DNA of 64,000 nucleotides from an uncultured Mycoplasmataceae bacterium (lineage in GTDB: Bacteria; Bacillota_I; Bacilli_A; Mycoplasmatales; Mycoplasmoidaceae), in the NCBI GenBank assembly GCA_949290735.1, contig CASESV010000001.1, forward strand, positions 1-64,000, written 5' to 3'. Both the position numbers and the translations under genes were made by a program. Under the pieces are notes generated by a model that worked only from the letters and a program-made list of their open reading frames with translations, made no database searches and was not told the DNA's origin. Shown one piece after another: positions 1 to 64,000 of this stretch (within the stretch, counting starts at the first letter, position 1; the number at the start of each line of letters is the position of its first letter).

Positions 1-1
1 T

Positions 2-562
2 TCAAAAAGTTTAAATAAGATTAATTTAATTTTTTTTAAAAAATGATGTTTAAGTTTTTTTAAAGTAAAAAATTTATTAATTAGAATATTTAGTTTTATT
101 TTAATTTTAATCATATCAAATGTATTATTTTTTATTTTAAGAAAAAATGCACTTAATAATTTATATTCTGAACCAATTTTTAATACTGGAGCTGGTTTTA
201 GTTTTGGATCTGATTGACCAATATGATCAATATATTTTATAAAATCTATTTTTTCAATGTTATTTCTTGTTTTATCTTTTATCTTTAATAAATGATACAT
301 ATATATCCCGTTTTTTGTAATAAGTGTTAATTCATGATTAAATATTATTGATAAATTAATTGTTGATGAATATATGGGGATTCAATATCATCATGCAGTT
401 GTAGATTATTTTTATTGAAATATTGGTTTTACTAACAACATTGCTGATACATTGATTGTTTCTTTTTTTATTGTTTTAGTTTTAGTCTTAATTGTAGAAA
501 CTATAAAAACAATCAATAAAAAGGATGATAAAGGACAAAATGATGAAAAAAATATTAGTTAA
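2..562 (+). CDS. lspA: Signal peptidase II (lipoprotein signal peptidase), 5' partial
   Basis: Membrane aspartyl protease that cleaves the signal peptide of lipid-modified prolipoproteins. The start lies upstream of the window; the frame is open from base 2 and 186 residues are visible. Family motifs seen: NTGAGFSFG (visible residues 61-69), the NIID block with the first catalytic Asp (about 117), and NNIAD with the second (about 149). Hydrophobic segments flank these blocks. Several in-frame TGA codons are read as Trp. The 3' end overlaps the next gene by 23 bases, so the two are probably co-transcribed. A likely substrate is the lipoprotein at 42560-43363. Confidence 0.9.
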
Positions 563-1433
563 TAGTGATCATAAAAGATTAGATAATTTTTTAGTTGAAC
601 ATTTAAAAATTAATAAAAGTAGTGTTAATAAGATAATAAACTCTAATGTTGTTTATATTAATTCTAAGCTTATAACTAAAAATGGAACAGCTATTTATGT
701 TAATGATATTATTGAAATTCATGATATTGAAAAAAAGAAAGATGATAATCACAAACAATATGATTTTAATATTGATATCAAGTATGAAGATAACGATTTA
801 ATAATTGTTTATAAACCTAGTGGAATGTTGACACATGCAACATTATACAATGAATTAGAAACCCTTGAAAATGCAATAAGATTTTATGCTAAAAATCAAT
901 GAGAACCTTTAATTCTTCATCGATTAGATAAAGATACTAGTGGATTATTAATATTTGCTAAAAATAAGAAAACGCAAGAAATTATGCTAGAAAAATTTCA
1001 AAATAAAGAAATTATAAAAAAATATTATGCAATTGTAAATCAACCACTAAACAATAATCATCTTTTAATTGATGTGCCAATATCAAGATCTAATGATAAT
1101 AAAATGAAAATGATAGCTGGTAATTTTAAAAATGCAAAACAAGCATTAACTGAAGTATATGTTAAAAAAAATTGAAAGAAATTTGCGTTATTAGATATTT
1201 TATTGCACACAGGCAGAACTCATCAAATCAGAGTACACATGAAATATATTAATCATCCTATTTTTAATGATCCACTTTATTCCTATAATAAAACTGATGA
1301 TGAATATGGACAATATTTAATGGCATATAAACTTGAATTTGATCATCCAATATCCAAGCAAAAAATTTCAATTTGTATAGATATGGATCAAGAATTCATT
1401 AACTTAATTGAAAAAATACAAAATGAAATATAA
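540..1433 (+). CDS. RluA-family 23S rRNA pseudouridine synthase
   Basis: Converts specific uridines in large-subunit rRNA to pseudouridine. The protein is 297 residues: an N-terminal S4 RNA-binding domain (about residues 10-60), then the catalytic domain with HRLDKDTSG (about 127-135, catalytic Asp about 130) and the C-terminal GRTHQIRVH block. I chose ATG 540 because AAAGGA ends 6 bases upstream; an in-frame ATG at 525 has its purine run too close. The gene overlaps the end of lspA, and the lspA-rluD order is common in Firmicutes and mollicutes. Which uridines are modified cannot be told from sequence. Confidence 0.9.
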
Positions 1434-1452
1434 TAAAGAAAAGGATACAAAT

Positions 1453-1659
1453 ATGAAATTAGATACAAAAGATGAAATTATTAAACTTTTAAAAGAAGAA
1501 TGTGGCTTGAAGGGTCAATTATTAAATAGCTTAGTAGATTCTACTGGTTTTGAAGAATTTTTAAGATCAAATAATAAAGTGGAACTATTTCAAGATTATA
1601 TTCAAACTATTAATGAAATTCATGATAAAGTTATGAAATTAACATCTAAAAACAATTAA
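1453..1659 (+). CDS. Small helical protein, unknown function
   Basis: A 68-residue acidic protein, probably all helical, with no signal peptide, membrane segment or cysteine cluster apart from one Cys. Start ATG 1453 follows AAAGGA at good spacing; an in-frame upstream ATG (1408) overlaps the end of the pseudouridine synthase and lacks a ribosome binding site. It is the last gene of the lspA-rlu group, and its stop overlaps the stop of the convergent trmB. I do not recognise a family. Confidence 0.7.
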   Translation: MKLDTKDEIIKLLKEECGLKGQLLNSLVDSTGFEEFLRSNNKVELFQDYIQTINEIHDKVMKLTSKNN

Positions 1660-2309
1660 ATAAATTTGAAAATAATTTTATTAATATTTTTATTTAAATT
1701 ATGGAACTTTATTTCATATTCTGTTGCAATATTATTAAAATTATATTCATTGTCTAAATTACTATATAAATCAGTGGTGTAGTAAATTATTTCACATCAA
1801 TCTTTATTTTCTTTTAATACTTCTAAAGTATATTTAAACAAATCATCATTATCAGTTTTGAATTCTATTCAACCATCTTTTTTAATAATTTGTTTATATA
1901 TTTTTAAAAAAGAAGGATTGGTTAATCTATTTTTAATATGTCTTTTTTTAGGTCAAGGATCTGAAAAATTTAAATATATTTTATCAATTGGATTACATGC
2001 AAATATTAAATTAAGATTTTTTGCATCAATATTAATTATTTTTAAATTATTTAAATCAGATTCTGATTTAATTATTTTTTTAATTGCCTTTGAACATATT
2101 ACTAAATTTTTTTCTAATCCAATATAATTTATTTTTGGATTTTGTAAGGCTTTATTAATTATAAAATTACCTTTACCCATTCCAATTTCTAATTCTATTT
2201 TCTGATTATTATTAAATATACTATTACTAATTTGCTTGGGTTCATGTAAATATCATTTTTGATTTTCTAATAAAATATTAATAGCGTTCTTATCATTTCT
2301 TAATCTCAT
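1656..2309 (-). CDS. trmB: tRNA (guanine-N7)-methyltransferase
   Basis: SAM-dependent enzyme making m7G46 in the variable loop of tRNAs. It is 217 residues, usual for the family. Seen: an N-terminal RLRN segment, the SAM-binding block ELEIGMGKGNF (about residues 36-46) and the substrate-binding FSDPWPKKRH motif. TGA within the DPWPKK motif is read as Trp, which supports code 4. It is the distal gene of the operon from yneF, 11 bases after trmL, and it ends convergently on the small gene at 1453-1659. Confidence 0.93.
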
Positions 2310-2320
2310 ATCAATTAATC

Positions 2321-2833
2321 CTATTCTATATAATTTGTTTTGTGTGGTTCATTTAATTCTAGCTGTTCATAATTTAACTGTTTTGAAATTTCATAAAGCG
2401 CAATAGCTACAGTATTTGATAAATTTAAACTTCTAACATTTTTTGATGTTGGTATTCTTAATAAATTTTTATAATATTTTTTTAATATTTCTTTATCAAC
2501 TCCACTTGATTCTTTACCAAACATGATATATAAATTATCATTGCTATCTTTTTCATTTTTAAAATCAATTTGGTCTGGAGATTTAGAACCATATCTAGAA
2601 AATATAAAAATATTAGGATTATTATTTTTTTGAATAAAATCATTAAAATCATCATATTGAAATAAATTTAATTTGTCTCAATAATCTACTCCACTTCGCT
2701 TTAGATTTGCATTAGATAAAATAAAACCATATGGTCTAATTAGATGAAGATTAGCATTAAATCCAACACATGATCTAGCAATATTTCCAGTATTTTCTGG
2801 TATTTCTGGCTCAAATAATACAATATTAATCAT
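2321..2833 (-). CDS. trmL: tRNA (cytidine/uridine-34 2'-O)-methyltransferase, SPOUT family
   Basis: Methylates the ribose of the wobble nucleotide in some tRNAs. It has 170 residues. Seen: N-terminal [12 protein letters not shown] (SPOUT RNA-binding start) and, near the C-terminus, FGKESSGVD and [17 protein letters not shown], which form the SAM-binding trefoil knot. Start ATG 2833 lies inside the end of ispH (8-base overlap), indicating translational coupling. With trmB it forms a tRNA modification pair behind valS. Confidence 0.93.
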
Positions 2834-3704
2834 TAATAATTTCCCTTATTTTTTCTTCAACTAATTTAATTATCTCATAATGTGCTGAAGCTGCAGCTGT
2901 TAAGACAATTGTTTTAGTATTTTTAAATCATGAGTAATCAATATCATTATGGTCTTTTACTATATATGATTTTTTTGTTTTGGTTAGTGCTAGTTTTAAT
3001 AATTCATTTGCATTAGAAGATCTTTTATCCCCAACAATTATGAATAAATCAACATCATAGTTAATATCTATTATAGATTGTTGTCTTTTTGTCGTTGCAT
3101 CACATATATCATTTATAAATTCAATGGTAGGAAATTTTTTCTTTAATTCTTCATAAATTTTTCTTGTTTCATAGATAGATAATGTTGTTTGATTTGTACA
3201 AAATATTTTATTACTATTTAATGAGAGTTTTTCTATATCTTCAAGAGAAGTTATAAATTTTATATTATTATTAATTTTTAAAATTGCATTTGATTCTGGA
3301 TGATTATTTTTGCCAATAAAAATTATTTCATATCCATTATTTATTTTATTCTTTATTAGTTTGTGGGTTTTATAAACAAAAGGGCATGTTAAATCATATA
3401 ATTTAAAACCTTTTTCTTTTAGCAAATTTATAACAATATGATCTGTTCCATGAGCAGATAATATTATAACATCCCCATTTTTGTATTCTAGTTGCTTTGC
3501 AATTTCAAGTCTTGTATTTTTAGTGTCATCTAAAATTTTTATTCCATTATTTACTAGCATTTCAATAACTTTTTCATTATGAACTAATCAACCTAACATA
3601 TATACATTATTGTTTTGATGTTCTTTAGCTATTCTAATTGCCTCATCAAAACTTCTTTGAACTCCAAAACAAAAACCAAGTGGTGATAATAAAACTAATT
3701 TCAT
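2826..3704 (-). CDS. ispH: 4-hydroxy-3-methylbut-2-enyl diphosphate reductase (IspH)
   Basis: Last step of the MEP isoprenoid pathway, reducing HMBPP to IPP and DMAPP with a [4Fe-4S] cluster. At 292 residues it is full length. The three cluster cysteines are present: Cys12 in GFCFGVQRS, Cys107 in DLTCPFV and Cys201 in [21 protein letters not shown] and TNQTT are also present. It sits between valS (one base gap) and trmL (8-base overlap). No other MEP gene is in the window. IspH needs an electron donor; see the oxidoreductase at 56616-57824. Confidence 0.95.
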
Positions 3705-3705
3705 A

Positions 3706-6330
3706 TTACTTATTTAAATTACTAAGCGATTCTTTTGCTGCTTGAAGTTGATCTTCATATTTCTTTAATTTTTCTTTTTCCATATCAACTTTTGATTTAG
3801 GTGCTTTTGAAACAAAATTTGAATTTGATAAAATTGAATTTGATCTTTTTACTTCTTGTTCTAATTTTTGAATTAATAATTTTATTTTTTTAATTTCTTC
3901 TTCATTATTTTTTTCAAAAGGGATTTCAATTGTAAAATTACTAGCTATTTCAGTTATTTTATTACCTACTAATGAAATGTTTGAAATATTTTTAATTTCT
4001 GCATTTACTGTAATTAAAAACATATTTAAAAAAGGTTTAGCTACTTCATATTTTTTATGGTTATTTTTAATTAAAATATTTATTGGTAAATTAATATTAT
4101 TTGCGATATTATTATTGATTCTAATTCTTCTAATGATATTTATTATTTCTACCAATAATTCAACATTATTTTGTTTAGCAACATCTTCCACTTTTAATGG
4201 TCATTGTTCTTTCATTATTGATTCTTTAGAATTAGGTAATAATTTGTATATTTCTTCTGTAATAAATGGACATTGAGGGTGTAAGATAATTAATATATTT
4301 TTTAAGATAAAAAGGGTAGTTGAAATAATTTCATTTCTAAATTGTTTATTATTTATTATGACTTTTGATAATTCAATAAATGTACTACAAAAATCATTGT
4401 AAACAAAATCTACCAAATATTTAGTAGCAACCACAAAATTGTATTCATTCATGTGTTTAGTTATACTTGATAATGTTTTATTATATTGATTTAATATTCA
4501 ATGACATATTTCAGGAGATTTATTTGAAATTTTTAATTTTGATTTAATTTCCACTCCTTCAATATTTCCTAAAATAAATCTTGCTGAATTTCATAATTTA
4601 TTTAAAAAGCTTCAATTTGATTTTAATTTTTCAGGAATATATCTTAAATCTTCCCCAATAGTTGATGAACTTGTTAAAAACAATCTCAAAGTATCAGCAC
4701 CATATTCTTCAATTATTTGCATTGGATCAACTCCATTACCTAAAGATTTAGACATTTTTCTACCTTGAGCATCTCTTATCAAACCGTGAATATAAACATT
4801 ATTAAAAGGTGTTTTGTCAGTGAAGTATGTTGATAACATCATCATTCTTGAAACTCAGAATGTTAATATATCATATCCTGTAACAAGAATACTTGTAGGA
4901 AAAAAAGTTTCAAATAATTTATTCTTTTTAGGTCAATTTAAACATACTAATGGTCATAAACCACTTGAAAATCATGTATCAAGTACATCATCATCTCTTG
5001 TTCATTCTTTTGGATTTTCAGGAGGTTTAACACCTACGTAGATTTCACTATTTTCATTTTTATATCATATTGGTAGTTGGTGACCTCATCATAATTGACG
5101 GCTGATACATCAATCTTCAATGTTGCTTAACCATGTATTAAGAGCTTTATCAAATCTTTTTGGTAGAAAATTTGTTTTAATTCCTTCTCTTTTAGTTTTT
5201 TGATTATTGATTACCTTTTGTGCAAGTGGTTTCATTTTTACAAATCATTGATTAGAAATATATGGTTCAATAATTTCATTTGTTCTTTCACTATAACCAA
5301 TTTGGCTTATATAATTTTCATCTATTTTTTCAATAAATCCTAATTTTTGAAGCTTCTTAATTAATTGTTTTCTACATTCAAGTCTATCTAAACCTTTGAA
5401 TTCTCCTGCTAATTCATTCATTGTCCCATTTGGGTTCATAACATTAATTTTATTTAATTTATGTTTTTGGGCTAAATTATAATCATTAAAATCATGAGCT
5501 GGGGTACATTTCATAACACCAGTACCGAAATGCATATCTATGTATTTATCTGATAAAATTGGAATTCATTCACCATTTGCAGGGTTATAAGCAGTTTTTG
5601 AAATATATTTTTTATATTTTTTATCATCTGGATTTACAAAAAGACAAACATCACCAAACATTGTCTCAGGTCTAGTTGTTGCCACTGTTATATATTTTTT
5701 AAATTTTTTATCAATAAAATACTTTATATAATATAAATTAGTTTTAGTTTCCTTTCTAATTACTTCAATGTCACTTATAGCAGTTTGCAATTTAACATCT
5801 CAATTAATGATTTTTTTACCCCGATAAATTAATTTATTATTATATAAATCAACAAAAACTTTATTAACTGCTTCATTTACTTCTTTATCCATTGTAAATT
5901 TTTCATGTGAATAATCTAAACACAATCCCATCTTCTTTCATTGATCATGAATAGTTTTACTTTGAATATCTTTTCATTCCATTAACTGCTTTATAAATTC
6001 AGTTCTACCTAAATCATTTCTAGTTTTATTTTTTTCTTTTTTTAAATAAGCTTCAAATTTAGTTTGAGTGGCAATACCTGCATGGTCAGTTCCTGGTATT
6101 CAAATAACTTTATAACCACTTAATTTTTTATATCTAATAATTACATCCTGAATAGAAACATCTAAAGCATGACCTAAATGTAGAACTCCTGTAACATTGG
6201 GAGGGGGTAAAATTATTGAAAATGGAGTACCTGATGATTTAGGTTTAAAATAACCTTTTTTTAATCAATTGTCATATTTGTTATGTTCTACATTTTTATG
6301 GTTATAAATTTTATCTAATTCTTTGCTCAT
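3706..6330 (-). CDS. valS: Valyl-tRNA synthetase
   Basis: Class I aminoacyl-tRNA synthetase, 874 residues. Seen in order: [15 protein letters not shown] (HIGH-type signature), the CP1 editing insertion with [23 protein letters not shown], the KMSKSLGN catalytic loop, the anticodon-binding domain and a C-terminal coiled coil rich in Lys and Glu (about the last 65 residues). Start ATG 6330 is 7 bases after the engB stop. More than ten in-frame TGA codons encode Trp, including two in the RQLWWGH block. Confidence 0.97.
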
Positions 6331-6337
6331 ATGTTCC

Positions 6338-6898
6338 CTATCTAATAGAATTATAAATTGTTTTAGATAATTTATTTATATTAATTTTTTTACTTGCACT
6401 TACTAAAATTATATTTTCTTTTTCAAATTCTAAAAACTTAGATATTTTATCAATATTATTTGTATATCAATACATTTTTTCTTTATCTATTTTATTTAAA
6501 ATTATGTAGTAGTTTTTGTTTAGTTCTCTAAAGTATTTTGACATCTCAACATCAAGGTCAGTTAAAACATTAGCATCACATATATGAATTATGGTTTTTA
6601 AATTTTTTGAATTTTCAAAATAATTCTTATTAATAAGCATAATATTATTTTGTTGTTGCTTTGATAATTTTGCAAAACCATAACCAGGTAAATCGACTAT
6701 CCTATATTCACCAAAATCAAAAAAGTTAACTAATTGCGTTCTTCCTGGTGTACTTGATGTTTTTGCTATTTTAGAATTTGATAATGAATTTATTAACGAA
6801 GACTTACCAACATTCGATCTTCCAATAAAACAAACTTCTGGTTTAGAATCTTTTATATATTCTTCTGGTTTAGAAGCTGACTTAATAAATTTAATCAT
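6338..6898 (-). CDS. engB: Ribosome biogenesis GTPase EngB (YsxC/YihA)
   Basis: GTPase needed for late assembly of the 50S subunit. It is 186 residues, typical. GTPase motifs: G1 GRSNVGKSS (residues 26-34), G2 region with STPGRTQ, G3 DLPGYG, G4 NKID and G5 SASKK. It lies between yneF and valS in one minus-strand operon with very short gaps. Confidence 0.95.
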
Positions 6899-6900
6899 TA

Positions 6901-7125
6901 TTAATTTGCTTTTGTTACTTTGTTGTAAATTTCATTAACTTGTTTTTCACTAGGTGAACGGCCAACTTGACGATATATCATTCTTATTGTTTCTTTTGAA
7001 ATTGGTGGATTTTTCTTTAATTGTTTCTTAAAAAGCTTTGTTGCAATGAAATATCCTAAAGCAGCACCTGCTATTAGTGCTAATGGAATTCCAATAGCAA
7101 TTCCAATTATTAACCCTGTTTCCAT
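6901..7125 (-). CDS. yneF: UPF0154 family membrane protein (YneF-like)
   Basis: A 74-residue protein with one N-terminal membrane helix (about residues 4-30, Gly/Ala/Ile-rich) followed by a basic cytoplasmic tail containing RMIYRQVGRSPSEKQV, the conserved UPF0154 block. Function unknown in the family. A strong AGGAGAG ribosome binding site precedes ATG 7125. It is the first gene of the operon running to trmB; a TATAAT on the minus strand at about 7167-7172 is a possible -10 box. Confidence 0.85.
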   Translation of the reverse strand: METGLIIGIAIGIPLALIAGAALGYFIATKLFKKQLKKNPPISKETIRMIYRQVGRSPSEKQVNEIYNKVTKAN

Positions 7126-7190
7126 AATTTTTCTCTCCTATAACATAGTTTTATTTAGATTGATTATACAATAAAAATAGTATTTTATAA

Positions 7191-7196
7191 TATAAT
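7191..7196 (+). promoter_or_regulatory. -10 box of upp (near-leaderless)
   Basis: TATAAT ends 9 bases before the upp ATG at 7206; an overlapping TATAAT lies at 7186-7191. With a start point about 7 bases downstream, the leader would be only a few bases, and there is no clear Shine-Dalgarno sequence. Confidence 0.5.
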
Positions 7197-7205
7197 AAAG
7201 AGTAT

Positions 7206-7826
7206 ATGTATAAGGTTGTAGACCACCCTCTAATAAAAGATAAATTAACGAGAATGAGAAATTCAAAAACAATTTCAACTATTTTTCGTACTAATTTACA
7301 AGAACTTACTACATTATTAGCATATGAAGCAACAAAAGATATGAAAGTTATTTCCAAAACTATAGATACTCCAATATGCTCTATGTCTGGATATAAACTT
7401 GCTCATGAAATTTGTCTTATACCTATTTTAAGAGCAGGTCTTGGAATGGTTGATTCGATTAAATCATTAATTCCAACAGCATCAATTGGTCATATTGGAT
7501 TGTATCGTGATGAAAAAACACTTGAACCAGTGGAGTATTATTGTAAATTTCCAAAAACTATTTCAAATGCTGATGTTTTAATTTTAGATCCTATGCTAGC
7601 TACTGGCCATTCATGTTCAAAAGCTATTGAATTAGTTAAAAAACACAAACCAAATTCAATAACCTTTATTGGTATAATTGCAGCTCCTGAAGGTATTGAT
7701 TTTATAACTAAACTTCATCCAGATGTTGATATTTATGTTGCTTCTATAGATGAAAAATTAAATGAAGATGGCTATATTGTTCCTGGTCTTGGTGATGCAG
7801 GTGATAGGATGTTTGGTACTAAATAA
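7206..7826 (+). CDS. upp: Uracil phosphoribosyltransferase
   Basis: Salvage enzyme making UMP from uracil and PRPP. It is 206 residues. Motifs: ILRAGLGMVDS (N-terminal active-site block), the PRPP loop DPMLATGHS and the uracil-binding GYIVPGLGDAGDRMFGT at the C-terminus. It overlaps plsY by one base (TAATG). Together with the de novo operon at 49235-54708 this gives the cell two routes to UMP. Confidence 0.96.
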   Translation: MYKVVDHPLIKDKLTRMRNSKTISTIFRTNLQELTTLLAYEATKDMKVISKTIDTPICSMSGYKLAHEICLIPILRAGLGMVDSIKSLIPTASIGHIGLYRDEKTLEPVEYYCKFPKTISNADVLILDPMLATGHSCSKAIELVKKHKPNSITFIGIIAAPEGIDFITKLHPDVDIYVASIDEKLNEDGYIVPGLGDAGDRMFGTK

Positions 7827-8557
7827 TGAATTATTCTATTGCAATGGTTATTATATGTTTAATTTTTCCGATAATTGGTTACTTATCAGGTAGCTTATTA
7901 TGATCAGTTATTATTGGAAAAGTATTTTATGGTAAAGATATTAGAGACTTTGAATCAAAAAATGCAGGTGCTACAAATTCTTCTAGAGTATTAGGTAAAA
8001 AAGCAGGCATAGTTATACTAATTTTAGATATCCTAAAATCCTATATACCTACAATGTCGATATGATTAATTGTGAGATATACTTCAATTTCATTGTTTTT
8101 AAATAATAATGCTTATTTTAATGAATATGCATATGTTTATATAACAGGATTATTTGCCTTAATTGGTCACTGTTGACCAGTCTTTTTTAAATTTAAAGGT
8201 GGGAAGGGATCTAGCTGTTATGGTGGATTATTATTAGCAATAAGTCCTTTTGTTGGTTTATTACAATTATTTATATTTATTGCTTTAATTATTATTTTTA
8301 AATATGTTAGTTTATCAAGTTTAATTAGTTCAATAACTGCATTATTCTTAATTTTTATTCCAGGTTTAAATTGATTATATATGACTAATGAACATATATC
8401 TAATATTAATTTAGTTAATGGATGAAATAATTATGGAACACTATTATTTATTCTTACTATTTTATGTTGCTGTTCAATAGTTTTAATTTTTAAGCATAAA
8501 GCAAATGTATATCGATTACAAACTCATACTGAAAGAAAAACAATTTTATTTAAATAA
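7826..8557 (+). CDS. plsY: Acyl-phosphate:glycerol-3-phosphate acyltransferase
   Basis: Integral membrane enzyme for the first acylation of glycerol 3-phosphate in phospholipid synthesis. It is 243 residues with several membrane spans. Conserved motifs seen: GSLLWSVIIGK followed by [18 protein letters not shown] (phosphate-binding), and [15 protein letters not shown] in the central loop. Six or more TGA codons encode Trp. Start ATG overlaps the upp stop, so it is translationally coupled. Its 3' end overlaps the convergent gene at 8550. Confidence 0.93.
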
Positions 8558-9947
8558 TCATTTTCTTATATTTTCTATCATGCTTACATGCAATTGATAT
8601 AAATGTTGCAAATGTTGAATATAAAGCAACTTTATTTATTAAATTATTAAATAAAAGTAAAATAGTCGTATTAAAACCACTTCTTATATACGGTGTAGAT
8701 GACCATAGCATAACTTTAAAAGGAACAATATCTAGATATTTAAATGCATATGCAAACATAAAAATGTAACCAAAAAAATACAAGAAAGCAAAATAAAATA
8801 TATGATCTTTAACAGGGAAGTTTGGATTCAATAATGGTCCTGAACTAAACCCTAAATACGAAGTGATAATTAATGGGAAAATAGTTGTCATAAATATGTT
8901 ATATACATCTTGTTCTTTGTTAAAATCTTTAAACCCTCTAAATGTTTTAGAGTCACTTAAATTATTTATTGATGAATCAGATATTGGATTGCTAAAAATA
9001 TATTTTGCAGATTTCTTTAAAAGCGATAAATATATTTTAAATTGGATGGTTCGAGTAGACATTGTATAAATAAAATTTAATAACAATACTACAATCGCAA
9101 AAATTAATACTAGTAACAAGACAACTGCAATTCTCAAAAATGTAGCAACAGTTTGTACCATTAATGATACAGCAATTCCTGAAAAAGCTCATGATGGTGT
9201 AATCATGGTAAAAATTTCAGTAGTTTTTGAAATTTTATTAATTTTTTTAGCAATTTTTTCTATTTTTTTAGGAGCATAATAATTCATTAATTTTACAAAA
9301 ATTATTTCAATAACAATCAAGCATATAAGTGAAATAAAAAAATATATACTAAATTCAGTGCTTCTAATTTTAAAAAGATTAGATAATGTATAATCACAAA
9401 TATAGTAAATTGTTGGTACACTATCTTTATCTAAGATACCACTGCTATAACTAAAATTCGAACTAAAAGCAAAAAATGAATCCTTAAAAAAATATTGTAA
9501 ACAAGAAATCAATAATGCAATTGCTCCAAACCCAAAATATATCATACTAACTTTAGCAATCTTTTTTATAGGGTTTCTATATTTTGTAAACATATAAAAA
9601 TTTGAAAATAATCTAAATGGTAATGTAATTAAAAACCCTAAAAACATTATAGTGAATGAAAGTCTAACTAAACTAGAACTTAAATAAATAAGATTTCTTA
9701 TTCAATAAAAGTCATTATTATCATAATCAAAAATTTTAAAATTATTAATTCAAGCAATAATGAATCCAAATACAAAACCAAGAATAAACATTATAAATGT
9801 CATTCTATTTCTTGTATATCATTTTTTAGTAAAAGGAATTTTTTTAGCAAAAATAGAAATAATAAAACCAATAAATATAATGGTTAATGCCACAGTACCA
9901 GATATTATCACTCTATAATCGTTATTAAAAATACCAATATAATTCAT
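8550..9947 (-). CDS. Polytopic membrane protein, unknown function
   Basis: A 465-residue protein with about nine hydrophobic segments separated by basic loops (for example a Lys-rich loop near residues 225-245). I cannot assign a transporter family: the sodium:dicarboxylate symporter signatures I looked for are missing. Start ATG 9947 has no clear ribosome binding site. It is transcribed away from the GG-leader peptide locus that begins at 10065, so a shared control region and a role in export or immunity are possible, but that is inference. Confidence 0.7.
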
Positions 9948-10064
9948 ACGATAATTATAATTAATTTTAATTAATTAACTTAAAATGATTTTATTTTTTA
10001 AATTAAAAGGAAATTTTTTTAAAAAAATGGTTAGTAATTATATGTAAAAAGTGAAAGGAGGAAT

Positions 10065-10316
10065 ATGAAAAAAATAATTAATAATAAAGAAATTATTGCT
10101 GGTGGTAGCAAATTTCTTGGACTAGGCAATATTGGTTTTTTTACTATAACAACTATTGGATCAATGTTGGGATCTTTTATTAATAATGTATCAAATTTAG
10201 CAGTAAATGATATTTTAAAATCAAAAGGAATAGATGTTAATTTATCATCATATAATTGAGATAATGGATTTATAAGAATGAGCGCTGATGCATATAAATC
10301 ATCTGTAGTTTTTTAA
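10065..10316 (+). CDS. GG-leader small peptide A (candidate exported peptide)
   Basis: An 83-residue protein starting MKKIINNKEIIAGG, so a short charged leader ends in a double glycine at residues 13-14. A Gly-rich hydrophobic segment follows (about residues 18-40, with GLGNIGFF and GSMLGS), then a polar tail. A very strong AAAGGAGG ribosome binding site precedes the ATG. The stop overlaps the start of peptide B (TAATG). The layout resembles precursors of two-peptide bacteriocins or other double-glycine peptides, but no sequence family is recognised and no cognate peptidase-transporter is in the window. Confidence 0.75.
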
Positions 10317-10540
10317 TGAAAAAAATAATTGAAACTTCAAAAGATGAAATTTTTGCAGGCGGGATTAGTTTTGGACTAATTTTAGCCATATCTGGTGCAA
10401 TATTTAGTATTGTGAATCTTATTGTCGGATCAGTTAGTGCTGCTAAAAAAATTGACTATGCAAATAGTATTGAACCTGAACCTGAACCAACATTTATTAA
10501 TTCAAACTTTTTACAAAATTCTTCAGTTAGCTTATATTAG
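10316..10540 (+). CDS. GG-leader small peptide B (candidate partner of A)
   Basis: A 74-residue protein starting MKKIIETSKDEIFAGG. Its leader aligns with that of peptide A: MKKII, EI, A and GG are shared. A hydrophobic Gly/Ala/Ile segment (about 17-43) follows, then KK and a polar tail with EPEPEP. It is translationally coupled to A by a one-base overlap, as expected for a stoichiometric pair. Function is inferred only from architecture; a pair of small membrane proteins is the main alternative. Confidence 0.75.
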   Translation: MKKIIETSKDEIFAGGISFGLILAISGAIFSIVNLIVGSVSAAKKIDYANSIEPEPEPTFINSNFLQNSSVSLY

Positions 10541-10557
10541 CTAATTAAAAAAACAAA

Positions 10558-10580
10558 ATGTAATATATAATATATTACAT
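10558..10580. promoter_or_regulatory. Perfect 23-bp palindrome overlapping a -10 box
   Basis: Two 11-base arms, ATGTAATATAT and ATATATTACAT, flank a single central A at 10569. The element contains TATAAT (10566-10571) and ends 3 bases before the ATG of the 1055-residue surface protein. It could be an operator for a dimeric regulator covering the promoter; AT-richness makes short palindromes common, but an 11-base perfect arm ending in TTACAT is less so. Confidence 0.5.
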
Positions 10581-10583
10581 ATT

Positions 10584-13500
10584 ATGAAAAAGAGTAAATT
10601 GTTTTATGCTACTGGATTAGTTTTTGCTTGTGCATTAATATTTCCTTTCTTTTTTATTAAATCTCAGAGCTTGTTTGTTCAAAAAAATAATGCATCATCA
10701 AAATTAAAAGCAAGAGCTATTCAAACTAGTTTTAATCAAACATACGTTAAGAATAATGTATTTGATATTTCATCAAATATAAATATTGAATTTAATGATA
10801 TTTATCTATGAAATAAAAGTGATGATGAAAAAACAAAAGTATTAACATCATTATTTGTTAATCAATGATCAAATTATTTATTTTCTAATTTAAGTAGCAT
10901 TTTTAGTAATCAATCATTGATTCTTAAAGATATCACATTTAATTCAATTGATGGACAAATTATTATACAAAATGTCATTCTGACAGATTATATAGAAAAT
11001 AATCAAGATGCTAAAGGTGAATTAAATTTAGGACAATTAACTATTAATGGTTTATTAAGAGAACAAACTGAATTTAATTTATCATCAGATCCGAGTAACT
11101 ATTATGGAACCATATCAATGGATAATGATACTGTGATTTGAGATGCTACAAATTGATTTAGAAAACAAGGAATTGAAATATTAAATATTAAGCCTAGTGA
11201 ATTTAGAAAAAATGATGTTGATAATAATATACATTTAAATTCACCTATCAATTCTAATGATATTGTTAATGCTCTTTTAAGAAATGTTCCTGACAAAAAT
11301 CAAAAAATTAATACCAAAGATTGATGAGAAATCCAAAATCGTATTGATTATGATGATGAAGGGTACATTTCTTTTTTTATTAAATTTAAAAATATTAACA
11401 ATAAGGATGGAAAATATACAACTAATTGATCTAATCTTAATAATGTTAAAATAAAAGGTTTTAAAAAAAGTGTAAGTTGATCCCCTTGATTTAAAGACAT
11501 AAACGGCTCGTATGTCATTCCATTAGATGAGAATGCTTCGATACAAAAAATTTCATTCAATTCTCCATATTTTAAAAATGAACTATTAACATATTTAAAC
11601 GAAAATAGATATTTTATTTTATCTAATAATGAAGCTAATTATTCTATTTTAGATTTTGATTATAAGATTGAAAACTTTGAAGTTAAATTATCAAATATTA
11701 AATTAAGTAATAATGATTATTTACCAAATGCTAAAATTACAAATTTCATTTTTACCTCATTAAATATTGTTCCAAAATCTAATATTGCAAATATGCAAAA
11801 TAATTTTGCCAGTGTTATAGCTGATGAACTTAAAAATTCAACTGATTTAAAATCATCACTATCTAATTTTTTTGAAAATATAAATAATGTTAATGATGAT
11901 TTGTATGATATTAAAATTGATAAAGATGCAACAATTGGCGATAATGAATTGGGAAGTTTACAAATTACTTTTAAAATTTATTACAAAGATAATAGTGATT
12001 TATTTTTAAGTATTTCAAATGTCTTTACTGGATTTTTAAATGGGAATACTAAAATTATTAATAATGGTACTTTAATTGATAGTAGACTTAATGATATTAT
12101 AGCTTTAGATCTGTACAATAATTTGAGATTATCTTCTGAAAACATTAGTTATTTTTTAAAAGAATATGGTTGTATTAGTAACATATTAAATGACACGAAT
12201 ATTAATGTAAACACTAGTGATGTTTCTATAAATTTTAATAATAATACCATTACAATAGAAAATATTATAGTTGATAAATATGTTGAGAATAATAAAGTTG
12301 TTTTAGAACAAAAAAACTTAGGTAGTTTAGTTATTGTTGGCTTTAAAGAATCACAAACTAAAAAAACCATTATTCAATATTCAAATAATTATGCAAACAG
12401 CCCATTGTTTTCGGAAATTTTTACAGTTCAGGATTTAATTAAATATTTAAATAATGAGACATATATAAGGCTTTTAGTTAATATTATTAATGAACCACCT
12501 AATTCTAAACTTACTGCTAATGTTGTAGGAACTCCAGATAATGACAAAGGTACAATTACATTATCGTTTACCTTAAATCAATATTATGATGAATATGGTA
12601 TACTTCATGTTTCACAATCATCAAAATTTGAATTTCAATATCAATTCCTATCGAAAACGACTTCTACTAGTGTTAATAATTTAATATCATTACCCAATTC
12701 AAACAAATATGCATATGAATACACAAGTAATGAATTATCGCAAATTGATGGAATAGTTAATAATGCTCCTCATGGAACATCTCTAATTGTTGATATTCTT
12801 AGTTTAGATAATCGAACTGGATTAATATATACAACAGTTAAAATAGATAAAAGATATGCAGCTGATGGATCAATTGAAAATGCTAATGATGATGAATGAT
12901 TTGAATTTTTAAATGTTGTTTTTTCAGGTGCTAAACAATTATCAAGTTCAACAATATTGAAATCACCTATCACACCTATTGATCTAACTGCAAATGAATT
13001 TATAAAGTTATTATCTAATGAACTAACTACAAGTTCAATATTAGAACAATATATAGAAATTCAAAATGGTTTGGATAATACTGAAATAATTTATGTTAAA
13101 GATAGTGCAACATTAGTTGATGATGAAATAGGAATTGTTCAAGCACAATTCAAATTAAAAAATTTTATAGATAATGATATTAATTTTTCATATAAAAATA
13201 GTGTTTCAGAAAGAATATTTGATCTTCAATTCTCAACAAAAATATATCCTGAAACAAGTGTGAAATCATATTATGTCAAATACGGAATTGATCCTATTAA
13301 TTTAGAAAATGATAGCACACTTGCTAAATTAGATGCTAATTATATTATAGAAAATTGATCTACAAGTTCTATGCAATCTATATTAAAAAATTTTATTAGA
13401 TTAAATATTCAAACTATTTTAAATAGTTATCCAGTTGATGTTGATGTTACTAATGAAATGATAAATATAACTGGATGTTATGCCGCAGATGATATGAACT

Positions 13501-13751
13501 CAATTAATTTATCTTTTAGTGTTGAAAATTGTAATAATGGTGATGGAACTATAGGGAAAAAAGACTTTACAATTAAATTAATCAATTTAAATAATTCTAA
13601 TAATCAAAAACCTAATTATGATTTATCAGATAATAAAACAAATTTTGGTGAGAATAGTTGATTGATATACACCATTATTGGAATTTTAGTTGCTATATCA
13701 TTAGTTATTTTAATATCGTTAATTATGATTAGAAAGAGAAGAAAAATATAA
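10584..13751 (+). CDS. Large surface-anchored protein with internal repeats
   Basis: A 1055-residue protein with an N-terminal hydrophobic helix (about 7-26, no lipobox Cys) and a C-terminal membrane helix (about residues 1027-1048) followed by the basic tail RKRRKI, so most of it should lie outside the cell. The ectodomain is rich in Asn, Ser and Ile and contains divergent repeats. One unit with IIIQNVILTDYIENN and LNLGQLTINGLL (about 112-158) recurs as ITIENIIVDKYVENN and LGSLVIVGF (about 540-590). Shorter units such as DKGTITLSFTL and DDEIGIVQAQFKL recall the mycoplasma lipoprotein-associated domain (Pfam Lipoprotein_17). Probably an adhesin or variable surface antigen; function not known. 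Confidence 0.8.
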
Positions 13752-13773
13752 TATATTAATATTAAAAATGCTA

Positions 13774-13779
13774 TATAAT
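13774..13779 (+). promoter_or_regulatory. -10 box 8 nt before the 44-residue gene
   Basis: TATAAT followed by 8 bases and ATG 13788; no Shine-Dalgarno sequence lies between, suggesting a leaderless or near-leaderless transcript. Confidence 0.5.
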
Positions 13780-13787
13780 CTATATAT

Positions 13788-13922
13788 ATGAAGAAAAAAG
13801 AATATGATTTTGGACTAATTTTATCTAAAAAAAAATCATTAGCTATTAGATTAATAGCTTCAATTGTTATAATAGTAGTAATTGTAATTGTTGCAATTGT
13901 AATCTCTTCAATTGTTATATAA
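13788..13922 (+). CDS. Small membrane peptide, 44 residues
   Basis: Sequence begins MKKKEYDFGLILSKKKS and continues as a single very hydrophobic Ile/Val segment to the C-terminus (about residues 20-44), so it is a tail-anchored or membrane-active peptide. It has its own -10 box and lies between the large surface protein and tig. Its stop overlaps the AAAGGAG that serves tig, so the two may share a transcript. No family recognised. Confidence 0.6.
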   Translation: MKKKEYDFGLILSKKKSLAIRLIASIVIIVVIVIVAIVISSIVI

Positions 13923-13933
13923 AGGAGAATAAA

Positions 13934-15241
13934 ATGAATATAAAAAGTATTAAAAATGAAAAAGACAAAATTATTTGTGAAATTGAATTAGAATCAAATG
14001 AATGATCTGAAATAATTTTAAAAGAAAAAAAGAAGGCAGCAAAAAATGTTAAAATTCCAGGTTTTAGAAAGGGAAAAGTTCCTGAATCTGAAGCAATTAA
14101 GCATGTAAATATTGGTTCAATTTTAACAACATCAGCTGAAAAAGCAGTAAACAATGCTATCAAAGAATTAGAAAATAATGAAAAACTAAAAAAGATAGAT
14201 GTAGAAGTTTTTCCACGTCCATCAATTGAAATTGGGAATAAATTTGATGAAAAAGAATTTGCATTTAATGTCATATATTGAATAGTACCTAAAGTTACAA
14301 TTGATAACTATAAAAAACTAAATATTAAATTAGAATCAACTAAAGTTACAGATAAAGATGTTGAACAGGAAATTGATAGAATTTTAGCAAGAGAAAAAAT
14401 GTTAAATAAAAAAGAATCTGGAAAAATTGAAAAAGGTGATCAGGCAACATTTGATTTTGTAGGTTCAGTTGATGGTAAAGAATTTCCAGGTGGTAAAGCT
14501 GAAAAGTTTGAATTAGAAATTGGATCAGGTCAATTTATACCTGGATTTGAAGACCAAATGATTGGCATGTCTGTGGGTGAAGAAAAAGATATAAATGTTA
14601 CTTTTCCAAAAGAATATCATGCTAAGGAGTTAGCAGGCAAACCCGCTGTTTTTAAAGTAAAAATTCATGAAGTTAATACTATTTCAAAACCAGAACTTAA
14701 CGAAGAAATAATAAAAAATTTAAATTTACCAGATAAAAATGTTAAAACACCAGAACAATTTAAAAAGTTCTTAAAAGAAAACATGGAAAAATTTCATGAA
14801 CAAAGAGCATACGAAACAAATATTCCACTAATTAATAAAGCTATATATGAAAACGCAAAATATGATCCTATTCCAGAAGTTATGATTTTAGAAGAAAAAT
14901 CAGAAATTGAGAGACAATTCAATTTAAGATTAGAACAAATGAATATGAAATTAAATGATTTCTTAGAAAAAATTGCTAATAAGACTAAAGATCAGCTAGA
15001 CAAGGAATTATATGATCAAGCAAAGCAAAATTGTGTTGTATATGGAGCTTTAGACTATATTATAGATAAAGAAAAAATTAAAATTGATGATAATGTATTA
15101 CAAGAAAGATATGAATCTCTAGCTCAAGCTTACAATAAAAAGATTGATGAAGTGAAGAAAATGATTAATAGAGAATTATTAGAAGAGACACTTCTTCATG
15201 AGAAAGCATTGCTTGAAATCTTAAAGTGAAACCAAAAATAA
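13934..15241 (+). CDS. tig: Trigger factor (ribosome-associated chaperone/prolyl isomerase)
   Basis: Binds nascent chains at the ribosome exit tunnel. It is 435 residues with the usual three parts: the N-terminal ribosome-binding domain with PGFRKGKVP (about residues 42-50), the FKBP-type isomerase domain (about 155-245) with DQATFDFVG and the IPGFEDQMIGM block, and a C-terminal helical domain. AAAGGAG precedes ATG 13934. The last residues WNQK follow a TGA read as Trp; the true stop is TAA 15239. Confidence 0.95.
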
Positions 15242-15260
15242 TTTAATATAAATTAATTAA

Positions 15261-15301
15261 AAATTAGCAAAAACTGTAATAGTTTGCTAATTTTTATTTT
15301 T
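15261..15301 (+). terminator. Hairpin plus T-run after tig (overlaps CIRCE-like element)
   Basis: An 11-base perfect stem, AAATTAGCAAA and TTTGCTAATTT, with an 11-base loop, followed by T-rich sequence to 15301. It fits an intrinsic terminator for tig, but the same bases have CIRCE operator geometry (next entry), so one element may do both. Confidence 0.5.
15264..15290. promoter_or_regulatory. CIRCE-like HrcA operator upstream of lon
   Basis: TTAGCAAAA, 9 bases, GTTTGCTAA: exactly the 9-9-9 geometry of CIRCE (consensus TTAGCACTC-N9-GAGTGCTAA), with the six outer bases of each arm conserved apart from the inner three. It lies 46 bases before the lon ATG and just upstream of a TATATA-rich -10 region (about 15310-15318). 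lon is a known HrcA/CIRCE gene in several mycoplasmas. The inner changes weaken the call. Confidence 0.5.
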
Positions 15302-15336
15302 TTATGCTACTATATATACAAATAGGAGGTAAACAA

Positions 15337-17709
15337 ATGGCAGCTAGTAAAGAAAAAAACTTAAATAAAAAAACAAAGGTTGTTATTACACGTGGTGTAG
15401 TAATTTTACCAGGATTTGAATTTGTTATAAGTGTAGGTAGAGAAAAATCTATATTAACAATCAAAGATTGTAATATAGGAGATAAAATTCTTGTTGTAAG
15501 TCAACTTTCACCTGAAAAGGAAGATCCAAAGGTTGATGAAGTATTTAAAATTGCTACATTATGTTCAATATCAAAAATTGAAATAGATTCAGAATCAGAA
15601 TTTACATTATATGTAAAAGGTATTAGTAAAGCTGAAATTTTAAACCCAACATTCTCATCTAAAACTGGATTTGAAGCTGAATATAAAGATTTGAAAATAT
15701 CAAAAGGTAGAACTCAAAGAAATGATGAACTTGTTAAGTTTATCTCAGACATATTAAAAGAAAATAAAGATTTTGAAGATGAATCTTTTACAAAAGATGT
15801 TATCTATTTTATGGAAAAAAATAAAATCCTTACTGATAAAGATAAATATGAGTTATTTGCTGACTATATATATGTGAGACTATTTAGAGATAGTCCATTC
15901 CTTGAATTTAAACCAATGCAAAAACAATTAGAAGCAAATAATTTAACTGAAAAATTAAATAATGCATTTGGTGAATTAGTGCGACACTATGATCAAGATT
16001 TTAAAGTAAGAGATGCTGTAGATAGCAAAATCAATAAAAAAATGAATGAAAATATGGCACGTCAACAAAAAGAATATTATCTTCGTGAAAGATTAAAAAC
16101 TGTTAAAGAAGAACTTGGTGAATTAACAAATCGTGAAGATGATTCAGATAAAATAAGAAAAAGAGTTGAAGAAAATAATTATCCAAAAGTTATTAGAGAA
16201 AGAATTTTATCAGAATTAAATAAATATGAAGCAGCTATGAGTTCAAATGAATCAAGTATCATTAAAACTTATATTGATTGATTATTAGATTTGCCATGAT
16301 GACAAGAATCAAAAGATAACACTGATATTAAAAATGTTAAAGAAATTCTTGATAAAAATCATTACGGAATTGAAAAAGTTAAAGAAAGAATTCTTGAATA
16401 TCTTGCTTTAAGAACTAAAAATAAAAATGCAAAAGGGCCAATTTTATGTTTAGTAGGTCCACCAGGGGTTGGTAAAACTTCATTAGCTAAGTCTATTGCA
16501 GAAGCTTTAAACAAAAAATATGTAAAGGTTTCATTAGGTGGAGTTAAAGATGAAGCTGAAATTAGAGGTCATAGAAAAACATATATTGGAGCAATGCCAG
16601 GTAGAATCATTAAAGGAATGAAAAAAGCAGGTGTTATTAATCCATTATTCTTATTAGATGAAATTGATAAAATGGCAAGTGATCAAAAAGGTGATCCTGC
16701 CAGTGCAATGCTTGAAGTATTAGATCCTGAGCAAAATTCAAGATTTAGTGATAACTACATAGAAGAAGATTATGATTTATCAAAAACTATGTTTATTGCA
16801 ACAGCTAACTACTATAAACAAATTCCTCATGCTTTAATTGATCGTTTAGAAGTGATTGAATTAAGCTCTTATACTATGCCAGAAAAATTAGAAATTGCTA
16901 AAATTCATCTTATTCCAAAAGTAATGAAAGATACTTTGGTTGATGCTAAAAACTTAAAGTGAGAAGACGAAGCGATTAATTTCATCATCAACCATTATAC
17001 ATATGAAGCTGGAGTAAGAGACTTAGAACGTCAAATTCAAAAAATAATGAGAAAATATGTTGTTCAAGAACTAAATGGTGAATCATTACCTAAAGTGATA
17101 ACAATTAATGAAGTTAAAAAATATTTAGGAAAAATTATTCATGATGTTAATTTAAAAGATGAAAAAGCAATTCCTGGTATCGTAAATGGAATGGCTTATA
17201 CAAGTGCTGGTGGTGATTTATTACCAATTGAATGTACTTACTCAACAGGTAAAGGTAAATTAGTAATTACAGGAAATTTAGAAAAAACAATGAATGAATC
17301 AGTTGCTGTAGCTTTAGGATATGTTAAAGCAAATGCAGAAGAATTTGGTATCAAAAATTTTGATTTTAATGAACATGATATTCATATTCATGTACCAGCA
17401 GGTGGTGTACCAAAAGATGGTCCAAGTGCAGGGGTAGCAATAACCACAGCTATTATTTCAAAACTTTCTAATAGATCTGTTAAAACTAATATTTCAATGA
17501 CTGGTGAAATTACATTAAGAGGAAAAGTTGGAATTATAGGTGGAGTTAAGGAAAAAGTTATCTCAGCTCATCGTGCTGGAGTAAGAGAAATATTTTTACC
17601 TATAGATGATGAAAGATATTTAGAAGATATTCCAAAATACATTCTTGATGATATTAAGATTCACTTGGTTAAGCAATACTCTGAAATTTATTCATCGATT
17701 TTTAAATAA
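15337..17709 (+). CDS. lon: ATP-dependent protease Lon
   Basis: Hexameric AAA+ serine protease degrading misfolded proteins. It is 790 residues: N-terminal substrate-binding domain (about 1-200), coiled coil, AAA+ module with Walker A GPPGVGKT (374-381) and Walker [10 protein letters not shown], and the protease domain with the Ser697/Lys740 dyad in [10 protein letters not shown] and GGVKEK. Start ATG 15337 follows AGGAGGT; an in-frame ATG at 15304 would overlap the promoter region. Probably heat-inducible if the CIRCE-like element works. Confidence 0.96.
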
Positions 17710-17728
17710 ATTATAAAAAGGTAATTTT

Positions 17729-20116
<2,388 letters not shown>

Positions 20117-20131
20117 GAATGGAGGAAAAAA

Positions 20132-20920
20132 ATGTCTTATAATGAAACAACAAAATTTTGCACTTCTGAAGATGTATTAGCTGATGATTGATATGAAATA
20201 TTAGGATGTAATTCTAACTCAAAACAAAGTGAGATTGAAGAAGCTTATCGACATTTAGCAAAGATGTACCACCCTGATAAAAATAAAGATCCAGATGCTA
20301 TTAAGAAATTTTATAAAATAAATAGTGCTTATCAAATTTTAGGAGATCGTGAAATTAGAGCATATTATGATCATGAATCTGGAAATATCAATAGTGCAAA
20401 TTCTTTTATTTTTCATGCAGATGAAGACATAATTTATTTTAGAACATATGTTGATAAATTAACGGGTTACAAAATAAGCGATCAATCATTTGGTGATAAT
20501 TTGTGAGAGAAAATTGCTACTAAATATATAACTAACAAATCTGATTTTAAAAGAAACCTTAATATTGTTGGAACATTAGAAGTTACTAAAAAAAGTCTTG
20601 ATGAAGGTCTAAGAACAGCTTTTCCATTGTATCGTTATAAGACTTGTGGTGTTTGTCGTGGATTTGGAAAAATAGGAATTGAAGAAAGAGAAATATGCTA
20701 TAACTGTGATGGTTATGGAATTGAAGATGAAAGAATTTTTGTTTATGTTGAAGTTCCAAAAAAATATAAAGTTGAAAAGTTATTTAAAGTGCCTGGTCGT
20801 GGGCATAAAGTTCCAGCAGGGATTGGTGATTTAATTATTAAGATCAAACCTATTAGTAATATAGGTATGAAAACAAAAATTTTCCAATCATCAATTAGAA
20901 ATAAGAGAGGAGGTAGATAG
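20132..20920 (+). CDS. DnaJ-like J-domain protein with half zinc-finger
   Basis: A 262-residue Hsp40 relative. A divergent N-terminal tail leads into a J domain (about residues 20-85) with [12 protein letters not shown], so the HPD needed to stimulate DnaK is kept. The zinc-finger region has only two cysteine pairs, CGVCRGFG and CYNCDGYG (about residues 170-195), where true DnaJ has four; a C-terminal substrate domain with [10 protein letters not shown] follows. It has no Gly/Phe linker. AGGAGG precedes the start and dnaJ begins 2 bases after its stop. Probably a specialised co-chaperone arising from dnaJ duplication. Confidence 0.85.
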
Positions 20921-20922
20921 TA

Positions 20923-22107
20923 ATGCCACAACAACAAAAAAGAGATTATTATGAAGTTTTAGGTGTTAGTAAAAATGCAACAATTGATGAAATTAAAAAA
21001 GCATTTAGAGTACTTGCTATGAAATACCATCCTGATCGTAATAAAGAACCAGATGCTGAAGCAAAATTTAAGGAAATAAATGAAGCATATGAAGTTTTAA
21101 GTGACGATAAGATGAGAGCAACATATGATAGATTTGGTCATCAAGGACTTAATAACAATGGGTTTAGTGGAGATAATATAAATCCATTTGATATTTTCAA
21201 TGAATTCTTTTCTAATATGGGTGGTTTTACATCAGGGTTTGATAGTGATGCAGAAGATATTTTTAATATGTTTGGGAATTTTGGTTTTGGTGGTTCTAGA
21301 TCATCAAGATCAGCTAATGCAAGAAATAATGATCCTAATATTTATGTTAAAGTTTCAGTTAATTTTGCAGAAGCCATTAAAGGTTGTGAAAAAGAAATTA
21401 GTTTTGATAGAAAAACTCAATGTGAAGCTTGTAATGGAACAGGTGCTGATAAACCAGAGGATTATATAAATTGTCCTGATTGTGGTGGTAATGGACAAAA
21501 GGTTATAGAACAAAGATCTATTCTTGGAATTATTAGACAACAAGTTGTTTGCGATAAATGTAGTGGTACTGGTAAATATGCTAAAACTAAATGTGGTAAA
21601 TGTAATGGAAAAAAATATACATCTAGCAGTGTTAAAGTTAACGCAAAAATTACACAAGGTGTTAGAGATGGTGAAACATTAAAAGTTCCATCAAAAGGAC
21701 ATAACATAAATAATGTTGTTGGAGATTTATATATCATAGTTTCAGTTAAGCCTTCAAAATACTTTGAAAGAGATGGTAATGATTTATATACAATCATATA
21801 TGTCGATCCAATTAGTGCTATTGTGGGATCTAAAATAAAAATTCCTACACCATATGGAACTATTGAACATAAACTTAATCCAAATACTTTACCAGATGAA
21901 AAAATTAGAATTCCTGGATATGGTGTAAAATTAGATTCTAATCATAAATTAAAATTCTTATCGAAAAATGGCGGTGATTTAATTTGTATTGTAAAATATA
22001 AAATACCTAAATATTCAAAAGCAGATATGGAAGATTTAAAAAAGTTAACCAAATCTGATGACTCAATATTTACAGATTATATAAAACAAGTAGAAAAGGA
22101 GTTTTAA
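20923..22107 (+). CDS. dnaJ: Chaperone protein DnaJ
   Basis: Canonical 394-residue Hsp40. J domain (1-70) with YHPDRN, a Gly/Phe-rich linker (about 80-130), and a zinc-binding domain with four repeats: [24 protein letters not shown] and CGKCNGKK, the last lacking the final Gly-x-Gly. Two beta-rich substrate domains follow. Strong GAGGAGG ribosome binding site. In an operon with the half-finger paralogue and grpE; dnaK itself is not in the window. Confidence 0.97.
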
Positions 22108-22108
22108 T

Positions 22109-22972
22109 ATGGCAAAAAAATCATCTAAATCATCTAAAATTAAGTCAACAAAAGTAGATAAAGAAGCATTATTAGCAAATAAAAAAAATAAATCTATTGA
22201 TGAACAAAATTTAGAAAATATTAATAACAATGATAGTGATCTACATTTTAATAATGAACAAGATGTTATTAATCAAAAGAATGAAGAACAATATGATGAT
22301 AAAAATTTTCAAGAATCTTCAACTAACGATGTTAAAAATGAATCTGAAATAATCAAAGAAGCAAAACGAGTTACTAAACAATTAGAAAATGAAGATGTAA
22401 TAATAGATAATAAACAACAGCAAGAATTAATTGAAAAACTTGTTAATGAAAATATTGAATTACAAAATACTATTAATTTGTTGAATGAAAAAAATGAAAA
22501 GCTTAAAATAACATTAGAAACTGAAAGACAACAATTAATAGAAAAGCTTGAAGAAAAAACTGCACTAGCTAAGCAACAGCTTGAAGAAAAAATGATTAAA
22601 ATTGAACAAGAAAAACAAGATGAATTATTAAATATCAAAGATTCAGTTTATATGGATGTAGTTTCCAATTTTTTAGAACCATTTTTATTATTTGAAAAAA
22701 CAGTAACAACACCTGTTCAAAATGAAATTGTAAGATCATATGTTGAAGGTTATCATATGGTTGTTTCAATGTTTAAAGAAGCATTAAATAATTTAAATAT
22801 CCAACAAATTTTAGTAAATGTTGGTGATGAATTTAATGCTGAGTATATGGAAGCTTTTGATGTAGAAGAAGTGCCTGGAACTCCACCAAATAGAGTTACA
22901 AAAGTTGTGAGTAAAGGGTTTATTTACAAAGATAAAATATTAAAATATACATCAGTGGTAGTTTCCAAGTAG
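22109..22972 (+). CDS. grpE: Nucleotide exchange factor GrpE
   Basis: Releases ADP from DnaK. It is 287 residues, about 100 longer than Bacillus GrpE; the extra part is an N-terminal Lys/Asn/Glu-rich, probably disordered region (about 1-95), then a long coiled coil (about 100-175) and the C-terminal head ending with EEVPGTPPNRVTKVVSKGF, the GrpE signature. ATG lies one base after the dnaJ stop. Confidence 0.93.
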   Translation: MAKKSSKSSKIKSTKVDKEALLANKKNKSIDEQNLENINNNDSDLHFNNEQDVINQKNEEQYDDKNFQESSTNDVKNESEIIKEAKRVTKQLENEDVIIDNKQQQELIEKLVNENIELQNTINLLNEKNEKLKITLETERQQLIEKLEEKTALAKQQLEEKMIKIEQEKQDELLNIKDSVYMDVVSNFLEPFLLFEKTVTTPVQNEIVRSYVEGYHMVVSMFKEALNNLNIQQILVNVGDEFNAEYMEAFDVEEVPGTPPNRVTKVVSKGFIYKDKILKYTSVVVSK

Positions 22973-22985
22973 AAAGGAGGGTTAT

Positions 22986-23579
22986 ATGTTTAAATTAAAA
23001 CCAATAAAATATAATTTTAATGATCTTGAACCACATTATGATGCAAAAACAGTTGAGATACATCATACTAAACATCATCAATCATATGTTGATAATTTAA
23101 ATGCAGCTTTGAATGAATATCCGGAATTTTTCAATAAATCATTAGAAGATATTTTACAAAATATCAATAGTGTTCCAGAAAAAATCAGAACCGCAGTTAA
23201 AAATAATGCTGGTGGAATTTATAATCATGATCTTTTTTGAGAGCAATTTTCTAAAAATCCAGCTCCATTAAATGGAAAAATAAAAGAATTAATTGAAAGA
23301 GATTTTTCAAGTTTCGATAATTTTAAAAATCAATTTGAACTTAAAGCGAAAACAAATTTTGGTTCTGGTTGAACTTGATTAGTTCTAAATAATGATAATA
23401 AATTAGAAATAATTAATACATCAGGTCATGATTGTGTATTAACATTAGGTTTAAAGCCATTAATGTTAATTGACATTTGAGAACATGCTTATTACTTAAA
23501 ATGACAAAATAAAAGACCAGAATGAATTAGTGCATTTTGAAATATTTTAGATTGAGATTATGTAAATAATAAATTATAA
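22986..23579 (+). CDS. sodA: Superoxide dismutase, Fe/Mn type
   Basis: Converts superoxide to hydrogen peroxide and oxygen. It is 197 residues. Metal ligands expected in the family are present: His in EIHHTKHHQSYV, His in NHDLFW, and Asp and His in IDIWEHAYY. Second-sphere residues are unusual: GHD replaces the NQD of MnSOD, and Leu lies two residues before the Asp ligand instead of Gly (Mn) or Thr (Fe). AAAGGAGG precedes ATG 22986. SOD is missing from most mycoplasmas, so transfer or rare retention is likely; metal specificity cannot be called. Confidence 0.93.
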
Positions 23580-23586
23580 TTAAAAT

Positions 23587-24927
23587 ATGAATTTTAAAGA
23601 TAAAGTATTATTTTATAAAAATGAAGTTATTCAAGCAATTCAAGAACTAGTACAAATTAAAAGTGTTCAAGAAAAAGCACAACACAATATGCCATTTGGA
23701 TATGGTCCAGCAAAAGCATTAAATTGATGTTATGAAAAAGCTAAAAAATGAAACTTAAATGTTACTAATTATGATAATTATGTTGTAGAAATTGAATATG
23801 GTGAAGGTGATGAATCATTAGTGATTTTATGTCATGTTGATGTAGTTCCTGAAGGTGATAATTGAATCTTTGAACCATATTCTGGACATATAGATAATAA
23901 TAAAATATATGGTAGAGGGACGTTAGATGATAAAGGCCCTACTGCCATTATTTTATATTGTTTAAAATGCTTAGTTGATAACAATTTTAGACCAAATAAA
24001 AAAATAAGAATTATAATTGGGGCAAATGAAGAAACAGGATCAAAGTGCTTAGATTATTATTTTAATAAATTAAAAATGCCACAACCAACATTAGCTTTCA
24101 CTCCTGATTCAAATTTTCCAGTTACATATGCTGAAAAAACTATCTTAAGAATAAAATTAAAAAAATATTTTAAAACATTAGACACTATAGAAATAAAAGG
24201 TGGTAATGCCTTCAATTCAGTGGCTGATAAAGCTTATATTATTGATAAGGAATTATTTATTAATTATTCTAATGTTAATGATCACATTAAAATTGATGAT
24301 AATAAAATTGAATGTTTTGGAAAATCAAGTCATGCTGCTAAACCTGAACATGGATTTAATGCTATTAGCTATTTATTTGACTGATTAAAAGACACAAAAA
24401 TAAGAAATCCAGAATTAAAAGAACTTGTACATGAATACAATAATTTAATATCAACAGATTTTTATGGAACAAATCTTGAAATAAATAATGAAGATGAAAG
24501 TGGTAAATTAACACTAAATGTTGGAATGATAAGTTTATTTAACAATAAGCTTGAGATATCAATTGATATAAGATCTCCAGTTCATAATAATATTGTTGAT
24601 TTAATTCAACAAATTAGAAAAAAAACTAAATATTATTTTGATTTTGAACTAATCGATTTAGATAAACCTTTGTATGTTAATAAAGATAGTTTTTTAGTAC
24701 AAACATTAATGCAAATTTATAAAAATGAAACTAAGGATTATGATTCTAAACCAATTGCAATAGGTGGTGGTACATATGCAAGATGGGTCAATAACGGAGT
24801 GGCATTTGGTGCTTTACTAAAAGATCAAATCGATAATATGCATCAGGCTAATGAATGTCTTGACATAGATAAAATAGATATTTTATTAAAAATATACATT
24901 CAAGCTATATATGAATTATCTAAGTAG
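23587..24927 (+). CDS. pepV: Dipeptidase PepV-type (M20 metallopeptidase)
   Basis: Cytoplasmic zinc dipeptidase that frees amino acids from imported peptides. It is 446 residues. M20 ligands: CHVDVVPEGD (first His/Asp), GTLDDKGP (bridging Asp), GANEETGS (catalytic Glu and ligand Glu), TPDSNFP (Asp) and a C-terminal MHQANE (His). A lid/dimer domain sits in the middle. Start ATG is 7 bases after the sod stop. Fits a parasite feeding on host peptides. Confidence 0.92.
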
Positions 24928-25288
24928 TTTTTTTATAGCTTTTTAAAGCTTCACTTGCACATTTTACATAATTTCTTAATAAGGGGCCAGAACCTAATTT
25001 TTTACCTCCAAAGTATCTCACAACAAAAATAACTATATTATTTAAATTATTATTTTGAATTAACTTTAAAATTGGATATCCAGCAGTTCTTTTTGGTTCA
25101 TTATCATCGAAAGCTTTTGCTTTTATTCCTTGATCATTAAATAAATAAGCATAGCAAATATGTGATGCTTTTGGATGGCTCTCTTTTAAAGAATTATAAT
25201 ATTTTAAAAAATCTTGAATATTATTTATTTCAAATACATAGCCATAAAATTTTGATTTATTTATTTCTACATAAGAATCATATTTCAT
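24920..25288 (-). CDS. YigZ/IMPACT N-terminal domain protein (UPF0029), short
   Basis: A 122-residue protein with the family core: ASHICYAYLF, DDNEPKRTAGYPIL and FVVRYFGGKKLGSGPLLR. YigZ proteins are usually about 200 residues; the C-terminal domain is missing here, though the frame ends cleanly on TAG. Function in bacteria is uncertain (linked to translation in eukaryotic IMPACT). It overlaps the end of pepV convergently and follows the SNF2-like gene by two bases. Confidence 0.85.
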   Translation of the reverse strand: MKYDSYVEINKSKFYGYVFEINNIQDFLKYYNSLKESHPKASHICYAYLFNDQGIKAKAFDDNEPKRTAGYPILKLIQNNNLNNIVIFVVRYFGGKKLGSGPLLRNYVKCASEALKSYKKTT

Positions 25289-25290
25289 AT

Positions 25291-26673
25291 TTATTCCATT
25301 AAATATTTTTCAAGTTCATAAACAATATTAGTTTTATCTTTTTTTGATTTTAATACTTGGTTTATTTTATCATCAATAGAATTAGAACAAACAACATTTA
25401 TGTTTAATTTAGGCTTATTAAGTGTTTTTTGTTTTGTATCAACCATTCTAAATGATGCTTGTTCATTATTAACAGGGTTTCATGATTTATCTAAAAAAAT
25501 TGTACAAGTACATTCATCTAATGTTAATCCTAATGATGCAACTTTAATATTTGCAAACAATACTCTTATTTTTCTTGATTGAAATTGGTGTATGATATTT
25601 TGTCTTTCAATATTATTTTGTTTCCCAGTCAAATATGCATAATTAAATTCAGGGTTTAAATTAAATTTATGTTTTTCATAAAGTGAAGAAAAATTAGTAA
25701 AAACAATGACAAATTCATTATCATCTTCACTTAATAAATTATTTAGATAATTTTCTAATCATTTTATTTTTACACTTGGTGCATCTATATTTAAAATTTT
25801 TGGATCTAAGCAAAGTTGTTGAAGTCTAATGATTTGAGTGATAGCATTATTTTCAACTTTATCTTTATCTTTTGAAGTGATTAATCTTTTTGCTTCAAAT
25901 AACATCTTATCATAATGCATTCTTTGTATTGAATCCATTTCAAGTAATATTTCTTTTTCTATATTACGTGGTAATCATTTTAAATGGTCATAAACTTTTT
26001 TTATATCACACATACTTGATAAAAATTTTTCTCACTCTTTTATCATTTCTGATTTTAATTCTCAATTTATTTTTTTTGAATCTTTTGATTTTACAGCTTT
26101 AAAATATTTCTTTTTATAAACATATTTATGTCCGTAATTGGATTCTGGATATAGGAATTTAAAAATCTTTAAAAGGTCAATAGCAGAATTAACTGCAGGT
26201 GTACCACTAATTGCTAATGCATAATTAGCATAATTTCTTAATTTATTGATACCTTTTGTTCTTTTTGACTTAATGTTTCTTAAAAAATGTGCTTCATCAA
26301 GAACTAAATAATCAATTTTATTTTTAAAATGACATTCTTTTAGAAAATCCTGAGCTAAAGTATCATAGCTTGCAATTATTCACATTTCATTGCAATTATC
26401 AAATTTTCTATATATTTCAACTCTTTTAGATTTAGATTTATTATTTAAAAGTTCAAGATTTTGAATATATATATTATTCATTATTTCTTGATATCAATGA
26501 AAAATTGTATTATTAGGAACAGCTATTATTACTTTTTTATATTCTTCAATAGATTTAATTGCAACAATTGTTTTTCCTAATCTTTGTTGCCAAAATAGAC
26601 CAAAATTTTTCTTTTCTTTTATTTGATTTATTCCATCTATTTGATAAGGTCTTAATTGTATTTTCAAGATCAA
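25291..26673 (-). CDS. SNF2-type helicase/ATPase
   Basis: About 460 residues. It opens with LRPYQIDGINQI (SNF2 Q-motif region), then Walker A QQRLGKT, DEAHFLRN (Walker B), SGTP (motif III) and a C-terminal helicase half with a degenerate tail. There is no ATG at the N-terminus in frame; TTG at 26673 (or 26667) is the likely start, 11 bases after the upstream stop and preceded by TTAGG. Substrate unknown; SNF2 proteins translocate on double-stranded DNA. It lies in a three-gene group with the membrane protein at 26684 and the YigZ gene. Confidence 0.82.
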
Positions 26674-26683
26674 TACCTAATCA

Positions 26684-27451
26684 TTAAATTGATGTTCTAC
26701 GATATCTATAAATTGATGATGCTTCATAAACTATTACAAATCTTAATTTAGAAGTATTCAAAATAATTGAATTAAAAATATTAACAGGATTAATAATTGT
26801 AAGAATCAATATTGAAAGAATAAATATCAAGTTTGTGTTTATTTGAGCATTAGAAATTATAAAAACATTGGAAAATGTTAACGGAAACAAAAATATGTAT
26901 ATTAATCCAGAGAATAAAATAGATAAATATTTAAAAAATTCTCCTACATTAGAAATAGACATGACTGAAAGTTGATTAACTAAAACAACATTTCATAAAT
27001 TGTTGTAATCACCAATACTACCTACTGCAAATTGGAAAGAATTAGAACCTCCAGATGATGTTATTAAACCAAAAGATCCAGAAACAACTCCAACTTGTGA
27101 GAACTCAACAGATAAGTAAGTTAAAATTGTTCAAATAGCAAAAAATATTAACGGTCAAATTAAAAATCCAAATAAATTAATAGCGTTTGCAACTCCTCTA
27201 AATAATAATCTATCTGATTTTCTTAAACATTTTGTTTTACCAACACAAAAATTAGCATAAACTAATGCTGCAATTGGACCAATAATAGGAATGTAATTGT
27301 AAAATTTTTGTAAATAAAGTTTACCTGAATCAGAAATATTTAATTTTTTTTGAGCTTCTTCATAAATTAAAATACCCTTGATAGGTCTTGAACTTGCTCC
27401 CTGAAGATTATAAAAATCTGATTCATAAGATTTATTTGATACTTTTTCCAT
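26684..27451 (-). CDS. Membrane protein, unknown function
   Basis: A 255-residue protein. A charged N-terminal portion (about 1-45) precedes four or so membrane segments, including IPIIGPIAALVYANF and a Trp-rich pair, and it ends with a short basic tail YRYRRTSI. I choose ATG 27451, because a minus-strand TATAAT lies 9 bases upstream; ATG 27472 lies upstream of that -10 box. No family recognised. First gene of the group with the SNF2-like ATPase and YigZ. Confidence 0.65.
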
Positions 27452-27460
27452 AACATATAA

Positions 27461-27466
27461 ATTATA
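27461..27466 (-). promoter_or_regulatory. -10 box 9 nt before ATG 27451
   Basis: Minus-strand TATAAT with 9 bases before the ATG and no ribosome binding site, consistent with a leaderless mRNA. Confidence 0.5.
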
Positions 27467-27561
27467 ATACAAATTATTGTTATAGCAAAAAATATTATGT
27501 ATTAAAGTGTAATATTCAAAAGAAAATTTTAAATAATAAAATTTTGCTCTAGTTGATTTTT

Positions 27562-28191
27562 TTATTTTTTAGCACTTTTATTTAATTTGATAAAGCTAAT
27601 AATATAAACAATACCACTAACTATTGAAATTAATAAAGAAAAATAAACAAAAAGATTTTGTATAGATCAATATCATCAAGAAACAACACTATTTATAGCA
27701 CAACCTAATAATAGCATTGTAATAATTGCTAACATTTGTAAAACAGTTTTGAGTTTTCCTAAAAAATTTGCAGCAATTACAATATTTTTAGAGGATGCAT
27801 ACATTCTTATTGCATCTACAACAATATCTCTTATTATAAAAGCAATAACAAAAGCAGCATTAGTTTTTGTTTGGATTGCAAATAAAATAAAAATTGAATT
27901 AATTATTACTTTATCAGCAATTGGATCAAGTATTTTTCCAAATACACTTATCCAATTATATTTACGAGATAGGTATCCATCTAATCAATCGGTTATACAT
28001 GCAATGATAAATAAAATAAGTACAATTATAGAATTCCAATCTATATTAATAATATTATTAGTATTTAACTCAATTGAATAACAAATTGAAAAAGAATTCA
28101 ACATCATTAAAACAATAATTGGAATAGAAAGCGCTATTCTAATTATTGTTAATATATTTGGAATGTTTTTCTTAATACTTAATGCTGCCAT
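27562..28191 (-). CDS. pgsA: CDP-diacylglycerol-glycerol-3-phosphate 3-phosphatidyltransferase
   Basis: Makes phosphatidylglycerol phosphate from CDP-diacylglycerol. It is 209 residues with several membrane helices. The CDP-alcohol phosphotransferase motif is seen as [10 protein letters not shown] followed by [10 protein letters not shown] (consensus D-x2-DG-x2-AR-x8-9-G-x3-D-x3-D, Ala replaced by Ser). Its start overlaps the end of asnS by 20 bases. With plsY it covers phospholipid synthesis in this window. Confidence 0.92.
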
Positions 28192-29530
28192 GTGTTCTAG
28201 GGAAAGGAATTGTATCTCTAATATTTGATACTCCAGTTAAATACATAATTAATCTTTCAAATCCTAATCCAAATCCTGCCGATTTAAAATAACCAAATTT
28301 TCTTAAATCTAAATATCATTGAATTCCATCTATTGGCATATTTATATTGTTTGCTTTTTGTAATAATATATCATAATTTGATTCTCTTTCACTACCACCA
28401 CATAATTCTCCTATACCAGGAACTAATAAATCAACACCGGCAACAGTTTTCTTATCTGGATTCAATTTCATATAAAAAGCTTTTAATTCAACTGGATAAT
28501 TATAGATGAATGTTGGACCATTAAATTTCTTTTCACATATATATCTTTCATGCTCAGATTCTAAATCCATTCCTCATCTAATATTATCATTTTCAAATTT
28601 CACACCATTTTTTTTAGCATCTAATAACAAATCAATTGCATTAGTGTAATCTATTCTTACAAATTTAGATTTAAGAACACTATCAAGTCTTTCAACTAAA
28701 TTATTATCAACAAACTGGTTTAAGAAATTGATTTCATTTAAACATTTCTTTTTATAATTTTTGACAACATATTTTATCATATCTTGCATTCTATCCATAA
28801 GTTGATTAATATCACAAAAATGTATCTCAGGTTCAAGCATTCAAAATTCAGATGCGTGTCTATTAGTATGTGATTTTTCTGCTCTGAATTGTGGCGCAAA
28901 AGTATAAACATTTTTAAAAGCCATGGCATATGCTTCAGCATGAAGTTGACCAGTACCACTCAATGATGTATCAGTAGAAAAGAAATTTTCTTTATCTACC
29001 AATGCTAATTTAAATGCTTCACCATTTCCTTCTGCATCAGTACATGTTAATTCTGGTGAAGAAACTCATACAAAATCATTAGATGTGAAATAGTTATTTA
29101 ATATCATATATAATTCACTTCTAATTTTCATAACAGCAGTGAATAAATTAGTTCTAGGTCTCAAATGAGCAATTTCTCTTAAATATTCTGGAGTATGTCT
29201 TTTCTTTTGTAATGGATATTCTTCACTAGCTTGCGACAAAAGTTTTGCATCAATTGCTAAAATTTCAAAAGGTTGTTTAGCATCTGGTGTAATTATTATT
29301 TCACCAACAACTTCAATTGCTGATCCTGTTCTAGCACTTTTTAGCTGATCAAAGTTTTTTGTAACTTCTTGTTTGTATACAATTTGAATTGGATCAAAAT
29401 ACGTTCCATCAGTAAAGCTAATGAAACCAAACGTCCCTGAATCACGATTGGATTTTACTCATCCATTAACTCTTACCTTTTTTAATTGTTTGTATTTTTT
29501 ATAAATATATTTATTTATCATAGTTTTCAT
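28172..29530 (-). CDS. asnS: Asparaginyl-tRNA synthetase
   Basis: Class IIb synthetase, 452 residues. N-terminal OB-fold with [14 protein letters not shown], then motif 2 around [15 protein letters not shown] and FWMLEPE, and motif 3 at the C-terminus [15 protein letters not shown] with [10 protein letters not shown]. The Asn enzyme is distinguished from AspS by length and by the missing insertion. The start is ATG 29530; a minus-strand TATACA lies about 10 bases upstream with no obvious ribosome binding site. Confidence 0.95.
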
Positions 29531-29560
29531 ATTAAATATTGTATAACAAACAAAAAATTA

Positions 29561-31045
29561 TTAACTATAATTTATTAATTTATCAAAAATATTATTTTGT
29601 TCAATGAAATTATTAGATATAAAAATTATTGTTTTTGAATCTTTTATTTCTTTTATTTTACTCATTAATTTATGATTTTTAAAGATATCAAAATACTCAA
29701 TCACTATATAATCAATATCAATATTTAAAATTAATGATAAATATATAAGATAATCATTATAAAATTTACTTTTTTCTATTTCGAAAAATGACAAAAATTC
29801 TAAAAAGGTGCTTTTTGTTAAATTTGAAATTTGTTCACCATATTTTGTAGAAATGTAACTAAAAATTAGATCATTATTTATTTTAAAAATATTGATAAAT
29901 TTTTGGTTCAAATAAATTCCATATTTTTGATTTTTAAATTTTTTTTCAATGTAATCAAGCATATCAAAATCATTTTTTAATCTTTTAATCATATTATTTT
30001 TATTTTTTTGATTAGCAATTATTAAATTAAAATCATTTTTATTTAATTCTAAAGAAGATAATATATTTTTTTGATTGATAAAATTAAGGTTATAGTTTGA
30101 ATTATTTCAATCATAAAAATGATCTTTATAATAAATATCTTTATTTTTAAAAATATTGTTTATGTATGATGAAAATAAAATAGATATTGTTATTATTATT
30201 ACAACAATAATTAAACATATTGATAAAATAAATGTTTGTCAGTTAGCAATTTGAATTTGAAAATCAAAATCTTGAAAGGAATAAAATATCAAATCATTTG
30301 GACAGCTAAATTTCTCATAAAAGAAAATATTAGCAATAGTCATTTGTGGTTGTGAAATAGTAAAATATGAGATAATTTTGTAAATTAAATATTGATTTAT
30401 TACTTCTGGACCCACTAATAAGCTTCCATTTATTAATGAAATAAATGATATTACTGTAATTGAAAAATAAAATCAATTTGTTTTTATAAATATTTTTTCA
30501 ATTAAAAATCCTATACAGAAATAATAAAATATTGAAAATAGAATAAATATTAACATATATAGTCAATTCTTCTGACCATAATCAATAAAACCAATATCAT
30601 ATGAATAAAAGCTATTATGACTAAAAATATAATCATTATATGTTTGTACTTTAATATTTGTTGACATGTTTATTATTTCATAATTATTATTCTTTAGCCC
30701 AAACAATAGTATTAATATTAATGAGTAAATTATACAAATACAAGAAATTAAAAAATAATAAATATAAATATTTTGATACAATCTTTTTTTAGAATCATTA
30801 TCAATTTTTAAAATTATTGATTTTGATAACATTTTTTTTGTTATAGGAACAATTACAACACCAATAATCATAATATCAATAGAAAATAAAGAACATAATG
30901 ATTGAGAAAAAGTAATTGGATTATCACAAATAAAAAAATATACCATAGCAATAATGATTGGGAAAACCAAAAGTGATATAATAAAATAAAATTTTGAAAT
31001 AAAAAAATTATTAATTAATTTTCATAATACCATTTTATTTTTCAT
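29561..31045 (-). CDS. Membrane protein with C-terminal degenerate ABC-ATPase-like domain
   Basis: A 494-residue protein. The N-terminal two thirds has six or more hydrophobic segments in an ABC-2-permease-like pattern (about 13-33, 45-65, 90-115, 165-190, 195-215, 270-295). The cytoplasmic C-terminal ~180 residues carry a fold reminiscent of an ABC ATPase: LNKNDFNLIIANQKNKN in the place of Walker A but without G-x4-GKST, and DYIVIEYFDIF followed by SKTIIFISNN, like Walker B, D-loop and switch. The start overlaps the end of the SNF2 gene by 11 bases. Assignment is inference; it could be a wholly different membrane family. Confidence 0.6.
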
Positions 31046-34022
31046 TATATTCACCAAGAATTTTAATTAAATCATCATAATTTAATTGATTAAATGTTTT
31101 ATTTATAATATCAATTTTATTTTTCTTTAAAACTTCAATATTCGATTCAATACTATTTTTGTATATTAATCGATAAACATTAACTTCATTAAGTTGACCT
31201 ATTCTGTGTAATCTATCAGTTGCTTGCGATTCTGCGCTATCATTTCATCATGGATTATAAATAATTACATTATTCGCAAAAGTTAAATTTAAACCAACTC
31301 CACCAACTTTTAAACTAACAAGTAAGATATTATTTTTTAAATTATTTTTAAAATCTTCAATTATTTTATCTCTTTCATTTCTTTTATTGTCACCAGTCAT
31401 TAATAATGTAAAATGATATCTCTTTTTAAGTTCTTGATCAAGAATTTCTAGCATTGATTTAAAATTGGAAAATATAACAATTTTTGATTTCGGATCATTT
31501 CGTAATATTTTTTCAATTAATGATATGCATTCTTTTAATTTACTTTCATTCTGATTCTCATAACCTAGTAATTTTGCAGAACAACAAAATTGTCTTAATT
31601 TTGTTATTAATGCTAATATTTCAATTTTATTTTTAATTAAGTTGTTTTTTTCATCTACTGAGAATACAATTTCTTGTTTTAAGTTGTTTAATAAATCCTT
31701 ATAAAGTGATTTTTCATTATCAGTCATAGTAACATAAATGTTATGAAATTGTTTATCAGGTAAATCTAAAAATTCTTGTTTTGTTCTTTGTAAAATAAAT
31801 GGTTTTATTTTCAGAGATAATTCATATAACTTATTTTCAGTAACATCTTGTGTAGCATATTCTGTTTTAAATTTTTTTAAATATGGCAAATATCCAGGTA
31901 ATATGAAATCAAAAATAGATCATAATTCTAATAAATTATTTTCAATAGGAGTACCACTTAATATTATTCTATTTTTTGTTTTAATTTTTTTGATTTCCTT
32001 AGTTCATATTGTTGAATTATTTTTGATGTATTGACCTTCATCAAGAATTACATTCAAAAATTCTTTTTTAATGAGATAATTAATGTCATTTCTTATCAAG
32101 CTATATGTGGTTATATAAATATTATTATCTGAAATATTACCTATTGCACTTATTCTTTCGGCTTTTGTTCCTATTAATTTAATAAGTTTCTTTTCAGGAA
32201 AAAACTTATTAAATTCATTTTCTCAATTTGATATTAATGTTAATGGAACAATTATTAATGTTGGTTTATTATTATTAATATAAAAGTACTTTAACATGTG
32301 GATTGTTTGGATGGTTTTTCCCAATCCCATTTCATCACCAAGAATGCAACCATTACTAATGGAAAGTATACTAATTAATCAATTAACACCATAAATTTGA
32401 TAATCTTTTAATTGTGGGGCTTTTTCTTTATTTACATATTTAAAAGATGATATTTCATCATTAAACTTTTTAATAATATTGCTTAAATCATTATCTAAGA
32501 ATTTGGAATTTATATAAAATACTTCTCTTTCATCTATCTCATATGATAAATCCTCGTATTTTTTTTCATTTAATCCTAAATTTTCTAAATTTAATTTTAA
32601 TGAATCAAAATCAAAATCTTCTGTATTATATAAAATGTTATCAATTAGAACATATTTTTTCCCACTATTATATGCATGAAATATTTTTCTTAATGATTCA
32701 TTAGTGACATCATTATTAAAAATATTTAATTTAATAGCATTATTTATTTTTGTAAAACCATAATTAATTTTTCTTTTCTTTGTTTTTATTAAACTTTGAT
32801 CAATTTTAATGTGAATATTTTCATTTTTCTTAATCTCTTTAATTTTTTTAAAAATATCATTAATAATTAATATAGAATTTGTTTCAAAATATATGTAATC
32901 ATCATTTTTATATATAAATTCATTTGAATATTTAGAAAAATATTTCTTAATATATGGTTTAGAAAAAAATAATTCTAAAATACATACTTTTTTATTAAAA
33001 TCAAATGAAAATTCTATTTTAGGTTTATTTTTTTGAATAATAGATTGCCCAATAATATTTGCTTTAAAATAAGATGAATTTGTAATTTCTTCTATTTTAT
33101 CATTAAAATTTTTTTCTATTTTTGTTCTAAGATTTAATTTAAAAATAAGATTAGGGTTATCTTTTTCATTTCATTGAGAATAAAATCATAATATTTTTTT
33201 ATCGTTTTTAATAATAAAAAAAAAGTTATTATCATTAATAGTTATATATGTTCCATCAACAACATCTGAATTTATGATATATCCTAAGGATGTTTTAGCA
33301 ACTTGTACATTTATTTCTTTAGATTCATGATAAATTAATTCATAATCATAATTGGTATCATTTATATTAAATAAGGCTAAATTTGATATCTTTTCAAGTA
33401 ATACTCTTAAATCTATTTTGGATATAATATTTTTATCTTTTTCTTTAGATAAATCATATAACATCTTTAAAACATCCAATTTTGAATATAGTTTGTTTTG
33501 TAATTTATTACTATCTTGTTTAGCATCAATAATCATATTTTGCAAAATCTTATTCATTGAAAGATAATTACTTAAAACATTTTTGACACTATCAATATCA
33601 ATACATTCAATATCAATATTAAATGTTTTTATTTTTAAAATAAATACCTGATTCATTTTATATAATTCAATAAATGATTTTTTTATATTGTTATCATTAG
33701 TATATTTATTAAAAATATTATAAATTTCTTGATCATCATCCATCGAAATTTTATCTATATATGAAAAAATTGCTGCAGCAATATGTTTACAACAAACTCC
33801 ACTTTTACCAATAATACATTGACAATTCATTGAAAAAATTTTGTCTTTAGTAAATTCAACTGTACTATTGTATCCATTAACAGAAATAGATATTGATTGA
33901 ATTGGTCCTTTGTTATCAATTTTAATATTGTTAATAGCATTATTATCAAAATATGCCTTCCCATTTTTAATGGTAAGCTCATTTATACCCTTAAAATATT
34001 TATCGTATATGTTTTTATTCAT
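31035..34022 (-). CDS. SWIM zinc finger SNF2-family helicase
   Basis: A 995-residue ATPase. The N-terminal SWIM finger has C67-x-C69 and C78-x-H80 ([15 protein letters not shown]). A long linker leads to the SNF2 core: Walker [14 protein letters not shown] in place of [12 protein letters not shown], and the C-terminal helicase domain with [11 protein letters not shown] and [15 protein letters not shown]2 proteins occur across Firmicutes; the function is unknown but probably DNA repair or nucleoid remodelling. Minus-strand TATAAT lies 7 bases before the ATG. Confidence 0.9.
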
Positions 34023-34029
34023 AAATATA

Positions 34030-34035
34030 ATTATA
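34030..34035 (-). promoter_or_regulatory. -10 box 7 nt before the SWIM-SNF2 ATG
   Basis: Minus-strand TATAAT, then 7 bases, then ATG 34022; no Shine-Dalgarno sequence. The expected start point coincides with the initiation codon. Confidence 0.55.
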
Positions 34036-34042
34036 AACTATA

Positions 34043-35005
34043 TTAATTTATTATTTTTCTTATATATTCAATAATTTCATTTATTTGTTTTAGTGAATCA
34101 ATTGTAAATCCTGAAGCTAAAACATGACCACCACCACCAAATTTTATTGCAACATCTCTAACAGGAAATTCTCTTGACCTAATTGATACTTTTCACTTAT
34201 TTTTTTCAGGTATGTAATATGTAGCAAATCAAACTTTAAATTGTTTAATTCCACTCAACAAATAAACTTTTGCGTCCCTAGACGAAATATTATATTTTTT
34301 TTGCATTCGTGGAGTAATAACAAAATAAGCAATAGAATTATCAATGATTTTAGTTTTTTTTAATATTGCTTGATTAGATTTAAAATCATCTCAATCCTTT
34401 AAATATAACATATCTTGTTTTTCTTGTTTATCAAAATTATAATCAAAAAATTTTGCCACCAATTCATAAGCAGAAGCTTTTGCACTAGGAAACATTAAAT
34501 TACCAGAATCTGAAAGAATTCCTACATATAAAGCATTAGCAATTTTTTTATTCATTTTTTTACAATCATTATGCAATATGAATCAACCTATCATTTCACA
34601 TGTAGAACAATAATCAGTATCCACTCACTCGATATCACAAAATTTTTCAACAAATGGATGATGATCTATTCTAATAGTTTCTTTACATAATTTATATTTA
34701 TTTGAAATAATATTTTTTGATGTCCCTAAATCTAAAATTACACCTAATGATTCACTAGCAAACTCTTCATCAACATCATTTAAATAATCTTTATCAATAT
34801 ATTTTTTAATATTATCAATAATTGTATCATGTAGACCTGCAATTCGTGCTTCAATATTAAATTGTTCTAAAAACATCGCTAATGCTAAGCAAGATCCATA
34901 TGCATCATTATCGATAACATCATGAGCAAAAATACTTATCTTTTTATAAGAAATCATTTTTCTAAAAATTTGATCAACTATTTTTTGATTATTGTTTTTT
35001 ATCAT
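34043..35005 (-). CDS. nrnA: DHH/DHHA1 nanoRNase / pAp phosphatase (NrnA-like)
   Basis: Degrades very short RNA oligonucleotides and may dephosphorylate pAp. It is 320 residues. DHH-domain motifs: HDVIDNDAYGS (metal-binding, with the usual Pro replaced by Ile), LDLGTS, IRIDHHP and GILSDSG; the C-terminal DHHA1 motif is GGGGHVLASGF. The start overlaps the end of thiI by 17 bases. Distal gene of the eight-gene operon. Confidence 0.9.
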
Positions 35006-36155
35006 AACTAATTACATCTATATTATTAATTATATTCCTTTCCAAATCATGTAATAAAAATAGTTTATTTTCAAGTTCTTTAGCAACTAATAATTTTGGT
35101 TTTGTAACTGGTTTTTTTGGTGCAAACAAACTACATGAATCATCATAAGGTTTAATTGACTCATTGTATGTATTTATTTTTTTAGCATGATTAATAATGT
35201 CATTTTTTGAAAAAGCAATTAGCGGCCTTAATATAAGCTTATCACTTGCTTCATCTATCACATTTAAACTTTCAATTGTTTGACTTGCTACTTGACCAAG
35301 AGCATCACCTGTTGCTAAAACATCATAATTATGTAAATTTGCAATATTATTTGCTATTCTTAAAAAACTTCTTCTTAACAAAGTTATTCTATATGATTCA
35401 TTTTCTATATGTGAAAGTTCATTTTGAATATTTGTATAATTACATATATATAATCTTGGTTTTTCTAAACGATAATTTAATGTAATTAACCTAACTAATT
35501 CCTTTACTTTATTTAATGCATTTTCTGTTGTATGAGGAGGAGTAATAAAAGTTAAAAAATCAACATGCATTCCTCTTTTCATAAGTAGATCGCTTGCAAC
35601 AGGACTATCAATACCCCCACTCAACAACATAAGTACTTTACCACTTGTAGATATAGGTAACCCGCCAGCACACTTAATTTTATCTTTAAATACAATAAAA
35701 AATGTCTTTCTAACTTCTATATTAATTTTTTGTTCTGGATTATGCACATTAACTTTCATTGGATTTTTCATTAATATATGTGAAGCAACCATTCTTTTTA
35801 ATGAATCAGAATTATATTCATATGATTTGTCAATTCTTTTTACTTCAATTTTAAAAGTTTTATTTTTATCTAATAAATTTTCACATAATAAATTTAACTC
35901 TAATAATGATCTATCTATTTTATAAGCTATGGTGCAATAATTAAAACCAGGAATTCTTTTGATAATGTATAACAAAATTTCAATATCATTTTCATCAAAA
36001 TCTGAAATTGTAATCGAATCATAATTACTTGTTATTTTAACATTAATTCCAATTAATGATTTTGTTAAATTAGATAGTGCTTTTTGTTTAAAATAATCTA
36101 TATTTTTACCCTTTAAATACAGTTCATCATATTTGATATATATTAATTTTTGCAT
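34989..36155 (-). CDS. thiI: tRNA 4-thiouridine synthetase ThiI
   Basis: Makes s4U8 in tRNA. It is 388 residues: N-terminal ferredoxin-like and THUMP domains (about 1-165), then the PP-loop AANH domain with LSGGIDSPVA. Cys in DDSCSLFAPKKPVTKP is near the site of the catalytic Cys. There is no rhodanese domain, as in Firmicutes. Start ATG overlaps the stop of the nuclease gene (TAATG). In Bacillus thiI lies near ezrA, as it does here. Confidence 0.94.
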   Translation of the reverse strand: MQKLIYIKYDELYLKGKNIDYFKQKALSNLTKSLIGINVKITSNYDSITISDFDENDIEILLYIIKRIPGFNYCTIAYKIDRSLLELNLLCENLLDKNKTFKIEVKRIDKSYEYNSDSLKRMVASHILMKNPMKVNVHNPEQKINIEVRKTFFIVFKDKIKCAGGLPISTSGKVLMLLSGGIDSPVASDLLMKRGMHVDFLTFITPPHTTENALNKVKELVRLITLNYRLEKPRLYICNYTNIQNELSHIENESYRITLLRRSFLRIANNIANLHNYDVLATGDALGQVASQTIESLNVIDEASDKLILRPLIAFSKNDIINHAKKINTYNESIKPYDDSCSLFAPKKPVTKPKLLVAKELENKLFLLHDLERNIINNIDVISYDKKQ

Positions 36156-36994
36156 TAACTTACCTCATTAAAAAATCATTCCTTATCTTCTTCTGTCATT
36201 TCAGGACTTTTTCCACTTAAAATATACTTTTCATATCAATCTTTAGCATAATCAATATAATCTTGAAATATGTCTAAATTAACATGAAAATTTACTAATC
36301 TAATTTCTCTGTTATTAATATCACAATTTTCTGGTTTTATATAATCATTTGTTTCTAAAAAGCATATTGCAAATATTCCTGTAGTAATATTTCTTAAATA
36401 ACAATATAATCCTAATTGAAAATTATATTCATCTGGAATAATAATTTCATTTTTTGAGTCAAATCACTTTTTTCTTTTTTCACCTTTTGATTTTACTATT
36501 GGATTACCAAATTCATCTTTTTGTAAAACTAAATCATTTTTTATTTTTTTGTATAGAAAAGAATCAATAGATGTTGTTTTTATTTCTAACATCGGTTTAT
36601 CTGGGTATAATAAATTTCCGTTTTTATCAACAGGTTCACCATCAGGTATACCTCCGAATATCTTATTATTAGAAAAAACATCCCATTTAACCTTAAAAGG
36701 ATCATATTGTTTAAAATTAATATTTAATTTTTCGCAAACATATTGATGTATTTTTGGTTCAATTATTGTCCCAGCTTTCATTAGAGTATCATCTACTTCT
36801 TCAACATAAATATTTGTCATAATGCATCAAATTTTAAATGGACTTACATATTTATTTTTATTTAATACAGAAGCAAATCTAGATCCTGTAATTTTTTTGA
36901 ATTTACTTATATTAGAGTTGATATAATTTTCAGATAAAATTAATCTGTTATTGTTAAGATAAAAATCATTATTTATTTTTTTTGTAAATCCCAT
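36155..36994 (-). CDS. YqaJ/lambda-exonuclease-like nuclease
   Basis: A 279-residue protein with the RecB/lambda-exonuclease nuclease signature: KAGTIIEPKI (Glu), GGIPDGE (Asp), MLEIKTTS (Glu-x-Lys) and a downstream FQLGLYCY (Q-x3-Y). An N-terminal KITGSRFASVL block is typical of phage-type YqaJ relatives, and similar putative nucleases are widespread in mycoplasmas. It overlaps ezrA upstream and thiI downstream by one base each (TAATG), so it is not a free phage remnant. Substrate unknown. Confidence 0.82.
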
Positions 36995-38688
36995 TATGAA
37001 ACCTTCTTCTTATTTTTATTTTTTTGAATAAAATTTATGTATTCTTCAATTAGTTCATTATATTTTTTTTCTTTTTGCAATTTATCAAATTTTTTTAATT
37101 CATTTTTGTTTGAATTATTTTTAAAACGATTTGAATAAAGTTTTAAATATTTTATGATTTCATTAACTTTTTTGTTATAAACAATGATATCCATTGTTGA
37201 ATCAATAAAATTTTTAACACTTTCAATCTTTGATTTTAATAATTGATCAATACCTTTAAAATTTTCATCAACAGATTTTTTAATTTCTTCTACAATGTCT
37301 AGATTCATTTTAACTTGTTGAGATAGTTCTGTATTGTTTACATTATTTTCGATTAATAATCTTTCAATATCCATAAGTTTTATTGAACAATCATTAATAA
37401 TAAATGCAATTTCAAGTAAATCTTTATTTTTCTTTTTAATTTTTTCAAATAAGTTAACATTATCATTTTTGAATGTAATAATTAATTCATAAATATTTTT
37501 CATATATATTACAGAAGTTTCATAATCAATATTATCTTTATTTTTATTCAACATATTATTGAAATTTGTAATTTCATTACTAATATTATTTATAAGATCT
37601 ATATTTGAATGAATTAATTCAGTTACACTATCATCTGATTTAAATTTGTTTAAAATATCTTTATATAATGTTTTAATTTCTCTTTCTGTAATAATTGAAT
37701 AAAAAGATGAAAGATTATCTTTAAATTGTTCAAAATATTTATTATGAATTGTACAAAACATTGAATCAGATTTAATTTCCTTTAGTAATTTTTCTAGTTT
37801 AATTATTTCATTTTTATATGTTGTTTTAACATTTTCGTATTTTGAATTTTCTAAGTTATCAATTAATTTAGAAGATACATCTTTTGATGTGTTAGATCTT
37901 TTAAAATATTCAACCCTTTTATCTGTTGATGTTTTATAATTATTTATTTGTTTTTCTATTTCTTTACATAAACTATCTAAAGCTATGCGATATTTATCAA
38001 TTTCATATATTTCATTAGATAATTCATATATTTCTTTTATTTCTTTATATTGTTGTAAAAATAAATGATGTGTAGATTCTCAATTAAAATAGTTTATTTC
38101 ATTATTTATTTTTGTTGATACTTCATTAATCTCTTTATCTATTTTGCTAAATTTACTAATGTGTTTATATGATATATCAATTAATGCCTCATGATTAAAA
38201 TTAGTAATCATACTAATAATATCAAATAATTTAGTAGCAATGTTTGATGAATCATCAGAATATTTTTGTGTATCAAGGTTAAATTTTCGATATTCAGATT
38301 GTTGTTTATCTAATTTATCGAAATTTCGCTTTATTTGTTTAATATTTTTAGCAATATCAAATAACTTATTTGTGTTAATAATTTTTGATAACTTTTTTAA
38401 TTGAGTTTTAACAATTTCTAACTGAGCTTCGTAAGCTTGATTATAATCCTTTAAATAATTTAGAATAGGTAAATATTTATTATTATTTTGTACAATGTTT
38501 TCAATTGATTTAATATTTGAACCTATTGTGTTGTTATTATAATAATTAAATTTGTTTTTTAATTTAAAGTCAGTTTTTATAAAATGCCTTTTAATTAAAA
38601 AAACAGAATTAAAAAATAATAGTGCAATAACACTTATTCCTACTAAAATTGATAAGCAAATAACAAGTATTAAATGCATTGTAGCCAT
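36994..38688 (-). CDS. ezrA: EzrA-like septation ring regulator
   Basis: A 564-residue protein with one N-terminal membrane helix (about residues 5-27) and then coiled coil to the end, the architecture and length of EzrA (562 residues in Bacillus), which restrains FtsZ ring assembly. Conserved residues are few, so the call rests on architecture, length and the neighbourhood of thiI. The last residues are strongly basic (QKNKNKKKVS). A GTAGGAAA ribosome binding site lies before ATG 38688. Confidence 0.75.
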
Positions 38689-38694
38689 ATTTTC

Positions 38695-39423
38695 CTACTT
38701 ATTTAATTCACAATCATCAAAACTAATTTCTGTTTCAGTATCACGTCCAAATAAATCAACAGAAACTAATAATTTTTCTTTTTCTTCATTAATATGAGTA
38801 ATTGTTCCAATTTCTCCATTAAATTGACCATTTGTAATTTTTACAGATTGACCAACTATAAAATTACATTTTTTTCTAATAGTTTCTTGTTTAGAAATTA
38901 TAATTGCATCATCAGTTGCACTTATTTTATTTCCGTCAATTTCATTTTCACCCATATCAAATGCACCTAAAATTTTACCAATTTCATCATCACCAACAGG
39001 GATAGGTTTCGCATTTTTTCCACTTGAACCTACTATACCAGTAATTAATTGAGTGTTTCTAATAGCATATCATGATTCATTAGTCATTTCCATTTTAATG
39101 AAAATATATCCATAATATCTATTAACTTCTTCAGTTTTAATTTTTTTGAATTTAGTTTTTCCATTTGCATCAGTGAATTGTTCTCACGTTACATTTTTAA
39201 TTTTTCTTCCATAATTACTTGGAAGATCAGTGTCAGTATAAATTTCTTCAGTTTTCACGACATCTTTAATAACTTTTATATCTTTTACTAAATCACTTAG
39301 TCCATAAGCTTCAATTTTACCTTTTAAATTTCTTATAACTAATTCTTCATTACCGCTAACAACTGTAATGATATATCATTGTGCTTCATCATATAATTTA
39401 CGTTTTTTAGTTTTTATTGCCAT
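38695..39423 (-). CDS. nusG: Transcription termination/antitermination factor NusG
   Basis: Binds RNA polymerase and couples it to Rho or ribosome. It is 242 residues: an NGN domain starting AQWYIITVVSGNEELV with a mycoplasma-type insertion of about 45 residues before RYYGYIFIKMEM, and a C-terminal KOW domain with VGQSVKITNGQFNGEIGTI. GGAGGAAA precedes ATG 39423. Order rpmG-secE-nusG is conserved in bacteria. Confidence 0.96.
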
Positions 39424-39434
39424 TTTATTTCCTC

Positions 39435-39962
39435 CTATGATAAAAACCTATTTACTATTTCATTTATTGCCATAAAAATTCCAGATAATAATAAAACAAT
39501 TATAATTATTATTAATAGATATTTGAATGTGTTTATTGGCGGAGATCATATTATCCTATTAAATTCTTTTCTAATTCCATAAGCTCATTTAAATAGTTTT
39601 CAAGTTAATGTATTATATTTTTTTCCATAATCAAATTTCAATTGCACTATATCGTTTTTTTGTTCTATTATTTCTTCTGTATAATTTTCTTTGATCTCTT
39701 CTAACCTTTTATTAAGTTCTTTTTTATCTTTGATTTCTTTAGTTGCATTAATTTTTGATTGTTTTTTTTGTTTTTTAATTTCTTTTATTTTTTTCTTTTT
39801 ATTTTTAATCTCTGTTTTTAATTTTTTCTTTGACTCTTTTCGTTCATTTTTTATTTCAAGTTGCTTGGCTACTTGTTCATCATAAGCTTTCTTCTTTTCT
39901 AGTTTTTTTTGTTGCCGTTCTTTTCTAATGTTTTCTATAAACTCTTTGTTTTCTGGTTTCAT
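39435..39962 (-). CDS. secE: Preprotein translocase subunit SecE with long basic N-terminus
   Basis: Essential partner of SecY. It is 175 residues, where typical single-span SecE has about 60. The C-terminal ~60 residues have the SecE hallmarks, an amphipathic KEFNRIIWSPP and one membrane helix. The first ~115 residues are an almost pure Lys/Glu coiled-coil region. Start overlaps the rpmG stop (TAATG). Position between rpmG and nusG confirms identity. Confidence 0.88.
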
Positions 39963-40108
39963 TATTTAGACTCCTTATGAACAGTGGAAGCTTTACATGT
40001 TGAACAATATTTTTTAAGTTCTAATCTTTTATTATTATATTCATTTTTCTTAAAATGATAGTTACGACTTAAACATTCACTACATACTAATATTATTTTT
40101 TTAGACAT
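39962..40108 (-). CDS. rpmG: 50S ribosomal protein L33
   Basis: A 48-residue protein with the four Cys of the zinc-binding form: CSEC near the N-terminus and CSTC near the C-terminus, and RLELKKYC typical of L33. AAAGGAGG precedes the start and lies inside the coding region of the amino acid permease, whose stop overlaps it by 8 bases. Confidence 0.93.
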
Positions 40109-41612
40109 ATGCCTCCTTTCTGAAACTCATTAGTAATGAATTATTTGGTTTTGAAAACTTAGCTGTAAATAAATAATATAAGATCATTGAAAATAAATAT
40201 AAAAACATTAGTAATGTTCCAATTCAAGCATAAGCTAAAACACCATTTGATGAAAATAACCCTCAAGGTAATATTTTATTAAAATCAAGTATTGTTTGTA
40301 TTAAGAAGGTATAAAACACTTGAAAACCAACAACAAAGTAGCAACCAATGATTGCAATAATAGCCATAGGAATAAAAAATCTAATTTTTGTTAAATTTAT
40401 TTTTTTTGTAAATCTATTAATCAAAGTAGCCAATATAATAGTTCCATAAAAACCGAAGAAAATAGTAGTAGGAAAATTGCTTATTCCATCTATCAAAATA
40501 TCAGAATTTAGAATTGCAGAAGGGATTAATAACAAAATAAATAAACAAATATAATAGGTTATAGAAATTAAAAGTCCTGGACCAACATCTTGTTTTCTTG
40601 TTCCAAATAACATATTTGAACAATTTTTAAATAATGAACTTCCTATAATAAGATTTTCATCAGCTAATGATTGACATGATTTTATTGAAACTAAACTAAA
40701 AGCATTTAGTACCCCAATTATTGAAACAAGTATAAAAATTGAAAGAATGATATTAACAACATTAGAAGCAGTGCTATTTGATTGAAGGATAAATTTAAAC
40801 ATTGAATATACATTACCTTGACCAACCATAATCTGAGCAATGCTTATTAACAAATAAAATACAGTAACAGTTACCATTCCAATCACAATTGACAATGGAA
40901 CATTTCTTTTTGGTTTTTTCATATCTAATGATAGATTACCAACTCCAATGAATGAATCAAATGCAAATAATATTGAAGGAATTGATACTACAATACCAAT
41001 AAAACTAATGTTTGATTCATTACTTGTACCTATGTTATTAAATAAATTTGTATTTGGATTCATTGATCCATATATGATACCTGCAAAGATAACCATTAAT
41101 AAAGGGATAAATTTTAATGATGTAGCAACAATTTGAAATTTGGCACTAGCGTTCATTGCAAAAAAATTAAAGAATAAAAAGGCAATAAAAAAGCAAAAGC
41201 CTACAAGCATTATAAGTCCAAAATTAACTTTATCACTTGCATCAAATATATTAAATATGGCTTCACCTGCAAAAATTGAAATAGAAAAAGCAATTATAAT
41301 AAAATAAAAAAAAGGTTGAATTATCTTAATAAACTTTCCACTTCTTTTTCCTATTATTACTTCATATCATCCACCAAGTCCAGAATGAGATTGTTTTGAT
41401 GTACCCACTTCAGCAAAACTGAATGCACAACAAATTGATATAATTCCAGATATTAGTCAAGCAATTATAATAGCCATAGAATTATAATCATTTGCTACAA
41501 AAACATTACCATTTTTAAAGAAAATACCAACTCCAATAGTACTACCTATCAACATACTTATTGCTGATACTAGTCCTATTTTTTTAGCTGTAGTTCTTTG
41601 AATAGTCTTCAT
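40101..41612 (-). CDS. APC-superfamily amino acid permease
   Basis: A 503-residue transporter with about 12 membrane segments. N-terminal [20 protein letters not shown] is the APC substrate-binding start, followed by [20 protein letters not shown] and [20 protein letters not shown]. Substrate not predictable. Lead gene of the operon through rpmG, secE, nusG and ezrA to nrnA. A minus-strand terminator (41634-41653) lies upstream of it. Confidence 0.9.
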
Positions 41613-41633
41613 ATTTTAACCTTTGTAGATATT

Positions 41634-41653
41634 TAAAAAAACCCTTTCGGGTT
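41634..41653 (-). terminator. Terminator after the sigma-like gene
   Basis: On the minus strand: AACCC-GAAA-GGGTT (41653-41640) followed by six T. It lies 28 bases after the stop of the gene at 41681-42280 and before the permease start. Confidence 0.8.
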
Positions 41654-41680
41654 CTTTTTAGATTATAACAAATATTTTAA

Positions 41681-42280
41681 TTATTGTAAATCTTTATAAA
41701 TACTTAAAAGTTTTTTGTTGTTTCTTAATGAATATCATTCTTTATTAACTTTATTAATTTTCATATTAAGAATTTTAGATATTTCTTTAAAACTATAACC
41801 TTTTAGTTTTAAAATAATGATCTTTTTTTGATATTGGTTAGCTGCTTGTAATATTCTCATGAATTTTATTTGAGATGCAATATTGTTTTCTATATTTTCA
41901 TTCGATCCTGTATTTTTAATATTATCATCAATATCATTTGAACTAAGTATTGAAGTTGCTTTTGAATATAATTTAACATGATTTCTTATTACATTTCAAT
42001 ATTCATACTTTATTTTGTAATTTAATATGATTCAAAATTTCTTATATTTTTCTTCATTAGTCATATTATAAGAATTTATGATTGTGATATGTTTAAAAAC
42101 AAAATAATATATGGTTGAATATAAATCTTGGGATTCAATTGTATAATTTATTGAATGTTTGCTCATGTGTTCATTAATTTTATAGCTTATTATTGGAAAC
42201 AATTCATCATAAAATTCTTGGAATAAATCTTTATTATTTGTATTTTGTAGTACTTCATAAAATTTTTCATTTAAATTCAT
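41681..42280 (-). CDS. Sigma-70-like (ECF-type) factor
   Basis: A 199-residue protein that looks like a small sigma factor. Residues ~60-115 (with FWIILNYKIKYEYWNVIRNH) resemble region 2; residues ~150-190 contain QKKIIILKLKGYSFKEISKIL and NKVNKEWYSLR, a region-4 helix-turn-helix. A polar linker separates the two halves. Mycoplasmas usually have only RpoD; M. genitalium MG428 is a known exception, linked to recombination genes. AGGAG on the minus strand precedes the start. It ends at a strong terminator, so it is its own unit. A phage or conjugation regulator is the alternative. Confidence 0.68.
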
Positions 42281-42392
42281 ATTTCTCCTTTATATTAATA
42301 CTTTTTCTTTCAATTTTATTTAACTAAAATAGAGATAAAATGAATTTTATTTTTTTATTAATTTAGTCCAAAAAAGTTTTATTAAAAGTAAT

Positions 42393-42417
42393 AAAAAAAC
42401 CTCAAATTAATGAGGTT
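42393..42417 (-). terminator. Terminator after tRNA-Arg
   Basis: Minus-strand stem AACCTCA/TGAGGTT with a 6-base loop, then a run of T (42393-42399). Lies 11 bases after the tRNA 3' end. Confidence 0.75.
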
Positions 42418-42428
42418 GTTTCTTTTAA

Positions 42429-42505
42429 TGGCGCACCATAGAGGATTTGAACCCCTAACATCTTGGTCCGAAGCCAAGCGCTCTATCCAATTGAGCTAAT
42501 GGTGC
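42429..42505 (-). tRNA. tRNA-Arg (anticodon TCG)
   Basis: A 77-base cloverleaf with encoded CCA: acceptor GCACCAT/ATGGTGC, D-arm with AGCTCAATTGGATAGAGC, anticodon stem CTTGG/CCAAG with loop CTTCGGA (anticodon TCG), and T-arm AGGGGTTCAAATCCTCT. It reads CGN arginine codons. Followed directly by a terminator. Confidence 0.95.
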
Positions 42506-42559
42506 AATTAAGAAAAAAAATAAAAAAAATTGCGATTAATATAATAAGGAGGTAAAAAA

Positions 42560-43363
42560 TTAAATTATAAATTGGATCTTTGTTGAATTCACATTACTAG
42601 ATACGGTAGAATTATTTAGCTTTGCGCTACTTAATTTACTAACACTAAAAGATTTATTATTAGTTTGTGGAACATATGATATGGTGAATCTTCTTGATTT
42701 CTCTCCATTATTATTATAAATAGCTCTAAGTTCAAAAGATATTGACAATTTACTCCCACCTTCAATAGCACTTATATCATTAATTATTAAATCTTCATTA
42801 GAAACATCTGGTGGGAATGAAGAAAAGTAATCGTCAAGGTGCTGAATTATGTATTCTTGAAAAAATTTTATAGTTTCACTTGAATTTAAATCATATGAAA
42901 TAAATTCATTAAATATTTCAGAAGGAATAGTTGCTATATATTCATTACTACCTAATCCAAATGATGTGTTATTAAGCTCAATTAACCTTCCATTATAGTA
43001 ATATTTTTGCAAATAAATTTTACATGTAAAAGCTTTTTTGCTTCCTGAATCTAATGCACTTATTGAACTATATGGAATACTTATTTCTTCTGGTAAGATT
43101 TCAGTATTTGAAAACACATTATTACTAACAACAAGTTGTTTAAAATAATTTAGATTTTCTCAAAAATATTCTTTTGTAAATTGAACACTTTGTGATGACG
43201 GTAAATAAATAACAGTTTTTTCATTATCAGCAACTGTTGTGTAACCATTTGACTCATATTCTGTTGAAATATGGCTACAACTAGTTATGAAAATAGGAAA
43301 AATTAAACAACTACCCACCAAAGTAAAAATAGGTATAATTATTTTTTTTCATCTATTTTTCAT
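42560..43363 (-). CDS. Lipoprotein with duplicated domain
   Basis: A 267-residue lipoprotein: signal peptide KKIIIPIFTLVGS and a lipobox ending ITSC (Cys about residue 29). The mature part has two related units: SISALDSGSKKAFTCKIYLQ and DISAIEGGSKLSISFELRA, each followed by a YY/YNNNG loop, resembling the mycoplasma lipoprotein-associated domain. A substrate for LspA. Function unknown; surface antigen likely. It sits alone between tRNA-Arg and cinA on the opposite strand. Confidence 0.85.
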
Positions 43364-43389
43364 TTTTTTAACTTTCAACATAATATTAT

Positions 43390-43395
43390 TATAAT
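43390..43395 (+). promoter_or_regulatory. -10 box 8 nt before cinA ATG
   Basis: TATAAT with 8 bases before ATG 43404 and no Shine-Dalgarno sequence. Confidence 0.55.
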
Positions 43396-43403
43396 ATTAT
43401 TGC

Positions 43404-43883
43404 ATGATATTAATTAAGAATATTTATGAATTTTTAAATAAAAATAAATTGACTATAAGTTTTTGCGAATCAGCATCTGGTGGAGCATTAAGCAATTTAA
43501 TTACATCAATTGAAAATAGTTCTAAAATATTCAAAGGATCAATTATAGCTTACCAGAATAGTACAAAAATAAATTTAGTTAAAATTCCAGAAGATATAAT
43601 AGAGAAACATGGAGCTGTAAGTAGAGAAACTGCTTTTTATATGGCTCAAAATACAAATAAATTACTTAATAGTGATATTTGTATTTCAATAACAGGAAAT
43701 TCATCAAATAATATTATTGAAAACAAAGAACCTTGTTTTTATTATGTAGGTGTATGCATCATAGATAAAGTATATACTTATGAAATTAAATTAGAAAATA
43801 AAGAAAGAAATTTTAATAGAAATAATATAGCTTTAAAATCACTTGAAATCTTATATGAACTTTTATGTGAGTGTGATTTTTAA
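43404..43883 (+). CDS. CinA C-terminal (PncC-type) domain protein
   Basis: A 159-residue protein with the CinA C-terminal fold: TISFCESASGGALSNLIT, FKGSIIAYQNSTKINLV, HGAVSRETAFYMAQ and SITGNSSNN. It lacks the N-terminal MoCF domain of full CinA. Stand-alone domains often have NMN deamidase activity, but the usual TG(I/V)AGP loop is altered to TGNSSNN here, so activity is uncertain. recA begins 20 bases after its stop; the cinA-recA order is known from Gram-positive bacteria. Confidence 0.82.
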   Translation: MILIKNIYEFLNKNKLTISFCESASGGALSNLITSIENSSKIFKGSIIAYQNSTKINLVKIPEDIIEKHGAVSRETAFYMAQNTNKLLNSDICISITGNSSNNIIENKEPCFYYVGVCIIDKVYTYEIKLENKERNFNRNNIALKSLEILYELLCECDF

Positions 43884-43902
43884 AATGAAAAGAGGTAAAA
43901 AT

Positions 43903-44862
43903 ATGAAATTACAAAATAATGATGATTTTTTGAAAGAACTATTTCAAAAAAATTTATTGAAAACAGCTATCAATGAACAAAATGATATAAAAACAATATC
44001 ATCTGGAAGTATATCGTTAAATAAATCATTAGGTATTGGTGGTTATCCAATAGGAAAAATTATTGAAATATACGGTAATGAATCATCTGGAAAAACAACA
44101 TTAGCATTACATGCGATTTATGAAGCACAAAAACAAAATAAGAACTGTTTATTTGTAGATGTTGAAAATTCATTAGATGTGAATTATGCCAAAAAAATAG
44201 GCATTGATCTAAATAACTTACTTGTTGCACACCCAAATTCAGGTGAGGAAGCCTTTGATATTATGGAGCTATTAATCAAAAACAAAAAAGTCGATTTAAT
44301 TGTTGTAGATTCAGTTGCAGCAATGATCCCATTAATTGAAGCACAAACAAATATGGATGAACAGCAAATAGGATTGCACGCAAGAATGATGTCAAAAGGC
44401 ATGAGAAAAATACAATCAGCATTAATTGATAATGAATGTACAATAATTTTCATTAATCAAATTAGAGAAAAAGTAGGAGTGTTTTTTGGTAACCCAGAAA
44501 CTACTACAGGAGGAAAAGCACTTAAATTTTATTCAAGCATTAGAATTGAAACTAAAAAAGTAGAACTGATAAAAGATGCAAATGAAAAAATTGGAATACA
44601 AATAAAAGCAACAGTTGTTAAAAATAAATTAGCTCCTCCGTTAAAATCAGCATTTATAGATATATATTTTGAAAAAGGTTTTAACTATGACATAGAAATA
44701 ATTGATTTTGCAATAAAAAATAACATAATAAATAAAAATGGAAGTTGATACTCATATAATGGAGAAAAATTATGTCAAGGTAGAGAACAATTAATTAATT
44801 TTTTAAATAATAAAAAAGAAATTTTTCAAGAAATTAAAAAACAAACATTGGAAAATATTTAA
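43903..44862 (+). CDS. recA: Recombinase RecA
   Basis: Strand exchange protein for homologous recombination. It is 319 residues, somewhat short because the C-terminal domain is trimmed. Walker A GNESSGKTT (58-66), LIVVDSVAAMIP (Walker B), and INQIREKVGVFFGNPETTTGG (the L2 region, shown in parts) are present. I choose ATG 43903 after AGAGGT; an in-frame ATG at 43843 lies within cinA. Confidence 0.96.
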
Positions 44863-44868
44863 TATAAT
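44863..44868 (+). promoter_or_regulatory. -10 box 6 nt before the YgjP-like ATG
   Basis: TATAAT overlapping the recA stop region, 6 bases before ATG 44875, so the start point would be the A of ATG. No ribosome binding site. Confidence 0.55.
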
Positions 44869-44874
44869 ATTTGC

Positions 44875-45561
44875 ATGGAATATAAGCAAATTTTTAAAGC
44901 CGGAAAAACATTGATGTACAAAATTCAATATAAGAATAATTTAAGAAACATCAATGCAAAAATTGATAAAAAAAATCAGATACTAGTAACAGCACCAGCT
45001 GGTACTAGTTTTGATATTATCCATTCTTTTATATTTAAGCATTTTGAAAAATTTTATAATTTTATTCAAAAACAAGAAGAAAATTCATTAATCAATTTAA
45101 ACAAAAATTTTATTTATATAAAAGGATATAAATACGATATACAAGTTAAAATAATCACAAGTGGTAAACAAAAATATGAAATTTTAGGTAATAAAATATA
45201 TTTATTTTTAAAAGATGAAGAAAATAAACAAAAAATGATAGCGAAAATTTTTTATGATCTTGGAAATGATTATTTAATCCATAGAGCTAAGAAATTAGCA
45301 AAAAAATATAATTTTAATGTTCATGGTGGTTTTGAAACTAAATGATATAATAGCAAATGGGGTCAATGCGAAGTCAAAATTAAAAAAATAACTTTAGCAT
45401 CACAACTAATAATGTTTAATGATGAAATAATTGACTATGTCATTATTCATGAATTGTGTCATTTAATCTATGCAAATCATTCCAAAGAATTTTGGAATTT
45501 GGTAGGTCAATTTTATCCAAATTATAAATGAGCAAGAGAAAAATTAAAGTTTCAAGTATAA
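44875..45561 (+). CDS. YgjP-like (WLM domain) metallopeptidase
   Basis: A 228-residue protein of the YgjP/DUF45 family. The zinc-binding HELCH (IIHELCHLIYANHSKEFW) is near the C-terminus, with the conserved WGQC motif (KWGQCE) before it. Family members are thought to be zinc-dependent peptidases, related to SprT/Wss1, with uncharacterised roles. Begins with a -10 box 6 bases upstream; the coding end overlaps the first copy of the direct repeat described next. Confidence 0.88.
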
Positions 45562-45590
45562 TATTATATAGCAAGTATACTATTATATAG
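45556..45590 (+). repeat. Two 16-bp direct repeats, candidate operator
   Basis: GTATAATATTATATAG (45556-45571) and GTATACTATTATATAG (45575-45590) match at 15 of 16 bases and are 19 bases apart, close to two helical turns. The second ends 20 bases before the ATG of the next gene, and each copy contains TATA-rich promoter-like sequence. The arrangement fits an operator array covering a promoter. Confidence 0.55.
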
Positions 45591-45610
45591 TAAATAAGTA
45601 AGGAAAATAT

Positions 45611-45958
45611 ATGCCTAAAATTATTAAATATGAATTAAGTGATGAACAACTAGAAAAATTAAAAAAAATATATGAAACAACAAAAGACTCTTTAAAAAAA
45701 GATGTTGATACTTTTGAAAAATTTATTGACTGAACAATTGATATTGCAATTGAATCTCATATTCAATTTAGCACAATGAATGAAAAAATGATGCACATGT
45801 TTAATTCAGGAATGAGTAATTCAAATTTTGACTTAAACAATATTGATGAATTTATTAATAATATTTTTGAAACTAGTTCATCAAAAGATAAAAATAAAGA
45901 AAAAAAGCGTGATGATGAAAAACAAAATAATTCTAAGAATAATAGAATTAAAAACTAA
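45611..45958 (+). CDS. Small protein, possible ribbon-helix-helix regulator
   Basis: A 115-residue protein. Its N-terminus, KIIKYELSDEQLEKLKKI, then DTFEKFIDWTIDIAIESHI, has a strand-helix-helix spacing reminiscent of ribbon-helix-helix (CopG/Arc) DNA-binding proteins; the rest is polar and ends in a Lys/Asp/Asn-rich tail. AAGGAAAA precedes ATG 45611, and two near-identical direct repeats lie in the promoter region, suggesting autoregulation. The fold call is low-confidence; a helical adaptor is possible. Confidence 0.6.
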
Positions 45959-45960
45959 TA

Positions 45961-48369
45961 TTATTTAATTTTTATTAGAACATAATCATTTGTAGAAAGA
46001 TAATTAGTAACACCTACAACTTTCATTGTTAATCTTACTTTAGCATTATTTCATGATGAATCAACACTTGGGATATAAAGATTTTTTTGATTTTGATTAA
46101 CAATATTTTTTCAACTTGCGTCTCCGTCCTTTAATACTTGCCATTGATATATTACAACATCATCGCTTCTTAAATTACTAATATCTATAGAAGTGACATT
46201 TATTTCTAAGAATGAATTATCACTTACTGATAAGTTGTTAAATTCATATAGTATATGATCTAATGTAATTGGATTTCTTTCAATTATTATTTCACAATCA
46301 TTTGAATACTCAAATACATTACTTACTGAAACTTTAGCTCTAAAATAATAACCATTTAATTGATAAATATCTCCTCTAATGATTACTTTTTCTTGTGATT
46401 CTGATATAAAAATATTTTCAACAGTATTTAATAAGTTATTAATCGGCAAATATACTTGAGAATTTGAATTTTTCTTATATTCTCATTCGATTATTGGTGT
46501 TGATGAATTATTAGCAATATTAAAATCAGGTTTTAATAATTCTAGATCTTTTCCTTGGTTTAGATTTATAGTATCTGCAATGGTAGGATTTTTATCAAAA
46601 TATGCTAAATTTTCTTTAATATTCACATTTAATTCATTTGAATAAAATAATGTTTCATAACCATTAATTGGCTTAACTGATAATTCCAATCGATAAATTT
46701 TATCATTATCACCCATTGAAGCTCTAAAACTATAATTTAAAATATTATTATTTTGTAAATCAGACCATATATCATTAGTTTTATATCTATATTGTCATTT
46801 ATATGTTATAACATCTGTATCTAACAAATTGTTAATAGTAGGAATAGTTGCTTGTATGGTTACATTTTCATTAACATAATATACATCTTTGCTTGATTTT
46901 ATTAATATAGATTCTTTACCAAGATTTGGTTTATTTCTTTCAACAAAAACCCTATATTCTTGCGATTCAAACTCTTTTTGCATAGTTTCTTGATAATTTA
47001 CAGTAACTATCAATTTTAAAATCAATGTATTATTTGAAAGACTAACTTTCCCATAGTTAAGCTCTGGTTTATTTTGGCCAACTATAGGCATAAAATCACC
47101 AATATCATAATTATAGTAATATCATTGATATGTTGAAGATTCTTCAAATTTTTCGTTATTGAAAATTATTTCAGGACTAATTATTGGCAATTCCTGTCCA
47201 TCATATAAATTAATTGTATAATTTGAAAAAGTGTTATCAATAATAGAAACGTTAGGAATTAATGGAGATATTGATAAAATACACTCATTAGAATATGTAG
47301 TATTTGTATCATTTGTAGTTGACATTCTTAATCTCAAAACATATCCATTTCAACTATAAGGTACATTTAATTTATTTAATGTAGATGATGTCTCTCCATC
47401 TAAATTTTTTCATGTTGTATCACTTATTGAATTTTTATATTCTCATTGATAAGATATAGGATCATATTCTTTATTTGAATGCGCTATAACTTCTAAATTT
47501 AAATTATCATCCTCATTTATTTGCATATTAGTAGCTATATTTTGGTCAATTATTATTTCAGTTTCTTTTTCATTAACAGTAATAAATACTGAATTTGATT
47601 CTTTAATCAATGCTACAATTGAAGTGTTTTTCTTTGACACTTTTAATTTAAATAATTTGCTATTATCATTAATTGTTGAAACCTTACTGAATGTAGGGCC
47701 ATAAATACCTGTTGATTGATATGTACTCCCACCATCGCTACTTTCTAATCATTCATAATTTAGATCGCTAGAATCAATATTTGTATCTACTGAACTAGTG
47801 ATTTCAATATTACTACCCTCTTGTAAAACAATCGATTTTGCAGATATATTTACACTATTTATATATTCTTGACTTCTAGTTACAGTTATTGTACAAAAAT
47901 TGGAACTTCTTTGATCACCAGTAGTTTTTAATGTAACAAGTAATCTAACTACAACATCATTATATTTAGATATTTGAACATTTGATTGAGCAAATTCTCT
48001 ATTCATTTGATCTGGAATATTTTCTCATGAATTACTTGATGGATTAAATTTTTGTCAATTATAATTCATATTTGATGAGTCAACATTTGGATAACTTGCA
48101 AACATAGGACTAATAATTAATGTTTCACCCTCATTAATTGTTTTCGTAGATTCAATAGTAATTTCAGGTATATTTGACGAATTTGGTGATTGATTCCCAT
48201 AATTTGGATCTTGATCAGGTAAAGTGTTACCTTCTGTAGAATCATTTTTTTTAATTACTTGATTATTTGGTTTTATTACAAAATATCAAATACCAAAACC
48301 TGCTATTCCTGTAAAAAAAATAGATAACAATAAAAACGAAATAAATGATACAAACTTACTTTTTGCCAT
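45961..48369 (-). CDS. Surface protein with seven Ig-like repeats
   Basis: An 802-residue protein with an N-terminal membrane anchor (about residues 8-30, no lipobox) and an outer region of about seven repeats of ~100 residues. Each has an aromatic core motif: YNWQKF, YEWLES, YQWEYK, YQWYYY, YKWQYR, IEWEYK and YQWQVL, most with a downstream W or T-x-W. Many of these Trp are TGA codons. The fold is probably bacterial Ig-like or PKD-like. No C-terminal anchor. An adhesin or host-binding surface protein is likely; not recognised beyond that. Confidence 0.8.
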
Positions 48370-48405
48370 TGTTTACAATATAATTATATTTAAAAATATT
48401 TTAAA

Positions 48406-49134
48406 TTATTTTAAAATCTTTCCAACTTTTTCTTTATATTCAGATGGATTTTCAGAATGAGGGCTATGTAAAGCAAAATTAATTTTTTCAAAATTTACTT
48501 TTCTAATCTTTGAAAAAAAGTTAAATGATGAATTAACATTTACTAGCATATCTAATTCTCCAAATATAACATTCATAACATAATTACAGTAGTTGTAATT
48601 AATTTTTAAATTTGATAAAAAATCACTTGAACACACGCTATTAGCTAATTGTGAGTATCATAATTTTCTTTTTGAATCCATATCTACTAGCTCAATCCGA
48701 TCATTAATAAATTTAAAATATCTTGCTTGTAATTTTAATCTTTCGTGAATTGATTCCACTTCCTTTTTAGATAAACCGGGATTTATTGGATCTTCTAGTA
48801 ATAAAAAATCAACCTTTTTGCTATTAAGTTTAGCAGCTACCATAACCGCAATTGCCCCACCCATAGAATGACCTGATAATATAAAGCTATCTAAGTTTAA
48901 TGATTCAATGAATTGTATTGCATAATCAACTAAATATTCCATTGTTGGTTTGTCAGATTCTGATATTTCACAATTACCTTGACCAGGAAAATCCAGACCA
49001 TAATAATTTATTCCATGTTCTTGACAAATTTCTTGTAATAAAGGATATGCTTCTTTACAAGCTGTAAAACCATGAAAATGGATTAAATTTCTATTACCAT
49101 TATTTTTTTTAATAAATGAAAAATTAGAAATCAT
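48406..49134 (-). CDS. Alpha/beta hydrolase
   Basis: A 242-residue hydrolase of lipase/esterase type. Nucleophile elbow GHSMGG (about residues 95-100), oxyanion HG near LIHFHGF, Asp in FGELDMLV and His near the C-terminus in ALHSPHSENP, giving a plausible triad. Substrate unknown (lysophospholipase, esterase or proline iminopeptidase-like). GAGGT precedes the start; the promoter faces that of pyrB. Confidence 0.85.
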
Positions 49135-49234
49135 AGTGACCTCACACTAACAATTTAATATTTTAAATAATATTATCATTTTTTTTAAAAAAATATAGTA
49201 TTATTCTCATAGAATAAATTTGGAGTTAAATTTA

Positions 49235-50148
<914 letters not shown>

Positions 50149-50149
<1 letters not shown>

Positions 50150-50598
50150 TGGCACATCTTAAAATATCAGCAATTGAAAATGGAGTAGTTATAGATCACA
50201 TAAAAAATAATGCTACACAGAAATTATTTAGCCAGTTAGATATAAATGATAAAAAACAAATGATATCAGTAGCTTTTAATTTAAAAAGTAAAAAAATGGG
50301 ATATAAAGGAATTATTAAAATTGAAAATAAAATTATTTCAGAATGTGAATTTAATAAAATCTCACTAATGTCTCCTGGTTGTACAATAAATTATATTAAA
50401 GATGGAAAAATTATAGAAAAAATAATCTGTGAACTTCCAGATAGTGCAAAAAATATATTTCAATGTAAAACAAGTAAATGTATTTCAAATAATGAAAAAA
50501 ATATTTATAGTCTTTTTGAAATTAAAAAAAATAAAGCAAGATGTGTTTTTTGTGAAAGAGTTTATAATTTAGAGGAGTTAAATTTTAAAAATGACTAA
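50149..50598 (+). CDS. pyrI: Aspartate carbamoyltransferase, regulatory subunit
   Basis: Binds nucleotide effectors and zinc, giving allosteric control to PyrB. It is 149 residues. The C-terminal zinc site is complete: CKTSKC (C-x4-C) and CVFC (C-x2-C). The N-terminal allosteric domain begins LKISAIENGVVIDHI. Bacillus-type operons lack pyrI, while clostridia and enterobacteria have it. It overlaps pyrB by one base and pyrK by 8. Confidence 0.94.
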
Positions 50599-51361
50599 GA
50601 ATATACCAGTGAAGATAGTTGAAAACAAAAAACTTTCTAATAATCAATATTTACTAAAAATTGAATGAAAGTTTTTTTCAAATATTAAACCTGGTAATTT
50701 TTTTATGATCGGTATAAACGATTCTTCTAAAATTCTTAAACGACCTATTGCCATCTTTGATTATGATGAAAAACAAAAAACATTAAGTTTTGTTTATAAC
50801 ATTGTTGGTAAAGGCACAGATATCTTAAGTAAATATGTAAGTGGTGATGTTATTGATGTAATTGGTCCATTAGGAAATCATTTTGAAAAATATAAGAATA
50901 AAAAAATTCTAATTGTTGCTGGTGGAACAGGAATATTTCCAATGCATTTTTTTTCTAAGATAAATTCTCAAGATAATCAAATTAAATTGATATTAGGATT
51001 TAGAACAAAATCACTATTTAATACAAAAAAATACTATTCCCATTTAAATTCTGAATTAGTTATAACAACTGATGATGGAAGTTTAGGTATTAAAGCAAAT
51101 CCTATTAAAATTTTAAAAAATACAATTAATGAATTTAAGCCTGATGTAATCTTAACTTGTGGTCCTGAAATATTAATGGCTAAAACATATAAAATTGCTA
51201 AAGAGCTTAATATCGAAACATATGGTTCATTTGAAAATAGAATGGGTTGTGGGTTTGGTGCATGTATGGGTTGCTCAATAAAAACCAAAAAGGGAATGTT
51301 AAAAGTTTGTGATAATGGACCAATTTTTAATATGGACATTTTGGAGTTTAATCATGAGTAA
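50591..51361 (+). CDS. pyrK: Dihydroorotate dehydrogenase electron transfer subunit
   Basis: FAD and [2Fe-2S] subunit passing electrons from PyrD type 1B to NAD. It is 256 residues. FAD/NAD site LIVAGGTGIFP and the cluster ligands C-G-F-G-A-C-M-G-C plus a later KVCDNGPIF. The start lies inside pyrI (8-base overlap) and the end overlaps pyrD. Confidence 0.95.
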
Positions 51362-52274
51362 GTATTTAAAAACTAAATTTTTTAATATTGATTTTGATAA
51401 TCCATTGATTAGTCTTAGTGGATGTTATGGATATGGTAATGAATTTAAAGATTTTATAAAACCAAAATCATTAGGTGCAATTACCTTAAAAGGATTAACA
51501 TTAGAACCTAGAGATGGTAATCAAGGTGTTAGAATTGCTGAAACTCCATCAGGTATTCTAAATTGCATAGGTTTGGAAAATCCTGGAATTAATAAATTTG
51601 TTAATGAAATTTACCCACACTTAGATTTTAATGAAAACATCATTATCAATATTAATGGTAATACAATTGAAGAATATGAAGAGATGGCAAGAAAAATAAA
51701 TAATTTAAAAGAAATTAAAATGGTAGAACTTAATATTTCATGTCCTAATGTAAAATGTGGAGGCATGTCATTTGGTACAGATAAAAAAGTAGTCAAAGAA
51801 ATAACATCAAGAATTAAAAAAATATTAAAAAACAAGATTCTTATTGTTAAACTATCACCAAATGTTTCAGATATTAAAGAAATTGCATTAGCAGCACAAG
51901 AAGGTGGTGCTGATGCATTATGTTTAATTAATACATTACTTGGAATGGAAATAGATATAAAAAATAAAAAACCTTTATTAGGTAATACTTTCGGTGGTTT
52001 AAGTGGTCCTGCAGTTTTTCCAGTTGCATTAAGAATGGTCTATCAAGTTTATCAAGTTGTTAAAATACCAATTATTGCTTGTGGTGGTGTAAGTAATTAT
52101 GAGGATGTCATAAAAATGATCATGGCTGGAGCAAGTCTTGTTGGTCTTGGAACTATATTATTGACTAAACCAGCTATCATTGAAAAAATAGTAAATGATT
52201 TAATCTTGTATTGTAAAGAAAATAAAATTAATAATATCTTTGAACTTCAAGGAATTGCCCATAGAAAGGAATAA
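51354..52274 (+). CDS. pyrD: Dihydroorotate dehydrogenase, class 1B catalytic subunit
   Basis: FMN enzyme oxidising dihydroorotate to orotate. It is 306 residues. The catalytic Cys lies in NISCPNVKCGGMSFG, and IPIIACGGVSNYEDVIKM, with GASLVGLGT, binds the FMN phosphate. The presence of PyrK marks it as class 1B. Start ATG 51354 overlaps the pyrK stop. Confidence 0.96.
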   Translation: MSKYLKTKFFNIDFDNPLISLSGCYGYGNEFKDFIKPKSLGAITLKGLTLEPRDGNQGVRIAETPSGILNCIGLENPGINKFVNEIYPHLDFNENIIININGNTIEEYEEMARKINNLKEIKMVELNISCPNVKCGGMSFGTDKKVVKEITSRIKKILKNKILIVKLSPNVSDIKEIALAAQEGGADALCLINTLLGMEIDIKNKKPLLGNTFGGLSGPAVFPVALRMVYQVYQVVKIPIIACGGVSNYEDVIKMIMAGASLVGLGTILLTKPAIIEKIVNDLILYCKENKINNIFELQGIAHRKE

Positions 52275-52276
52275 AT

Positions 52277-52966
52277 ATGAAAAATAAAATAATAATTGCT
52301 CTTGATTTTTCAAAATTCAGCCAAGCAAAACAAATGATTGATATTTTAGGAAATGATATTTCAATATATAAAGTTGGTCTTGAAGCTTATTTAAATTACG
52401 GTCTAGATATTATTAATTATTTAAAATCTAAAAGAAAAAAAATATTTCTAGATTTAAAACTAAATGATATTTCTAACACAACAATAAAAGCATTAGAAAG
52501 CATTATAAAAAAAAATGTAATGATTACAACTATACATGCGAGTGTTGGCAATGAATGTATTAAAAAAATTCAATCATTAAACTTAAACAAAACTTTAGTT
52601 GCTTATGTAATTGCTTTAACAAGTTTTAGTCAAGATGATTTTAATAATGCATTCTTAAATGACATTAGTATTGATGAAGCTTTTAATATTAGAGTTAAAT
52701 CTCTTAACAAATTAAATATTAATGCTGTGATTTGTTCTGCACATGAGGCAAAAAGTATTAAAACAATCAATGACAAAATTATTACAATTTGTCCAGGGGT
52801 GAGATTGAATGCTGATGCTAATGACCAAAAAAGAATCATGACTCCAAGTCAAGCTATTAATAATGGTGCAGATTACATTGTAATAGGAAGAGAAGTTACC
52901 TTATCAAAAAATCCAAAATTAAGCTTACAATTGATACTGGAGGATTTAAATGAAAACTGTAATTAA
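52277..52966 (+). CDS. pyrF: Orotidine 5'-phosphate decarboxylase
   Basis: Last step to UMP. It is 229 residues. Catalytic motif DLKLNDISNT, ITICPGVRL and the phosphate-binding DYIVIGREV. Start is 2 bases after the pyrD stop; the end overlaps pyrC by 17 bases. Confidence 0.96.
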   Translation: MKNKIIIALDFSKFSQAKQMIDILGNDISIYKVGLEAYLNYGLDIINYLKSKRKKIFLDLKLNDISNTTIKALESIIKKNVMITTIHASVGNECIKKIQSLNLNKTLVAYVIALTSFSQDDFNNAFLNDISIDEAFNIRVKSLNKLNINAVICSAHEAKSIKTINDKIITICPGVRLNADANDQKRIMTPSQAINNGADYIVIGREVTLSKNPKLSLQLILEDLNENCN

Positions 52967-54122
52967 AAATGCTAAACTATCAACGGGTGATATTGTTGAT
53001 ATTTTAATCAAAGATGATATTATAGAAAATATTTGTTTACCTGGAAAAATAAATACTAAAACATTGAATATAATTGATGCAAAAAATAATTATGTTTTAG
53101 CAGGTATGATTGATATGCATACACATATGAGAGATTTAAATCAATCACATAAAGAAACATTTTATTCTGGATCAATTGCTTGCTATAAAAATGGTATAAC
53201 ATTATTTTGTGATATGCCAAACTCTAAACCGACTACTACTTCTATGAAAAATTTAAATTTAAAATTAATGCTGATGAAGCAATCATTAGTTGAAGCAAAA
53301 TGCTACATTGGTTTAAATAATAATTCGACATATAAAGAAGTTAAACAAATGCTTAAATATGCACTTGGAATTAAAATTTTTTTAAATGAAACAACTGGTA
53401 GTATGGATTTTGATTTAACTAAGCTAGATAAAAAAATATTTAATTTAGATACACTATATTTATTTCATGCAGAAAATGATGATATTTTAAAAATAAAAGA
53501 TTTATTTAGCAATAATAATACAAGAATTCATATATGTCATGTAAGCTCTAAAAAAGAATATGAGAATGTTTTATTATTAAAACAAATATTTAATAATTTA
53601 ACATATGAATTTGCTCCTCATCATTTAATCTTAAATGATTCAATTTTTAAGAATCAAAAACTAAATAAAGTTAAGCCATCATTAAAATCAAAAGATGATC
53701 AAGAATTTATTTTATCAAAATTTATTGAAGATGATAATGCTATATATGCAACAGATCATGCTCCTCATTTATTACGTGAAAAACTTGAAAGTACATGTTA
53801 TGGTTTTCCTGGAATAGATACTGCTTTATATATATTGTTAAAAATGTTTAATAAACAAATGATAAGTATGCAAAAAATTGAACAATGTTACAGTACTAAT
53901 CCAGCTAATGCATTAGGATTAATTAAATATGGAAAAATAAAAAAAGGATATAAGGCAAATTTAATAATTATTGATCCCACTTATAAATTTAATTTAAAAA
54001 ATGATAGAATTTATTCAAAGAGTAATTGATCACCATTTATCAATACAAATTTATATGGTCGAGTGATTAAAACAATTATAAATGGTAAAGTTATAGGAGA
54101 TGAATATGAACAAAAAAAATAA
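52950..54122 (+). CDS. pyrC: Dihydroorotase
   Basis: Cyclises carbamoyl aspartate. It is 390 residues. Zinc ligands MHTHMRD (H-x-H), Lys of GIKIFL, HAE, CHVSS and ATDHAPH (catalytic Asp) are present. Ribosome binding site GGAGG precedes ATG 52950. Its last bases overlap pyrE; the protein ends EYEQKK. Confidence 0.95.
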
Positions 54123-54708
54123 AATATTTGATCAGTTAGTCAACTATAAAATATATAATGTTGATCTTAATCAAAAAATCATATTTGCTTCTGGAATTGA
54201 ATCTAATGTTTATTGTGACAATAGAAAAATATTAAATTATCCATCTTTATATGTAAAGGTATATAAATCATTAATAAAGTTAATTAATCCAAAAGAAATA
54301 GATGTGGTAGTAGGAACAGCAACTGCTGGAATTGCATGATCAAGTTTTGTTGCAAACAAATTAAAAAAACCAAATGGCTATGTTAGAAGTTCAGCAAAAG
54401 ATCATGGAACAAAAAAACTTTTAGAAGGATGTGAGGTTAAAAATCAGAATGTTCTTTTAATTGAAGATTTAATAACAACTGGTGAATCAGTATTAAAAGC
54501 TGCTAATGTTTTAAAAGAACTTGGAGCAAAATCAATATCTATAATAAGCATTTTTAGTTATAATTTTAATCTAGCAGTTCAAAATTTTAAAAAACTGAAT
54601 CTTAATTATCAATCATTATTTTCTATACGTGATTTATTATCTTACTATGAAAAAAATGATTCTAATACATATAACACATTACTTAATTGATGAAATCAAT
54701 ATAAATAA
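54106..54708 (+). CDS. pyrE: Orotate phosphoribosyltransferase
   Basis: Adds PRPP to orotate giving OMP. It is 200 residues. The PRPP-binding loop VLLIEDLITTGES and a flexible catalytic loop rich in Lys/Ser (RSSAKDHGTKK) are seen. ATG 54106 is preferred (AGGAG 6-7 bases upstream) over ATG 54100. Last gene of the pyr operon; a convergent gene ends 4 bases downstream. Confidence 0.94.
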
Positions 54709-54711
54709 TTC

Positions 54712-55926
54712 TTATTTAGCAAATAATTTAAATGCGGTTGTACCTTTTTTCTTTAACACAAAATAAGTTATAATAACAGGTAATGTTAATAGCAAAATAG
54801 AAGTTATTAATAAAATAATTCATTTTCACTTAGCAGATTTTTTATACTGATGTTGTAATTCTAAAGATATAATTTCAGTTTTGTAAAATGCATCAATCGC
54901 AAACTTTCTATTTCTATTAAAGATATTTAATATAACTTGCAAAGGAAATAATACAAAACAAACAGAAGCTAATGATCAAACAGTAATAAATGGTGTAATA
55001 TCACCATTAACTGTTAAATTCCCAAAATCATTAATAGTATATTGAAATAAATTTATAAAATATGATATTAAATAAATCATTCCAATTCCTAAAATACATC
55101 ATAAATAAACAATTGCACAAAATCAATTTAAATTAAAATTTGCAATACATAACCTTTTGTATATTCTCTTGATTGACATTAATGGATTTTCTTTATCAAA
55201 TTCTCCATCACTTAATTTTATTTCTTTTCTGAAAAAATTATATCTAGAAGCATTTAAACTAAAATAAGCTAAACTAATAAATCCAAATATTGAACTTGGA
55301 ATAAATAAATATGGTGATTGATTTAATTTAAAATAAGCATATACTGTAGCAATTAAACAAGATAAACCAATACTAAATATTAACAATGAAAACAACATTG
55401 AAATAAATGAAAATTTTGATTCTATTCTAATAAAAGATGGTACTGAGTATTTTTTTCGAAATTTATCTTTTTTTGATTCCTTTTTAAGTTCTTGATTCTC
55501 TACATTAGTTGGTTTTTGTTCTAACTCTAATTCTTTCTTAGGTTTAAATTCTTCAATTTCTTTTGTTGTTGGTTGAAAGTGTTTAGTTGCACAACTATTT
55601 TCATCAAGAATTCTAATTGTTTCATTACCTATTGTTTTTGTTTTTTTTATATTACTTGTTTCTTTTTTTTCTTCTTTTTGATACTTACTTTCTTTTATTT
55701 CTGATGTTTGTTTAAATTTAATAGTCTTAGTTTTGTTACTAGTATTTTCTTCTTTTATATTAAAATCATCAAGTTTAACTGTTTTATCCTGATCATTATT
55801 CAATACTTTAGTTTTTCTTTCTGGATCCTGATATGAGAATAAAATTTTAGTTAATGATTCATTATTTACATTAACATTGATTGTTTCATTCTTATCATTT
55901 TCAATTCAATTAGTGATTTTGCTCAT
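54712..55926 (-). CDS. Membrane protein with long charged cytoplasmic N-terminus
   Basis: A 404-residue protein. The first ~165 residues are polar, low-complexity and rich in Lys, Glu and Thr (KETSNIKKTKT, KEIEEFKPKKELELEQK), probably cytoplasmic and disordered. About five hydrophobic segments follow from ~175, ending KKKGTTAFKLFAK. No family recognised; similar polar-N/multi-span proteins occur in mycoplasmas. The pyr operon converges on it. Confidence 0.7.
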
Positions 55927-56018
55927 ATCTACCTATATATAATTATTACAAAATAAAATTACTTTGCAAGTGCACTAAAAACGTTAAAATCTTTTTTTGG
56001 AAAACTTAATATTATCTA

Positions 56019-56024
56019 TATAAT
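56019..56024 (+). promoter_or_regulatory. -10 box of nicotinamidase-like gene
   Basis: TATAAT about 45 bases before ATG 56070, which also has TTTGGAG as a ribosome binding site; a conventional leader, unlike the leaderless genes. Confidence 0.45.
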
Positions 56025-56069
56025 ATTATTAGTGTTATTTATTATTTAAAAAAATTTTTTGGAGTAAAA

Positions 56070-56612
56070 ATGAAATTGAATAATTGTGCTGTATTAGTAA
56101 TTGATATGCTAAATGACTTTGTAACAGGTAAATTAAAATGTGAAAGAGCTAATAACATAATTCCTAATATTAATAAACTTGTTAAATATTCTAGAAAAAG
56201 TAATATACCAGTAATATATTGTAACGATGCACATATCAAAGGAATAGATAAAGAACTGAAGCTTTGAGGTGATCATGCAATAGTTGGTAGCTATGGAGCA
56301 CAAGTTATAGACGAATTAAAGCCAACTAAAAATGATTTTATTGTTAACAAAAGAAGATATAGTAGTTTTTTTCAAACAGATTTAGATATTTTATTAAAAG
56401 AATTATCAATTAAAACAGTAATTTTAACTGGTTTGCATGCTAATATGTGCATTCGACATACAGCAGCTGATGCTTTTCAATTAGGATATAATGTTGTTGT
56501 TTTAAAAGATGGTGTTGAATGTTTTAGTGAACATGAATATGTTGAAGCAATAGATTATCTTAAAAAAGTATATGGAGCTAAAATCATTAATGTTAATAAT
56601 ATAGTTAAGTAA
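56070..56612 (+). CDS. Isochorismatase-family cysteine hydrolase (nicotinamidase-like)
   Basis: A 180-residue hydrolase. Catalytic residues of the family: Asp in LVIDMLNDF (about residue 11), Lys in IVNKRRYSSF, and Cys in LTGLHANMCIRHTAADA. Closest in motif to nicotinamidase/pyrazinamidase, which turns nicotinamide into nicotinate for NAD synthesis, but the substrate is not fixed by sequence. TTTGGAG precedes ATG 56070. It converges on the reductase gene, 3 bases away. Confidence 0.88.
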
Positions 56613-56615
56613 TAA

Positions 56616-57824
56616 TTAATATGCTTCAATTTCCAAATCAGATACTGCAAAACTACAGCAAGAATGATAAATATTGTTCAATTTATCAGCTTCTCTTCTT
56701 TTATCGTATATTGATGGAACAAAAACTTGTCCTTTATTAACTTTAATTTTACATCAAGAACATAAACCTGTTAAACAATTAGATTTAATAGTTATCCCTG
56801 CTTTTTGAAGATTTACAATAATTGTTTCATTTGCATTAGCAGTAATTGTTCATTCTTTATCAAATTGCTTAATATTAATTTTGTATGTATGTTGATTATT
56901 TAAATTTCGATATTCAGAATAATCGCTTGGTAATCCAATATCATTATGAGCTTCTGATCTAATTAATTTTTGTTCTATATTTAAAGGTCTTATTTCATTC
57001 ATTACATATTTATACATTTGTTTTGATCCACAAAATCAAATTGCATTATTTTGTTTATAATACCTTTTAATTAAATCAAGATTAATAAATCCTAATTGAT
57101 AACTACTATTATTAGATTCAGATAAAACATAGACAACATTAACTTTATTATTTGATGTCTTAACTATTTCATCCAATTCATTCTTAAACAAAATATCATT
57201 TTCATTTTTACATCCATATAAAATTGTTAAATTTAAATCAAGAATATTTTCATTTATTGCTTTAGCAATACTTAAGAAAGGGGTTATACCACTGCCACCT
57301 GCAATTGCAATTATATCTTTTGGATCTCTTAAATCATCATAATAAAATTCACCTTGTGGACCTGATGCAACAATAACATCTTTTTCTTTTAAATTAGTGA
57401 AAATAAAATTTGAAACATACCCATTAGGTTTCAATTTAACTGTAATTCTATAAAAACCATTTAATGCATCACTACAAGAACTTGAAATTGAATAAGGTCT
57501 TGATATGTATGTATTGTTTATTTTTAGCTTTAAACTGATATATTGACCTGGTCTAAAATATGGTAAGGCTTGATTATTTGTGGATTTAAGAATATATGAT
57601 TTTGTATCAATAGATTCATTTATTATCTTATCAACAATTAATTCCATTTTAACTGGATGAAGTTGATTAGCTAATTCATTAACATGATATTGGGTTCTTA
57701 TTTCTTTATTTGAAGAATTTAAAACTTTCTTATATGATTTAGTTGGCAATTTCTTAGCAGCTAACATATCAAATTTTGCAGAAAATAATGAGCCTTTAAA
57801 TATGTATTTTTTATTTTTATCCAT
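56616..57824 (-). CDS. FAD/NAD oxidoreductase with C-terminal [2Fe-2S] ferredoxin domain
   Basis: A 402-residue electron carrier. An N-terminal ~60-residue extension of unknown fold precedes an FNR-like module: RPYSISSS (FAD), AGGSGITPFLS (NAD(P)) and YGCKNENDILF. The C-terminus is a plant-type ferredoxin with NCLTGLCSWC (C-x4-C-x2-C) and a fourth Cys in YHSCCSFA. It is translationally coupled (8-base overlap) to the CrtI-like flavoprotein upstream. It would take electrons from NAD(P)H; the acceptor is unknown and could be the partner or IspH. Confidence 0.85.
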
Positions 57825-59364
57825 TATTTTTACCTCTCTTTGATTCCATTATTTTACCATATGTTCTATTTGCTGCAGTATTTCCAGAAGCATATGTAAT
57901 TGAATAACCATGAGTAAAATATGAATTTCCTCCACAGAAAATTAAACCATTAATCTTGTCAAAATTATTCATATTTCTACCACGAACATATGAAGAATCA
58001 TTAACAAAATTTTTGTATCCATAAATTGCACCATTTGCAGATCCTGTATATCTAGCAAAAGTTATAGGAGTAGCAACTTCAATTTCTTCTATATATGGTT
58101 TAATATTTATATTCATTCTTTGTTCAAAATCTTCAATAAATCGCTTTGCTATTTCATTTTTAATTTTAAAGTAATCTTTTACATCAACATCATTTCAAGC
58201 ATCTTCAAATAATGTAGTAAAAGATAAAATAGATGTTCCTTGTGGAGATGCATTTTTATTTGCTACATTAAGTGCAACAACTATGTAGTCATTATTGTTT
58301 TCAATTGATTCCATATTTTTAGCTATTTTATTATGATCCATTGAACTATATACAAAGAAAGAATAATCCTTAAATCCTAATTCTTCAACTGTTTTATTTA
58401 AACCTAAATAAACACAAAATCCTTGACTACCTGGTTTTCTTCTTGCAATCAATTTATTTGCATATTCTGGAAGTTGTGATTTTTCAATCATATTAGAAAA
58501 TACTAATTGTGGAGAAACATTAGAAATAATATGATTTGTTTTAATATAACCATTTGTTGTGTTAAGACCTACAACTTTATTTTCTTGAATATCTATTTTT
58601 AGTGCTTTAGTGTTATATCAAATTGTTCCACCTAATTCTTGAAAACGACAAGCTATTGCTTGAGATATTTCATGTGATTTATATGTAGGAATATATGCAT
58701 TATACTTAATGTATTCATAAAACATCACAGCATATAATTGAAACACAATTTCAGATGGTTTTGTTCCTAAATATGTTCAATAAGATTCAATAATATATTT
58801 AATCTCTTTTGGCATTTTCATTTTTTTAAGAACTTCATGAAGTGTATATGTTGCAGTTGTTAAGTAATTTGGATATTTTTTCATTAATACTTCTCTATCA
58901 GGATTACCTTTCATTTCTGCAATATACTGAACAGCATTATAACAGTCTTCACACATTGATAAAAACTTAATTACTTTATCATATGATCCTTTAACGTATT
59001 CATCACATTTTCTAGCAAACTCTTCCACTCCAAAAGGAAGAATAAAATGCTTTTGATTATTTTTGTCACCACAAATCAAATGAAAAGCCTCTGGAATTAA
59101 ATTTCACTCAACTTCAATTCCAAGATCTTTAAAAATTTTATATAACCCTCTCTGATTATATTCATTACCTAAATTACCAAGTTCATGTAATGCTGGTTCA
59201 AATTCAAATCTTCCTCTTACAAAACTACTAGCAAAACCACCAGGAGTATTGTGTTGTTCTACTAAAAGTGTTTTTAAACCATATTTAGCACATCTTGTGG
59301 CAGCAATTAGACCACCATTACCAGAACCTATAACAACAACATCATATTCATTTTTATTATTCAT
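57817..59364 (-). CDS. CrtI/phytoene-desaturase-like FAD oxidoreductase
   Basis: A 515-residue flavoprotein. FAD motif VVIGSGNGGLIAATRCAKYG at the N-terminus, then HNTPGGFASSFVRGRFEFE as in phytoene desaturase/retinol saturase relatives, and a C-terminal GLIFCGGNSYFTHGYSITYASG. Real carotenoid synthesis is not expected in a mycoplasma, and no other crt gene is present, so it may act on another isoprenoid or lipid. TATAAT lies 6 bases before ATG 59364. The coupled reductase suggests that it reduces rather than oxidises its substrate (inference). Confidence 0.85.
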
Positions 59365-59370
59365 ACATTT

Positions 59371-59376
59371 ATTATA
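59371..59376 (-). promoter_or_regulatory. -10 box 6 nt before the CrtI-like ATG
   Basis: Minus-strand TATAAT, 6 bases, ATG 59364; the two-gene redox operon should start as a leaderless mRNA. Confidence 0.55.
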
Positions 59377-59499
59377 AAATATTTTTTTATTTTTAAAAAA
59401 AATATATAATTATATTAGTTAAAGCTATTAGCAATCTAGATTCCATTTTTTATCATAATAAATTATATTTTTAATTAACAAAATAATAAGGAGTAGATA

Positions 59500-60264
59500 A
59501 TGCAAAATAAAATGATGGGTCATGAGTTTTTAGCAAAGCTTGGTAAGAAAAGATTGAGGCCAGGTGGAATTAAGGCAACAAATTATTTAATCAATTATAT
59601 TAAAAAAAATTATTCTAATATGTCACAATTAAAAATTCTTGAAATTTCATGTAATCGAGGTTTTTCATTAATGTACTTATGAAAACATCTTAAATGTAAA
59701 TTATATGGCATTGATATTAATTCTGAAGTTATTGAAATAGCTAAAAAAAATATAAAAGATAAAAAATTAGAAAATTATATAAAAGTTTTCAACATGAATG
59801 CACTTGATATGAATTTTAATAATGAAAAATTTGATATTATCATCAATGAAGCTTTATTAACAATGTGTAAAGATAAAAACCTCTTTCTAAATGAATATAA
59901 AAAACATTTAAAAAAAGGTGGAATTATTTTAACTCATGATATTTGTATATTAAATGATGAAACTGAAAAATATTCTAATGATATGAAACAAGTTATCAAT
60001 TTAAAACCTTTTCCTCTAAGTGAATCATTGTGAATAGAAACATTTAAAAAATCGGATCTTGAAATTCTTGACTATAAAATGTTTGACTTTTCATTAGTTA
60101 CAATTAAAGGATTAATTAAAGATGAAGGTTTATTTAATATGTTAAAAATAATTAAGAATGCAAATAAAAAGGAAAATAAACAAGATTTTGTGAATATGAG
60201 AAATTACTTTTTGAAAAACAAAAATAATATGAAGGCAATTTGTTTTATTCTCAAATTAAAATAA
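59500..60264 (+). CDS. Class I SAM-dependent methyltransferase
   Basis: A 254-residue enzyme. It opens MGHEFLAKLGKKRLRPGG, then the SAM-binding LKILEISCNRGFSLMYLW (motif I, with the usual G-x-G-x-G altered), YGIDINSEVIEIAKKN (motif II) and a later HLKKGGIILTHDI. Substrate unknown; small-molecule methylases of this class are common. AAGGAG precedes ATG 59500. The intergenic region holds a promoter divergent from the redox pair. Confidence 0.82.
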
Positions 60265-60391
60265 AAAAATAATCAAATATAAAATAAATTTGTTTTAGCA
60301 ATAACATTTATCTTATATTAACTCAAAAATAAATTATGTTAAACTTTAACAATAATCTTATTCATAATTATTTTTAATATATTATAAAGCA

Positions 60392-60417
60392 AAAGCCAGG
60401 GCTATTGCCCTGGCTTT
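60392..60417. terminator. Strong 11-bp stem hairpin between convergent genes
   Basis: AAAGCCAGGGC and GCCCTGGCTTT pair perfectly around a TATT loop. It separates the methyltransferase (+) from the Cys-rich gene (-) and is followed by T-rich bases on both strands, so it can stop both. The 127 bases before it hold nothing else that I can support. Confidence 0.8.
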
Positions 60418-60434
60418 GATTTTAATAATTATAA

Positions 60435-60527
60435 TTATTTAGAATTATTACAGTTACAATTGTTTTCATCGCAATTACAATTTTCGCCACAATTACAATT
60501 ATTGCATTGACATTTGTTATTTGACAT
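60435..60527 (-). CDS. Cys-rich metallothionein-like peptide, 30 residues
   Basis: Eight cysteines in 30 residues at 6, 8, 11, 13, 17, 19, 24 and 26, i.e. four C-x-C pairs separated by Asn/Asp/Glu, with no aromatic residue and no His. That is the pattern of metallothioneins, which bind soft metals such as Cu, Zn or Cd. Ribosome binding site AAAGGAG is strong and well spaced, and a hairpin terminator follows 18 bases after the stop, so the gene is clearly delimited. It matches no known bacterial metallothionein family that I recall; function is inferred from composition. Confidence 0.7.
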   Translation of the reverse strand: MSNNKCQCNNCNCGENCNCDENNCNCNNSK

Positions 60528-60564
60528 AATATTTATCTCCTTTCATAAATATTATAATCAAAAA

Positions 60565-60906
60565 TTATATTATTTCAAAATCGTGTTCAAAATATTCATT
60601 TAGTTCATTTTTTAAAATTGACAAAATTGAATCATCAATTTCTCATATGATTGGTTTTGAAATAGTTCTAAATAGTCATATTAAATTACTAATTTCACTA
60701 CAAACACATGAAATAACTTTTTGATCATCATATATAATATATGCTCCAATGTTTCAAATATGATTGTAATTAGTTGAAAATTCATTTTGCTTAATCTTAA
60801 TATCTTGACTGCTAGAAAGTTCATTATAAACTTCTTGGTTAACATCTTTATAATACATTAGCATTGGTACAGGTTTTGTTCCGGGTTTGTATTTTAGTTT
60901 TATCAT
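60565..60906 (-). CDS. Conserved-looking small protein, unknown function
   Basis: A 113-residue protein starting MIKLKYKPGTKPVPMLMYYK, with a CVCSE motif and three TGA-coded Trp. No membrane segment or signal peptide. AAGGAG precedes ATG 60906 and it lies 38 bases upstream of the Cys-rich gene on the same strand, so the two may be one transcript. Not recognised. Confidence 0.65.
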
Positions 60907-60978
60907 TATCAACTCCTTATATAAATTATCATCATTTATTATATGATATAATATTAGAAAATATTTATGAGGTTTAAA

Positions 60979-61242
60979 ATGAAAAATGAAGTATTTTTAA
61001 GTTCTACACCTGTTTTTAATAACCAAACATGTCCTGAAGGAATAAAAAATGCTCATGCTACAGCAGCTGGTGTTTGAGCTAAATTAGTAGTAATCAAGGG
61101 AATGCTTGAATTTGTATATGAAGATTCAAATGAAAAATACCTTGTTGATACTACAAAACCATTTATTATTGAATCACAAAGACTGCATCATGTTAACCTG
61201 CTATGAGAAGTTGAGTTTAAAGTAGAATTTTATAAATGTTAA
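60979..61242 (+). CDS. DUF1971 family protein (TehB N-terminal/YeaR-like)
   Basis: An 87-residue cupin-like protein with the family pattern: TPVFNNQTCPEG, then NAHATAAGVWAKLVVIKGMLEF and ESQRLHHVNLLWEVEFKVEFY. Such domains are linked to tellurite and nitrite/NO stress responses, but their role is not defined. A TATAAT lies about 25 bases upstream and GAGG precedes the ATG. A bidirectional terminator follows. Confidence 0.82.
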
Positions 61243-61262
61243 TAATGTAATATATTGTAAGT

Positions 61263-61299
61263 AAAATAAAAGATCAGCATTGTGCCGATCTTTTATTTT
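61263..61299. terminator. Bidirectional terminator between DUF1971 gene and rplL
   Basis: AAAATAAAAGATC and GATCTTTTATTTT arms with a GCA/TGC inner stem and A/T runs on both sides; stops both convergent genes. Confidence 0.85.
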
Positions 61300-61319
61300 A
61301 TTAATAAATTAAACTTAAA

Positions 61320-61697
61320 TTATGCTATATCTACTTTAGCACCAGCTTCTTCAAATTTCTTTTTCATTTCTTGTGCTTCTTCTGGTTTAACATCTTCTTT
61401 AATTACAGAAGGAGTAGTATCAACTAATGCTTTTGCTTCCATTAATCCTAAACCTGTAATTTCTCTTACAACTTTAATAACATTAACTTTGTTTGCTCCA
61501 GCATCTGTTAATTTAATTGTAACGTTTCCACCAGCTGCTGCACCAGCATCAGCTCCAGCTGCTGCACCTGCAACTGCTACTGGAGCAGCTGCTGATACAC
61601 CAAATTCTTCTTCAATAGCTTTGATTAAATCATTAATTTCTAAAATTGTCATTTCTTTTAGAGATGCAATTAAATCTTGTGCACTTATTTTAGCCAT
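61320..61697 (-). CDS. rplL: 50S ribosomal protein L7/L12
   Basis: Stalk protein recruiting translation factors. It is 125 residues: N-terminal dimerisation helices, the Ala/Gly-rich hinge (about 35-60) and the C-terminal domain with [20 protein letters not shown]. Follows rplJ by 33 bases with AAGGAAA upstream. Confidence 0.97.
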
Positions 61698-61730
61698 AGT
61701 TCATTTCCTTTCATTATATTTTTAATTTAA

Positions 61731-62222
61731 TTATTGAGGTTTTGTTTCAGCAACTGCTTTCAATGCATATAACACTTTTCTAATCGGTGATGTTAAGCAT
61801 GATAATAACATACTGTATAAAACTTCACGATTAGGAATTGCAGCAATTGCTTTAACTTCATCAGCACTAACAAACTTAGAGTTAAAGTACCCACCTTTAA
61901 TTTTGATAAAATCATGTTGTTTTGAAACTTCGTATAAACTTTTAAAAATAGACATTTCATCTTCTAATGCAAATAATAGAGCATTAGGTCCAGTCATCAT
62001 AGTTTCAAATTCAGCAATTTTACTTTCTTTAAACGCTCTATCAATAATATTATTTTTAAGAACCTTCATTTGAGATCCTTTAGCAAATAATTCTTTTCTA
62101 AGAGCAGTAATTTCAGCTGCAGTTAAACCTTGATATTCAAACAAAATAAAGGATTTAGATTTGTTAATAAGTTCTGATATTTCTTTTACTTGTTGTTGTT
62201 TTTTAAGAATAATATCTTTCAC
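61731..62222 (-). CDS. rplJ: 50S ribosomal protein L10
   Basis: Base of the L7/L12 stalk. It is 163 residues from a GTG start at 62222, chosen because AAAGGA lies 7 bases upstream; the in-frame ATG 62231 overlaps that site and has no ribosome binding site of its own. Core seen: SKSFILFEYQGLTAAEITALRK and KVLKNNIIDRAF. C-terminal half shorter, as in mollicutes. Confidence 0.94.
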   Translation of the reverse strand: MKDIILKKQQQVKEISELINKSKSFILFEYQGLTAAEITALRKELFAKGSQMKVLKNNIIDRAFKESKIAEFETMMTGPNALLFALEDEMSIFKSLYEVSKQHDFIKIKGGYFNSKFVSADEVKAIAAIPNREVLYSMLLSCLTSPIRKVLYALKAVAETKPQ

Positions 62223-62371
62223 AAATAACATCCTTTCTTTTTGACAATATGCAATAAGCACTTTTAGCTCATGCCAAAAGTGCTTACTTTATTGGATACG
62301 TGTATATGTATTTCAATAAACACCTAGGTAACATTTTTAAGACTAACCCGTTACTTTCTTTGGCATATTGC
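62223..62371 (-). ncRNA. L10 leader (autoregulatory rplJ mRNA leader)
   Basis: A ~150-base leader between a minus-strand TATAAT (62378-62383) and the rplJ start. It contains a 10-base perfect hairpin (AAGCACTTTT/AAAAGTGCTT, 62256-62285) next to the ribosome binding site. Its 5' end, GCAATATGCC, can pair with GCATATTG just before the AAAGGA. The position and layout match the Rfam L10_leader bound by L10-L12 in Firmicutes. Confidence 0.72.
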
Positions 62372-62477
62372 ATTTATATTATAAAACATTTATTGAAAAT
62401 CATTACTTATTTTTATATAAGTATGGATAATTATCTTTTTTTTAGTATAATTAATACATAATAAGCAAAGAGGTTAT

Positions 62478-62873
62478 ATGTATATTGTTTATAAAATATT
62501 CTCAAGTATGTCAAAAATATGTTCAAATGTACTTGTAATCCTTGCTGTTCCATTTGCTTTTATATTAGCAGCATTAGGATGAGCAGCATTTTGTATTGAA
62601 GATATTTTTAATTCAATAGGTGCAGGTGAATTATTGGATCCAAATAGTGGGAATACAACTTTAGTTGAAATAGTTCCAATTATTAAATATATCGGTTTAG
62701 CTGTTGGTTTATTATTTACAATTTTATTAGTTATTATTTTTATTAGTTGAATTTTAAAAAAGGTATTTTACAAAAAAATTGCAGATAATTACATAACAAG
62801 AAATAAAGAATGAAGAAACAGAGATATTAATAAAGTTATTGAAAAACTTGAATCATATAGATATAGAGATTAA
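62478..62873 (+). CDS. Small membrane protein, two membrane segments
   Basis: A 131-residue protein with two hydrophobic segments (about 18-38 and 70-92) and a basic C-terminal tail rich in Lys/Arg (KVFYKKIADNYITRNK). AAGAGG precedes ATG 62478. A strong hairpin terminator overlaps the end. Not recognised. Confidence 0.7.
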
Positions 62874-62906
62874 ATAAAAGTGGTTGTGTTAGCCACTTTT
62901 ATTTAA
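62871..62906. terminator. Bidirectional terminator between convergent genes
   Basis: AAATAAAAGTGG and CCACTTTTATTT arms around a 9-base loop, A-rich before and T-rich after; serves the membrane protein gene (+) and the surface protein gene (-). Confidence 0.85.
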
Positions 62907-62955
62907 TCAATATAGTTATATATAAATGCATTATTAATTTAATATATAAAAATAA

Positions 62956-63954
62956 CTAATCACCAACTGCTGCTTTTTTGTTCTTAGAACGCTTTCTAAT
63001 ATAGAAAATAATCAAAATAGCAAGAATTATTAAGAAAGCGCCTGAAGTTCCAAATATTACATATGGTTGTCAATTATCGCCATCATAATTTTTATCAATA
63101 GGTTTATTATTTGTATTATCAGATGGTTGAGTAAATGTTATTTCATCAATTGGTGGAATTACAATTTCAGATTCACCTCTCCCCAATCCTACTTCTGCAA
63201 TAGAAACTCCAGTTTTAGTAATATTAATCTTATCATCATATTTTGATAAATTATTTAAAGTAAAAGTTCCAGATGTTGGAAAAAAATCATTAGGTAGATC
63301 TGCTTTGTTTTCATTAAAATAATCAGCAATTCATTGTTTTATTTGATTAACAGTTAAAGAATCAATCTCTGTTTGTGATAAAGCTTTTACTTTTTCAGAT
63401 ATATACTTTGGTAAATTTCTTACAGCAGGTAAATGATTTCCTACTTGTTTTAAATTAATTTCAATTAAAGATGGATCTGGAGTTAGAGTATTAACAACGC
63501 CATTAACAGTTTCATTAACTTTTCAAATAACATTAAATTGATTATTTCCACCACTAGGTTTTGTAAATTCTTCAATTAAAATAGTCATATTATCATTAGG
63601 ATTTTTAAGTACTTTAGTTTTGTTGTTGTTTAAATAAGTTTGAAGATTAGCTTTTTTTTGTTCAATAAAAGCCTGATTATTGTAATTGAATGCATTAGTT
63701 CAATCCCCACCAAATCCTTTATCATTTGGAAAGACTTCACTAAATAATGAAAAATTGGTTTCAGCATTAACTTCAAAGCTATTATATAAACTTTGATCAG
63801 CACGATTATTTATATAATTTGCTTGATTATTTGAATTAGTTAAAATTATTGGATTTTTATTCAATAAAATTGGAGTAGTAATAATTACCGTTGTAGATAA
63901 AATACCAAAAATACTCAAAATTTTTAATTTGTTTTTTTTGTTTTTAAATTTCAT
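62956..63954 (-). CDS. Surface protein with N- and C-terminal membrane segments
   Basis: A 332-residue protein. An N-terminal hydrophobic helix after a basic start (about 11-31, no lipobox), an Asn/Thr-rich outer region, and a C-terminal membrane helix (about 296-318) followed by RKRSKNKKAAVGD. This mirrors the 1055-residue protein at 10584, but I see no shared repeats. AAAGGGG precedes the start, and a TATAAT (minus strand, about 63970-63980) is a likely -10. Function unknown; surface antigen. Confidence 0.75.
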
Positions 63955-64000
63955 AACACCCCTTTGTGTTTATAATATTATAACATAAATTAATATGCAA

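Follow-up and report, generated by a model that had tools for sequence, protein, structure and literature searches.

Overlapping double-glycine peptide genes in a mycoplasma genome point to a likely cargo of the mycoplasma C39-peptidase exporter

Introduction

In the 64,000-nucleotide stretch of DNA analysed here (the window), which comes from an uncultured Mycoplasmataceae bacterium, two small overlapping genes, A and B, encode precursors that both begin with a double-glycine (GG) leader. A preliminary description of the window read them as a co-produced pair of the two-peptide bacteriocin kind. The locus raises the question of what the two peptides are, and of which exporter would cut and release them.

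In JCVI-syn3A, no double-glycine peptide was identified for the C39 exporter 0401, and lipoyl-lysine import was proposed for this protein instead (Breuer et al. 2019, PMC6609329). The passage of that paper (PMC6609329) that cites Dirix et al. 2004 describes other mycoplasmas as likewise being without candidate GG peptides. C39 domains are nevertheless kept in 282 of the 320 genomes of the order, which are among the smallest known, yet published work gives them no substrate; the open-licence literature that we searched names none for the mycoplasma C39 exporters, which is not proof of absence.

Organization of the gene pair

Gene A (positions 10065–10316, forward strand) encodes a precursor of 83 residues, which the sequence and a held-out hidden Markov model (HMM) identify as an MPN313-like double-glycine peptide, and gene B (10316–10540, forward strand) encodes a precursor of 74 residues; the start codon of B overlaps the stop codon of A in the sequence TAATG, and all these values agree with the preliminary description. 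Gene A is preceded by a strong Shine-Dalgarno sequence, AAAGGAGG (10054–10061, forward strand), and gene B has none, so it is likely that B is translationally coupled to A through the TAATG overlap. The surroundings of the pair show no conspicuous promoter or terminator signal.

The leader of A, MKKIINNKEIIAGG, comprises 14 residues (10065–10106, forward strand), with the cut after GG predicted from the leader consensus of the family, and that of B, MKKIIETSKDEIFAGG, comprises 16 (10316–10363, forward strand). The two leaders match and are canonical: both end in GG, one of the ends (GG, GA or AG) typical of double-glycine leaders, and both have the hydrophobic residues at −4 and −12 by which such leaders are recognised. 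The predicted mature part of A (69 residues, 10107–10313, forward strand) consists, according to hydrophobicity and AlphaFold, of a hydrophobic helix, a linker and the C-terminal motif NGFIRMSADAYKSSVVF (10263–10313, forward strand), the last being, by comparison with relatives, the cognate of their [YF][ILV]R[MLVI]SPxPxRS, and it contains a GxxxG sequence (GSMLG). The predicted mature part of B (58 residues, 10364–10537, forward strand) has a strongly hydrophobic N-terminal helix by the same two measures (KD19 2.4) and is net acidic. The segment after GG had been described as Gly-rich and hydrophobic; it is hydrophobic in both peptides and only moderately rich in glycine. For the single window sequences, AlphaFold predicted one extended helix, with a confidence between low and moderate (for A alone, residues 7–53, low confidence).

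The source genome was searched both by pattern and by profile. The leader pattern ATGAARAAAATAATT...GG has exactly two sites in the 1.06-Mb genome, namely A and B, the reversed control pattern has none in the same genome, and the order-wide peptide profile gives only two matches there. Additional GG-leader genes, for which the preliminary description proposed to search, were not found in either way, nor was a second pair of this kind.

The multi-span membrane protein encoded divergently at 8550–9947, to which the preliminary description drew attention, is not matched convincingly by any Pfam or NCBIfam model, and it is placed outside the system because it does not adjoin A and B in relatives. 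On the other side of the pair, 44 bp past B, begins the gene for a large surface-type protein of 1055 residues with a C-terminal transmembrane (TM) helix (10584–13751), which does not neighbour A at any of the relatives' loci that we read.

The A family and the partner peptide B

With a profile and a threshold of E ≤ 0.01, the A family was found in 87 of the 95 genomes of the GTDB family, in single copy, and most of the A genes in relatives follow a purine-rich Shine-Dalgarno sequence. For 12 species pairs, omega lies between 0.06 and 0.23, which indicates strong purifying selection and hence that the A genes are real and constrained. The carriers include a genome that we take to be M. genitalium (G079) and others that are presumably M. 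penetrans, M. haemofelis, M. haemocanis, M. suis, M. wenyonii and M. parvum.

An HMM built with one genus left out at a time recovers the window A with E = 2.7e-8 (best decoy 5.5e-3), and the mature part alone is recovered by a held-out model with E = 2.5e-6 (best of 1500 decoys 2.9e-2); the mature parts of one subgroup within g10 (G076–G078, G080) were not recovered by the model from which g10 was held out. A search with the single sequence of the window A gave one clear true relative, G071, of the same genus, which has the same overlapping pair at a different locus, together with many weak or chance matches. Two matches to the TAATG pattern were rejected, one in G021, lying inside a HAD-like ORF, and one in G084, which is glyA-like.

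The family model NF045747 (MPN313 family protein) matches 47 of 69 A peptides at E ≤ 0.05 (best 2.2e-41), and the peptide of the presumed M. genitalium genome (G079:C1:266084-266356) passes its cut-off, with 138.9 against 100 bits. The window A gives no match to this model at E ≤ 1 (curated cut-off, 100 bits) and is therefore regarded as a distant MPN313 relative and not as a formal member, while the held-out HMMs of the whole precursor and of the mature part show it to be homologous to the MPN313 family, including the C-terminal half. No Pfam family covers peptides of the A or B type. We propose that A is a core, vertically inherited, MPN313-like peptide of the mollicutes.

The leader consensus of the family is L at −12, S or T at −11, K at −7, I or L at −4, and G at −2 and −1. 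G-1 is present in 75/75 leaders, G-2 in 63/75 (Ala in 11) and K-7 in 68/75. The leaders of class II bacteriocins have the same register; they usually carry Leu at −7, whereas the A family carries Lys there. In the mature part, a hydrophobic helix starts at about residue 5 and is followed by a polar linker and the C-terminal motif, whose variants are NNGYIRMSPFPARTAVMMNL in genus g8, the window form given above, TYVRASPNGYNSKINFGIPFA in g6 and MYARIAQHPSKATMSFGSPFF in g11.

A GG-leader gene of the B type lies at the end of A or within a few bases of it in genera g1, g3, g4, g6 and g11, and the TAATG overlap of the two genes recurs in G071, G011, G020, G021, G089 and G091. Beside A, B is absent in g5, g7, g8 and g10, all of which keep A, and thus the two are not an obligate pair; A stands without B in most genomes, and the A–B pair is a recurrent arrangement. 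We propose that B, which serves as a partner in some genera, arose by duplication or was recruited.

The C39 exporter and its association with the peptides

The preliminary description correctly stated that the window holds no C39 transporter; a genome-wide search found one elsewhere, and the lack of such a transporter, which that description had named as refuting its reading, therefore does not apply. This single C39-peptidase ABC exporter of the source genome, of 642 residues, is encoded on contig C5 (G000:C5:1670-3598, equal to L002:1670-3598), unlinked to A and B. It has the C39, ABC membrane and ABC ATPase domains of the PCAT layout. Among the NCBIfam models, NF045998 (Mbov_0121 family peptidase domain-containing ABC transporter) matches it best over the whole length, but the score of 276.6 bits does not reach the 500 bits required for the family, and the Asp of the C39 triad is replaced by Cys. 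The catalytic Cys is present in 35/35 exporters compared, and the exporter of the source genome keeps both Cys and His; Cys as the third residue of the triad (IFCS instead of YDS) is shared with G072 and G085.

C39 was found in 82 of the 95 genomes of the GTDB family. In 32/32 exporter loci read in this family, the exporter gene is directly followed by that for a protein of 112–127 residues with one N-terminal TM helix, whose gene in the source genome (L002:3591-3950 on G000:C5, 119 residues) shares a few bases with the 3' end of the exporter gene. The one-TM protein may be an accessory factor of the exporter in reduced form.

In G092 and G089, the exporter, the one-TM protein, A and B adjoin in that order on one strand. 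The C39 proteins at these two loci (L192:810-2699 and L194:463-2340) have intact catalytic residues and no recognisable ABC ATPase domain.

The peptide and the exporter also co-occur across genomes. In family f8, 49 genomes have both, 7 neither, 3 the peptide only (G248, G259 and G263, with no C39 gene detected) and 1 C39 only, with p = 2.4e-6 when genomes are treated as independent though they are related; these genomes are nearly complete, and confounding by incompleteness is much less than in the family of the source genome. In the latter, where the p values likewise treat related genomes as independent, 80 genomes have both, 6 neither, 7 the peptide only and 2 C39 only (p = 4.8e-5, partly confounded by incomplete genomes, five of which have a peptide match and no detected C39). 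Among the high-quality genomes of this family, the corresponding numbers are 43, 2, 0 and 1 (p = 0.003).

In genus g2, C39 is absent in 3/3 genomes. Two A genes were found in this genus; both encode the mature region only and have a Shine-Dalgarno sequence of their own (L235:2224-2433 and L236:3025-3243), and their mature parts match the A family with E of about 1e-9. An in-frame stop lies 8 codons upstream in G003 and 20 codons upstream in G002, and the 20 codons of G002 include Gly-Gly and no ATG. In our reading, the leader disappeared together with the exporter, and the leaderless form indicates that the mature part can persist without a C39 exporter.

Related peptides in the order

The GG-leader peptide profile has matches in 212 of the 320 genomes of the order at E ≤ 0.05, including peptides with other C-termini in families f7 and f8. 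Many of the f7- and f8-type peptides are encoded just 5' of rplU, a position also taken by an A-family gene in g8, and this common location suggests that the A family and the order-wide GG-leader peptides are of common descent. In the genus g46, assigned by inference as mycoides-like, the peptides are likewise found 5' of rplU and not beside exporters; a mycoides-like relative matches TIGR03949, the NCBIfam class IIb model, just above its cut-off. A tandem pair of GG-leader genes in the Spiroplasma-like f8 genus g41 (L234:3032-3544) is possibly an independent two-peptide arrangement.

Discussion

Very probably, the precursors encoded by A and B leave the cell through its single C39-peptidase ABC exporter. 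The leaders of 14 and 16 residues would bind to the C39 domain of the contig C5 protein, the Cys/His site of which would cut after Gly-Gly, and the ATP-driven membrane domain would deliver mature A (69 residues) and mature B (58 residues) to the outer face, perhaps with the help of the one-TM protein whose gene comes next after that of the exporter. This reading is favoured by the PCAT layout of the exporter, the class II register of the leaders, the wide distribution and constraint of A, the adjacency of the genes in G092 and G089, the co-loss of peptide and C39, the leaderless form in g2 and the leadered relatives in two further families. Weighing against it are the separate locations of exporter and pair in the source genome, the altered C39 triad, the C39 proteins of G089 and G092 with no recognisable ATPase domain, the genomes of f8 and of the family of the source genome that have a peptide match and no detected C39, and the persistence of the mature part in g2. 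The N-terminal hydrophobic helix would probably lie in or on the membrane, with the polar linker and the C-terminal motif of A exposed.

The step from leaders to exporter is well supported, that to a bacteriocin pair is not, and the pair is better accounted for as one member of an order-wide exported peptide system. The A family is likely the long-missing cargo of the peptide-cutting exporter of mycoplasmas. The conservation speaks for a core function of the mature peptides at the surface or in signalling, and we consider a constitutive peptide of this kind likelier than one that kills. On balance, we lean towards the broader view that the mollicutes share one ancient GG-leader peptide, released by a dedicated C39 exporter with a one-TM accessory and retained even by the presumed M. 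genitalium with its minimal genome. In this view, the peptide is not a weapon but a core molecule of the surface or of signalling in wall-less bacteria, and it is the cargo, so far overlooked, of an orphan exporter.

A narrower signalling role, in which exported A (and B) would be a pheromone sensed by conspecific cells, appears rather doubtful. ComA-type C39 exporters do export pheromones, and a small core peptide with predicted C39 export and a conserved C-terminal end would suit such a role; however, A is conserved across genera instead of being species-specific, in its mature form it exceeds known GG pheromones in both length and hydrophobicity, and no receptor gene recurs beside A in the loci read.

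The picture is less favourable for the bacteriocin pairing itself. A two-peptide system as described earlier stands as regards the GG leaders, the overlapping genes, the exporter in the genome and the TAATG pairs in other genera, and a class IIb-like bacteriocin, with C39-exported A and B jointly permeabilising competitors, would also be in keeping with the hydrophobic mature parts and the GxxxG sequence of A. The class II register of the leaders and the weak matches of 5 of 69 A peptides to TIGR03949 point the same way. A near-universal, single-copy and slowly evolving gene under purifying selection, missing its partner in four genera and beside which no immunity candidate recurs in the loci read, is hard to reconcile with such a weapon, as are the length of both mature peptides, the acidity of B and the conserved C-terminal motif, and we consider this explanation improbable.

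It is very unlikely that A and B are ordinary small membrane proteins with an incidental GG and nothing cut: the leaderless version in g2 and the strong hydrophobic helix would fit, but G-1 is invariant and in the class II register, and the leader is missing in just the genus that lacks C39, in line with the co-loss statistics. Least credible of all is that the mycoplasma C39 ABC protein does not export GG peptides and is, for example, a lipoyl-lysine importer, as put forward for JCVI-syn3A 0401, in which its authors found no GG peptide (PMC6609329), since GG peptides occur in nearly all relatives, including the mycoides-like g46 (G301–G304), where two of them have GTG start codons.

Once a substrate family is named, export of the A family by the C39 protein can be put to a direct test in laboratory mollicutes and in minimal cells, and a conserved 'unknown' gene gains a function hypothesis.

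Comparison with known systems

The name of NF045747 carries no function, and it conveys neither the leader nor the link to the exporter, the B partner and the order-wide reach described here. With the lactobin A/cerein 7B family (TIGR03949), the A–B pair has in common the leader register, the tandem genes and the hydrophobic mature parts; unlike these class IIb systems, it is built on a core gene, with no immunity partner, long mature peptides, a C-terminal motif and a dispensable B. The closest solved structures to the exporter of the source genome are PCAT1 (PDB 4RY2) and ComA, with which it shares the C39-ABC architecture at a distant level of similarity, and in place of a known adaptor, the mollicute exporters are accompanied by a one-TM accessory-type gene.
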